Below are positions 1-64,000 of a DNA stretch of 64,000 nt, one piece after another (position 1 is the first letter of the stretch; every line of letters begins with the position of its first letter). A program made the translations under genes and the position numbers. This DNA is from Panorpa germanica (lineage: Eukaryota > Arthropoda > Insecta > Mecoptera > Panorpidae), in assembly GCA_963678705.1 (NCBI GenBank), contig OY783223.1, positions 4,526,001 to 4,590,000 of the forward strand, given 5' to 3'. A model generated the notes under the pieces. The model worked only from the letters and a program-made list of their open reading frames with translations. It searched no databases and was not told the DNA's origin.

Positions 1-2125
1 TCTATCTGAAATTTGAGTGAAACAGAATTTATTATTTTTATTTCTATGCCATTTCATCCAAATATTTACTATGACAGTTTGAAAACGGCTCTGGAATTAT
101 CAAAAAAGTTATAAGCAGTGTAAGATAATGCAGTTACTCTAACAGACAGATTTAATAATGTACATATACATTGCATAGTACCATAAAACGACAGTAGGTG
201 GCAGTAAAGAGACTGCGGTTTGAACCTTGGGTTTATAACAAAATTGTCGAAGACAGTAATTTAATATATGGTAAATGATGTAGTCTAGGAATATTACTAA
301 GTTAAGCACATATGTGCTGTTGAACATACAAACAGTACAGGGTGTCAGGTACATTAACGTCAATTTTGAACTGGATAATGTACATTCAAAATAAAAACAT
401 TTCAATGGACATATTCTATTGCAATATGCCAATCGTTTACAAGATGTTAGAGCCAAGCAAGAACGCCGGACGATACCGGGTAGTATGACACTTACATACA
501 CATACTATCACATTATTATTCATGTTATTCCCGGAGACATATTTAAGAAGTTTTCAAAGCTTTAGATCCGACGATCAGTCCCGGATGTTTCTCTCTGCGA
601 ATTGTTGAGGCCATGTTTGTCGAGTGAGCTCATGTGTGAACATGATAGCATGATTGTACATGTACTGATAACATTCACAAAGGGTTAGAGGGGTGGGGGA
701 AGTGGGTTAGAAAAGGGTGAACATGGTAAGCGTTTGTCTGTATGGTACCAATAGCAGAGCAAAAAATGTATAAAGCTAAATGTCACCAACATTTATACTA
801 TTACAGATGTAGGACCTCGTTCAATTTATACTATTAATGAACCAGCTAGTAGTGCAACAAATTACTCGAATATACGTTTCTAAGTGTCTCCATATTTAGT
901 AACTTTTGTCTGAAATTAAGCGTCATAGTCCAAGATCCCAAGAGCAGCAAACATCACTTATTTTCTGATGAACAAAATGTGTAAGATTGAGTAGTGTTAG
1001 TATGTACAATGATCGTATGTCTGCCTGCTAACTTGACCAGTAATCAAGGTTTATGTCTCACTCACTCTCATGCGCACGGATAATGCCCTCTCGCTCTTAT
1101 TCATAGCGGAATTTAACTTGGGTCTAGGGGATGTCTGACCACTTGGATCAATCTGTCCTTTTGTAAAACGTTATGTCACAATACATACATACCACGTACC
1201 GATACGACAGTACGCCAAGTCAAACTTGTGTACTGTAGGGTGTATTGGAGTTGTTTTGCACTAACATAATTCAACATGAGAGCTTTTATTTTAATTTTTA
1301 TCGATACACCACTGTTATGAAATAGACTATTGCACTCCTTCCAGTGTATTCGTTTGGTTAAAATTCGCTGATATTCGCTTCCAGTATGAGACCTATGTAA
1401 CGCCCGGTTTTGTCGCTTGCAGTGTGTGAGGTTCAATACATTTACAGGGTTCGGATAGATAAAGCGTAGTAGCGCGTATTCGTCCATTCAAAATACGATT
1501 AAATACGCTTTTTATACGCAACAAATACAAGCTTAACCCGAAGCTGCATTTTCACTACAATTTTATTTGCCAATATTAACAAACAAATGAATATTGAACT
1601 AGTCCAATTCATGACGCATGACATCAGAGAGAAAGTTGCAAAATAAGGCCCTAAGGTAGATGTAAACTTTATGTGATTGTCTGACTGTCATCAACAAATA
1701 ATTTCTTTTTCTTTCACAACACAATGTACTTGTGGAGGTGGAGGCATGCTCCTGGGGGAGAGAGGTAGGTCAGAAAACTGAAGGATGAACATTAAACAAC
1801 ATATTTAACAAACACTTTTATAGTTTCACTATCATTCCCTCGATTCACTTATAAAAAATATACATACAGTCGTAAACGAACAATAAATTTATTCATGTAT
1901 ATTTAAATTTGGTTCTTATTAATAAATACACTGTAGGTGTATTTTGAAGCAGTATTATAAAATAAGGGTAGAAGATGAAGCATAAAAGGGAGAATATTTC
2001 AATTTCGGTGAAGTAACGCTGTATGAGTATCTTTTTAACAAGTTTAAGAAATAAATATTTATACCCCAGAGAAAGAAATTGTTAAAACCCGTATTAAAAT
2101 AATGTCACTTATATAAAAATGTATA
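1..2125. other. Gene-free AT-rich DNA
   Basis: No convincing exon is seen. The open frames here (up to about 120 codons) have low-complexity, AT-driven composition and no recognisable domain. A short ACAGGGTGTC motif near 338 resembles the end of the mariner-like element at 2.13 kb. The segment 1442-1512 is an inverted copy of 2308-2362, which implies an old, rearranged repeat. Confidence 0.5.
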
Positions 2126-2130
2126 TCAAA

Positions 2131-2489
2131 ATACAGGGTGTTTACTGTAAGCTGTAAATGTAGTAGTATTTTTTATAAGCGCAGGCGTAACTATCACCCG
2201 AAGTGTTTTAAATTAGAAGTTGGTGAAATTCGATTGTATCAGAATAAAGAAACGATCTAATTTACAGGTGGCAGGATATAAAACTACGTTTTATGCCTAT
2301 CGCGCACTGCAAGCGTATTTAATCGAATTTTGACTGGACGTAAATGAACCGAACCCTGTAAATGTAGTAGTATTTTCTATAAAAGCAGGCGTAACTATCA
2401 CCCGAAGAAGTTGTTGAGATGTCACAGTAGCTTACATTCCTTACCTTAAATTTTGGATGCCCTGCCTAATATTATGAACACCCTATATT
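2131..2489. mobile_element. Mariner-like MITE with CAGGGTGTT ends
   Basis: The left end reads TACAGGGTGTTTACT and the right end GAACACCCTATA, an inverted pair of roughly 10-12 bp flanked by TA-rich sequence. Ends starting CAGGGTGTT are common among small Tc1/mariner-type elements of insects. Inside, a segment of about 60 bp containing GTAACTATCACCCGAAG is directly duplicated (2141-2208 and 2345-2405), 206 bp apart. There is no open reading frame, so the element is non-autonomous. The superfamily is inferred from end sequence only. Confidence 0.42.
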
Positions 2490-4540
2490 AAATTCGATTC
2501 TAGCTACATCTGTGAGCGTTGTTGGAAACACACGCACCATTCCATCACAAAATTCAGCAATTAACATTTGGTCACATACAAATAAAAACGAGGGTACATT
2601 TTTACATAAAAATAATATGTGATACAATTATACATTCAAATAAACCGTGAAATAATTTTAAAACGATTTAAATTGAACACAATTTCAGTGCCAGTGCAAA
2701 AATGGTCTCGATGCGAGCCGCAAAATTATGTAAATGTAGTTAAAACCAACAACAGGGGTGCGGTCAGATATAAAGCTGCTTTACACATAAATTAATAATG
2801 GCTAGAGATTTAGTTAAACCCTTATTTAATATTTAAATAAAAAGTACAAAATAATTTTTAACACTTTTTTATGTTAACATTTTTATTTTATTACATATTT
2901 AATATTAATCTAAATGTAAAACATTCAAAATTGAGTGGTAAACTTTTTTATTAGTTGGGTTCATACCAGGGGCGAACTCTGTAACATGTATTTGCACTTT
3001 ACTTACATGTACTTTATTATTTTATTATTTAGGACTTTCATAAATTACGTCACACAAATTTCACGTCACGTCTTGTCACACATTGTAGAGACCCACCCCC
3101 TGTTGTGACGTAACCCATTTGAAAAAATATATATATTTTCTTGTTTCTTGTTTCTTTTTTTTGAAATAAAATTAGGAAGGTCTAGAGTTTTCAAAAAATC
3201 GATTTTTGGTTTATTTTTATATTTCGAAAGTATAGTCTTTTAAGATAATACTGTTAAATTTTTGTAAGGATATTGCCAACAGTTTCGTTTCTACAACCGT
3301 TTTAGCATATATCAATAGCCAGCATATTTAAAACTTTAATCTCAATCATCAATAGCTATCGTTGGAACTAGAATCATTTCTTTATTTCAATAATTTCGTA
3401 TTTTTTTATTAAATAACTGGTAAAAAAACTGAGTTTTTAGAATTACAAAAGCTCGTCATTTTGTCAACTTTTAATTATTTTTTTCTCTAGTTCCGACCAT
3501 AACTGTATTCATACTAATTAATAATTTCTTGGTTTTTATTTATCAGATAAATAGAAGAGCCAAAATCGACAACACCGTCCAGGTCCAATTTTTTGACAGG
3601 GTCTACTTCAGCGTTTTTCATTATTTTTACTATAAAAACAACAATCCTCAAAATACCTTAAATTTTCGAGGTCTAGACCATCGTCCCCTCTTAAGACAAA
3701 ATAATATTCATTATTTAGACTGCCATTCAATCAGTACATACGACTGGTTACCATTAAACTGAATTATTATATGAATAGTTCAGTTAAGACAATATTCCCA
3801 AAATCGATAACTTTTACTGATGATAATTTGCTTCTAAGCCATTTTTTTCGCTGCTATCACCTTATATCTAAAATCGAATGCCGTCAAAGTGATCCATAAC
3901 CTGTTACAGTACTGTAAATGACACACGCAATACTTCCCCCACCCTTATAGCGATAACTACCCCTATCTAACCTAATACAGATCAGGTTTACATACCCTGT
4001 TACTTTGATACTGTGCCTCTTGGTATTCACTCAATGTTTCGTTCGTGTTTTATCATTGCTATATAATCATGGAGGGTTGTTTACCATCAGCAATCTCATC
4101 AATCTACATTTTACACCCTTCTCCCCTTTCAGACTCACTACAGTATGCCGCTTCCCAACCTAACTTCTCTCCTTACACCTTAAAAGGTAAATTACATTAT
4201 TACCACGGCTGACTTATCACCTTTTGATGTTGCTGAGATTAAATAAATTATATTTTAATAAATCATGGCATAGTCCATTAGGTTCTAACTGCGAACTGCT
4301 GGTGTTCAAGTTTCAAAGATTTTTTTATACTTAAGTTCAATAAAACGTCACTTTTTTCAATTATCAGAGAAACTTCATCTTTGGCATTACTGAAGTTTAC
4401 CAAAAAAATAGGATTTTCAATTTCAGTCGGTTAGACCTGCCACGGTTAAGTAACCGACGTTTATTTTGTTTGGCTAAATTACTGCTTAATGGGCCCCAGC
4501 TAGTTATTCGAGAGTATTCAATTAATATGTTAATATTTTT
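2490..4540. other. Gene-free AT-rich DNA
   Basis: Nothing codes here as far as can be seen. At 3030-3115 a short piece rich in ACGTCAC motifs (CACGTCACGTCTTGTCACAC) with a following ACCCACCCCC looks like the end of a DNA-transposon family seen in many insects, but no second end is found. Confidence 0.4.
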
Positions 4541-4544
4541 CCTT

Positions 4545-4960
4545 GTATTATGTTCGTAAATTACATATCATTGTGCTTAATTCATTTTTGATCCTTATTA
4601 TATCTAAACATTCTCACTCCTTCCAAAAGAAAAAGGAAGAAAAATAAAAACAAAACTACTTCTGCTAATGCTTCACTCCTCCTGCTACTCTCCCTCCTGT
4701 TTCTACTCTGTCATTCCTTCTCTTTCCTCGTTCCTTTTTTCTATTTCCGCCATCCATCTCTTCCCTTTATTGCCTCTCTTTAATAACTGCACAATATTCT
4801 TTTCGCTTTTGAAAACTTAATGTGTTCCAGCGTTTCTATCTCTGTTCCGCACACCCTGCACATCCTATTTTCCCAGTATCTGTTTCCTTTTTCCTCGTTT
4901 CCCAATCTGAATCTGGCAATCCTTCTCATGTTTTTTTGAGTCTTTTTACGTAATAGAACT
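4545..4960 (-). mobile_element. LINE family A 3' fragment
   Basis: On the minus strand this matches the C-terminal part of the longer family A copy at 11.2-11.8 kb, including the stretch for RLGNEEKGNRYWE and the finger that reads CRVC...HIKF. The 3' untranslated part (4545-4690) matches the copies ending near 10.4 kb and 38.04 kb, so these three form one 3'-tail subtype. The copy is 5'-truncated and carries frameshifts, so it is dead. Confidence 0.75.
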
Positions 4961-6522
4961 TATTTCTGGGTAAATTTTGCTTATATACAAAATAAGTCCA
5001 TAGAAACAAATACCGTAATATGTTATTGTTACGTTCTTATGCATAAACGTATTTTTAAGATAAGCGTCCATAAGTTCTCACTGCTCACTTCAATCGCATT
5101 ATCCTTATTGAAAAAAACGTAGAGGTGAAGGAAAAACAGAGGGACAGCTACTATTTTTGTGGTATTCAATTGCTTTGGTCATTAAATCTACTAACGTCAG
5201 CATTTCTGAAGAGGCTGCTTAGAAAGGCATCACTTGTAATGCTTACCGTTCTTAGTTATTGTCACAGTAGAACTGTAGCTGTCGCTGCATATGCTTTCTC
5301 TTCTTCCACGTTTATTCAATAAAACCAATGCGAACGGGGCGCACCTTTAGACGCTTATATTTGCACAACTCTAGGGATTATCGATAAACCGTTTTAGCCT
5401 CTTTAGAACGCGCATTTCTCCCTCCATCCTTCCCCCATAGCCTGTTGAAGCTTTCACTCCGCGTAAAAAAAAAAGTTTGTGGTGTTCCAAAAAAATCCAT
5501 AAAGAAAAGTTTATTCATCGTGACAAATAAAGAAATTGAAGAAAAATACGTAGCTTCATTCCAATTTTCCCTCTCTCTCACTTAACCTTATGTTGCGTTC
5601 TTCCTAATCCTTTCCCCCTAAACAAGTTTAATGACGACACCATATTTTTAAAATTAATTAATAAACGAATAGGTTGTTTGGTCTCTTAATACGCGAATTG
5701 CTTCGAATTAGTGTCCCAATTAGTATGCAAATAATTTACAGGTTTACAGGTAACAGTAATAGTAAGAGCCCTACACAAAATCTCTCTAAATCTTGTACAA
5801 ATCTTGTACGATTCTTATACGATTCGTTCGAATCTTATACGAATCTAATCAACATTGTTTGTAGTGAGGTTATTAGGAATGTCAAAAATTTGTCAACCAT
5901 CAAAATAAAACATAGTTTTACCAATTTTTTACAAAAAACCGTTGAACAAACTCAAAATCTTTTAAGACCTAATGGACTAATATGAAAAATGATAATCTCT
6001 TTACGTCAAATATATTTTATATAGAAAGTTCAAATTACAAATCAAAGATGTCATTAAATATGTATTAGAAAAGTATTTTTGATTGATTTATGAAGAGTTT
6101 CCAGTTCAGAAATCAAACACCAGATGGCTACTTTTGTATATACTTTCTATATATACTGGAATAAGAAATCGTGTTGTCATTTATCATAAAAAATAACGGA
6201 TGAGATAGTTGTAAATGTATTGACTTATAAATATATATATAGTAATACATCCTTACATACATGTATTGGAACAGTTAAGCTGTGTTCTTGAAAGATAAAG
6301 ATGAATTATTCAAGGATTGATAAAAGGAAATTGGTAAAATAAAAAACAATTAACATGCATGCATGTATGCAAATGATAACTGAGGCTAATACAGACCTGT
6401 GGTGGCGTTGCCACTTCTGATATCAACGTATAGTTCGATCGTGTATTACATATTCGTCATTTTCTTCCTCTTCTTCCTTTCTTCGTCTTTCATTTACCGT
6501 AAAAATAATTAAAATATGTTAA
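4961..6522. other. Gene-free AT-rich DNA
   Basis: No exon or repeat with a clear boundary is visible. At 5795-5850 a small imperfect direct repeat (CTTGTAC/ACGATTC/CTTATACGA) produces an ORF of 103 codons that has no domain and is probably chance. Confidence 0.4.
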
Positions 6523-6776
6523 CCCAGTAAACAATTTGGTGAAGTGCCCTATTTAGTGACATTTCTATCACTATTTCACTTCAATTATAGTTCGCATCAA
6601 CTTTATCTTCATTTGTATTCCGACAGGTGGAGTCGTTCCGTCATCTGTAGCCGATAAAGTAGACATTTTATATGAAAAAATGTGAGAAACTGTACTATAA
6701 ATGAACTCTTTCATGACAAAATAATCATGACGCATCTTCAATATGATGGCAAAGTGACTCCAAAATGTTTACTGGG
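6523..6776. mobile_element. CCCAGTAAAC TIR element, short copy
   Basis: This 254-bp element begins CCCAGTAAACAATTTGG and ends CCAAAATGTTTACTGGG, a 17-bp terminal inverted repeat with one mismatch. The first 38 bp, including GAAGTGCCCTATTTAGTGAC, are shared with the 863-bp copy at 22,263. In both copies AA lies directly outside each end, so the target duplication may be short. No coding capacity; superfamily not assigned. Confidence 0.62.
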
Positions 6777-8115
6777 AAGCGGTTCCTTAGATATCACAAT
6801 TTATAAGATCGTGATGGTTGCTATTTTGAATCTTCTATAAAACAGAGAAGAGGAGAAATTATAAGTGACTCTACATCTAAAAGTTATCTCCTCATTAAAC
6901 TCTTTCATTGTACCAAATTTGATATTTCTATTAGAAAGTGCGGCATGAACCTGCACTGTCTCTCTGCTATACTAAATAAGGATGCGCGGCTTGGGAAAGG
7001 TTGATGACACGAAAAAATGCGTGGAAATAAATTTGTAGAGAATTTTATGCTCTACAAGTTTACTAATAACTCTAAAGGTTATTTAGAGCTTAGGAAAGAA
7101 GATATCTGCATAAAAAACATACCTTGCATATATTATATACCACGAGATATTTGAGAGAACTTATAAAATGTCAAGAGAAAAATTATCTCTTATTCCTTCT
7201 TAGATTTATCCTTTTCTTCGTCTTGTTATTAATACAAATTCAATATCTCATATTTTATAACTCATCAAGGAAATTAATAAATATTTACAAAACGTTAAAT
7301 TTACGTAAAGATTACATTTCTAAAATAATGATTCTATAAACTGACTGTCTCGCAACCTGTTAAATAACTTTATATTATCTTTATTTTTCCTCATCATTTC
7401 ACACTTTTCCGTGAACTTCTCTTGTAACATAAACCCAATAGACACCATCCCCTATTTTTCCCACTTCTGATATTTACATAAAAACTTTAAAATTTATTTC
7501 GACGGCATCGCAAACTCGCAAACGACGTCATGAGGAATTTGTTTACTTATGACGACGTTCATTTGAATACCAGGACATGTCCTTGCATCATATACCCATA
7601 TATAGAATATAGTTTAGACTATGCCTATACATATGATACTTGTAAATATATATCAACAATATCAATTTCATACCATCACATTCTGATCAACTTTTTTGTT
7701 TGAAATCAATTCAAACAAGGAAAATTGATTTAGCAGTGTTGAAAAAAGCAGTTATTTTTAACAAGTTTGTAATTTTGTGTATCAGTACTGTTTAAGGTCC
7801 TATGAGGTAACTACTTCAGGATACTAAATACTGATTTTATATCTTTCTGCAGACGTCGTATATATTTTCATTTAAGGGAAGCACCATTTGTTATTGTTAA
7901 GAGTAAATGAACTGTAATCCGACGATAAATAATAATAATATCTTTTTATCTTTATTATTAAGAAGTGTGTTTTCTCTTGGATAGCGAGTTACTATGTTTA
8001 ATTCATACCTGAACTTTGACTCACAAAATGCACTTTTCTATCATATTACTACTATACATATTATAAAATATTGATATATTGAATTTACTTTTTATTTGTT
8101 TAGTATTTTTTCATT
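6777..8115. other. Gene-free AT-rich DNA
   Basis: No supported gene, RNA or bounded repeat is seen between the two flanking TIR elements. Confidence 0.4.
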
Positions 8116-8661
8116 AATGGGCTTGTGTCCTATGTCTTAATTTCTATAAAAGTGTACTATATATTGATAAAGTGGGTTACTAGAACCTCAAATGTTTAAT
8201 TACTTTTTAATAACTCCTTATATGTTAAGAGATATTAACAATTAAAAAAGTCATTTTGTCTCTTTAATTATTAAAGGGATTCTACGTTGTACACATTCCC
8301 AGTGCATGTGACATCACAATCCTTGTGTAAGGTTACCAACCTTACAGCTCATAAATCTCTGCTATATGTATTTATATATCAAAATATCAAATATTATTTA
8401 CAGCTATTTCAAGGAACAATCAATTTTCAATATTATGTCTGCCGTAATAGTATAAATAACTGACGTTTAAATGCATTTCACGTCATACAAATATGGCCGA
8501 CCATCTCTAGCGCTAAAACTACAATTCGAATTTTTAATTGCTATATCTCCGTCAATATTTAGATATTTAATAAAATAGACACGCCAATACACATTTAATT
8601 ACATTAACTTCAATCAACAATTGAAAAATCGATCACTAAAAAATGAGGACACAAGCCCATT
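8116..8661 (+). mobile_element. TGGGCTTGTGTCC MITE, copy 1
   Basis: The element starts AATGGGCTTGTGTCCTA and ends GAGGACACAAGCCCATT, giving terminal inverted repeats of about 15 bp. It is 546 bp long and lacks an internal segment present in copies 2, 3 and 5. Its interior (the stretch with GTGACATCACAATCCTTGTG and the run through CTCATAAATCTCTGC) recurs at 25,995, 48,740, 60,671 and 61,944. No reading frame, so it must depend on a transposase encoded elsewhere. A clean target duplication could not be defined by eye. Confidence 0.8.
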
Positions 8662-9545
8662 TTGTTTATTAGTGTATTAAAAATATTTAATAAAATATTT
8701 TTTTAAAAATATGTGATGTATATAATAAACAAAATTATATATAGTTAAAATTGTGAGAGATTCCTTTCTATATACATTACCATAGAGAAATTAGTGAGGC
8801 ATTGCTTTTTCATGTTACTGCAGATTTATAAGGCAGAACCTGTTTTAAGCATGAGTCCTCCCGCGCCGTATTCTCGTTATGTAATATATATATGATAAAT
8901 ACAAAACTTCAACTATATAATAAAACTATGTATCTTGTAAACTTCAAGCTTACGAAAAGTAATTGATAATTTCTTATTACAACGAGTACAATAAATTTAG
9001 AATCAAATCAAAATGTTATAAGGATTTCTAATTACTCAGGCTGAAGTAATTTCTCAGTTAAGTGAACGGCAAATAATTTCTCTAAAAACAAATACACTCG
9101 TAGTGAGCTTTCAACAGCGAGAGCTTAAATGAGTTAAAGCTTCTCGGTAAAAAGCTACGAATTAAATATGCTTTTTAGTAGAATTCTCAGCAATCGTTTT
9201 AAAGAAGTATATCTACAATAGTTTAAAGTAGGAGTGAGCTTTTCAAGAAGTCGACAAAAAATTTAAAGAATTAATTACTTATTATTTAAATAACAAGTAC
9301 TTGCAACGAATACTTGCACGTTTTAAGTAATCAAAACAAAACAATGCTGCAGTTTATAAATATACCAGCTAAACACACGCGTGTAAAAGGATTATCTAAT
9401 AAAGTAAAAGTTACGTGTTATGTAAATGATTTTAATTAATATACAACGTTCTCGCTATACCTTACATTCGTGTAATATTTTACTTAAAATTTACAGCTAC
9501 TTTAGAAGCTACTTAAATTAGTAAAAAAGCATTTTAAAGGTGTCT
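8662..9545. other. Gene-free AT-rich DNA
   Basis: No supported feature is seen. The stretch is AT-rich with many short A/T runs. Confidence 0.4.
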
Positions 9546-9559
9546 CAATAACAACTTAA

Positions 9560-10435
9560 GAAGTTAGCAATGCGACGGGTGTGGGGATTAGGAGAAAAGG
9601 TATTTGGGTGGGGACATACAAAAGAGACTATGGATGTTCGACAGATTGATAACCAGTATGATGCTGTATGGAACAGAGATATGGGGGTGGAAGAAGTAAG
9701 AAAAGTTGGAAAGAATACAGGAGAGATACATTAAATGGATACTAGGGCTGGACAGGTGCACGCCAGAATACATGATCATAGAGGAGCTAAAAAGGGACAA
9801 GATAAGAATTAAAGCAGGTGTAAGAGCAATAAAATATGAGGAGAAAATGAGCAGACTTAATAGAAAAAGACATAAAAAACATAAGAAGGACAGCAAGGTT
9901 TAGATTGGGAAATGAGAAAAAGGAAACAGATACTGGGAAAGTAGTGAGGAAAGAATGTGTAGAGTGTGCTGAATGGAGGACGAAACACTGGAGCACATTA
10001 AGTTTGATTGTAAGGAAATAGTAGGGAGTGAGATGAATATTAGGCAGCTCTTAAAAGGGGGCAAGGAAGAGAACAGATGGATGGCAGAAATAATTAGAAG
10101 AAGGAAGGCTGAAGCTTGTTAAATCTTTTTAAGGCAAAAGAATGTAATGCCGAAAGTGAAGGGAAGAGGTGGATGCCGGAGATAGAGAAAAAAACTAGGA
10201 AAAAGAAGGAATGGCAGAGTAGAAACAGGAGGGACATTAACAGGAAAAGCGAAGCAGTGGCAGTAGCAGTTTTGTTTTCATTTTTATAAGGATAATTTTA
10301 AATATATTTTTTTCGTTTGAAAAAATGAGAATGTTTAGATTTAATAAGGATCAAAATTAAATTAAGCACATTGACATGTATATAAATGAGTTAAGGCACA
10401 AGAATTAAAATAAAATAATAATAATAATAACAAGT
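9560..10435 (+). pseudogene. LINE family A, degraded reverse-transcriptase C-terminus and 3' tail
   Basis: Read with frame changes, 9590-9720 encodes a segment like GGDIQKRLWMFDRLITS followed by MMLYGTEIWGW, and 9706-9850 encodes ERIQERYIKWILGLDRCTPEY. These are typical of the post-reverse-transcriptase region of non-LTR retrotransposons. Further on, the finger-containing C-terminus (around 9950-10020, ending HIKFDCKE) matches family A copies at 11.3 and 28.6 kb. Several frameshifts and an internal stop show it is inactive. The 3' end runs into (AAT)n at about 10,405-10,430, consistent with a simple-repeat tail. This is the longest family A copy in the window. Confidence 0.8.
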
Positions 10436-11210
10436 GTTTCATTTTAATGCGTCTCTTTCTACTTAACATTAACCACAGCTTGGTCATAGTTAAACTCACA
10501 GTTCGCCTAAATAATTAGAAATCAAATATCAAAGCTATTCACAGTAGTTGTTGAGTATACATCAACCATCGCTATAATAACTACGCCGTGAACACCTACG
10601 ATGCATACAAATATTTTATATTATATTTTAATGTGCCAACAAATTTATAACGTTTTGGAATCTTAAGAACACACCAGCCTTATTACTTCATCGAGATCTT
10701 TTCGATTAAGACTTCCCATTATTTAACGCTTTCTAACGAGTATAATCGGCTAGGATTTTACAACAGCTACTATTATTTTGAACCACTTTGTTTAACAAAC
10801 ACTTCTACAACATTTCTAACAAAATTCTACGATTCGTTCTTTTACGACATTAACACATTTTTATATTTCTTTTCCGCTTTGTGTTGCCTGTTACTTTTTA
10901 CAACAACGCTATATCGTTCCGTTCGTTTATTACTATTGCTGCAGTATATTCCAATAGCTAGTCTGCCACTCCTTCTACTCCATGTCTCCTTCATTCCTCC
11001 CCCAGCCCATGTCTCATTCAATTACCGATTTACTCATTGACAATATTTTTTGATAAACAAGTTTTTCGAACCAAAAGTTTTTCAAGATGTAAACTTTTAC
11101 CTTAATTCACTTCTAAGTTGGGTTACCTATAAATCTTTATAAGTTAAGTGTACCTTATACTTCAATTAAGTATACTCCGTTTATTGAATGTGTTTTCTAC
11201 GAAATTTGTA
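10436..11210. repeat. Ancient repeat, diverged pair with 19.98-20.22 kb
   Basis: The stretch 10,545-10,760 shares scattered blocks with 19,990-20,220, for example CATCGCTATAATAACTACG against CATCGCTATTATAACGACG, followed by similar CGTGAAC and GAGTATAATC segments. This suggests two old copies of one repeat. No ends can be drawn and no coding region is seen. Confidence 0.35.
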
Positions 11211-11214
11211 GAGT

Positions 11215-11825
11215 AAAACTAATTATAGTTTATTATTTATTGTTTATTGTTCGCCTTTCGGCTTTACAATCTACATTCTTAATGCATACTTCAAATTACA
11301 ATTAAATTTACATTATTCTCCACCAGCTTATTTATTCTCCTGTTTTTTCCTTCTTACTATTTCCGCCATCCACCTCTTTCCTTCACTGCCTTCCTTTAAT
11401 AGCTGGCCGATATTCCTTTCGCTCGCTACTTTTTCCTTACACTCAAACTTAATGTGCTCCAGTGTTTCGTCCTCTGCTCCGCACATTCTACACTTTCTTT
11501 CCTCACTCTTTTCCCAGTATCTGTTTCCTTTTTCCTCATTTCCCAATCTAAACCTTGCTGTTCTTCTTATGTGTTTTATGTCTTTTTCTATAAGGTACTG
11601 AGGCACATTATTTTCCCATAACCTTTTATATCTTTTATTGTAGTTACTTTTTTCTATTTTTCCCATTCTCTCCTGCTGTTGTATCTCCTTATCCCTTCTC
11701 CTTAGCTCCTCTTCCACACTTGCGCCACCTTCTCTTCTCCTCTCTGCCTCCTCGATCGCCATTCCATTCCTTTCAAAGTACTCCTTTCTCTTTTTTGGAC
11801 CTCCTCCTCCCCCATTCTTTATGCT
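11215..11825 (-). mobile_element. LINE family A 3' fragment with longest intact frame
   Basis: A 144-codon open frame (11,328-11,762, minus) encodes the C-terminus of a non-LTR retrotransposon polyprotein. It has a charged stretch, then KIEKSNYNKRYKRLWENN and RRTARFRLGNEEKGNRYWE, then a C-x2-C-x8-H-x4-C finger (CRMCGAEDETLEHIKFEC). It ends in a lysine/arginine-rich tail. The 3' untranslated region continues to about 11,215 and includes GCCGAAAGGCGAAC, also found at the 29.16 kb end of the copy at 28.6 kb. The 5' part (endonuclease, reverse transcriptase) is missing, as expected of truncated target-primed insertion. The frame may look intact only because the insertion is young. Confidence 0.85.
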
Positions 11826-11842
11826 ATCCTCTCTTATACTAA

Positions 11843-12461
11843 ATATAGTTTAAATTACGAGAGTTCGGCGGTATTATTTATTATTATTTTTTTTAATATA
11901 GTTTCTGGGGCTTCCTAGGCACGTAGCCTTTTATCGCCCCTAATATTGTTCTGCTTCTTCTTATACGTTATATCCAGACAACATGATTTATTTATTTCTA
12001 TTCATGGCTACTGCTGTTATAAATTTCGGTTTCTCAATCAAAAAGGCGGTGTTAACAGGAAGCGTCTGCGAAGTTTGTAGCCCCGGCCTTTGGAGTCCAT
12101 TTCTTGCCATTGCTGTATTTTTACATTGCCACAGAATGTGATCAGGATCTGCCCCCTCTTCACTACATTCGCATTTAGGGTTTGGAATGATTTTGTTTCT
12201 TGCTAGATGTTTCGGAGCTCCAGTATGATTCATTCTTAGTCTTGAGGTCATTGTCATTAATCTTCTTGGCCATGTTAGTTAAAAAGAAGTTATAAGAGCC
12301 GTTTAAACATACGATGCAATGGTAAATTTTATGTAATTCTTTTGTATATACATTATAAAATAATTATTGAGACAGTGCTTTTTTATTTTGTCTTAAATTT
12401 ATACGATACAACATCTTTTAAGTATAAGTCACCGCCGAACTCTCGTAATTTGAACTGTATA
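11843..12461. mobile_element. TIR element interrupted by LINE family B
   Basis: The left end (ATATAGTTTAAATTACGAGA continuing through GTTCGGCGGT, 11,843-11,872) is repeated inverted at 12,431-12,461. Together they make terminal inverted repeats of about 30 bp. Between them lies a LINE family B fragment, so the original element was probably much smaller. The right end is also part of a second inverted pair, described at 12,413-12,514. Confidence 0.5.
11896..12290 (-). mobile_element. LINE family B 3' fragment
   Basis: On the minus strand an 89-codon frame (11,988-12,257) starts with MTSRLRMNHTGAPKHLARN after a short leader and contains a C-terminal finger reading CECSEEGADPDHILWQC (C-x-C-x8-H-x4-C). 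This is the C-terminus of a non-LTR retrotransposon protein. The 3' tail includes GGCGATAAAAGGCTACGTGC and the GAAACTATATT end shared by the copies at 19.3, 28.1 and 38.6 kb. It is 5'-truncated and sits inside a TIR element. Confidence 0.8.
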
Positions 12462-12514
12462 TAAAAATATACTTGAAATTACGAGAGTTCGCCAGCGTTT
12501 CATACTTAAAAGAG
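12413..12514. repeat. Long imperfect hairpin of about 100 bp
   Basis: The left arm starts CTTTTAAGTATAAGTCACCG and the right arm ends with TTCATACTTAAAAG. Between them CGAACTCTCGTAATTT pairs exactly with AAATTACGAGAGTTCG around a short AT loop near 12,458. This looks like two element ends joined tail to tail, or a foldback-type element end. Confidence 0.6.
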
Positions 12515-13515
12515 ATTATAAGAACCGTATAAATCTGCATTAGGTATTACAAAGAACAACTTGGTACTTACAACGCTTACAAATGCATCTAACCTAACTT
12601 TATTTTATCCCTAATTAAGTCCCGATCACCGAATGATAATGTTTCATCCCATTAGTACTTGTTCCTTACTCCACGTTCCATAATCACCCCCATCGCTGCA
12701 AATATGGGGTGCAATCTCCTAATTTACATATCTCCCAACATTTATCCTCAATATGTGACTAGGTTTAATCAAACTGATCGAATCCTGATGTCCTTTACTC
12801 CCTTATATCTGTATGATGCTAACTTCCAAGTGTTAAAAGTGGAATAAAATTTGTACGTGTCGGATAACAGCGACGGAATAAGGGCAGTAACGGACACGAA
12901 GAAAAACGACGAAGATTACGGTATACAGGCATAATGGCTACCTTATTTCAATCTTTAAATGGTTGATTCCAGGTCAAATTGAACTCGAATTGACCTCGTA
13001 TTTTTTATAAAACAGAGTTACTATTTTAAGTATTTGAAATATGATTGAAACTAAAGTATTGGAGTGTTCGAAATTTTGATATGAATATACCCTTAAACAG
13101 AAAGGAAAGGGTTTTTCTAATGCTCTTTGCATTGTTTTTCTAATTGCTGCTTATTTCTAATGCTATTATGTTAAAATATTTATGTAAATTCAAACAATAT
13201 TCTGGTTTACATTTTTTTATTTGTTATATACGACTATGTTTATATTTTTTAAGCCACCATTTGAACAACACAGCACTTGACCCCGTTCCTTGGAATAGAA
13301 TGAAATGTAATACTATACCTCACTCTCATATATGCACCCCCGTTTTAAAGCTATTTTTCACCCCACAAATGAACCCCTTACAATTACCTGTGGACGTTGA
13401 AATAAAACTTAAGAGACCCATTTTAGACTGAGGTATTTCTTTATTAATAACTGGCACAAAAAGTAGGGTTCAAATTGAAATTTATTTTCAATTATTTGTA
13501 AGTAAATTTGTTAGA
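12515..13515. other. Gene-free AT-rich DNA
   Basis: ORFs of 62 and 95 codons occur at 12,659 and 13,144 on the plus strand, but neither has a domain, a plausible start context or splice partners. No repeat boundaries are seen. Confidence 0.4.
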
Positions 13516-13938
13516 TAAAGTATCATTCCCATTCAGAATTTTATTTATGTTTTTTTTTTTAGAATTTTCAATATGTTTCTAAATTAAAAATGCTTACTTA
13601 AAAAGAACTATATTATAACCTCCAAAATGTGACAATCTGTCAAAATGAAGTATTACTTCTTTTTAAAAGAAGTTCAATGTCTGTTTGTCAAAAATACAAA
13701 AGTAAAAACAATTTCTATTACTAATTATTATTAAAAACAACAATATCAATTGTTTCACATTCAATTTTGTCAAACTGTCAAAATTTATATTACTAACGAC
13801 CCATGCGCACCAACTAAATTAACTAAACTTAAATTAAAACACGATTATAACAAAGAATACCTATTCTGAAAACCTGAAATCTAGATTAAAATATTTAATG
13901 AAAACATAAATTAAATATCAAAACAGTGAATGGGATTG
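13506..13938 (-). mobile_element. ATTCCCATTCA TIR element, copy 1
   Basis: The left end reads GTATCATTCCCATTCAGAA and the right end CAGTGAATGGGATTGAGG, an imperfect inverted pair. The interior, with ACCTGAAATCTAGATTAAAA and the TGACAATCTGTCAAAATG block, is repeated in reverse orientation at 31,175-31,608 and 42,434-43,089. Non-coding MITE-type element; superfamily unknown. Confidence 0.65.
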
Positions 13939-14536
13939 AGGCTTAAGAGATTTTTATTTATAATTAATATGTTTACTCTAAAAGAAACTTATATATTAAG
14001 TAAATGTTCAAGGTAAGCCTCCACAGATTAGCACGGCTTGCACCTAACGCATTGAATTTATCGTATGAAACATAGAAGAAAATGCATAGTAACTCGACTG
14101 AAAAACTCGGCGTCGAAAGTAGTCTCTTTCCAGGTCTTGTAATGCCACATATTCGTCATCGCATGTGCATCTCGAACATAGCTAAGGCAAATATTCATAT
14201 ACGATGTGTGGTAACTGAAATCATTCACTCCAAGCACGAATGGAGCCAACATTAGAATAGGCTCTAATCGAAAATCACAATGTCAGTTGCCTTGTGGAAC
14301 GATGGTGTTTTAAATAAAACAAAATCATCGAAAGGGTTGCGAATTTGCCATTTATCCTTTTACGTGTTCTTTAGTGACTAAACCGACTTACAAGGGCGTC
14401 CGTAGGAGGAACGAATAGGGTCCTTATTCCATCGGAAAACATATATTTACTGCGAACTAAATAGAATCTGAAATTTTAGCGCTTTGATATTATAAATTTG
14501 CAAGCAACGACTGTGTTTTGTGTATGAATTTAATTT
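13939..14536. other. No supported feature
   Basis: No gene or repeat with clear limits is seen. A 64-codon minus-strand frame at 14,058-14,252 lacks any recognisable feature. Confidence 0.4.
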
Positions 14537-14538
14537 TA

Positions 14539-15000
14539 CTAGAGTTTACCCCCGTATACAGCAAAAAAGAGCCCAACTTTTTTCCAGTTTTTCCAAAATT
14601 ACGGGTTTCCAGGAAATCAGGGAAAAATCCAGGGACGCCAAAAGTCTTAGAATTTTTTTCTCTACGAAATAGGCAATTTTCAAAAAACATTGACGGAGCC
14701 GTTTTCACGCTGCCATTCAAAATTCACTACCAAACATATAAGAATATAAGATCATAAGAATATAAGATCATAAATATACACTTGGAACATTATAATATAG
14801 GATTTCAAATTATTATTCCATTTTTAAATTGAAATGTTTAACTCATTCTATATTAATTTTACATATAACAACAAATAATTTTCAAAAACTTCACTGGAGT
14901 CGTTTTCGAGCCACTATACTAAATTCAGTATCAAACATATAAGAATATAAACTAAAAATATATGTTCCCTTTTAAAAATGTTTTAAACGTGGACGCCCAT
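14539..15000 (-). mobile_element. Helitron-like element (beta type), degraded
   Basis: The left end is ACTAGAGTTTACCCCCG, the reverse complement of a Helitron 3' end (CTAG then T), and matches the better-preserved end at 63,386. Inside, the block around CCAAAATTACGGGTTTCCAG and AGTCTTAGAATTTTTTT recurs at about 63,855-63,935 and, diverged, at about 36,070-36,160, all in the same orientation. The terminal hairpin here is no longer intact. The other end cannot be placed; 15,000 is approximate. There is no helicase or replication-initiator coding region, so the copy is non-autonomous. Confidence 0.5.
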
Positions 15001-15728
15001 GCTCGTATTATATTTGCGTCTGATAATTGGAAATATATTATTCACATCATCGGGAAAATCAATATTTTGCTATCATTTTATTATTAATGTCAGGTGTGTC
15101 TATAGTGAAATTGACAAACGATTTCAGCGCACAGGAATTGTAATATGCAAATCACTCTGTGTTACACATGGATTGATTTTAGCGTACTTCTGTAACTTAC
15201 AATAGGACCTCAATATTACGAACGAATTGACATACTTTTATTTCTATTGAATTTTTAAATATCCAAAAGTTGACGGAGATATAGATATTTAAAAGTTGAA
15301 TTTATATTTCACCGTATAATTATTGAAGTATGACGACTATCGGCCATCCTCCCGACAAACGTGTTTCACGGAACAGATTATATCTAATATGATTAAGTTA
15401 CGCATATAATATCCATGCTTTCGTTTACTAAGCAATATATACAACAGACTTAATAGTTTAAGAAACGCTGATATTAACCGTCTCTGCTCAATGTTCATTT
15501 TCTTTTTGCAACCACTCATAACGAAGTGCTGTCTGACTTTTCTATAGAACAGGAAAATACACCGTCTCAGATGTTTTGTAAATATTACTTAGGAATGCAA
15601 TAGAGTAGTTGAAAAATTGTAGAAGGAACTATTTTCTTAAACGAAAATTCTTTAGTTTGTAAGGAATCTTTCTATTTAGTTTTCTAATAGTAATTCAGTT
15701 TTTTCTATGACGAATTTACAATAAAGTC

Positions 15729-15766
<38 letters not shown>
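15001..15766. other. Gene-free AT-rich DNA ending in a (TA)n run
   Basis: No exon is supported. Positions 15,731-15,765 are a (TA)n microsatellite that abuts the hAT-like element. Confidence 0.45.
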
Positions 15767-15769
<3 letters not shown>

Positions 15770-16585
15770 TATGTGCACAAATGCTTTTCAAAAGCATTTA
15801 AATACAAATCGTTATTTCCTCTTTCAATTACAAAATAAAAAATACGTATTTTAAAAATACTTTTGAGAAAATAGAATACTCTTTATGTTACTAATATAAA
15901 TGTAATTTTTTTTAATAATTATGAAAACCCTTTTTGATAAAGACCGACTTCGTTTTGAAACATTTTTGTTTCATAAAAGTATTACCTAGAATTTTTAAAA
16001 ATAGCTAAAGTAAGGGTTTTATTAGTGTCGCATGTTTATGTTGCACTAGTCTGTCTAAATTAATGAACGAAAATATATAAATATTGGAAGTCGCATGTGA
16101 GGGTAGTAGGTAAAATAATATATATTTATGTATATATCTATTTCAGTAAGGAATATAGTGGAGTGATTGTCTTGTAGTAAAACAAATAATGAACGAGAAA
16201 ATATGATAAACAAATTTAGGTAAACGAAAATCAGATGTCTTATGGTGGGGGTAACAGGAAGGATAATAAAATAATAGGCACATCTATCATTTTAAATAAG
16301 AATTTTGGAGACAATTGTGCAGATACTTTTAGATCATAGATGGTGCTAATGTTGGTTGAGTTTTAAGTTTATATTCAAAAAATAATATTTACTGATTAAC
16401 ACTATGAAGTAACAAAAATGAAAAAAGTATTTTGTATTTTCCAAATAGGAAATAGGTCTGTAAAAGTGTTCAAATAAAATATAAAATTCTATACTCTTAA
16501 AAGATATTTAAATACAAAATATAAAATAGGTATTTACTATTTTGTATTTGCATGTTGAGTATATGTATTTGAAAAACGCACAAAC
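15766..16585. mobile_element. hAT-like non-autonomous element
   Basis: The left end reads CAGATATGTGCACAAATGC and the right end TTGAAAAACGCACAAACGCAG. A related right end at 18,217-18,312 finishes AACGCACATCTCTG, giving the terminus CAGAGATGTGCG, which is of the kind seen in hAT elements. The last 100 bp, with GATATTTAAATACAAAATA and GAGTATATGTATTTGAAAAA, are nearly identical at 18,217-18,312. No transposase frame is present. Whether 15,766 and 16,585 are the two ends of one insertion is uncertain. Confidence 0.45.
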
Positions 16586-16727
16586 GCAGTTGATTGTTAT
16601 TAAATTTGAATTAGTTTGTGTGTTACATAAACATAAAGCTTTATTAGGCTGTATCTGGAATAAAACAACGTTAAATAAATGAAATAAAATATTACAAAAT
16701 ACATATATGTTTTATTTTTCTTTTCAG

Positions 16728-16761
16728 GTTGGCAACTGTACAACATTGCGATCAGCTAAAG
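16728..16761 (+). CDS. Candidate 34-bp microexon of an unidentified gene
   Basis: The segment is preceded by an excellent acceptor (TTTATTTTTCTTTTCAG) and followed by an excellent donor (AAAG then GTAAGACT). It is richer in GC than its surroundings and lacks the features of the neighbouring repeats. Two frames are open: one gives VGNCTTLRSAK, another LATVQHCDQLK. Length 34 is not a multiple of three, so it would change frame if skipped. No partner exon was found, so the parent gene, frame and even coding status are unknown. A chance pairing of splice signals remains possible in so AT-rich a sequence. Confidence 0.3.
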
Positions 16762-16945
16762 GTAAGACTTCACATATTATTTATTTAGCGACTTTTTTCC
16801 TTCGATTAATATAAAGGTGATTGGTTAAAAATATTTAAACCGCTAACGGAATTGATTGTGATACTTTTATACTTTTGTACACTGCGGACCTCGCTCAGGT
16901 ATTGAACTACTACACGGTCGTATTGAAAACGTATTTATAATGTAA

Positions 16946-17265
16946 CTAGCTCTTCGCCCCATTGCCTGGCAATTGCCTAGCAAAAAAAAGTCCATAAATT
17001 TTTAGAACTCCTAATAAAATCCAAAATAGTTACGATATTTTAAATTGTTTAACGCAGTTCGTTTTCTTAAACATAAATGGATATAACTGCATCAAAAAAT
17101 ATTTAGAAATCAATAAATTTTCCTTTTAAAAAATAAGCCCATGAATTTTTAGAAACCCTTATAAAATCCCAATTTGTAAAGATATTTTAAATTTTTTAAC
17201 GTAGTTCGTCTTCTTAAACATAATGGATATAGCTGCATCAAAAAATATTAAGAAATCAATAATTT
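16946..17265 (-). mobile_element. Helitron-like 3' end (alpha type) with two 146-bp satellite units
   Basis: The left edge, ACTAGCTCTTCGCCCCATTG, is the reverse complement of a Helitron-like 3' end. It is followed by a GGCAATTGCC inverted segment that would form the subterminal hairpin. Directly inward lie two copies of the satellite unit that makes up the large arrays at 32.7-36.05 kb, with CTGCATC landmarks at 17,087 and 17,233 (146 bp apart). Their orientation is that of the second large array. The inner limit is not clear. Confidence 0.55.
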
Positions 17266-17714
17266 TTCTTTTTCTTGAGGAGTATATTGAAAAATAAATT
17301 GAATTTTAAAAAAAATATTTCGAACGGAAACAATACATTCGTTGTCTTTACAACATTGTGGATTACATTAGAAAAATTAGTATATTTTTGCATATTTTAA
17401 AATATATGTGTACATAAATTTAACTTTATCAGCAATCAAAGTTTTCTTTTACTGAGTCTAATTATACAAGTGATGGCGACTGTGAACAGTGACGTCATCA
17501 AGGCACCAGCACACCACCACGTTCATGTTCTGTACTTTTAGTGTCCACAAGGTTGAACTTCCCTTTGAACTGTTTGAAATATACGACTTTATATGTACCG
17601 TCAGGTACATGTGCCAGACTTTTTTTTTAATAATTACTGTGAACTGTCTACAAAAGTATTGCATACATGAGAGAACATAAGTATACATAGCCCAGAAAAC
17701 AAACGTTTCTTCAT
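17266..17714. other. No supported feature
   Basis: Overlapping frames of 63 and 76 codons on opposite strands (17,458-17,688) have no recognisable domain. No repeat partner was noticed. Confidence 0.35.
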
Positions 17715-18216
17715 TTAAGGAGGTATAGGACGTTAACGTAAATGTTGAAAACGTTGTGAAATTTGGATGGTCGATACAAATAGTAAAAATACATGCTGTC
17801 TCAAAATTTTAGAGATAGGGTTCCTAGGTTTCTTTTTATACATGATTAAAAATAGTCTTTTTCCATACAAATCATAATTTTTAGCTCAATTTCTCCACAC
17901 AATATAACTTTCAACTATAAAAAAATGGTAACACGGCTTTCAAAAACTAGGTGTTTATAAAAGAATCTTTTCTGTAACTATTGCAAAAAGAAAATTATCA
18001 AAAGGATACCTATATACGAAAATATTTAAATAAAACCTTTAAGAAACAGTAAATGTAGGTTATAAGCGGGAAATTCAAAATCGGAATGAATATTTTATAA
18101 AATATAACAATTTATTTGTCAAAGAATCAAATCACACATGCGTCAACACACGTAAATTTGCAGCGCTGCCAAATTTATTATTCCTTTTTCAAAATATTTA
18201 ATTTGAATTTAAACTA
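17715..18216 (+). mobile_element. TTAA element (GGAGGTACAGG family), truncated copy
   Basis: It begins TTAAGGAGGTATAGGACGTT, matching the intact 748-bp copy at 39,679. It then follows it through TGCTGTCTCAAAATTTTAGA and AAAACTAGGTGTTTATAAAA to about 18,216. There the sequence switches to the end of a hAT-like element, so the right inverted repeat is missing. Confidence 0.72.
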
Positions 18217-18312
18217 TACTCTTAAAAGATATTTAAATACAAAATAGAAAATAGGTATTTACTATTTTGTATTTGCATTTTGAGTATATGTATTTGAAAA
18301 ACGCACATCTCT
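18217..18312 (+). mobile_element. hAT-like element, end fragment
   Basis: This 96-bp piece is nearly identical to the right end of the element finishing at 16,585. It ends AACGCACATCTCTG, the better-preserved version of the terminus. It interrupts or replaces the right half of the TTAA element. Confidence 0.55.
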
Positions 18313-19293
18313 GGTAATCACGATATTATCATAACAACATAATCTTAATTATTTAATAAGTAATATAAAGTTACCTAAGTTAGTTCGCCTTATACTTTGC
18401 CAAAATGAATGAATAAGCAAAAGCCTAAATAAAATTTCTAAAAAAATAAGATGAGCGTACATACTTCAAAATCAAATTAACAAAAGTGCGTTTTACTTTT
18501 GAAATAAATCGATCTCCTTAATCCAATAATATCAGCTTTAAAAAATAGAAAAAAACGCGATGTAATTCATTTGGAATGATTTAAAATAAACTTGAAAGCT
18601 CATAGCGCCAGCAGAGCTTTATCCAGTGAACCAGGAGGCTATCAGTATATACAAACTATATGTTATCTAAATGGAAAAATAAATGGAAATAAAATAAAAG
18701 CAAATAGCAACGTTACAAGCCGGTATGAACCACTCTATTTCCAAACATTCTTTTTGTCAACATGAGAAACGTGAGAAAAAAAGCTGCCCCCCCCCCCACA
18801 CACACACAGACACACTCCCCACCATCAATAGACTGTAACGCACCGGAATAAAACTTTCGAGAGAGCTTTCTTTGTTAAACGGCGAACAGATGAAGAAATA
18901 TAATTCTAGTGTGTTTTATACTCATCTTACAAATAGTGAGTGGACTTAGGCAGGGCCGTAACGAGGGCGGAACCCCAAAATAACAATACTTCACTACAGT
19001 TCTAATCTAATTCAGGAATTAACATAGAATTTGTTTGTTAGTGACTTCACTCTATCTTTAATAAACTAGTTCAGCACTGACTTTGATAAAGAACATAGAG
19101 TAAGCAATACTACTGAAATACGAGATTCATTTTCAAGTTACATTTTACTTTGGTTATTATTTTTCTTTGAAAACTCATCTTCTTATTGTCTTCAAACTGT
19201 GTCTTCGATAACTCTTTTGATTTATTAAGAAACAACTTAATTTGGAAATTTTTACTCGACGACACAGTGGCCGAGAACGTTAATGCTTAATAT
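18313..19293. other. Gene-free DNA with poly-C/(CA)n tract
   Basis: No exon is supported. A run of about ten C followed by (CA)n lies at about 18,786-18,815. The rest is AT-rich and without clear repeats. Confidence 0.45.
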
Positions 19294-19304
19294 TAGGCGG
19301 CTGT

Positions 19305-19606
19305 ATTCCAAACGCTAAATGCGAATGTGGTGAAGAGGAGGCAGGTCCTGACCACATTCTGTGGCAATGTAAAAATACAGCAATGGCAAGAAATGGACTA
19401 CAAAGGGCGGTGCTACAGACTTCACAGACGCTTCCTGTTAACACCGCCTTTTTGATTGAGAAACTGAAATTTATAACTGCAGTAGCCATGAATAGATCAT
19501 TCTTGTTGTCTGGATATAAAGTATAGGAAGAAGCAGAACAATATTACGGGCGATAAAAGGCTACCTGCCTAGGAAGCCCGAGAAACTATATATACAAAAA
19601 AAAAAA
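19305..19606 (+). mobile_element. LINE family B 3' insertion with target duplication
   Basis: The plus strand carries the family B C-terminus (AAATGCGAATGTGGTGAAGA is the start of the finger region) and the shared 3' tail, ending in an A-rich run at about 19,590-19,606. TAGGCGGCTGT at 19,294-19,304 and TAGGCGACTGT at 19,607-19,617 look like an 11-bp target-site duplication with one later change. The copy is strongly 5'-truncated. Confidence 0.75.
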
Positions 19607-19617
19607 TAGGCGACTGT

Positions 19618-22262
19618 GTCTTCAGATTCGATTTCCAAACGAGCTATCTACTGATATCTTGCAAAATACATAACGTCAAATGAAAACGACTGCAGGTAAT
19701 TTGAGACAACACTTATTGAACAAACATTTTAGCATATAGAGATTATATTCCTATCTGCAGCATGCGCTCAGTTTTAGGCTGTTCTCACATTGGAACAGAC
19801 TACGTCCGACCAGAGGTTTATATACTGATATATACAGTGGTCTATTAACAGATATTAAAGTGAAAGTTTGTTTTCTCGATGAAGTGGACTCCAATACATC
19901 CCACTGATAGTATACGTACATAGTATTTAATTGCCTGCTCGTATTGGCATGGCTAATTTAATAATTACAATCCACTATTGCCATAATTGTAAAACGCTAA
20001 CCAAACATCGCTATTATAACGACGTCGTGAACAATAACGATACTACACATCGAACTTCACAATTTTTATATTATATGTAATTGTGTAAATCAAGCAGACT
20101 TAGAAATATATACGTTCTAAAACATTTAAAATAGCCTACAACACCTGCGCTATCACCGGCTAAGACTTTACATCCGTTAGTGCAATACTCTGACAAGTAT
20201 AATCTGCTAATTTCTGTAGTCTGGCAATTCCTAAAATGGCAATATCGTAAAATGAAATTTTAAGTAAAAAGTGTGATGCTAGTTTTAAAAATGTAAAATG
20301 CGAACAAACTTTAGAGCCATTGATATTTATACCACCTTAAATAATTTTTGATTCCAGAGTTATATTATAAAGTTTTATTTTTTCTAAGGTATTATTTAAA
20401 TTGGGAAAAACCTTTTCCTTTCTTCAGAGAATTCAATTATAAAAATTCTTTTTATATGCAAGAATATTAAATCGGAAAAATGAGAATTTAATTCATGATA
20501 TTACATATAAATATATATATTTATTTGGTTTTCTATATTTTTCAAGGAGTTGTCATATTTTTAATAATATTAGGATTTAATACGACTAATAGGTTTTATT
20601 ATATGAAAGGTAGCTCAATTAAAAAGTTAAATAGGTAGCCCTCTGACTGTGCTTCAAAATTAGGTTTACTTGCTCTTGAGAAACCAATTCCATTTTTTAC
20701 ATTTTTTATACTTTTGTTGTTATAATTTTCTTTCTATAATGACGAATACGTTTTTAAAGTATTTAAGTAGATTTAACTGGAAAATAATCTTATTCAAATA
20801 ACAATAGGCGGCACAGTGGGTTGGAGTAAAGGTGTTTGACGCTGACTGCTGTCTTTTCGGGCCCCTTCGATCTCTGAACCCAGGTTACATTTTCTAGTAA
20901 TCAAAACTTATTAGGCAGCGGTGTAGAACACATATATGTGGAGTCATAAAAATAAATCGAGCATACAAATTAATCATAACTATAACACCCGAGCTAGAAA
21001 GGTTGTAAAAGAATGTGATTAATAAGGGTATATTGTGAACGGAAACCAAGCCAAAGGTTAAAGCAATTAAAATATGTGAAACTTTAAACCACTGATTGAA
21101 TACGTGAGGGAATGTGCTTACCGAAATTAACTAAACGCATTCTTAAAAGTAATAAAAATAAACCAATTAAATCTAGCTGAAAACTAATGTAGGACTGAGT
21201 ATATAATAACTAGAATTTAAGATGGTTTGTTCATTCATTGTTCTGTATTTGTAAAGTAAATACCAACGTTTATATTGTAACCTTATTGTATTATTATCAT
21301 CGTTATTATTTTATTAAATAAATGTATTAAACAAATTATGTGATTCTTTATCATCCTGACAAGAAACTAAGATATTACATAGTTGAATATTAATTGAATT
21401 GACATTTGCCCTAAATTAAATAAGAGTACCTTGATTCCACATCAGATTAGCGGATTGTTTTCCACATCAGAATTGGGATAGTACTCTCGTTTTCCACATA
21501 TATATGAGGCCACAACACCACAAATGCGCTTCGCATGGTTTTGGATTGTCATAAATAAATCAGGTCACGTATATGAATCTTAAAATATTAAGTACCTGAC
21601 TATAAAGACAATTAACTACAATTTTTCAGAATATTTAAAAAGTTTTTAATAATTTATTTATACGCGAATGTACTCTATAATTCAACCCCCATAAAAGTCA
21701 AAAAGTGAAACTAACTACATACTTTCCTAATATATTAAACACTTTTTGTCACATGGGTTGTTAAATTTTAGGGTTAGTAGTTAATTCTACCCCGAAACTT
21801 CACCAATTACTCGACATTATATTAAACCTCCCTTCTCTTAATCACTAACTTTTATTTCAACCCTTACAAGACGACAATTTTCGTAATTACATTTAAAATT
21901 CAACTTGAAAAATTGAATGTCATTTGTAATCCATTTTTTATGAAAAGAATTAAATTTTTTTTTTCAGTTATAAAAATATATACCACCATAGCACTGGTGG
22001 GGTTTTTGTAAGGGATGTTGTATAATAACAATAAAATTATAATAAGAGCGACCGCTGCTACAAGATCCTTTAGTACAGGAATATCCGCTTCCGATGCAAA
22101 TGCAAATTTCATTCTTTGTATTGCGTTCGAAACATAATGCGAGCTGTAAAAATATCGTAAAAAAATATTGTTTTTATTATTTTAAATATCTGCGCTGTTT
22201 TTATTTGGCATTGACATTATTTTAGGGTCTTTTCTAATGGACATACAAATATGTGTCTATAA
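19618..22262. other. Gene-free AT-rich DNA with an old repeat
   Basis: The part 19,990-20,220 is the diverged partner of 10,545-10,760. Elsewhere no exon or bounded repeat is supported. A 70-codon minus-strand frame at 21,900-22,112 has a hydrophobic run but no other support. Confidence 0.4.
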
Positions 22263-23125
22263 CCCAGTAAACAATTTGGTGAAGTGCCCTATTTAGTGAC
22301 GTTCGAGTCACTCGTACAATTCTATTCTAACGCTTTACAAGTTCTCTACCTGTCACAGATTTTGTGTTAGTTGTTAGAATGTTTTCATAATAATATTCTT
22401 TCTTTTTCCAACATCATTCATTAAGTAGCAGTTGTTTCTTTCACACTAGGATATATATTTTTTTAGTTCATTTTCATTCCAAAGTGAGAGAGAAACGAGA
22501 TGCGGTTAGACAAGTAAAATATATTTTTCACCGTTACACTTGTATACTTGTATAGTATTTCGTTCAGTACAGTATGTTTAAAGTATATGCTATCCTTTTT
22601 CAACAAATATTTCTTTAATGGTAATAAGCACACGCTGTCTCCCTCAATCTCCGAATATAATGTGTTTAAACGAATACTCTAAACAGCGATGCTAAGATAG
22701 AGGTTTTAAACCTAACGAAGACCTGCCGATCGTGGATTTTTGAATCACCAAAACAATGTAAAAAACTAATATAACGAGTATTGTTGAAGATGAATAATAT
22801 TCATTAAAAAAATCACGATCCGTACTAAAGATTACATCTATTTATTTTTTCATTTAAATATTTATATTTTGCTGACTCTAAAAAGTAAAATTTCCTTAAG
22901 TTTTATACCCCTGCCATCCCTGCTAGTGTCAAGTTTAGAACTCCGGTCATAAATCATAAACCGGAGTCGCTTTTAATTCAGCAGTGAACCGTCGTTGCGA
23001 TCTCTGTAGGCCATAAAAAGGGCCTTTCCTATGAACGACTGAATAGAAAACGAACACGTTCCTGACAAAAAACTCATGATATGTAATAGAAATTAAGTAG
23101 AATTTACTCCAAAATGTTTACTGGG
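22263..23125. mobile_element. CCCAGTAAAC TIR element, long copy
   Basis: The 863-bp element has the same ends as the 254-bp copy at 6,523 (CCCAGTAAACAATTTGG and CCAAAATGTTTACTGGG). Outside the terminal 40 bp the two copies share little, which is typical of deletion derivatives or of MITEs that captured unrelated filler. No transposase frame is visible. Confidence 0.62.
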
Positions 23126-23365
23126 AAGGTAGAAATATGTGTTAGAATAAGGTTGCTAACTTACTAATGTCGAATAGCTTGATTACAATTTGAGTAAGAT
23201 TTTTCGAATCACGTTCTAAGCCACAGGTAGAAAATATATTTGATTACGTTCAGGAAAAGAAATTTCGTATTTTAAAGCTTAAGTTTATGGGGTGGGATTA
23301 TGCATTTTTACTTATGAAACTTTCGCCCCCGTTTTTGATCCAAAATGCTTTATTTTTGTTGTCCA

Positions 23366-23940
23366 TAAATCTTCTTCTTTCTTCTTTAAGAGCGTAACAA
23401 CCTATTGCAGGTCTTAGCTGCCTCAACAGTACGCTTCTTCCAACTCAGTCAGTCCAAAGCAACTCTTTGCCAGTTTTTTACTTTCAAAGTTTCGATGTCC
23501 TCTACTGTGTCGTGCAGCCATCTTGTAGGTGGTCGTCCTCGGGTACGGGATCGCGTAGGGTTGTTAAAGGTGTATACTCTAGTAACATTGTCTTCAGGGG
23601 ATCTCCAGACGTGGCTGAGCCATCTCAGCCTGTTGCTTCGGATGCCCTGTGTAACTTGAGGTTGTTTATAAAGTCCATATAATTCAAAATTATATCTGGT
23701 TAGCCAGCACCCTTGTTCTTTAACAGGCCCGAATATAATTCTTAATACTTTTCTTTCAAAAGTTTCCAGAGCTCGCTGGGTGTCTAGGTTTAATGTCCAG
23801 GTTTCGCTAGCATGCAGCAGCACAGGTAGTATAAGTGTCTTGTATAGCCTCAGTTTAGATTTTCTGCTGATAAATTTGGACCTTAATTGTTTTTTTGTCC
23901 ATAAGTCAGTCACTCTATACCGTCCAAATTTCGATTCCTA
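23366..23940 (-). pseudogene. LINE family D, 3' part of reverse-transcriptase protein
   Basis: A 154-codon frame (23,449-23,913, minus) encodes the region after the reverse-transcriptase core of a non-LTR retrotransposon. It has SRKSKLRLYKTLILPVLLHA, then SETWTLN, FERKVLRIIFGPV, RLRWLSHVWR, RGRPPTRWLHD and NWQRVALD, followed by a stop. The order and spacing match a LINE type widespread in arthropods. I cannot settle the clade without an alignment. The 3' end runs to an AAG-rich simple tail near 23,370. The reverse-transcriptase and endonuclease domains are missing. Confidence 0.85.
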
Positions 23941-25994
23941 TACTAGATCGAGTTCTAGAATATCGTGTTCGAATTTTATACGCTTCGGATCCAAATTGTT
24001 TGTAGGGCTAAGCCTAAGAAAACCATACAGTAACTTAGAATTAGACACGGCATAAAATGGATGACGAGTGCTTATTAATTTGTCTTAGACAGCACAAAAA
24101 ATAGACACGTGTCGAAGTCATAAAGTGTGCAACGCATTAACAATTACAAAACCTTTAAAGGAAGTGCTGTACCTTCCAAAATAAAGACGGTGATAACTTG
24201 GAAATTATACAAATTTTCACTAAATAGAATTGAATTTGGGGTTCACAACTTCCAGCCGATCCTGTTAACCAATACATATTCCCATATAGAATTAAGATAT
24301 ATTGCAGTTGGATCATTGAACTCAATAAATTCCTCCAACAATTCAGTTTCAAACTAAGAGATTAATTGAAGCAGTGAATTAAACATTAATATTTTAAATC
24401 CTTAGTACTCACTTCTACAACATCCGCCAGCGTGCTCTAAGCTCTAAGCCCGGTATGTGTACTTTGGTTTAAAAATAAGCGAATTATATAAAACAAAAAA
24501 TATAATCCACAATAATCCCTATTTATTTAACGAGTGGAAACGAAAAGAACACTTTGTTTGGATGTAAATCATAAATATGTAAAAAAGCAATTTACTTGCT
24601 ATCTTGTTTTCTGAAAAAAAGTTTGGTAGGAAATATAAAAAGTGAGATAAATAAAATTTTGTTATTTTATTTCCACGAAAATTAATCAGAACCGAGTGAG
24701 TTGGTGCCGAACTAGCCCCCAAAAAGGGTTCAAAGACAATTGATTTTGTGTGGTAAGCAAAAACAAACAAAAATCCCCAAAAAAGGAAATTTTAGTTCTC
24801 TTATATCTTCTGTTATGATTTAAAGTTCTCTGATATCCACAAAGACAACTCGATGATTCTACCAAATTGATTTTATTCAAATGGTAAGGGCCATAATGCT
24901 ATTATCCATCTTCATTTACATTCTTATAGCGAAAATTAATCCTAATAAAATATAAAACAAACTTAAAGTTTTTCGATGTTGAAATTTAATATGAATTTGA
25001 ATCTAAGACTTTCTTAAAGAATTTCTCCAAAAATCACTTATTTTCAGGTGATAATTCTTCCTATTTCCCGTGCCAATTTTCTTTACGATGCAACTGGGAA
25101 TTCGGAAAATAATTGTGATCATCCATCAACGATCCTGATCAGACTTTCAGTAATAGATATCTAACAGATTTCTAATCCAGTGAATGATAGGCACCCTTAT
25201 ATTTCTTAAGGGTAGTTCTTATATACGATGCATCACTCAGATGCGTCCTTATGGAGTTTCTAGAAGGTTAGGCAAAGGGAGAGAGGGGAAGTACAACCAC
25301 TTTCAGAATTGAAGTGCCCTTGAGACTTACCTCAACGTCATCAAGGTTGGGGTTGGCTTCATGAATATTCTTGGAGATTCAGGGGTGGTTGAGAGGTGAG
25401 GGGGAATAGGGGGATGCCTGGTAGTTATACGAGACCTTTATGAGGTTCGGGTAACATTTGAAGGTGAAGACAGTAGTTCTTGAGGCAGAGAAAAATGACT
25501 CTCCAAAGCTGGGTAATGACACGGGCTTGGGTTTTGTAAAACATAAGTCATGTTTACATAAAACATGTATATATATAGGTACACACAGTAACTTCCCTTT
25601 AATCCGGACAACTTAGTGCATCTGATAAGCAATTTTGACGGATTATCAATGTAGTTTTAAAGTGAATAGCAAACACTCTAGATAAAAATGGAAACGATTA
25701 ATACACATTCTTTACCCTTGCAGACGACATATTCGTAAAATTATTTCGTTATTCCAGCCAATGCCATAGAGTACAAAATTTAATTCATGTATTGAATATT
25801 TATTTTATTGAATATAAAACTTTTGTAGATTACAATTCACTCTATAAGTACTCTATGCCAAGTAAAAATTAAAAAAGAATAATTAAAACAAGAATTACAT
25901 TATAAACCGAGAGAGAATGCCGGATTAAAGAAAGATAGCTGTATATATATATTTCCCAAAAGGAGTATTATCTCTAACGAGTATAATCTGCTTC
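23941..25994. other. Gene-free DNA; one GC-richer patch with a donor-like site
   Basis: No complete exon is supported. The patch 25,250-25,540 is richer in GC than its surroundings. It contains a strong donor-like site on the minus strand (GTTGAG then GTAAGTCTC, exon edge at 25,331) with no matching acceptor that I could place. Confidence 0.35.
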
Positions 25995-26607
25995 ATGGGC
26001 CTGTATCCTATGTCTTAATTTCTATAAAAGTGTACTATATATTGATAAAGTTGGTTACTAGAACCTCAAATGTTCAATTATTTTGCAAATGCATGTGATA
26101 TTACAACTGCTAGTTGCTATCTCTTTTATACAACAGAGCGTAAAAGAGATATATTCTTGACAGAACTCTGACAAGTCTACAGGTTACCAACCTTACAGCT
26201 CATAAATCTCTGCTATATGTATTTATATATAAAAATATCAAATATTATTTACAGCTATTTCAAGGAACAATCAAATTTCAATATTATGTCTGCCGTAACA
26301 GGGTTAAATAAAATAAAAACTTATTATTTTTCTACTTTACTTCAGTATTTCGACTACCAAAAGCTACAAAACATTACCGCAGCACTGACCTACTCAACAA
26401 ATAACTAACGTTTAAAATGCATTTCACGTCATACAAATATGGCCGACCATTTCTAGCGCTAAAACTACAATTCAAACTTTTAATTGCTATATCTCCGTCA
26501 ATATTTAGATATTTAATAAAATAGACACACCAACACACATTTATTAACGTCAATTTCAATCGACAATTGAAAAATCGACCACTAAAAAATGAGGACACAA
26601 GCCCATT
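25995..26607 (+). mobile_element. TGGGCTTGTGTCC MITE, copy 2
   Basis: About 613 bp, starting CATGGGCCTGTATCCTATG and ending GAGGACACAAGCCCATT. It contains the internal segment with ACCGCAGCACTGACCTACTC that copy 1 lacks. A short tract near 26,095-26,180 differs from the other copies. Confidence 0.8.
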
Positions 26608-28077
26608 CTACAGATGTTGTAATCTAAACCTTAAATAACTTCTTGCGATATGAAGTAATTAACTTTAAAAACAAATTAAGATTTCCGACATATTTCAAAT
26701 TAAAAACTGGAATAGAGGAAGACATTTCCTTATTACTTACTACATATATATAAATCTAACCTCTATTTGATATGAGATGCGAATTATTTATAGATTTCGA
26801 CCTGTGACCCAGATAATACAGTGTTGGGGTCGTAGAATTGATTCGACAAAGTGGGGGGAAGTAGTAGGTTTAGTTTCTGTCTATCTGCCGTTAAATTGTT
26901 TCCTATATTTCTACTTCCGATAATGGTTTATTTATTAATGTCGCCATTTTCCTACTTGAAAACTTTCCAAGTATTGGAAATGACGTGGAAATTCTTACTT
27001 AATACTCTTATAGCTCAAGTTATATACAACAATTGGAATCTTTACTGAACTGTATGTAGTTTTGAAAATTTAGCTTGTTTTTAGCTTTAACACTCGTTTT
27101 TTAACTAGCTTATATACTTTAATTTGTCAGTGCCGTGAAGAAACTAAGCACGTTAGTCTTCAGAGATGTGAACTGATCAAAAGAGAGAAGTTGTTATTAT
27201 AATTTAGAGTTCCTTACTTACTTTGTGTTAGACTAAGGCTGTGGTTGCGATAAGAAATACGCGCATTTTATAAATGCCATTTTAAATCCACCCTCTTTGG
27301 TTTATAATACTCTGTAAGTAATATTGCGGGATTGTTATTTTCATGTTGGGAATATTTATTTTCATTTAAAATTACCTTCAAATTTCTTCACGGAACAATG
27401 CTTTGAAATCTGTCACATTGTTTTAGGTAAAAAGCTTCTGTATTAGGCTAGGCACACTCTACAAACAAGACATACTTCCAAGACATCTTACGTAGCGTTG
27501 TCTCCTTCTAACTGTCATTTCTTTAGTGTGCTTCCAACCTAACTATAATAGAATCCAAGAACATTCGTAAATATTAAGACAAAAGCTTTCCATTTCCAGA
27601 AAAGCGGCGCCTGATAGCGTCGGAATCCCTACTTATTCGAGACCGGTTATCCGGGAATAATTGGAACTGTCTAAATGTTCTAGAACGCGAACGTTTCAGA
27701 CAGGGTAGGGCACAACAGAATCACACAGCAAAACACAAAATTTCTCTACAAAAGTTTTGTTTAATTTAATAAATTGTTTCGGAATTGTCATTTGCCAGAC
27801 GGTGAATTATTTAGTATATAATTACAAGGACGAGTAGATGTGGAAGAAACATCCAAATCAAACTCAGTGTCTGTCTCATTATGCTACAGCAAAGTTTGAA
27901 CAGAGTGCTTGACAGCTGAAGTATGTAGAGGGGAGAGAGGGGAATAGTTTGGATTAATATTTGAAATAATAGCTAATATACTCGTAGCATGTAGATAAAT
28001 TTACGTAGATGAAAAAAATATGTACACATATTTATATACAACGTGGGGTAACTTAACATTTAATGAAAGAACATGGA
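26608..28077. other. Gene-free AT-rich DNA
   Basis: No supported exon or bounded repeat. A GC-richer patch lies at 27,590-27,720 but has stops in all frames over the length of a typical exon. Confidence 0.4.
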
Positions 28078-28091
28078 TAATAATACTGAAT

Positions 28092-28344
28092 TATTAAACA
28101 TAGTTTCTCAGGCTTCGTAGGCACGTAGCCTTTTATCGCCCCTAATACTATTCTGCCTCTTCTTATATATTATACCCAGATAACAAGAATGATCTATTCA
28201 TGGCTACTGCTGTTATAAATTTCGGTTTCTCAATCAAAAAAGCGGTGTTAACAGGAAGCGTCTGCGAAGTCTGTAGCACCGCCCTTTGGAGTCCATTTCT
28301 TGCCATTGATGTATTTTTACATTGCCACAGAATGTGGTCAGGGT
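28092..28344 (-). mobile_element. LINE family B 3' insertion with 14-bp target duplication
   Basis: The 253-bp insert is the family B C-terminal and 3' tail region. It is flanked by an exact 14-bp duplication TAATAATACTGAAT at 28,078-28,091 and 28,345-28,358, the signature of target-primed insertion. The 3' end is on the left, ending in an A/T-rich tail. Confidence 0.9.
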
Positions 28345-28444
28345 TAATAATACTGAATATGGAATGGTAGGGTCAACAAAACGTTTTATTATGGTACAAT
28401 CCTATATTATTAGATTACTGTAAAATTATTGGGTCAGTTTTACA

Positions 28445-29370
28445 GGTGGTGTACTCGGGTGCATCACCCGAATTAAAACTAGATGTCAATGTGGTGAAGA
28501 AGGAACTTTGGATCATATTATATTTGAATGCATAAATTATAGTTTAGAAAGATCAAAATTCAATAGTGATATATTAGATGTGATAAAAACTTTACCTGTT
28601 AATGGGGGAATGAAGGGATAAGGAGACACAGCAGCAGGAGAGAATGGGAAAAATAGAAAAAAGTAACTACAATAAAAGATATAAGAGGTTATGGGAAAAT
28701 AATGTGCCTCAGTACCTTATAGAAAAGGACATAAAACACATAAGAAGAACAGCAAGGTTTAGATTGGGAAATGAGGAAAAAGGAAACAGATACTGGGAAA
28801 GAGTGAGGAAAGAAAGTGTAGAATGTGTGGAGCGGAGGACGAAACACTGGAGCACATTAAGTTTGAGTGTAAGGAAAAAGTAGCAAGCGAAAGGAATATT
28901 GGCCAGCTATTAAAGGGAGGCAGTGAAGGAAAGAGGTGGATGGCGGAAATAGTAAGAAGGAAAGGAAAAACAGGAGAATAAACTGGTGGTAATAAGCTGG
29001 TGGAGAATAATAGAGAGGGCCAAAAGAAGAAGAAGCAGAAAGCACTTTTGGAAGTAGTAAAAGTCGAGAAGATTTTAAGTTTATTTTAAGTTTAGTTTTA
29101 AGTTTGGAATGTATATAGGAATGAAATGTATTAGAAATATAATACTGTAGATTGTAAAGCCGAAAGGCATACACAATTAATATATAAATAATACTAAATT
29201 TTTGTTAAGTGATTCAAAATTAATTAGTGAATTATTGAAATATTTAGAAATTTGTAAAATTGAATTATAAATTATAAAAGATGTATAAAAAATGTTTGAT
29301 GGTGGCTATGACGAAAGAAAGTCAAGGCAAATAAGTAAATAAATATGAAAAAAAAAAAATAATAATAATT
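28445..29370 (+). pseudogene. LINE family C C-terminus split by a LINE A insertion
   Basis: Before the insertion, the frame reads TRCQCGEEGTLDHIIFEC (C-x-C-x7-H-x4-C), then SKFNSDILDVIKTLPVN and GG near 28,612. After the guest element the same kind of protein resumes at about 29,195 with KFLLSDSKLISELLKYLEI and CKIEL, then a stop near 29,267. A 3' untranslated region follows, ending in a poly-A run near 29,350. The two halves fit as one C-terminus interrupted by a younger insert. The upstream part of family C (28,359-28,445) is also degraded. Confidence 0.75.
28618..29185 (+). mobile_element. LINE family A 3' insertion nested in LINE C
   Basis: A 79-codon frame from 28,644 matches KIEKSNYNKRYKRLWENN and RRTARFRLGNEEKGNRYWE of the 11.3-kb copy. 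It then shifts frame at the YWER position, and the finger continues in another frame. The 3' untranslated end contains GCCGAAAGGCATACAC and finishes in an AAATAATA tail. The homology starts near GGGATAAGGAGA, so the copy is 5'-truncated. Confidence 0.82.
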
Positions 29371-31174
29371 TTAAGCATGTTTTGTGTAATTTATAGGTGT
29401 ACTGTAATGTTTTAACTTTGTTGTTTATTAAACTTCATTGCTTTTAATACAAGGCATTTAAAATTGAAAACTACTATTAAGTATCATCCACCTATTGTTT
29501 TTAGTTTTAGTTTTGAATGTACGTGTATATACTTTGCATCGTTGTGCGTCAGTAAGTTAATAATTATTGTTATCTTTACTTAATATGAATTATTATATTT
29601 AATATAAATATCTTTATTTCACAAATCTAAAACAATTCTTTTCATTGACAAAATATAGCTTATAAACTCGGTTGATAAAAAAGAACATTAAAAAGAAAAT
29701 AGAAAAAGTAAGTTTGGAGTATGCGTACTTATAAAACTAAAACATAAAACGAAAGGTAAAATTAAAACTTTAGATTAGATATATTGCTATAATAGAATAA
29801 TTCATTTTTCGCGTCCATTATCAAACGTATTTGCATATTATTTTTATAAATATAAATTACCCTTATTGGTGTAACACTATAAGAAGGCTATCATTGGCTA
29901 AGTATTTATAAAATAGGTAGGTACAGTGACTGCAAAGTACAGACATTTCATCATTTATTATTAATGACAACAAAATCGAACATTACGACGTCGACGTCGA
30001 ATCGTCATCGACGTCGGAGTGTCTATTGGTATTCAATACGTCGACCGTCCATCCTACGTCACAGGCCTACGTCCGAAAATATAAAACACGCCCTCGCGTC
30101 TGCTTGAAGAGTTAAATGAACAATCCTACATTACGTCGCTAGTATTCCTACCGTGGCATTCGCGTCTGGGTCTTATTCCGTGTTGTTGGCGACATATCCC
30201 TTCGGTGTACATCAATACTATATTTTTATGTTCCAAAATAAGTAGTTACTCGTCACCATCAGCTATGTGTGTCACATATCTTTAAGATGGTACACACGTG
30301 ATCACAATTTGAGAAGCTGTATATTTGAAACTGTTTTTCCTACAATAAAGTAGTTTACTCAAAGAAATTCCCTTCGTCCAAGGTGCTACCAGTATATTTA
30401 AGTTGAAGAATACATCATGTTTACGCCCTAAACCGGAAATCATCTTATATCTTAATATCCGGTCCTATGAGACTGACAGTGTCATCTTTCATTTTCTTCA
30501 ACAACTTTTTTATTATCACCCTTTCGTAGTGCCAACAGGTGTGGTGACCCTCCTTTCTTAACCCGACCCTTGTACGCCTGTACGTTAACCCAAACATTCT
30601 ATTTAAGATTTGAATTAAATTTTCAACGCCTTTTCTCAAGTTCCTGAATTTAATGAACGCATTCGTCTTCAGGAATATTCCTTTTGTCGTAAGTAAGGAC
30701 AACCAAGATATCGCATAATGAGTGATAGCACTGAAGCTACAGATATTCACTCACTAAGTTATTTTTGGTTAGGGTTTATCAGATCACGCCTCGTTATACC
30801 AATGCTGACACTCTACGTTACTGTGGTCGGTTATCTTCGTTTAAACCGTCCATGCCACCAAATATTGCTTCTACCTACAGTTGCTGATCATACTTAAACG
30901 CGCTAGCATCTAAATGAAGTCTCACAAGCGACGTTCAATAATTATGAGCTTTGGAATAATCAGCAATACGATTTTTATAAGTTTAATCTGTTGTAACATG
31001 AAAGTATAATATTATTTCATTTAATGTTATGGCTTCGTTTGAAGAATGTGAGACAAGTCCGAGTTGTGAGCTATCCAAATACATTATTGTTCAACCTAAT
31101 GGAAGACAGGACTAGCTTTAGGGTAGCAGGACTTAATTAAATTAAATAATAAATAATTACGGTTGTGTAGCCTT
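29371..31174. other. Gene-free DNA with a CGACGT-rich patch
   Basis: No exon is supported. At 29,985-30,030 a GACGTCGACGTCGAATCG run begins a CpG-rich patch that extends to about 30,190. It contains a TATA-like ATATAAAACACGCCC at about 30,078. The 101-codon minus-strand frame at 30,445-30,750 has no recognisable domain. Confidence 0.35.
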
Positions 31175-31608
31175 ATTTAATTTACGATTTTATTAAATAT
31201 TTTAATCTAGATTTCAGGTTCACAAAATAGGCATTCTTTGTCACATTCGTGTTTTAATTTGAGTTTAGTTAATTTAGGTGCACATGCTTCGTTAATAATA
31301 TAAATTTTGACAGTTCGACAAAATTGAAGGTGAAATAATTAAAATGGCTATTTTTAATAACAATTAGTAATAGAAATTGTTACTATTTCTATATTTTTCA
31401 AAAACTGACATTATAGTTCTTTTAAAAGTAAATCCTACGACATTTTAACAGATTGTCACATTTTAGAGGTTATAAAATTATATAGTTTTTTGTTAATTTA
31501 GTATTTTTAATTTAGAAATATTGAACCTTGCTAGGTTCTAAAAAAAACAAAGACGTAACTTATATATAAAATTGAAGCAGAATTTGAACACTGAGTGGGA
31601 ATGATACT
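31175..31608 (+). mobile_element. ATTCCCATTCA TIR element, copy 2
   Basis: In reverse orientation to copy 1, the stretch starts around TATTTTAATCTAGATTTCAG and ends CTGAGTGGGAATGATAC. Internal blocks for GACAGTTCGACAAAATTGAA and GATTGTCACATTTTAGAGG match copies 1 and 3. The left terminal repeat is eroded. Confidence 0.6.
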
Positions 31609-32111
31609 TCACTAGACACATACTGATATGATTTGTTGATTTATTTTCAAATTTATTTATATACATGTACCTTAATATTGCCAACACTGTTTTATGCCTT
31701 TCAGGCTCAGTTAAATAATTAATTTTAAATAAATATTAATGAGACATCCTCATAATTAAAATCCCCCAAAAACTTTTCATATTTTAGACACGATATTTTA
31801 TCATTCTTTTCATATTTCCTTTCATCTCAATTTGTAATAATTAACAGCAAACACAATTATAATAATCACTAAATTAATTTCCAGCTTTGTGTGTAACGTA
31901 ATAAAGGAAATATGTTAGGAAATTATTTAAATTCTTGTCGGGATAAAATCATTATACATACAAGTATAGTACAAATTTATTAACCTGATAATTTTGCTTA
32001 ATTTTATTCGAGTTATATTTCAAACACTAGTACACACTTTGAGTAATACTGCAAACTGATATTTCTATTCAACTGCATTGAAATAATGCGAATTTTGTAT
32101 ATATATATATA

Positions 32112-32444
32112 TCTTAATATATATAAATTACGTGTCACTGTGTTGTCCGCTATGGACTCCTAAACTACTTAACCGATTTTAATGGAATTTGTACACCGTG
32201 TGCAGTTTGACCCAACTTGAAATATAGGATACCTTACATCTCAATTTATTTATCTTATTGCTAATTATTTGTCTATTAATTATCTGTATATGACATATGA
32301 CATCGGGCGACGATGATGGCGACATCTGTTGACTAGATTGAGTAAATATTCTGTTGAGTAAATCGAAATCTGTTGACTAGATTGAGTAAATATTCAATAG
32401 ATGGCGCTACGTTAGGCACAGCAACGCGTGGCCGGGACAGCTAG
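32112..32444 (+). mobile_element. Non-autonomous Helitron-like element
   Basis: The 5' end is A followed by TCTTAATATATATAAATTAC and, soon after, GGACTCCTAAACTACTTAAC. That TATA-rich start followed by a conserved CCGATTTT block is typical of insect Helitrons. The 3' end is GGCCGGGACAGCTAG followed by T, matching the CTAG-T rule. At 333 bp it has no Rep/helicase. Internally, CTGTTGACTAGATTGAGTAA is present twice (near 32,327 and 32,371), a short tandem duplication. Confidence 0.65.
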
Positions 32445-32594
32445 TATATATATATATATAAAGAAATAATATTTCTTTAGTTTGTAACAGTGACTCATGC
32501 ACTCTATAGATGACGTTGTGCAGAATAACGGCCGACACAGTTAATATTTGTAGTGGACAGAACTCACTGTGCATATTGTTAAATTATAATAAAA

Positions 32595-32735
32595 CTAGCT
32601 CTTCGCCCCATTGCCTAGCAATGGGTGTATATTATACGTTTGTTATAGAAATCTTATTTCTTATTTGTCTAATTTTTAATAGAGAAATATCCGCTACACG
32701 TTAAATTGATAAACTAATGTTCTGGCTTTTTGTAA
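32595..32735 (-). mobile_element. Helitron-like 3' end (alpha type) beside satellite array
   Basis: ACTAGCTCTTCGCCCCATTG here is the reverse complement of an element end. On the minus strand it forms an 8-bp stem (CCCATTGC / GCAATGGG) with a 3-nt loop, followed by about 10 nt and CTAG-T. That is the textbook arrangement of a Helitron 3' terminus. It matches 16,946. Going inward the sequence passes into the 147-bp array. The distant 5' end was not found. Confidence 0.6.
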
Positions 32736-34590
32736 TCTTTCCTATATTTATAGGCTTTTTCCTAAAATAAGAGTTAATTTGTTTTTCATGGTTTGATGCA
32801 ACTGCTTTATTACACTTTAAACATCAATGCTTTTTAGGTTTCTATGCGACCTTTTTTAAATTCATGGACATTTCTTTCTAGAGAAAATTTAGGATCTTTG
32901 AAAACTTTTAATACAGTTAACTGTGTTAAAAGGATTGAAATATTTCAACATTTGTGGATTTTATAAGGGTTTCTAAAAATTCATGGACTTTTTTTTCAAA
33001 AAAAATAATTATTGATTTCTTAATATCTTTTGATGCAGTTATATGCTTTAGGCTTTAAGAAGACGAACTGTCTTAATAAATTTGAAATATACCAACATTT
33101 GTGGATTTTATAAGGGTTTCTAAAAATTCATGGACTTTTTTTTCAAAAAGAATAATTATTGATTTCTTAATATCTTTTGATGCAGTTATATGCTTTAGGC
33201 TTTAAGAAGACGAACTGTGTTAATAAATTTGAAATATACCAGCATTTGTGGATTTTATAAGGGTTTCTAAAAATTCATGGACTTTTTTTTCAAAAAAAAT
33301 AATTATTGATTTCTTGATATCTTTTGATGCAGTTATATGCTTTAGGCTTTAAGAAGACGAACTGTGTTAATAAATTTGAAATATACCAACATTTGTGGAT
33401 TTTATAAGGGTTTCTAAAAATTCATGGACTTTTTTTTCAAAAAAAATAATTATTGATTTCTTGATATCTTTTGATGCAGTTATATGCTTTAGGCTTTAAG
33501 AAGACGAACTGTGTTAATAAATTTGAAATATACCAACATTTGTGGATTTTATAAGGGTTTCTAAAAATTCATGGACTTTTTTTTTCAAAAAAAAAAATTA
33601 TTGATTTCTTAATATCTTTTGATGCAGTTATATGCTTTAGGCTTTAAGAAGACGAACTGTTTTAATAAATTTGAAATATACCAACATTTGTGGATTTTAT
33701 AAGGGTTTCTAAAAATTCATGGACTTTTTTTTCAAAACAAATAATTATTGATTTCTTAATATCTTTTGATGCAGTTATATGCTTTAGGCTTTAAGAAGAC
33801 GAACTGTGTTAATAAATTTGAAATATACCAGCATTTGTGGATTTTATAAAGGCTTCTAAAAATTCATGGACTTTTTTTTCAAAAAAAATAATTATTGATT
33901 TCTTAATATCTTTTGATGCAGTTATATGCTTTAGGCTTTAAGAAGACGAACTGTGTTAATAAATTTGAAATATACCAACATTTGTGGATTTTATAAGGGT
34001 TTCTAAAAATTCATGGACTTTTTTTTTCAAAAAAAAAATTATTGATTTCTTGATATCTTTTGATGCAGTTATATGCTTTAGGCTTTAAGAAGACGAACTG
34101 TGTTAATAAATTTGAAATATACCAACATTTGTGGATTTTATAAGGGTGTCTAAAAATTCATGGACTTTTTTTTTCATAAAAAAAATTATTGAATTCCTAA
34201 TATCTTTTGATGCAGTTATATGCTTTAGGCTTTAAGAAGACGAACTGTGTTAATAAATTTGAAATATACCAGCATTTGTGGATTTTATAAAGGCTTCTAA
34301 AAATTCATGGACTTTTTTTTCAAAAAAAATAATTATTGATTTCTTAATATCTTTTGATGCAGTTATATGCTTTAGGCTTTAAGAAGACGAACTGTGTTAA
34401 TAAATTTGAAATATACCAACATTTGTGGATTTTATAAGGGTTTCTAAAAATTCATGGACTTTTTTTTCAAAAAAAAAAATGAATGATTTCTTAATATTTT
34501 TTGATACAGTTATATCCTTTTAGCTTTAAGAAAACGAACTGTGTCAATAAATTTAAAATATCTCAATTTTTGTGGACTTTATAAGATTTT
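32736..34590 (+). repeat. 147-bp tandem array, forward orientation
   Basis: Using GATGCAG as landmark, units start at 33,032, 33,179, 33,326, 33,473, 33,621, 33,768, 33,915, 34,062, 34,209, 34,356 and 34,503. Spacing is 147 bp in every case but one (148). Units within the array are nearly identical; degenerate units occur at the left edge (from about 32,740) and right edge. Each unit has GGATTTTATAAGGGTTTCTA, TTCATGGACTTTTTTTTC and GCTTTAAGAAGACGAACTG. No frame runs through it. Confidence 0.95.
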
Positions 34591-34599
34591 TAAAATGTA

Positions 34600-36045
34600 A
34601 AATATTTTTTATAAAACCCTTCTAAAATCCACAAAACTGTAGATATTTCAAATCTGTTAAAACAGTTCGCCTTCTTAAACCTTAACGGATATAACTGCAT
34701 CAAAAAATATTAGGAAATCAATAATTTTACTTTTTGAAAAAAAAGTCCATGAATTTTTAGAATCCCTTATAAAATCCAAAATAGTTAAGATATTTTAAAT
34801 TTTTAATGCAGTTCGTCTTCTTAATTATAAATGAATATAACTGCATCAAAAAATATTAAGAAATCAATAATTTTTCTTTTTGAAAAAAAAGTCCATGAAT
34901 TTTTAGAATCCCTTATAAAATCCAAAATAGTTAAAATATTTTAAATTTTTTAATGCAGTTCGTCTTCTTAATTATAAATGAATATAACTGCATCAAAAAA
35001 TATTAAGAAATCAATAATTTTTCTTTTTGAAAAAAAAGTCCATGAATTTTTAGAATCCCTTATAAAATCCAAAATAGTTAAAATATTTTAAATTTTTTAA
35101 TGCAGTTCGTCTTCTTAATTATAAATGAATATAACTGCATCAAAAAATATTAAGAAATCAATAATTTTTCTTTTGAAAAAAAAGTCCATGAATTTTTAGA
35201 ATCCCTTATAAAATCCAAAATAGTTAAGATATTTTAAATTTTTTAATGCAGTTCGTCTTCTTAATTATTAATGAATATAACTGCATAAAAAAATATTAAG
35301 AAATCAATAATTTTTCTTTTTGAAAAAAAAGTCCATGAATTTTTAGAATCCCTTATAAAATCCAAAATAGTTAAAATATTTTAAATTTTTTAATGCAGTT
35401 CGTCTTCTTAATTATAAATGAATATAACTGCATCAAAAAATATTAAGAAATCAATAATTTTTCTTTTTGAAAAAAGTCCATGAATTTTTAGAATCCCTTA
35501 TAAAATCCAAAACAGTTAAGATATTTTAAATTTTTTAATGCAGTTCGTCTTTTTAATTATAAATGAATATAACTGCATCAAAAAATATTAAGAAATCAAT
35601 AATTTTTCTTTTTGAAAAAAAAGTCCATGAATTTTTAGAATCCCTTATAAAATCCAAAATAGTTAAGATATTTTAAATTTTTTAATGCAGTTCGTCTTCT
35701 TAATTATAAATGAATATAACTGCATCAAAAAATATTAAGAAATCAATAATTTTTCTTTTTGAAAAAAAGTCCATGAATTTTTAGAATCCCTTATAAAATC
35801 TAAAATAGTTAAGATATTTTAAATTTTTTAATGCAGTTCGTCTTCTTAATTATAAATGAATATAACTGCATCAAAAAATATTAAGAAATCAATAATTTTC
35901 CTTTTTGAAAAAAAAGTCCATGAATTTTTAGAATCCCTTATAAAATCCAAAATAGTTAAGATATTTAAAATTTTTTATTCAGTTCGTCTTCTTAATTATA
36001 AATGAATATAACTGCATCAAAAAATATTAAGAAATCACGTCAGAT
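34600..36045 (-). repeat. 146-147-bp tandem array, inverted orientation
   Basis: This is the reverse complement of the same unit type. The CTGCAT landmark falls at 34,695, 34,841, 34,988, 35,135, 35,281, 35,428, 35,573, 35,720, 35,866 and 36,012, so spacing is 145-147 bp. Units read GTCCATGAATTTTTAGAATC, TTATAAAATCCAAAATAG and TGCAGTTCGTCTTCTTAA. They are very alike among themselves but clearly different from the forward array, so the two arrays have been homogenised separately. Confidence 0.95.
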
Positions 36046-36330
36046 ATTTGCAAAAGTATTATTTCAAATTTTCCAGTTTTTCCAGAATAATTTTTTCCAG
36101 GGAAATTCAGGGACATATTCACGGACGTAGAAAGTCTTAAAAATTCGTCCTTTACATAATATCAAAATTTAAAAAACTTTGTAGGCGCCGTTTAGAAGAT
36201 ACCATATAGATTTTGTTACCGGATATATATATAAATATATATATATATATAAATATCTATGAGTTCTTATGAGTTTTCCATGTTACATTGGAACATTACG
36301 AACATTATAATAGTAAGATTAGATAAAAAC
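36046..36330 (-). mobile_element. Helitron-beta-like internal segment flanking the array
   Basis: The stretch with CCAGTTTTTCCAGAATAATT, CAGGGAAATTCAGGGACAT and AAGTCTTAAAAATTCGTCC is a diverged copy of the interior of the elements at 14,539 and 63,386, in the same orientation. A (TA)n-rich run follows at 36,220-36,255. It suggests the double array lies inside a larger Helitron-like composite. Confidence 0.45.
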
Positions 36331-36860
36331 GAATTAACAATTGAAATAATAAACTTATAATGTCGTTTCTTTGATTTCAGGTAGGATAGTATGATTTAAG
36401 TTAAACAGTGCAATTATTATAATGTGTATGTAAATTACTAAAATAAAAGTCTTTGAATTCAGAAGCAACACATGAGTTTGATTACAATGTACAGTTCCTA
36501 AGAAAATTGTAGATATTATATATATACATATACAGTTTAATGGAACGCTGTTACCATTTTAAGGAACATATCTTCCACGAATTAAGCACCCGTTAGCTTA
36601 AGGGCTCATTATCATTCGGTTAGGGCCTAGCTCACGATCAGTACGCAAGCACGTTTTCGACGGATGTTTGTGTTTTGTTTTGCGGCGGAATTAACTTAAC
36701 GGATGTTGTAGTTACAGGATGTTGCAAAGCCTTGTGTTGTGTTACGAAACAAGTTGAAGTTTCTTAGTGAAAATGGAAAGCTGGAAAATCCCCTGTTGAT
36801 CACAACTAAATCCAAGCATTCGCATATAACAATCACAAGGAATTAAAACCCTAGATTTAG
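36331..36860. other. No supported feature
   Basis: No exon or bounded repeat is seen. The patch 36,580-36,760 is somewhat richer in GC, but I could not define splice sites or a frame. Confidence 0.35.
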
Positions 36861-36864
36861 TTAT

Positions 36865-37478
36865 AAACAGTTTGGGGGGATTTTCAAAACGATAAAAAAA
36901 TTAATATTTTCGATAATGTTTTTTGACGACACAGTTAATATATAATTATTTCTATAATTACTACATGATAAACTAACATTTAAAGAATACTTTGTGAAAT
37001 TTTCATAAATAAATATCAAGAAATTGGGCATTGACAGCGAATCTCCGCAGACGTCACAAAGAAAAGTAACATTGTGGTGCCACTCATAACTCATTCAAAA
37101 TTTCAAGTCAAAATACCGATTTTTATAAAAAAAATCAGACACTTTGTTATTTTAAAATACGTTAAAATTAAAAAATAAAATAAAACTCGACAGCGTTACC
37201 TGCGTATTTATGTACAGAAAGAGTGTGCAAAATTTTAAAAGAATCGGTCCAGTAGATTTTAAGCTAGAGAGGGCACTGACTCTGAAAAACCTCAGTGAGA
37301 AAAGACGCGTTTAAAAGTTTCAAAGTAACACGAAACCAGACCACACAGAGGTGAAAACTTAAAACTCTATATCTCCGACAGTTTTACCTCAATCAACTTC
37401 AAATTTTCACACAATAAACTTAATATGTTGTACAATAATATAATTAAAAAAAAGTTGAAACCTTACCCCGCCCCTTAA
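36865..37478. mobile_element. TTAA element (GGGCGGGG family), degraded copy
   Basis: The right end reads TTACCCCGCCCCTTAA (TTAA at 37,475-37,478), like the ends of the element at 46,937. The interior, around TGCAAAATTTTAAAAGAATC and GGTCCAGTAGATTTTAAG, matches 47,400-47,480 in that element. A short minus-strand frame near the left end is similar in both copies. The left inverted repeat is eroded and the TTAA there is lost. Confidence 0.5.
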
Positions 37479-38034
37479 ATATCTAGTCCGATACTGCGTG
37501 TAACGTCATTTTAAATTCAAATATATTTTTATATTAGTTGCTAGTGATTAATTTCAAATTCTAAAATTAATTCCGAGCCGTCTGTTTCTGGAGAAGTCTA
37601 CTGGAGTAACACAAATCGAATTATCTTTAACAGAGTTTTCCGATTTCAACAAAGTATGGCAGCCAGCCGTCTTGTCCCCCTTAATTTCACTAAGTGGTAG
37701 ACAACGAAGTAATTCAACTTTTTATTCCAAATGTAATTTTATAATTGAGTTTCTATAAAATATTCACGTTCGACTGATCTTTAGGTTACTGTGTTACTGG
37801 AAAAGTCCTAAAACCTATATATTTACAGCGATTTTACATAGAACGAAAGAGAAACAGAGAATAAAGTCTTCTGTGACAACAACTGAGATCACTATCTACA
37901 TGACATCATCGACATACATTGCAAGTAAAGTGGTTGAGAGCAGATAAGTAATAAAATCTGGTTGTAATTAACTTTGCAATGCTTTTCTGATGAATCTATA
38001 GTATTATTATTATTTCCCTGTAATGTTTTTACCA

Positions 38035-38375
38035 TTACATTCTTCCGCCTTCAATCATTAAATTACATATCATTGTGCTTGATTACAAACTCTCTACCCA
38101 TACTCACTCCTTCCAACAGAAACAATAAAAATACAAACAAAATTTAAACCTACTCTGATTCTATCTTCCTACTACTTTCTCTCCCGTTTCTACTCTACCC
38201 TTCCTTCTGTTTCATTGCTCCTTCTCTTTATCTCCGCCATCCACAGCCTCCCATTAATAACTGTGCAATATTCTATTCACTTTTTACTCTTTTCTCACAT
38301 CAATACTTAATGTGCTCCAGTGTTTCTATCTCTCTCCCGCATACCCTGCATATCCTTTTTAATCTATAGTAAATT
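38035..38375 (-). mobile_element. LINE family A 3' fragment
   Basis: The minus strand matches the 3' end of the copies at 4.5 and 10.4 kb (ATTACATATCATTGTGCTTG at the tail, then the GTAGAAACGGGAGAGAAAG region) and runs up to the finger region, where homology stops near 38,370. It is heavily truncated and frameshifted. Confidence 0.72.
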
Positions 38376-38629
38376 TAAAAGAATATTGAACAATATATAG
38401 AACAGAGTACGCAGCCACACCCACTCATGATTCATATTTATTGTGTAGATGCGTACTTATACTGACTGATCAATAAATAAGAAACTGAAAAAGAGCAAAA
38501 TGCTTGATTCTTACAATTATTAAACCATTGCGTGTTGCTTAACAATTTTATTCACGAAGTTTTAATAATTTATTGGTATGATTTATTTTCAAGAATCACA
38601 ACAGCTTTACGAGCTTATTTGTATAGTTT

Positions 38630-39012
38630 TTTTTTATATATAGTTTCTCGGGCTTCCTAGGCACGTAGCCTTTTATCGCCCCTAATATTGTTCTGCTTCT
38701 TTTTATACGTTATATAAAGACAACAAGAATGATCTATTCATGGCTACTGCAGTTATAAATTTCGGTTTCTCGGGGGTGTTAACAGGAAGCGTCTGCAAAG
38801 TCTGTAGCACCGCCCTTTGGAGTCCATTTCTTGCCATTGCTGTATTTTTACATTGCCACAGAATGTGGTCAGGGTCTGCCTCTTCTTCACCACATTCGCA
38901 TTTAGAGTTTGGAATGATTTTGTTTCTTGCTAGATGTTTCGGAGCTCCAGTATGATTCATTCTTAGTCTTGAGGTCATTGTTATTAATCTTCTTCGCCAT
39001 GTTAATTTGCTA
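38630..39012 (-). mobile_element. LINE family B 3' insertion with 14-bp target duplication
   Basis: A 91-codon minus-strand frame (38,703-38,978) gives the family B C-terminus: MTSRLRMNHTGAPKHLARN, then the finger CECGEEEADPDHILWQC, then KNTAMARNGLQRAVLQT. The insert is bounded by an exact TATTTGTATAGTTT duplication at 38,616-38,629 and 39,013-39,026. A small deletion removes several codons compared with the 12-kb copy (after LPVNT). This is the best-defined family B insertion, presumably young. Confidence 0.9.
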
Positions 39013-39026
39013 TATTTGTATAGTTT

Positions 39027-39678
39027 CCATTAAGCAAAATCAATCAAAAACCAACTTATAAATTAAAGGTTTTTCCAACGTTTTAAATAATTTATTTCTG
39101 TCTCAATAAAGTTTTCTTTAAGCTCTTCTTTCTTTTTAATCTTCTTCTACTTTTACTCATCTTCTCAGCAGTTAAGCTCTTCGTTTTTTTCGTTTACGCT
39201 TTAGGAACATGTTACAGAAGGATAGATACGTCTTGTTTCGCTGCCTGCTACTTTATTTCCCACATATACATATATATATTTGCTCCCCTTCCGTATCCCA
39301 TAACCCCACACAATCACATGCCGTCACGGCAAAATTCATCCGTCAGACACTATTATTGTTCTGCTACCCCTAAAATTTCTGAGAATTCATCCCTCGTCAA
39401 ATGTAATATGCATAAACGTGTATTATATATTTATATGTAGAATACTTTTTCATCAATTATTGCTGTGAATGTTTTGAAGAAAACTGTCCGGCACAATACA
39501 ATCACGGGAATTGTAACAATTCGTTTTGATTTACTGTGATAGGATTTTTTACTTTTATTTTTATGGTTCATAATGCTATAACACCACTAAATAAGTTGCA
39601 AAAAGGTTTTTAAAAAATAATTCGGGTCTCATCATCAATTTCATCATTTCCAATCACAAGTATCTACTATTTATAATG
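39027..39678. other. No supported feature
   Basis: AT-rich sequence without exon support or clear repeat partner. Confidence 0.4.
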
Positions 39679-40426
39679 TTAAGGAGGTACAGGACGTTAA
39701 CGTAAATGATGAAAACGTTGTGAAATTTGAAGGGTCGATACAAATAATTAAAATACATGCTGTCTCAAAATTTTAGAGACTTAGGGTTCATAGTTTTCTT
39801 TTTATACATGATTAAAAATAGTCATTTTTCATACAAATCATAATTTTTAGCTCAATTTCACCACATAATATAACTTTTAACTATTCAAAAATGGTGACAC
39901 GGCTTTCAAAAACTAGGTGTATATAAAAGAATCTTTTCTGTAACTATTGCAAAAAGAAAATTATCAAAAGGATACCTATATACGAAAATATTTAAATAAA
40001 ACCAGTAAGAAACAGTAAGTGTAGGTTATAAGCCGGCAACGTTGCAAATGCCAATTCGAGCGGAAAATTCAAAATCGGAATAAATGTTATATAAAATATA
40101 ACAATTTATTGTTCAAAGAACCAAATCACGCATGCGTCAACACATATAAATTTGCAGCGTTGCAAAATTTATTATTCCTTTTTCAAAATATTTAATTTAA
40201 ATTTAAATTGAATTAATATAAATTTGATATTAATTATAGGTAATTTTTCATATATTTAACTATTATATGCATAAAAAAATCATTTTTACAAGCAAAAAGC
40301 AGTTTAATAAGGAATTGAAAAATTCATTTTCAATATTTGCTCATCCGTCATGTACTTCGTATTTTGCATTTCGTATTACCGAGAGATAAACTTTTTGCAT
40401 TGACGGTACGTCCTGTACCTCCTTAA
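39679..40426 (+). mobile_element. TTAA element (GGAGGTACAGG family), complete
   Basis: The 748-bp element starts TTAAGGAGGTACAGGACGT and ends ACGTCCTGTACCTCCTTAA, so about 15 bp of terminal inverted repeat sit inside a TTAA duplication. TTAA targets are characteristic of piggyBac and Kolobok transposons; I cannot tell which. The interior matches the truncated copy at 17,715. It carries no transposase frame. Confidence 0.82.
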
Positions 40427-41585
40427 CAGTGTATAGTAATATAATTTATATTATATTATGCTTTACGTTAGATTGTTTATGTTCATGTATCAACAATCGC
40501 TATGGGACATTTTAATTAACCAGCTTACTAAGTTATAATTTCACAAATTTAAATAAAATAAAATAATAGAGCAACCAACATATTTACAAACCCCTAAATG
40601 TTATAAGGGTTGCCAGGAACTTAACCAGATTCAAGGAACCGAGATTCCACATCCCTTATTTATTCCCTGCGGTTAACAGGCTATCTATTTCAAGTAACCA
40701 ACGTGTAAAAGTGAAGCAATTCGAAACAAAAGGGTAAAATAGAGATAGGAATCCAACCCTTAAGGGAAGTGAAGTGTAGAGAGGGTTTCAGGATTGGAAA
40801 TACGAACCCTATGACCTGGAGGACAACACAATGTCAATGTTTGAGAGATGTTTGTAAATGGACCCCCTTTAAAGTTTTAAAAGTTTCAAAACTTTAAGTT
40901 TTCAAAAATATGAGCTTTCGAAGGACAACATAAGTAGGTTTATGTAGAGCTTTATGGATTAGTGGCTTGTGTTTTGTGTTTTGTGGTTTAACCACGTACT
41001 TGTGAGTGCGCTGATGCTTGCGAGTTGAATTATTGGTCCTGTTTGGACAGTACGTTTATTCGGTGAGCTTTATCGAGAGCTTTTACAAACAACACCGTGT
41101 TGTTCATGAGGGCCATGTTTGACATGATGTTTAGTATAATAGTAGTTTGATTATTATTTCAATTATGATGAAATTACTATTATATATATTTATAAAGGGC
41201 TGTTGGTGGGCTTCTGGCTTGAGCACGCAAGTTTGGAAATAATAAATGTATTTATAACAATAAGTAGAGGTACATAAATTTAATTTTTAAATAATTCTTA
41301 ACAATATATTCATGATAAAGAAGATAGACCACGATATTTATAATAATTATGTTCTCCTGTCCAAATTTTAACAAATTCTTTCACAACTCAAATAAAAATA
41401 AACAACTGAACCAATTTTTCGTCACTATTAGCTGGATTCACAATTTGACAATCAGCTGTCGAACGGTATTTGTGCACACAGTACCAAAAATCTCCTAGAA
41501 AAAAGCACTTTTATTTTTTCCAGAATATTTTAATTTTCTGGGCAAATTTTCTCGTAAAACAACCAGCATTTAATTTTTATTTATT
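40427..41585. other. No supported feature
   Basis: The patch 40,640-41,110 is less AT-rich but shows no frame with splice sites. No repeat partner was noticed. Confidence 0.35.
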
Positions 41586-41760
41586 TTTTATGTAAGTATA
41601 TATAATGTTACATACTAAATATACATCGTTCGCGTTTATTTAATGACAATATAACAGAATTATGTTAAATTTCGATAAACAATCAAACATAACGTTAGAT
41701 AAATAATATTACGTTAAATAATACATTTTTAACATTTACATTTTGGTTTACATTTTGTGT
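41586..41760 (+). repeat. Dispersed repeat R, copy 1
   Basis: The block with TATATAATGTTACATACTAA and TTTATTTAATGACAATATAA followed by CAGAATTATGTTAAATTTCG recurs at 44,290-44,540 (same strand), 47,945-48,110 (opposite strand) and, in part, 62,600-62,705. Ends and class are unknown. Confidence 0.5.
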
Positions 41761-41848
41761 TTAGAGGATATATATAATAAGCATTGTAAAGCTTAAACAA
41801 GAACTTAATAATATAAATCCAATACCAAGACCTTCACATTATATACAG

Positions 41849-42017
41849 AAGAAGAAGAAGAAGAAGTGGATTTTCTTGAGAAAACAACAAAAGCTTAGAT
41901 TGTCGCCGTGAACTTTCGTGTCTTATAATAACATATCCCTTATTAAATAAACTTAACCAAACTTAACAGGAAAACAAACAAGAAAGGGAAAGAAAACAAT
42001 CACTACAGAAAGCTCAT

Positions 42018-42091
<74 letters not shown>
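41849..42091. repeat. Microsatellites (GAA)n and (CA)n-(TA)n
   Basis: A short (GAA)n tract lies at 41,849-41,867. At 42,017-42,091 a (CA)n run passes into an uninterrupted (TA)n run of about 28 repeats. The minus-strand frame across it is a translation of the simple repeat, not a gene. Confidence 0.9.
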
Positions 42092-42094
<3 letters not shown>

Positions 42095-42433
42095 GGATTC
42101 ATTCTCTTAAAAGTTAAAATTCTCTTAATAGTAAAAAGTATTTTATTACATAGTGAAACATCTGCCTTCTTTGTCTTTAGTGGAATAATTATAACTACAC
42201 AAGTCATTTTATATATCTTTGACTAACTGGTAAACTGTCGTATAAACTACGAAACTATCCACTTACTATCATAGTTTTTTCCTTAAAAAACTATTCATTA
42301 TTTACGTCATATGCAAACCGGTGAAGAGGAGGTGTACATGTTGCATTTGCTACCCGTACAAGTGCCCCGCTTTCAAGCTAGCAAGTACGCATACGTTCTT
42401 AACTACATATTACACTATTTAACCGTAATTCAC

Positions 42434-43089
42434 ACTCACTGTTTTGATATTTAGTTGACGTTTTTATTTCATATTTTAATCTAGATTTCAGGTTTTCAGA
42501 ATAGCCATTCCTTGTCACATTCGTGTTTTAATTTGAGTTTTAGTTAGTTTAGTTGATGCGCATGCGTCATTAGTTTATTTATAAATTTTGACAGTTTGGC
42601 AGTTGGACAAAATTGTGTGTGGAATAATTACAATGACTATTAATAATAACAATTACTTATAGAAATTGTTTTTACTTCTTTATTTTTGACAAACTGATAT
42701 TGAACTTCTTTAAAAATAAATCCTACTGCACTTTGACAGATTGTCACATTTTGGAGGTTATAATATAATATAGTTTTTGTTAATTTAGTAAATTTTATTA
42801 GGAATTGTTATTATTTAAATTGTCAATTCCTTTTTATCTAATTTTATAATAACATAACATTATGCACAGTGAGTTCTGTCAGCTCTTACTCGTCCCACCA
42901 CACACACTACAATGATAGTAGCTATAACTAATATATCCCGTTAGCTCATCTGACCAGAAAGCAATTTTAATATTTCTGGTCAGTGTTACCAACTGAAGAA
43001 ATATAATTTCGCAAAAATGGCGCAGAGAATGATTTAAATTAAATACAAAATTAAAAATTAAATTAAAACAGTGAATGGGAATGATACAA
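42434..43089 (+). mobile_element. ATTCCCATTCA TIR element, copy 3
   Basis: It starts TCACTGTTTTGATATTTAG and ends CAGTGAATGGGAATGATAC. The interior follows copy 2 from TTTTAATCTAGATTTCAGG to about 42,795. It then contains about 230 bp of unrelated sequence before the right end returns near 43,045. The extra piece may be an internal segment lost from the other copies, or an insertion. Confidence 0.65.
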
Positions 43090-43346
43090 AAGTTCACCTT
43101 TTCTAAAACGACGTAGCTCGGGGGTTTTTGGAATCTTGGGCTATAACATATTTTAAGTGTATTTTACATTTATTTAATGATGTTGTAAATAGAATTATGT
43201 AAAACATTGGTAAATGCGTTATATTCTCAAGAACTGCATACGTAAGTTGCTTTTCGCTCTCTCCATATCCTGCAGAATATAGGTGACAACATTTTCTCAT
43301 CCTAGTTTTTACAAATTTGAATATAAGAAGGATATTGAGTACTCAC

Positions 43347-43547
43347 CTTTCGCCGTCATCATTGAAGGCGTAATCCCCCAGGATCAAGTCCCTCAGTCTG
43401 TATCTCGGTGGTAGAGGATGACACTCTCTCTCTTCGACACCCTCTTCAGGAAGTACGACCCCCGTCACTCCAGGGCCCCTGCCGGCCAAACGGTACTCCG
43501 CTGCCCTTCGAGGGCGCGGAGATTTCCCCAGTACCCACAGTGTGATA
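43347..43547 (-). CDS. Isolated GC-rich coding exon, gene unidentified
   Basis: On the minus strand this 201-bp segment has one frame open throughout, while the other two carry stops. It ends at a strong donor (GCGAAAG then GTGAGTACTC, boundary at 43,347). The left boundary is taken as ACTAG then TATCAC; GTAG six bases upstream is an alternative. The translation runs from TLWVLGKSPRPRRAAEYRL through GVTGVVLPEE and HPLPPRYRLRDLILGDYAF to NDDGER. It is rich in charged residues, with no transposon motif. GC content is far above the surroundings, as in conserved exons of otherwise AT-rich insect genomes. I do not recognise the family. It contains no ATG, so it would be internal, with the rest of the gene in distant exons on either side. 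Confidence 0.55.
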
Positions 43548-44289
43548 CTAGTACTACACGTGAGTTAATCCTTTTTTAGTGGGCCTTGGTGAGGACGTCG
43601 GTAATTATTACCATGTGGGGAAGGGGACAAATTGACTGACTTCTAAGCTTATTAAATATTCATTAACTTTGTAATTTATTATATATCACACATGTATTAA
43701 CAATTACACTGTTACTTTTTATTTTAAACTTTTTTTATAAGTTCCTGTTTTTCAGTTCACAAAATTGTTAAGTATCTTTCATATTTTTCTTTTTCTTTTA
43801 TCGATTTAACTTCCAAAATAGTTTTCAGTGATTGTGAATTCCTGAAAGTTAAAAATAAGATTTGTTATAACTTTTTTAGCAATCAATATTTCTTGTTATT
43901 TGAGTGGCAAGTTTGTAATAAAAGGGTCAAACTTTTATGGTGGTAAAATGTAATTTTTAAAGCAAATTTCTTTGAAAGCAATGAATGCTTTGTTTTAAAG
44001 ATAGGAGCAGTCGCACACTGGAGGAGAAGAATTAAATTTATTCCATGACTGGTATTTTAAAAAACTCACAAAATAATAAACAAATTTTAAAATTAAAAAA
44101 TATTATATGACACCTATTTGTCTTATGTTAGAATTGAAATGAAAACTTCTACATTTGCGACAAATTTGTCTTGAGACAGTAATATTTGTAGTATGAGACC
44201 GCCCTAATAAATAAATAGTTCAATCAGGGCTTAAATATGGTTTCTAGACAGTTGCATGTATTTAAGGTTTATTTAACATAAACAAGTTT

Positions 44290-44540
44290 ACCTTTTACTT
44301 AACATTGTTTAAGTTAATATAATATCAGGTTACATCATAAAAGTAATTTTTTGTGACGCTAATATGAATTGTTAAGCAAAATTATATAGTGTTACATATT
44401 AAAGTAATATATTACTGTAAAAGTTTTAATGTCTTTTGCATTTATTTAATGACAATGTAACAGAATTTTATTAAAGTTCGGTAATAAATATATGTAACAT
44501 TAGGTAAAAAATATTACATAAAATAACACATGAATTTACG
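44290..44540 (+). repeat. Dispersed repeat R, copy 2
   Basis: The longest copy of the family: AAATTATATAGTGTTACATA, AAAAGTTTTAATGTCTTTTG, TTTATTTAATGACAATGTAA and AAGTTCGGTAATAAATATA in order. No frame and no clear terminal repeats. Confidence 0.55.
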
Positions 44541-45391
44541 TTTCGTGCTTAACGGGTTATGTGTAACAATGGAAGCCAACTGATAAACTTTTTCACAAAT
44601 TTTACTTTAAATTTATACTGAAACACAATGGACGATAGCCCAGGCTACTGTGTCTTTGGGTTCTATCTCAGGACCACAGATATATTTTCTGGCTTTGGTT
44701 GTTATCAAGTTAAATTGATTGTGTAAATTACTTATCAGAAATAGACTGACATTAAATAAACTAAATGAAAAAATAATAATATTTACTGGAGTTGACTTAG
44801 TTTTTTATGTAGACTTGCACATTGATAAATATTTCGCCGAATTGAATAATTTTCCATTAGTACGTGAAACAACACTATGATTTTAACAACACACTTATAT
44901 TCTAATACGTAATTAATTAAAGAAATCAATATAATACGAAAATTTGTTTAAAATATTTTTATTTAACTTGCTTTTGATTTCTTGCCAGCGGTTGGTGTTA
45001 GGGAACTGTTCTGCGAGGCGTCTGTTGGACCAGCCGCAGAAAATATTAAGGCAATACGATATTAAAAACAACAAACAAAACCAAGTTAAACAATTACAAA
45101 ACTGAAATAAATAAATAATTGTTTTAACAATAGAATTACAATTGATTAGTTACTTCAAAACAAATTTTAGTTACTTCAAATTTAATTGCCGCCAAAAATG
45201 GGTATGGTAATGGTAAGAAAAAGGCGGCAAAGTAGGACTAAACTTTTAAAAGAGGCTCTTTAAGTGCTGTACCTCCATAAGTCGGTGAAAATGACCCAAC
45301 AATTGAAATCGTCATAAAACAATATAGAAAAAAATATTTAATGGTTTTTATACCATAACGTTTACGAAATATATTTCTATATATAGGGTTA
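44541..45391. other. No supported gene
   Basis: A GC-richer patch at 44,990-45,045 has a good acceptor-like pyrimidine tract on its left (TTTTGATTTCTTGCCAG). On the minus strand it gives a short open stretch (RRLAEQFPNTNRWQE) but no donor that would close an exon. It could equally be transposon debris. Confidence 0.3.
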
Positions 45392-45800
45392 TTTTATGGA
45401 TGTTGCAATAGGAGTGGTCATTTTACGGATGTTTCAACAAGAGAAATCATTTAATTAATGTTGCAATAAGAGCGGTCCTTTTATTGATGTAGCAATAAGA
45501 GCGGTCATTTTATGGATGTTGCAACAAGAGCGATTATTTTATTGATGTTAAAATAGGAGCGGTCCTTTTATGGATGTTGCAATAAGAGCGGTCTTTTTAT
45601 GGATGTTGCAACAAGATCGATTATTTTATTGATGTTAAAATAAAAGCGATCCTTTTATGGATGTTGCAATAAGAGCGGTCTTTTTATGGATGTTGCAACA
45701 AGATCGATTATTTTATTGATGTTAAAATAGGAGCGGTCCTTTTATGGATGTTGCAATAAGAGCGGTCTTTTTATAGATGTTGCAACAAAACAGTAATTTT
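45392..45800 (+). repeat. 29-bp minisatellite with 87-bp higher-order repeat
   Basis: The basic unit is TTTTATGGATGTTGCAATAA followed by GAGCGGTCC, about 29 bp. From 45,540 on, three unit variants (one with GTTGCAATAAGAGCGGTC, one with GTTGCAACAAGATCGATTA, one with GATGTTAAAATAGGAGCGG) repeat as a trimer. The GATGTTAAAA landmark falls at 45,544, 45,631 and 45,718, exactly 87 bp apart. No spacers and no palindromic unit, so it is not a CRISPR. Confidence 0.92.
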
Positions 45801-46936
45801 AAATCAATATATAAACGCAATATATCTGTGATATTTGGCAGATCTTGTGTTTCATCCATAAATGACCGGTCTTCTAGAAAGACTCTGTATGACTAATAGA
45901 AGGTATATGCATCCTGCTCTCTCTTGCATGCTACCGGCCCTGAATTACAAACAAGGTACGGCTAATATTTGTACAGGTATTTTAATAATGAATAGTTCTT
46001 GTTGGAAAGTGCCAGGAAAAGGAAATAGCTCAATCAATTAGTATTCAAAATATGTACCATGCACTAGTTTAGTTAACATTATAAAGTTATTAATCACTAG
46101 GAAGCCGTCGGAAGTCATTTTCGTTTCAGATCCGGCTGATCGTTCACCAGGTACTGGCACCAATCACCACCCAACTTCTACCTCACGTTCGCACCTAATA
46201 TTTTTTTCATATAAACATTTAATTACGTAATATGATGGAAAATCGATAATTCACGTCGAGTCAACGTGTTAGTCGTATGGTAATACCCGGAGCCATGAGC
46301 CGGAGGACCGTCTGGAGCAGGGGCGCGAGACCTATGTGATTTAAAGTGAGAAAACCGTTTCAATTTAGTCTTCAATGAATGAGTCCAAAACTGTCATGAA
46401 ATCTTAAAAAGTTTCTTACACATATTTTAATTTCTATTTTTTTTTTTTTTTTTGTAATTAATTCAGCAATGTTTATATAATGTAGAATAGGCCAATGACC
46501 CATGCCATAGTCCAAGAATACAATAATTTGGTTTTGTGGAGTTTTTCTTTTTAATCTATGAAATATTTTCTAAGGATTCATTAAACCCTAAGCTAGCTGC
46601 TTTGGACGATCACTTCCTTAATGTTTGGCATTACCAAATTAAGATGGAAGCTGTCATTGGTAATATACCAAAATGCGTCAGTAATTATGCAAAGATATTT
46701 TGACTGGAATCTTTAGAGGATTTCTATATTCGAATTGTCAAATGTGGGCCATAATTTCAACTATTAGAAATTGGCTGGTTTAGGGGGTGACAAGCAGCCC
46801 CTTTGCGCAACAATCCAACTAGAAAAAGTCATTACTATAAATGTATTTGAAATTCCACTTGAATTACTGCGTATATCTTTTAAGGCATTCATGTACCTTA
46901 GTATATCATCATTAATATTTGTTATCTTTGCGCTAG
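45801..46936. other. No supported gene
   Basis: A GC-richer patch at 46,090-46,330 was read on both strands without finding an exon bounded by splice sites. A poly-T run lies at 46,436-46,455. Confidence 0.35.
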
Positions 46937-47693
46937 TTAAGGGCGGGGTCTGGGTTTCAGCGTAAAAATAAACACTTTTTTGTGATATTTTATCTCAAAT
47001 ATCGATTGAGCAATTTTATTCAAACCTTCTATACATTGTTGAGCATAGTTTTGACTATGTTCTGTAAATTTTTCATGCAAAAATATTAAATCATTAGCCC
47101 GTGACAGAGCTTCCCCCAGGACGTCTTGAAAAAAAAACAATTTGCGGTGTTCACTGTAACTCGGCCGGAAATTATCAGAAAATGAAAAACTATAAAAATT
47201 TAGTTAAATTATAAACAAATCTTCCCCCCAACGTTCTCTGATTATTCTTTTTTTAATTTAAAAATTTTTGGCGGTCATCTAAAGTGTGAACCGTTATTTT
47301 CGACTAAAATTTCCGCCATTTTGTGGGTGGGAAACACCCTTAATGTTAAAAAAAAAATTTTTACTAAACGTAGGGGGGAGGTATTTTATATGAAGAAAAT
47401 GTGTACAAAGTTTGAAATGAATCGGTCGAGTAGTTTTCAAATGGCAGTGAACACGGACTTTAAAAAAGTAGTTTTGAGAAAAACGCGTCAGGACTATAGC
47501 AATGAATAAACTGTATACCTGATTAACATATAATACAATATAATATACCGGATTAATAAGACAATAACTTTAAGAATATTGCTTAGATCGGCTTAAAATT
47601 TTAAGGACATATTCTTGAAATGTTAAACAATAAGATAAAACAAAAAACAAAAAATCGATTTTTCGAAAGTGAAAACCCAGACCCCGCCCTTAA
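46937..47693. mobile_element. TTAA element (GGGCGGGG family), complete
   Basis: It begins TTAAGGGCGGGGTCTGGGTT and ends AACCCAGACCCCGCCCTTAA. The terminal inverted repeat is perfect for at least 19 bp and is bounded by TTAA on both sides (46,937-46,940 and 47,690-47,693). The target site points to piggyBac or Kolobok; ends beginning with runs of G fit the latter somewhat better. It is 757 bp with only short, unsupported frames, so non-autonomous. Confidence 0.85.
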
Positions 47694-48739
47694 CTTTTAT
47701 AAAACTTCCAGTATAAAATTTTAAAACTCTACATTTATTTATTTATAACTTTTACATTTCTCATCAATCATCATCAAAAATACTTACTTTCAATTTACAT
47801 AAATTACACAAAGAACAAGTGGCTCGCAAAGATCTACTGATCTATTAGGTTATATCTCTCATTAATTGTAATATAATAAATAATTGTAACCAATTTGTAC
47901 ATTTGTTTAGTGATAAATTTGTTGATTTATAATTTTGATTATTATTTGGTTGATTATTTCATTGATGTATAACTTTACCTAATACGTTACGATTTGTTAT
48001 TTACCGAAGTTTAACTTAATTTAGTTACATTGTCATTAAATATATGCAAAACACATTAAAACTCTTTTACTTCTGTTACACTATATAATCTTGCATAAGA
48101 AGATTTCCATTAACGTAAATTTCAATGTTCAAAAATAGCGGAAATTTGTAATTTAAAAAGCCTGAGTTATTTATTTTATAACAATCTTTTTTTCCTTAAG
48201 TTGGTAGCACTGTACTCAATAACTATGCCAAATTTAAGGAAGATCGCTCAACCCGTTTATTTACAATAGCTGATTGAATTAGTCCACTTCAGTTTATCAG
48301 TTTATATATTTCAATAAAAATTACAAAAAACTGATCATACAAAAGTATAGTTTATCAATCCAATTGCGGGAAATGAATTAAAAATCTATATGCTAAACAC
48401 AAAAAAACAAATCTAAACGTATGAGGGTTCTTTACCCCTGATCTGGACACGGCAGAAGTCCAACCACGACGTACCGGAAGGGTTGTTACATTCATTTCGA
48501 AAATTACAGACGGTAAAATGGTTCCTCCACTTCTCTAAAGCAAAATATTTACTAACAAAACATGTGTTATTAACTCAGTAGGTAATTATTTAATAATAAA
48601 TGGTTCCGGTGTAATATACTCGTACGTCCGTTTCTAGGTTACATGGTCCTGCAAGTCGGTTGAATATTTAAAAACTTCTAACTCAAATATTGCCGTGGAT
48701 CAAGTCTCAGGTAGAAAATGTAACGCAATGTAACACTTT
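47694..48739. repeat. Dispersed repeat R, copy 3, and unassigned DNA
   Basis: The stretch 47,945-48,110 is the reverse complement of the R copy at 44,290 (TAATTTAGTTACATTGTCAT and CACATTAAAACTCTTTTAC are the matching blocks). The rest holds no supported feature. Confidence 0.45.
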
Positions 48740-49328
48740 AATGGGCTTGTGTCCTCATTTTTTAGTTGTCAATTTTTCAATTGTTGATTGAAATTGATGT
48801 TTATAAATGTGTATTGGTGTGTCTAGTTTATTAAAAATCTAAATATTGACGAAGATTGTAGTTTTAGCGCTAGAAATGATCGACCATATTTGTATGACGT
48901 AAGTACGTCAGTGCTGCGGTAATGTTATGTAGCTGTTGGTAGTCAAATAATCAAGTTAAGTCAAAGAATAATAAGTTTTTATTTTATTTAACCCTGTTAC
49001 GGCAGACATAATATTGAAATTTTATTGTTCCTTGAAATAGCTGTAAATAATATTTGATATTTTGATATATAAATACATATAGCAGAGATTTATGAGCTGT
49101 AAGGTTGGTAACCTTACACAAGGATTGTGATGTCACATGCATTTGGAATGTGTACAACGTTGAATCCCTTTAATAATTAAAGAGACAAAATGACTTTTTT
49201 AATTGTTAATATCTCCTAACATATAATGAGTTATTAAAAAATAATTGGACATTTGAGGTTCTAGTAACCCACTTTATCAATATATAGTACACTTTTATAG
49301 AAATTAAGATATAGGACACAAGCCCATT
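48740..49328 (-). mobile_element. TGGGCTTGTGTCC MITE, copy 3
   Basis: About 589 bp, inverted relative to copies 1 and 2: AATGGGCTTGTGTCCTCAT on the left and AGGACACAAGCCCATT on the right. The interior block with GTAAGGTTGGTAACCTTAC is well preserved. Confidence 0.8.
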
Positions 49329-52300
49329 AGAAATAGAATGGTGAAATAAAAAGCAATATATATATATATATATATATAGTAAATATATTACTGTATATTT
49401 TTAATGGCAATTTACGAAAGAAACCTTTTTAATAAGAACCCAGCATATGGTCTTCCATGTAGACCAGCATGTAATAAATTATTAAAAATAAAGAAACAAT
49501 TGTATTCGTGAATAATATATATTCCTACAACACCCATTCTAAGAAAATATACGTACTCGTACATTCGTAATTTAAAATGCACCTCTACTTTATAATCTTA
49601 CATACCACATAATTAAGAATCGATTGCATGGAACCATATGCAGTTAAAACGGCCTTATTTCTATTCTTTTACACAACTTTAAAACCTTCCAAATCACGTG
49701 ACTATCCACTTTTCCAGTAAACACGCAAGCGCCCACGTCTGCTGCCATCTACTGGCTCTAATTGCTTTAAATTATTTATTATTTTTCCTGTACTATTTTC
49801 AGAGATCATGAATTTTTAATAAAATCTTAAAAATTTAATTTTAATTGTTGAATAGATTGATTGAACTAGAAAATGGAAAAGTTTATTTCACTGTTTCACA
49901 CTAAAATAGATTTAATGTCCATGTATTTATAAGTAGATTTAAATCGTGAATTTATAGTGAATTGGGTTATTTTTGTCCTTATAACTAAACTAGGACTTCA
50001 TCCCGTCGCAGAATGACGTGTTGATAATGATTTAATTAAAAAATATTTTTTAAATTATAAATACTAATGCCTATATTTTATAAATTAGTCTACTTAAGAT
50101 CGCTCCAAGGTATGGAACTTATATTGCATTTTATTTTATGTCGGCTACCAGCTTTTCTGCCAATTTTTCACTCTAAGTAATTTAGAGATACATTTCTGAA
50201 TTAGAGGCTTTGAAAAATGACCTAATAATTTACAAAATAGGGCTCATCGTCTCTCCACTCACCCCCGCCACTGGATCTAAAAAAATTATTTTACATTCAA
50301 AAGAAAACACATCAATTATAATTTTAACCGTATGGTTTAAAATTTTGTCTCCTATTTATTATCCATTCTTATGTACTTCGAAATAATAAAAGTGTATACT
50401 GCATAGTAAAATATTTTTAAAAAATTTGAAGAGACTGCGTTTATTTTATAGGTATTTAGAATTAGGACAGCGGTGTCTCTCTTCGCTGTACACTTTATCA
50501 TTTACGGACACAATCACCTCTATCCAACAAATTTTAATTCATTAAATCATCGTTTACGTGGTCTAAAATTTGAACCTGGAAAAATCAACTAAACTCAAAA
50601 CACGAATATTACGAGAAACACATGTAAAATGTTGCTTAAACGAAAACCAGTAAAATTCAATCGATTTTTAAAAATTTCTAATTTTCGTCCAATTTGTTTT
50701 TATTATTAAAACAACCTTGTCGCAAATATATGCATCCTCAGATATTCCTAGCTCTAGTGTGTGGTCGCCCTAAAAGGTAACATTTCTTTCTATAAAATAA
50801 ACCTGAAATATACGCAACTTTGTTTAGCAAGACACAAATTTCACATTAAATCAAAGAGAAAATTTTCCTTGAATAGATGCAAATTTTTCTAAAGCTGGCA
50901 ACACTTCAAAGACCACCCTTTGAATTTCATGGAACTAGTTATCATAAATTCAAAAATTGCTCATTGATTTGATATGGAATTACTCTGCAGCAGCGTTTTA
51001 GTTTGTGCAACAAAGTAACAAAAGAAACAAAGCGAACTTTATTAAAAATTTCCTGAAAATTTTATCATGCATAATTCTACATTTTTTTTTTTTTTGACAA
51101 TGCTTACGAACCATTTGATAATACATTTAAATCTCTTCTGGATTTGCAAATAATTTTCCAATGTATTTTATTTTCACTAACATTTTAAACCTAAATAATA
51201 TTTTCTTTTTAAATATTCACAGTTATTATTTAATTTTATATAAATAAATACTACGTATTATAATTTATTCTTTTTAACAGAAACTTCAAAGTTCGCGAGT
51301 TAATAAAAGTCCGTTGACTAAAGCTTAATTCGCGGAAGTGAGAAAGATGCTTTCCTGTCAAAGTAAAAGCACTGACTGTTCGTTTCAATAGACTTTAGTA
51401 CAATAAAACGACGCCAGGCGTCGCGCTGCTTTGTTATGAACGTATTTTGAAAAGCAACGATTTGCCACATAATTTACGACTTGAATCAAGTAGTGACATC
51501 GTTTGGCCATTACGGTAACTACAGGATTTAGTAAAAGCTCTAATTTATTATATCTAAAGCTTTTTAAAATTTAAAAGGTAATCATTTTAAAATAATGAGC
51601 TTTTATTTATATTGGTCATAAAAAAAAAATAATGTTATAAAAATAGGTCAAGTCTGTAAATGAATTTAGTGATTACTTTTTTTTAATTTATTTTAATTAA
51701 TCAAATATATTGAAAATTAAATTGAGTAGCGCGCTTAATATAAATTTTTATAAAACTGTGGTATGTATTGATGCCAATTATTTGTTAATTAACCACAATT
51801 CTATTGAGGCGATGTGCGATAGCAGCACCAAATGATTTGGAACTAAAGGAGGCTTTCTTGACATTATAGCAAAACAGTTAAATAAGATTTTATGGTTAAA
51901 CATTTGTAGTTTTTATTTAACATTTTATGAAATATAGCTAAATAATTTCAGTTTATATAGTCTTTTTTGGATCAGCAATATAATTAATGAAATAGCCAGA
52001 ACAAATCTAAAATTATTAGGTTAAGTTAGTAAGGATACCAACCAATTACAGACAATATTCTTATACACAGTCATTTTGTCAAAAGTTCTGTATAAATATG
52101 ATGAAAGTAAACAACGTAATTCGAAAAATAAATAACATAATTTAACACGTCTGTTCTAGCGCAAGGGTTTGCCATAAATAAAGGTTATAAATTTATGACA
52201 AACCCTTAGAAATGTTACCAGTCATATAAAAAATTTAAATAAATAAGGCAATATTCATTTTTAAAATTTTGCTATGGTTCTATTCATTGCTATTCATTTT

Positions 52301-53040
52301 AAAATGGTTCTAACTCATTAAAACGTTATTCATCTAACTAATTGCAGCTTTAGATTTTGATTCGCGTTTATAGTTATTTACATAAGTTATTTACATAGTT
52401 ATAAACATAAGAAAAACATGTTTTTTTTGATAATATTTAACCTGCTGTATAGTATCGCCATCTATATTTCGCGGGAGAAAATGGCCAAGTGCTTTACCTT
52501 AAATAATTAGTACACTAATATATATGTGTTTGTATCCTTGCTAAGTAGGAATCTCTTGCAATTGATTTGTATCTAAACTAAACGTCACCTTAGAAGAAAA
52601 ATATGTTTTAATAAGCTATTTTTATATCATTCAATTACTTCCATTAAATATGTAAATTAATAATAATAAGTGTATATTATGTGTTTGTTAATACATTATT
52701 AATAAGATTACAATTTAGCGTCAAAATGTTCATGAAATAACTGTGTCTATATTTTACCGTATGGTAAAGTATTGCTACATAATTAATATTCTGACAGATT
52801 ATGAGCTATTAAACAACTTAAATGAAATGAATAGCATTAATTGCTGTGAGTCATGAACATTACAGTAATAACAGCCAGATAATGTGTTGACGTTTCAGTA
52901 ATTGACAACAGTGTGTGATAATTTTGTAAGTAGATTCAATTTATACAGCATTACCTGAGGTATTATAGGTTATCTTTAATGCCATATTAAATACATGAGT
53001 GCTATATTGTTTGCTAATCATACCATTTTGTTATTTATGT
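49329..53040. other. AT-rich DNA upstream of SNX16
   Basis: No complete exon is seen. A (TA)n run lies at 49,360-49,378. A less AT-rich patch at 51,290-51,440 has no usable frame. Near 52,930 the sequence TTTTGTAAGTAG and near 53,072 TTTTGTTTACAG could be the donor and acceptor of an intron in the SNX16 5' untranslated region, but this is not proven. Confidence 0.35.
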
Positions 53041-53190
53041 ATTCTATTTATATTTATAAATTTTGTTTACAGAAGCTACATTTATCCATATGTAAATAAC
53101 AACTCCATTTATATACATATTTTTAGCAACTGGAGTAATGAATATTTATACAAAAATTAGTTACGTCGCTGCTTAAGTTACACGACTATC

Positions 53191-55086
53191 ATGACTGAAG
53201 ACAATAGATTTAAAAGAAACCAAGCAATCGGTGATTCTAATATGAATCAACAAAGTAATATTGTCAAACACCGAACCAAAGCAACTCAAAATCAAAACAG
53301 ATACAAAAGACATTCGGGTGGAGCTTTATTTTTGATAGAACAGACAGTGACAAATTCTTCGCAAAATGATTTACACAAATCTAAGTCAACTTCATCAATA
53401 AATGACGAACATACTGAAGCACCTTCACAGCTAGCAAAATCAAAATCAGAATTAAATTTAAATAACAGCAAACGATGTATTGACGACATAAAGGAAGACA
53501 AGACAAGTTTACAAGTTATTAAAAGTGCTAAAATAACCGTTGAAGTTCATACAGACCCTTTGAGAAGAATTTCGGAAAATAATATGAATGATATAGTAAT
53601 GAACAGTGGTTCTTCATCGCCGATAATAACCAATGCTTACGCTTCTACACCAAATCCAAATGATAATCATATTCCGTTGCATAATTCTTATTCTACAATT
53701 CACAAATACTCAAACAGGGGTCCGATTGCAGCTAATTCCCAAAGCAGTAGTCCTACTACTAGCACCGCTTCAGAGATAACGATGACATCTAACAGTGATT
53801 TTCCTCAGCAACCACACGTAATTGATGTGAAAAATATTAAAATACCAATTGTTGGCTACGAAGTAATGGAAGAGAGGGCTAGATTTACGGTAATATTCTA
53901 ATCATTTTAACTTTAATTCTACCAAAGTCGTACATATCATTAATTTTATTTTGAATTATAGGTTTATAAATTGAGAATTCTCACTGGTGCACTTGGAGAA
54001 ACATGGCTAGTCCTGCGGAGATATACCGATTTTGTTCGACTGTATAACCGACTTAAACTGGAGTTTCCAACTGTTACTCTGCCATTACCGAGAAAGAAAT
54101 GGTTCGGAGATAACTTTAAGCCGAAATTTCTACAGGACAGGGTGCAAGGTCTTTAGTAGATAATAGTTTTACATTCAATAATTATCTAATTAATGTATTT
54201 TATTTATAAACATCAATTATTTATTTCCAGGCTTACAATACTTTATTAACAGCGTACTTTCGTATAACTTTTTAGTTGAAAGTCAAACTGTTAAAGAATT
54301 CTTTTGTTTAAACGAGCCACCAATTTATTCGGAATGTATGGAGGATAGCAGGGTATGTTTAATGATTTTAGGTTAAGAGTAGTATTCTCCATTCTTTACG
54401 TGAACACACTAGTAAAACTCTCCCAAATAAGCTTGTAAAAATAAGCTAACATTGGTCGATGTTCTAATTCAATTCAAAAATTATCTAAGACGACTTGTTG
54501 TTCGTTTTTTTTTAGTGGAGACATTATTTTGCATTTTCATGGGGATTAATGACAACCGTTTGGTGCATACGCAGCTTTATAATGAATTAAATTCTAATAT
54601 TTCTCTGTAAATTGACTTTGTATTCTATCAGGCTTTATTCGAGGCACAGGAAGAAACAATACTTCAACTTCGAAAGGAAATTCTGAGAAAGGACAATAAA
54701 CTAAGCGAACTCGAAGACAGACTTGCTGATGAAGTTGACAGAAATCACAAATTGCAGACTTATATAAAGTAAAAATTATAAATGAGTATTAGAAAATAAT
54801 TATATATTTTATTGTAATCTTTAATAGAAGTTATAATGACGTAAGAATTTAAATTATGCCATTATATATTATTTAAAGCTTACAATGGAATATATGCATT
54901 TATTTATTAGCTTTATAGATAGTTAAATGATAATCACTATATATTTTCAGAAATACTCAAAAGAATTGTGTAAATTGCAAGGAAGAAATTAATAAAGTAA
55001 TTAAATTAGACAGTAATATATCTAAAACTGATACTAAAGAAAATAGTACGTTGAGAAGTAACAGACAAGTATCAAATCAAACATAA
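53191..55086 (+). CDS. Snx16: Sorting nexin-16 (PX domain, coiled coil)
   Basis: Five coding exons with GT-AG introns join in frame to 426 codons: 53,191-53,889, 53,962-54,148, 54,231-54,352, 54,632-54,768 and 54,951-55,086. The first 215 residues or so are low-complexity, rich in Ser, Asn and Lys. The PX domain (about residues 215-330) starts IPIVGYEVMEERARFTVYKL. It carries the phosphoinositide-binding RRYTDFVRLYNRL motif, the LPLPRKKWFGDNF loop and FLQDRVQGLQYFI. After FFCLNEPPIYSE a coiled-coil helix follows (EETILQLRKEILRKDNKLSE). PX plus a C-terminal coiled coil with the FLCL-type linker is the SNX16 arrangement. The family binds PI3P on early and late endosomes and acts in receptor trafficking; in flies it affects synaptic growth signalling. 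The start is the first ATG of the open exon and has A at -3. The C-terminus is rather short after the coiled coil. A polyadenylation signal lies at 55,393. Confidence 0.93.
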
Positions 55087-55392
55087 AATTAAAAAAGTAA
55101 GTCAAATCTAACGAATTTTATTAATGGACCATTAAGAGGAAGCATTGAACCTGTATCATTATTTTATGTTATTTTGAAATATTATAAACATAGTTATTTT
55201 ACTTTTAATATATTATGATTAATTTAATTTTAAGAAATATATTCACTTGTTATGTGGGTGTATGGGAAATTTTAAATAATTGATGCTTAAGTTATAGATA
55301 TAATTTATTATTACAGATTAATAGTTTAACATTAGTTTATATACTTTATTTCTTTAAATCGCAGCTAATATTAAAAGATTTATACTATATAC

Positions 55393-55398
55393 AATAAA
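55393..55398 (+). terminator. Likely SNX16 polyadenylation signal
   Basis: An AATAAA hexamer lies about 310 bp after the stop codon and 390 bp before the eIF3i start. Other A/T-rich variants are nearby, so the exact site is uncertain. Confidence 0.35.
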
Positions 55399-55639
55399 AT
55401 TGAATTCATATTATGTACAGAAATTAAATCTTCCATTGCTATATGTGCCTTTAATAAGCTTATAAAATATATTTACTATATTGTATAGTTAATTAATTTA
55501 ATAAAATATATATTTATAAACTTTATTTATGTTTATTATAAACGAATATTTGTTATTTTGAATTAATGACCACTATTTCTATTTTATATAACGCGCATTA
55601 TTTCTAATAATTTTTGGATATAATCATAGATGGAAGTAA

Positions 55640-55790
55640 TGAGGTTACATTAATATTTCGGCTCTCGAGTATAGTCTGTGCTCTCGACCATGTGTCCTGT
55701 CAATAAGGTCGGCCATTTTCATTTATTGTGAGGTGTAAAGCGTGTTTTAGTAAATTGTTTTTAACAAATAAGTATTATAACAAATAAAAG
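55640..55790 (+). promoter_or_regulatory. Probable eIF3i promoter and 5' untranslated region
   Basis: This is the least AT-rich part of the 0.7-kb gap after SNX16 (for example GGTCGGCCATTTTCATTTAT). It lies directly before the ATG of eIF3i with no TATA box at a suitable distance. The assignment rests on position and composition only. Confidence 0.35.
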
Positions 55791-57147
55791 ATGGTAAGTT
55801 TTTAGTTAATACAATAACAACTTAAAAATAAATCTTGCATTTTTATAATGAATTTACTGCTGTATTATTTGTGGAAGGCTTCAACATATTGTCGTGACAG
55901 ATAGGTTATGTCCTATTTTGAAACGAAATAATCAATTTATAATTTTTGGAGGTATAATAAAAAGAAAGTTTAGAACGCGGTCATTACTTACTCTGTTAAT
56001 TACAAGTTAAATTCCTACAACACCTTTTAGGTTGTATATAGTAGTAAATTCATTAGTTTTAACTAATGACTCATTCTTAATATCACGTATATTTCAGAAA
56101 CCGCTTATACTCCAGGGACATGAACGTTCCATTACTCAAATTAAATACAATCGTGAAGGGGATCTCTTGTTCTCCTCGTCGAAAGATCACAAACCTAATG
56201 TGTGGTTCTCATTGAATGGTGAACGACTAGGTACTTTTAATGGACACAATGGTGTAGTCTGGTGCATTGACGTCGATTGGCAAAGCACCAGGTTTATGTC
56301 AGGAAGTGGAGACCGGTCTTTAAAGTACGTAATCAAAACAATGTTACTAATATTACTTAGTTATTCTCTATATTTACAATGTTTATGCATTATTTATAGA
56401 TTGTGGGATATTGAACGTGGAAAGGAAATTGGAACAATTAATTCCAATTCATCTGTAAGAACTTGTAACTTCAGTTTCTCTGGAAATCAAGCTGCATATT
56501 CAACAGATCAAACTAAACATGGAGCTTGTGAACTTTACATCATTGATGTCAGGAACGCCGATGCTAGTATCGAACATTCTGATCCAATCATGAAGATTCC
56601 CATCCCAGACAGTAAAATTACATCAACATTATGGGGACCTCTTGATGAAACCATCATCACCGGTCACGAGAACGGATCAGTGTGCTCCTGGGATCTTAAA
56701 TCTGGAAGAATGATTAACTCCGTAACTGATCATGCTAATGTTATCAACGATATGCAAATGTCAGCCGATGGAACCATGTTTGTCACAGCATCTAGAGATA
56801 TGACTGCTAAACTTTTCGATACAGATTCTCTATTATGTCTTAAATCGTACAAAACAGAGCGTCACGTTAATTCTGCTGCTATCAGCCCTATCAAGGAGCA
56901 TGTCGTTGTTGGAGGTGGACAAGACGCTATGGAGGTCACGACAACTTCCACTAGGCAAGGAATGTTCGATGCCAGATTTTTCCATTTGGTTTATGAAGAG
57001 GAATTCGGTAGAGTAAAGGGACATTTTGGACCCATCAATAGTTTAGCGTTCCATCCTGATGGAAAGAGTTTCAGCACAGGCGGAGAAGATGGTTTCGTTC
57101 GTGTTCAAAGTTTTGATCCTTCATATTTTGATTATTCTTTCGATTAA
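55791..57147 (+). CDS. eIF3i: Eukaryotic translation initiation factor 3 subunit I
   Basis: Coding exons are 55,791-55,793, 56,098-56,324 and 56,400-57,147, joining to 325 residues, the usual length of this subunit. The first coding exon is only the ATG, which is followed at once by GTAAGT. The protein begins [19 protein letters not shown] and shows WD-repeat blades along its whole length. Examples are [47 protein letters not shown] and [14 protein letters not shown]. Near the C-terminus are the family-typical [13 protein letters not shown] and [20 protein letters not shown]. eIF3i (also called TRIP-1) is a seven-bladed propeller that joins eIF3b and eIF3g in the peripheral part of eIF3 and aids 43S complex assembly and scanning in the cytoplasm. 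The frame continuing upstream of 56,098 is intronic. An AATAAA follows at 57,218. Confidence 0.97.
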
Positions 57148-57217
57148 GTGTAATATATATTAAAAAAATTGGGAATAGAATGTATTATCCACAATTAGTG
57201 AATTTATTTACTTTAAT

Positions 57218-57223
57218 AATAAA
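57218..57223 (+). terminator. Likely eIF3i polyadenylation signal
   Basis: An AATAAA hexamer 70 bp after the stop codon, giving a short 3' untranslated region typical of a highly expressed translation gene. Confidence 0.5.
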
Positions 57224-58587
57224 TTTAACTAAAATAACATTTTCTTGTTGATTATTTTTAACATCCTAAGTCTTAATATAGAAAATAATACATTTTGTTT
57301 AAATTTAACCAATTCTATCGCCAGTTGTTATTTGCGCTGCTTACCATTAGGCGTTTTATAGCAAAAATAATAAAACTGACTTGAAGGAAGTGTGTATTTT
57401 TTTATTTTAATTTGATCTTTTATGTATAATTATAGGTACTTTGTGAATAAATCACTTTGGGCCGGTTGCTGTATTCATAGTTATTGCAAAAATTAGTGTA
57501 CTATGAGTACAGCAACCAATCCAAAGAGTGTTTGGTAAAAATCAGTTAAAATATTAACACTACGCTGTAGTTTGTGACACACGTATTCGTTATTTTCGGA
57601 GGAATCTCAGTCTTCATCTGTTTCCAGGTATATCTGAGATACTTCCCATATGTGTTCGCCTATACGTGCTCTTTGCCGATTGTACGACTTACATGTTTTA
57701 TTTATCGCCGTTAGAACGAAAACTTTCATATTTGTGTATGGATTTGTGTATGCACCCCCTCTAGGGCCCCACAGTATAATCCACAATTATTACCACCCCT
57801 GGATTCTTTGAATTTTGTCTGTCTATAATTCAGTAAAACTTCTATAATATTTAGATAATGAACTTTTCGCCAAATCTTATCCATTTTATTCTGTTCATTA
57901 TAAATTTTTCCCAACTAGGGACCCCCTGAAAACAGTGAGACTCTAAGCACGGAGTTGTTGCATCTGGGAATAGAGCGGCACTGTTTCAAAATAAGAGAAA
58001 AAGCTCTAGGGAAACTCATTTCACCAATAAGGCAGGCATAAATATAAGGCAGTTTTTAATTCTTTTAATATCTAGATAAACCTTAATGTTTATATTTTAA
58101 TATAACAAAAACATCTTTACAATGTTAGCTAACGTAATATTCAACGTACGGTGAATGTTATTTATTTTGTAATTACTTTCATATCCTCGCGCATGCGCTT
58201 ATCAATTTTAGAATGTGCAATACTTGAATAAAAATCAAATAACCGCGGGTACTTCACTCGTGCAGATGGTGTTCGGAGAGTATTCGAATTGTCAAGATAC
58301 TTGGAGTTTATCGAGCGCAAGCGTAGATTTTCAATGTTTTTCTTTTTGTAAAATTTCCATACGTTTGCGCAGACTTTTGGTAAAACACAGTATAAATTAG
58401 ATACTATTGGGGTGTACATTTTGACAGGAAGTGGCAATGGCGATTATGTAGGATAAAAATAATAAAACAGCTGGTATTTTCAAAATTAGTGAAATTAAAT
58501 CAATAATATGTTTATGTCAAATGGCTAGTGATATTAATTTTATATTTTATATAATGAATTAGTGTTTGGTGTTAAATTTCATTTAAA
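57224..58587 (+). other. Intergenic DNA and probable promoter of the next gene
   Basis: No exon is seen in the first kilobase. Just before the next start codon, GACAGGAAGTGGCAATGG (58,423-58,440) contains an ETS-type ACAGGAAGTG site, common in promoters of housekeeping genes. That fits a start of transcription around 58,400-58,500. Frames of 61-91 codons at 58,160-58,440 on both strands have no support. Confidence 0.4.
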
Positions 58588-58662
58588 ATGAGTGAAAGAA
58601 CCACTAGGAGTCGGTCGGGGCAGCTGGACCTTTGTAGTGATGAAGAATTGGAATCAACACCG
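58588..58662 (+). CDS. First coding exon of an unidentified gene (partial)
   Basis: An ATG with A at -3 opens 25 codons, MSERTTRSRSGQLDLCSDEE then LESTP, ending exactly on a codon boundary before a donor (CACCG then GTAATTT). The stretch is much richer in GC than its surroundings and follows a promoter-like patch with an ETS-type site. The N-terminus is basic and Ser/Thr-rich and then acidic, as in many nuclear proteins, but I do not recognise the family. No second exon appears in the remaining 5.3 kb, so the first intron is long and the rest of the gene lies to the right of the window. Confidence 0.6.
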
Positions 58663-60670
58663 GTAATTTATATTAGATTTAATAAGAAATATTTATCAAT
58701 TTACTTGTTTGTTTATAATATTTACATCTATATAAAAAAATAAACATGTATGACGTACAACTATTGTTGAAACATAATGACATTTTAACAAAAACATGTT
58801 TATAAATATTATAAATAAACAAATTCTACAATGTTTAAATTTCGTATTTAGAATTTTTAAGTCTGCTATTTATTATTGTTTTGTTATTTATACTTTTTGA
58901 CATTTACATTTTTTAATTCATAAAATACCATCCTAATTTGAAAATTATACATAACTATTTACAATAATAGGTCTATTGTTATTTTTAATTATTATTACAT
59001 TAGCGGAGAAAATAAAATCGCAACTTTCTCTAAATAGCTGTTTGTGTGTGTGAAATTATTATAAAATTTTAATATTTTGGTGATTAGTTTTCTTAGAATT
59101 ATATGAAAAAGTTTAGTTTTGTGACATTTCTTCGCACTTTACTGTCTGCATTATATTTATATAAGCAGTGCCAGACTTAAGAATTTCGATAGGTTATTTT
59201 TTCTGATGCTGGTTTTTTTCTTCACCCTGCTGTCAAAACTTTGGTGTAATATTTTTATTTAATGAATATAGAAATATGTATTTCTCTTTTTCGACTGCTA
59301 CATAATCAAAAAACAAGTGAGCTCATCACAACTAATACGAACATAACGAAATAATGTAAAGTTTGCATATTATATTAGTAGCAGTACCAATAATATAAAA
59401 AGCATTACATAAAACATAATTATTTTACGAAGGAAAATAACTTATTCGCAAAGTAAGCCGCTTTACCGATTTACATATTGAAACGTTGTTATTTACTACA
59501 TAGAAAAATGTTGCTATTTTTTAAATACAATTTTCTATTATAAATATTGTTTTGACACGAAATCATGTTCGGCAAGCGAAACAAATAGATAGGAATAGAA
59601 ATAAAAAATAATATTATGATAATAGAAACATACAGTTATATTAATTATAATAATTATAAAAAAATTATACCTTGAGTAATAATTAAATATAAAAAAATAA
59701 ATGTTAATAAAGCGATTTTCTTTTTTAACAATATGTAGAATGACAGTAAAATATATGTAATATAGCAAACTTTATTTAGGATGTATTTAAAGAAAAAATT
59801 AGTGGTACAGTGGCTGAGTGCTATTTGTTTTATTATAATGATATCCTCTACTATGTTGGCAAAGTTTATAGTGTCGGGCCTCCTATATGTGGGCCACACC
59901 GTTACCTAATAAGTTTACGATTATTTATATACATAATGAATTTAATTTAATAACAATCAAGCCTAGAAAATATACCTCTGATCCAGGGGTCGAACCCAGT
60001 TTTAATTTTAAACAAACTAGCGTTTCTATACTTATTGTACATTCCTATTATTATTATTTTTAGTTGTATTACTAGAAGAGTTTGTTTAATAATTAGTTAT
60101 ATACATTATTTTGGAATGTGTACACATTAGAATGGAATCTAGTACATTGTAGGCGTATTATAACATTACGATATACGCTCTGGGATTTATAAGCATTAAG
60201 CATTATACACGCCGAGATCTTTTAGTGAGTTTACACGTTACACATTCCTTCATGAAAAAAATGGGTAAAAAATAAAAATATCAGTCTTCTATTTATCAAA
60301 CGGCCTATAGTATTTTCTATTCTTTATTTTGTTCGATGTACAATTTATTATTTATTCGATTTTTCCATTTTAATTGTTTATTACGTTTCGATAGCGTGTC
60401 TGTTAGAATAACGATTGATTTTATTTTGTGTTGGGTGTAAAAGGGCAAAAAATGCCAGAATATAATAAATATATAAGAGGCACAATGATCTTGTTCATAG
60501 ACGTCCGCATAGGGGGGGAAATAGTGTACATAATTGAAACGGTTGTGGGTCAGTTTATATCATATTATGCTAAAGAAATTCATCGCGAAGAATAGGGAGA
60601 GATAAACATTGAAGGAGGAGTTAAATAATCTATGATAAATTACATATGGAAGAAATTAGCCGGGAAGCTT
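58663..60670 (+). other. Intron 1 of the unidentified gene, left part
   Basis: Very AT-rich with no exon. At 59,805-60,000 a segment with GGTACAGTGGCTGAGTGCTA at one side and GGGGTCGAACCC at the other looks vaguely like a tRNA-derived sequence, but boxes and spacing do not fit well enough for a call. Confidence 0.4.
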
Positions 60671-61203
60671 TATATGTTAAGAGAAATTAACAATTAAAAA
60701 AGTCATTTTGTCTCTTTAATTATTAAAGGGATTCAACGTTGTACACATTCCAAGTGCATGTGACATCACAATCCTTGTGTAAGGTTACCAACCTTACAGC
60801 TCATAAATCTCTGCTATATGTAGTTATATATCAAAATATCAAATATTATTTACAGCTATTTCAAGGAACAATCAAATTTCAATACACTGTCTGCATTAGT
60901 AGGGTTAAATAAAATAAAAACTTATTATTCTTTGACTTGTTTTGATTATTATGACTACCAACAGCTACAAAACATTACCGCAGCACTGACCTACTCAACA
61001 AATAACTTACGTTTAAAATGCATTTCACGTCATACAAATGACCGTCACAGCGCTAAAACTACAATTCAAAATTTTAATTGCTATATCTCCGTCAACATTT
61101 AGTTATTTAATAAAATGGAACGACGGAATTAATGGAAATGGAATGACGCCAGTACACAACAATTGAAAAATTGACCACTAAAAAATGAGGACACAAGCCC
61201 ATT
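60671..61203 (+). mobile_element. TGGGCTTGTGTCC MITE, copy 4 (5'-truncated)
   Basis: It begins inside the element at TTATATGTTAAGAGAAATTA, about 95 bp from the normal left end, and ends with GAGGACACAAGCCCATT. Near 61,100 a short ACGGAATTAATGGAAATGGA insertion or replacement is unique to this copy. Confidence 0.75.
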
Positions 61204-61943
61204 ATAAAATTATATCTGAATCTTTGCAAAGAAATCATCATTTGGAACAGAACCGTCTTTTCAGGGGATGCGATAGGTTCAAGGCATTTACTTAAATTAG
61301 GTTTAACTATCCTTCATTTAAATATTTATTTATTTTAGTTTAAATGTTACCGCCCGAAATATTTTTATATCCAACACATCCAAATTTGCACTTTGCTACC
61401 CCTCTAGAAAGCATTTTATGTATGCCTTTGCTCTCATATATATATGTACATGGGTAAACAAAACTACCCATGAAACTCAATTGAAGTAATAAAACGAAAG
61501 CAAAAAGGGATTGGTCACGTCTATACTGCTTACCACCCCATCCCCTTGGCTCTATGACGTGTTTCGTGACACCAACGCAAGGGGTGGAATGTTCTTATCA
61601 TATCGTATGACTACATATATATCAACCCTTAATAGTGCTAAATATATTATGCGAGTATATGTTTGATTAGAGTGGTCAGGGTCGTAAATTCGACGTGACG
61701 TTGCTATGGGGTAGGTCTAAAGAAAATTTGCAAAAACTTTAATATAAGGAAGCAAATTTTATTAAAGCAAGTTTATTTATTTTAACTACTATTTTATAAG
61801 TCACCGTTTTAGAGATATCAGTATATTCCGAATCGCGTTTCAAATAATAATAATTAAGTATCGTGGAGATAATTCTCTCGTATTCTCGCGTCTTTTAAAT
61901 ATTATTATTATTCACAAAGATCTCAAAAACCATGTTTGAAATC

Positions 61944-62566
61944 AATGGGTTGTGTCCTCATTTTTTAGTGGTCGATTTTTCAATTGTTGATTGAAATTGA
62001 TGTTAATAAATGTGTGTTGGCGTGTCTATTTTATTAAATATCTAAATATTGATGGAGATATAGCAATTAAAAGTTTGAATTGTAGTTTTAGCGCTAGAAA
62101 TGGTTGGCCATATTTGTATGACGTGAAATGCATTTTAACGTCAGTTATTTGTTGAGTAGGTCAGTGGTGTGGTAATGTTTTGTAGCTATTGGTAGTCATA
62201 ATAATCAAAACAAGTCAAAGAATAATAAGTTTTTATTTTATTTAACTCTGCTAAGGCAGACATAATATTGAAATTTGATTGTTCCTTGAAATAGCTGTAA
62301 ATAATATTTGATATTTTGATATATAAATACATATAGCAGAGATTTATGAGCTGTAAGGTTGGTAACCTTACACAAGGATTGTGATGTCACATGCACTTGG
62401 AATGTGTACAACGTTGAATCCCTTTAATAATTTAAGAGACAAAATGACTTTTTTAATTGTTAATATCTCTTAACATATAAGGAGTTAGTAAAAAATAATT
62501 GAATATTCGAGGTTCTAGTAACCCACTTTATCAATATATAGTAAACTTTTATTTGACAAACCCATT
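61944..62566 (-). mobile_element. TGGGCTTGTGTCC MITE, copy 5
   Basis: About 623 bp, inverted relative to copy 4 and 740 bp away. The left end is AATGGGTTGTGTCCTCAT (one base lost) and the right end is damaged (TTTGACAAACCCATT). The interior is well preserved, including GGTAACCTTACACAAGGATT. Confidence 0.78.
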
Positions 62567-63385
62567 ACATATATATATACAACCCGCTAAATAGTTACGT
62601 ATATATAAGGTTAATTTAACATACTGTTAATATAATGTAGGATTACATAACAAAAGTTATGTTTCAATAAAAAATTATATAATGTTACATATTAAATTAA
62701 TAAAAGCTTTTTCAACAATTTGATCGAATTTCGAACGATTTGATCAAATAAAATGAAAATGCATGTTAAAGAAAAAAGAATTAAATATTTTGTTACTATG
62801 GTCTGTAGCATGCGTCATATGGAGACAAGACTGCCTCAAGTCTTTTCGAACATGTAACATTATTACATTACCGCTGTCTCTGTTTATTCAGTATGTTTTA
62901 TATAGTCTCTATAATATTGGTTCCTAATATACATATAAGCAGAACATTTACAAAAGAAACAAAGCTTAACAAACAAAATCATAAGCGGCAATAAAAAATT
63001 CATCATATCACAAAGAATTCAGTTTTTCGCCATTTGAATATTATAATAAGAATAAGGCGCGAGACGAGAACGTGAAATGTCTAATAAAATATTTGACGTT
63101 TTGGCACGTGATCATACGGACTCCACACTCTGGCATACGGTTTAAATATGGCTGTAAACTTCCGTTGCTATTTGCCAGCGTGACTTGTTTAACAATTATA
63201 TTTAGACCGTGTATAGATAGATACAAGCGTGTACTAGCTGTATATAATGTGTACTAGCTTTAAAATTATACAATGTAATAATTATGTATTGTATTTTGTC
63301 TGTAGTTAAAAGAACAGCGTGTTTTATATTCAAGTTATTCTCATATCAAACTTGTTTTCAATATTTCAGGTATATATTTAATATA
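62567..63385 (+). repeat. Intron DNA with partial repeat R copy
   Basis: The part 62,600-62,705 matches repeat R (TTATATAATGTTACATATTA). No exon is supported elsewhere; overlapping 61-codon frames on both strands at 63,041-63,257 are chance. Confidence 0.4.
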
Positions 63386-64000
63386 CTAGAGTTTACCCCC
63401 GTCGCAAGCGACGTCTTTTTAGTGTGTATAATTTGAATTCAATAAAATAATTCGTAATTTTATTTCCATTTTTAAATTGAAATATTTAACTCGTTTTTTT
63501 TCAAAATTTCAGAATTTTTTTTCGATTCGTTCATTAGGTATCAAAGTTAGCTCACATACAAAATTTCAACTTTCTAGCACAATTTTTACCATCGTCAAAA
63601 ACCGCCCCCGTGCCCCCAAATAAAATTTTGAAATTTTGAATTTTCTTTTATTAATAATATACTTAAATATTCTACAATCCATAATATGAACTTTCTCCAA
63701 AGTTACTACTACAAAGTTACTTTTTTTTCAATTATTGAATTTCTGATTTTTGAAAAATGTCAGCATGTAATACCTTAATACAGATGCAAAATTTCAACTT
63801 ATTATCTTTTATGAATTAAAAGCTATACAGAAAATAGGGATTATTTTTTTCATGTTTCTCCAAAATTACGGGTTTCCAGGAAATTCAGGGGATAATCTGG
63901 GGACACCAAAAATCTTAGAATTTTTTCTCTACAAAATAGGAAAATATTAAAATTTCATTAAAACTTATATATATTGATGGAGATATCAATATATCCCGCT
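63386..64000 (-). mobile_element. Helitron-like element (beta type), runs off the window
   Basis: The left edge is A followed by CTAGAGTTTACCCCCGTCGC. Read on the minus strand it is a hairpin with a perfect 6-bp stem (CGTCGC TT GCGACG), then about 10 nt, then CTAG-T, the standard Helitron 3' terminus. The block at 63,855-63,935 (CCAAAATTACGGGTTTCCAG) is shared with the copy at 14,539. No helicase sequence is seen within the window. Confidence 0.62.

What the first reader, a model, noticed from the sequence alone, without database searches (positions are those of the whole stretch)
32595..36045. Two opposed 147-bp satellite arrays meeting at a palindrome-like junction
About 11 forward units (147 bp, one of 148) and 10 inverted units (145-147 bp) meet near 34,595. 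Units are nearly identical within each array but clearly different between arrays, so each was amplified after the inversion or from a different starting unit. The period equals the DNA length of a nucleosome core, as in many centromeric satellites, yet the array is small and dispersed. Transcripts through the junction could fold into long, partly mismatched double-stranded RNA and feed small-RNA pathways. The period and orientation are read directly; the functional idea is inference.
Basis: partly seen in the sequence, partly recalled or inferred. Interest (0 to 1): 0.75.

Follow-up and report, generated by a model that had tools for sequence, protein, structure and literature searches.

The report
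Helitron with opposed satellite arms
The two mirror-image repeat arrays are not a centromere-like satellite but the inside of a small rolling-circle jumping gene (a non-autonomous Helitron), whose two arms differ in length from copy to copy and have exchanged DNA with each other, even flipping the middle.

Summary
In detail: 11 full forward units (A, 147 bp) and 9 full inverted units (B), about 85% alike, meet at a 10-nt spacer, 34,596-34,605. It is neither a free satellite nor an assembly artefact. Window 32,595-36,318 is a non-autonomous canonical Helitron on the minus strand: A^TC...CTAG^T, a 19-nt palindrome 12 nt from the 3' end, no target-site duplication, and precise empty sites for 4 copies. 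The 50-nt junction occurs 16 times genome-wide at <=3 mismatches (reversed control 0); I examined all 16, plus 3 relatives. All 16 have the opposed-array plan, but A arms hold 9-46 units and B arms 4-29, uncorrelated, although the 3' end is 99.65% identical between copies. Some interior units are multiplied privately at single loci. The arms recombine: two copies carry a flipped centre, one a B tract inside arm A, and an older subfamily has the same hybrid units in both arms. The window copy is a chimera whose last 281 bp come from another Helitron family. Helitrons with internal satellite arrays are known; a foldback version with centre inversions looks like a new variant. Nucleosome, centromere and small-RNA ideas are unsupported or untested.

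The parts
32595..36318 (-). non-autonomous Helitron (foldback type), 3,724 bp; transposon 5'->3' runs on the minus strand
   Evidence: A before CTAG and T after ...TAAGA; no ORF of 80 aa or more inside; empty-site paralogues
32595..32598 (-). 3' terminus CTAG (CTRR type), followed by host T on the minus strand
   Evidence: base next to CTAG is A on + in 17 of 17 copies counted; also in L041 and L037
32607..32625 (-). 3' terminal palindrome, 8-bp stem with 3-nt loop, 12 nt from the 3' end
   Evidence: read from sequence; 34 exact copies of the 31-nt end genome-wide, reversed control 0
32626..32771 (-). subterminal region without array units
   Evidence: first 185 nt from the 3' end: mean pairwise identity 99.65%, minimum 98.7%, over 16 copies
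32772..34595 (+). arm A: one degenerate unit, 11 full 147-bp units, partial unit of about 51 bp at the centre
34596..34605 (.). 10-nt spacer at the centre of symmetry
   Evidence: the 155 nt around it are 98-100% identical in 16 copies
34606..36037 (-). arm B: inverted partial unit of about 47 bp, 9 full units, truncated last unit
36038..36318 (-). 5' terminal 281 bp shared with another Helitron family ('Y'); 5' end TC on the minus strand, preceded by A
   Evidence: the 39 other scored copies of 40 begin at exactly 36,038; 9 of 9 inspected Y copies have other sequence before that base and end ...TAAGA followed by T; CTAG-palindrome 3' ends in 2 of 2 extended Y copies
42808..42880 (-). empty-site paralogue of the insertion target
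   Evidence: spans the joined flanks of the window copy, 73 nt at 90%
16946..17273 (-). degraded relict: same 3' end fused almost directly to about two units in the orientation of arm B

Best explanation
It is a non-autonomous canonical Helitron that carries two opposed satellite-like arrays as foldback arms. It is mobilised by Rep/helicase from other Helitrons in the genome (inferred) and inserts precisely between A and T (shown). The head-to-head plan, centre and 3' end are inherited through transposition (shown by identity across copies); arm lengths differ independently from copy to copy, with multi-unit blocks private to single loci (shown as pattern; unequal exchange or slippage inferred). 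The arms pair with each other: crossing-over flips the centre and conversion moves B tracts into arm A (patterns shown, mechanism inferred). The opposed plan probably began as a snap-back inverted duplication with a short loop inside one unit (inferred). The window copy is a chimera that inserted as one element with a 5' end of another Helitron family (supported by one uninterrupted empty site for both its ends).
For: Ends and target: A before CTAG in 17 of 17, T after the 5' tip in 10 of 11 both-ended copies, and a twelfth, L041, fits. Empty sites for WIN, L027, L038 and L041. Census: 34 exact 3' ends, control 0; 16 junctions, control 0, all 16 examined. Arm lengths 9-46 and 4-28 in the first count, rho 0.16, p 0.57. 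Private blocks. Nearest relative in the same locus 0.326 for A and 0.258 for B against maxima 0.124 and 0.102 in 100 permutations. Flips in L038 and L041, a B tract in arm A of L033 and hybrid units in both arms of L040 and L041. Rep domain PF14214: 150 matches, every listed row above cut-off, 25 rows with a 1119-aa open frame, 0 of 14 control genomes.
Against: L035 has G, not T, after its 5' tip. The 5' tips were located by their motif, so 'TC' in these copies is partly by selection; the alignment and the empty sites are the independent support. Seven of 19 loci (L024, L028, L029, L032, L033, L034, L037) have no recognised 5' tip in the DNA fetched. Eight of the 12 both-ended copies gave no good empty site. 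No autonomous partner with this 3' end was found: by eye, none of the listed Rep places lies within 10 kb of any of the 34 3' ends. Within-locus mean identity in arm B (0.9721) does not exceed the permutation maximum (0.9723), and B's inner edge units are less alike between loci (0.963) than interior ones (0.980). Seventeen of the 34 exact 3' ends were not inspected.
Confidence: 0.92

Rival explanations
1. A foldback DNA transposon of the FB/Galileo/Tetris type: long terminal inverted repeats made of tandem subrepeats, moved by a DDE transposase with target-site duplication.
For: Opposed tandem arrays around a short centre, the plan described for foldback elements such as Tetris (PMC4079207, abstract and passages).
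Against: The ends are not inverted repeats (4, 4 and 8 of 30 positions match in the 3 copies tested), and the empty sites of 4 copies show no duplication.
Confidence: 0.03
2. A centromeric or nucleosome-phased satellite with dispersed fragments.
For: Modal spacing 147 bp.
Against: All 19 loci examined carry the Helitron 3' end; the 34 exact 3' ends lie on 17 contigs; both arms also contain spacings of 145, 146, 148 and 149 bp. The listing was cut, so a large array elsewhere is not excluded by it.
Confidence: 0.03
3. An assembly artefact at a repeat boundary.
For: Inverted tandem arrays are hard to assemble (general knowledge).
Against: The same junction with 0-1 mismatch at 16 places, in different flanks and with different arm lengths; both flanks of four copies match empty sites.
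Confidence: 0.02
4. The arms are kept because they do something: hairpin transcripts enter small-RNA pathways, or a single-stranded hairpin helps replication of the element.
For: Very stable predicted fold; opposed plan in all 16 junction copies and in 3 relatives, one with another palindromic centre.
Against: No transcript, small-RNA or transposition data; common descent from one source copy explains the retention in the 16.
Confidence: 0.12

Closest known systems
Canonical non-autonomous Helitrons of insects, e.g. Hel-2 of Lepidoptera (PMC4344730, passages)
   Same: 5'-TC, 3'-CTAG, 3' stem-loop, A/T flanks; internal tandem repeat arrays mentioned in a figure legend
   Different: two opposed 147-bp arrays forming a foldback; centre inversions; no sequence comparison with Hel-2 was made
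Cg_HINE of Crassostrea gigas and HINE/DINE-1 Helentrons (PMC7492417 and PMC4067079, passages)
   Same: rolling-circle elements with a central satellite-like array of similar unit length and variable copy number
   Different: Helentron structure with subterminal inverted repeats; in Cg_HINE repeats and flanks had the same orientation without exception. A review (PMC12628747, passages) mentions oyster Helitron/Helentron arrays 'oriented in different directions'; its source paper is not held
Tetris, a foldback transposon of Drosophila virilis (PMC4079207, abstract and passages)
   Same: terminal inverted repeats containing tandem repeats (about 220 bp units) that feed satellite-like expansion
   Different: has terminal inverted repeats and target-site duplications; not a Helitron
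Helraiser, bat Helitron (PMC4778049, passages)
   Same: 3' hairpin acting as terminator; transposon circles; truncated and new 3' ends
   Different: here the exchanged end is the 5' one, and there are foldback arms

Membership tests
canonical Helitron | 5' TC terminus | tested here: met
   the 11 both-ended copies start TC on the coding strand (TCC in 10, TCT in the window copy), L041 also TCC; tips were located by motif, so partly by selection, but one search shows similarity ending there
canonical Helitron | 3' CTRR terminus | tested here: met
   CTAG in 17 of 17, L041, L037
canonical Helitron | 16-20 nt palindrome about 11 nt from the 3' end (definition from PMC4067079, passage) | tested here: met
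   19-nt palindrome, 12 nt from the end
canonical Helitron | inserts between A and T, no target-site duplication | tested here: met
   17 of 17 A; 10 of 11 T, L035 being the exception, plus L041; empty sites for 4 of 12 both-ended copies
canonical Helitron | encodes Rep/helicase (autonomous members only) | tested here: not met
   no ORF of 80 aa or more within 32,595-36,318, so non-autonomous
canonical Helitron | autonomous partner sharing its ends in the same genome | tested here: inconclusive
   Rep domains abundant, but no listed place lies near a 3' end of this family (compared by eye; 150 of 893 candidates scored)
Helentron/HINE | flanked by T, T-rich target (from legends and a passage of PMC4067079) | tested here: not met
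   A before, T after
Helentron/HINE | subterminal inverted repeats | not tested
   not searched for
foldback DNA transposon | terminal inverted repeats at the element ends | tested here: not met
   4, 4 and 8 of 30 positions match in the 3 copies tested
foldback DNA transposon | target-site duplication | tested here: not met
   0 bp in 7 of 11 copies, 2-5 bp AT-rich matches in 4; none in the empty sites of 4 copies
centromeric satellite | long arrays concentrated at one region per chromosome | tested here: not met
   short arrays inside dispersed elements at the 19 loci examined; 3' ends on 17 contigs; not all 653 unit matches were placed
centromeric satellite | CenH3 occupancy | not testable with these tools
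   no chromatin data

The most novel reading that the evidence does not exclude
A foldback Helitron class in which the opposed arrays are part of the life cycle: the single-stranded intermediate folds into a kilobase hairpin, hairpin-primed or slipped synthesis re-sizes both arms each time the element moves, and arm-to-arm crossing-over works as an inversion switch, making the element a generator of opposed satellite arrays and possibly of dsRNA.
Probability: 0.2. Interest if true: 0.7.

Novelty: new variant of a known kind. Interest (0 to 1): 0.52.

Why it matters
It gives a set of all 16 junction copies of one young family, in which the turnover of satellite arrays can be read arm by arm against nearly identical ends. 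It shows that a Helitron can carry and spread a palindrome thousands of bases long, and that the two arms have exchanged sequence. It also explains, without centromere biology, how a 147-bp satellite comes to lie in short opposed arrays scattered over a genome.

Tried and rejected
Considered and rejected: centromeric satellite, TIR/TSD foldback transposon, assembly artefact, Helentron (see rivals and membership rows). Viral-contig scans: a 16-nt unit motif gave 5 stretches, which share only the 16-18 matching bases and short AT-rich pieces with the unit, treated as chance; a 24-nt piece of the 3' end gave 0. Rfam: 0 matches; ARAGORN: 0 genes. Higher-order repeats: identity does not depend on lag 1-10 in either arm of the young subfamily, so TRF's 293-bp period is not a true dimer there. 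In the first oriented set I turned L041 the wrong way; one search corrects this, and the L041 maps are in the reversed sense. L038 was excluded from the arm statistics because its centre is flipped; L037, L040 and L041 were excluded as other subfamilies; L033 too was left out when diagnostic columns were chosen. The unit counts predate the extension of L026 and L034 (one search gives 27 and 29 B units), and L030's 9 B units include one from a neighbouring fragment (searches show 8); the statistics were not rerun. An apparent 11-base insertion at the centre of L028 is an alignment end, not an insertion: its 155-nt junction aligns without gaps.

Literature: searches (held library only). In their listings and in the passages read I found no Helitron described with two opposed arrays meeting at a conserved centre; one review mentions arrays in different directions.

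Full report
WHAT IS THERE. The window is C20:4,526,001-4,590,000 of an unnamed 464-Mb genome in 249 contigs; from its content I take it to be an insect (inference, no call). Arm A (11 full units on +) and arm B (9 full units on -) meet with a 10-nt spacer at 34,596-34,605. The partial units beside the spacer (about 51 and 47 bp) face each other and are complementary in the predicted fold, as expected if the palindrome arose inside one unit.

IT IS A MOBILE ELEMENT. The 147-bp unit gave 653 matches from 40 scored candidates of 718; the listing was cut. I fetched 18 regions chosen from the best-listed places. All 18, and the window, carry the same 3' end (L037 with changed bases), and 18 of the 19 carry the same junction: 98-100% over 155 nt in 16, 95.5% in L040 and L041; L037 has another centre. 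Genome-wide, the 50-nt junction occurs 16 times with up to 3 mismatches (none had more than 1) on 11 contigs, reversed control 0, and all 16 are loci that I examined. The 31-nt 3' end occurs 34 times exactly on 17 contigs, control 0; 17 of these lie in my loci, 17 were not inspected.

IT IS A CANONICAL HELITRON. The left boundary is sharp in the alignment of 17 copies: CTAG, 8 nt, palindrome. Read on the minus strand this is a Helitron 3' end. In 11 copies the other end was found, by its motif: A^TC(C/T)TA... on the minus strand; the alignment of ten right flanks shows similarity stopping there in the full-length copies. The base next to CTAG is A in 17 of 17; the base after the 5' tip is T in 10 of 11 (L035 has G). 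L041 adds a twelfth both-ended copy with A and T. Seven of 19 loci show no recognised 5' tip in the DNA I had. Joining flanks and searching the DNA in hand gave matches spanning the joint for the window copy (3 hits), L027 (19), L038 (20) and L041 (19), some of them the same place held in two loci. In the rows printed (at most five per copy) the joint lies between A and T with no duplicated or missing bases, except that one of the three window-copy hits has T in place of A. For L025, L026, L030, L031, L035, L036 and L039 only self-matches, array matches or weak AT-rich matches came up, and L040 gave none. The termini are not inverted repeats in the three copies tested. No ORF of 80 aa or more lies inside. 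Rep/helicase domains are abundant in the genome: 893 candidates, 150 scored and matched, every listed row above cut-off, 25 of them with a 1119-aa open frame, 0 of 14 control genomes. Whether one of these moves this family is inferred: compared by eye, none of the listed places is within 10 kb of one of its 34 exact 3' ends.

AGE AND ARM TURNOVER. Across 16 copies the first 185 nt from the 3' end are 99.65% identical on average, minimum 98.7%, so the family is young; yet no two of the 15 standard copies have the same pair of arm lengths (A 9-46 units, B 4-28; up to 29 in B after extension), and A and B lengths are uncorrelated (rho 0.16, p 0.57). Of 131 distinct A types and 133 distinct B types (long A or T runs equalised), 18 and 15 occur in more than one locus; others are multiplied privately: types 2 and 5 only in arm A of L027, type 9 only in arm B of L034, types 7 and 10 only in arm B of L036, and repeated blocks in L033, L026 and L032. 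The innermost A unit is of one type (4) in 8 of 15 loci, the innermost B unit of one type (6) in 6 of 15. Nearest relatives lie in the same locus for 0.326 of A units and 0.258 of B units against maxima of 0.124 and 0.102 in 100 permutations; mean within-locus identity exceeds all 500 permutations in A (0.9639, maximum 0.9589) but not in B (0.9721, maximum 0.9723). Edge units of A are more alike between loci (0.976 and 0.974) than interior ones (0.964); in B this does not hold (inner edge 0.963, outer edge 0.980, interior 0.980) although B's inner edge unit is clearly a variant of its own (0.908 to the interior). So part of the interior multiplies locus by locus, more visibly in A.

THE ARMS RECOMBINE. 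Fifteen of 147 columns distinguish A from B at more than 90% in each arm. L038 reads from the 3' end: one A-type unit, 14 B-type units in A orientation, the inner B-side unit, the centre in reverse, two A-type units and a hybrid unit, then 9 B-type units: the outcome expected of one crossover between the arms. L041, of the older subfamily, also has its centre reversed relative to its 3' end. L033 carries a B tract in arm A running from the middle of one unit to the middle of the next. In L040 and L041 both arms carry the same A/B hybrid units, often alternating as dimers. L037 has mostly B-type arms 93.5% alike over 2.0 kb, with matching units outward from a different 712-bp palindromic centre. 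Two of 18 copies with the recognised centre are thus flipped.

THE WINDOW COPY IS A CHIMERA. Its arm B stops within a unit at 36,037, and from 36,038 the sequence is the 5' terminal 281 bp of another family, Y: of 40 scored matches (2150 candidates in the first look) the 39 that are not the window itself begin at that base; in 9 of 9 inspected the sequence before it is other DNA, shared among them; and 9 of 9 end ...TAAGA followed by T. The two extended Y copies show a CTAG-palindrome 3' end with A before it. Both window ends fit one empty site, so the chimera most likely inserted as one unit. Full-length copies (L025, L030, L031, L035, L036, L039) instead have a 5' domain of roughly 0.9 kb that contains an internal 5'-tip-like stretch abutting a CTAG-palindrome, which looks like a second Helitron fused in tandem.

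HOW IT WORKS. Shown: precise A^T insertion in four copies, inherited foldback plan, private arm blocks, flips and conversion-like tracts, chimeric 5' end. Inferred: mobilisation by resident Rep/helicase; unequal exchange, slippage or hairpin-primed synthesis as cause of arm change; snap-back origin of the palindrome; crossover as cause of flips. Not tested: transcription, small RNAs, chromatin. The 147-bp period alone says little: spacing varies from 145 to 149, and rolling-circle elements elsewhere carry arrays of similar unit length (predominantly 140-180 bp in oyster, PMC7492417, passages).

NOVELTY. Satellite-like arrays inside rolling-circle transposons, and their role in spreading satellites, are established (PMC7492417, PMC12628747, PMC4344730, PMC4067079: passages). 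Tandem-repeat-bearing inverted arms are established for foldback DNA transposons (PMC4079207, abstract and passages). The combination in a canonical Helitron, with a conserved centre, independent arm lengths and centre inversions, I did not find in the searches listed under Tried and rejected; I rate it a new variant of a known kind.

Noticed in passing
14539-14802: A complete short Helitron (about 264 bp): A|CTAGAGTTTACCCCC... to ...ATAATATAGGA|T; its 3' end resembles the one fused inside the 5' domain of the full-length copies.
   Followed up: partly
63386: Another Helitron 3' end of that second family, CTAG plus a palindrome, preceded by A.
   Followed up: no
L027 (C9) and L041 (3' end at C3:1505960): Copies of two different subfamilies sit at the same nucleotide of copies of one host repeat; L034 has a similar left flank. 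Target hot spot or exchange between loci.
   Followed up: partly
C1:491632 (+) and C1:502659 (-): Two exact 3' ends in opposite orientation 11 kb apart, as if one large inverted element or two separate ones.
   Followed up: no
L037, 3735-9359: Relative with mostly B-type arms, 93.5% alike over 2.0 kb, and a different 712-bp palindromic centre; about 5 kb match their own reverse complement at 84%.
   Followed up: partly
45387-45788: 29-bp minisatellite, 13.8 copies, also called as an 87-bp (3-unit) repeat with 91% matches.
   Followed up: no
8083-8450, 48994-49361, 60670-61017, 62133-62480: Dispersed repeat in both orientations, 93-96% alike; copies of it are empty sites for L027, L038 and L041.
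   Followed up: partly
53161-53901 and 56011-57147: Open frames that look like a sorting nexin 16 N-terminus and eIF3 subunit i (WD40); names are from recall, no database call was made (frames).
   Followed up: no
whole genome, PF14214: 25 listed Rep-domain places with a 1119-aa open frame, on several contigs and mostly with the same score, suggesting recent spread of an autonomous Helitron.
   Followed up: no
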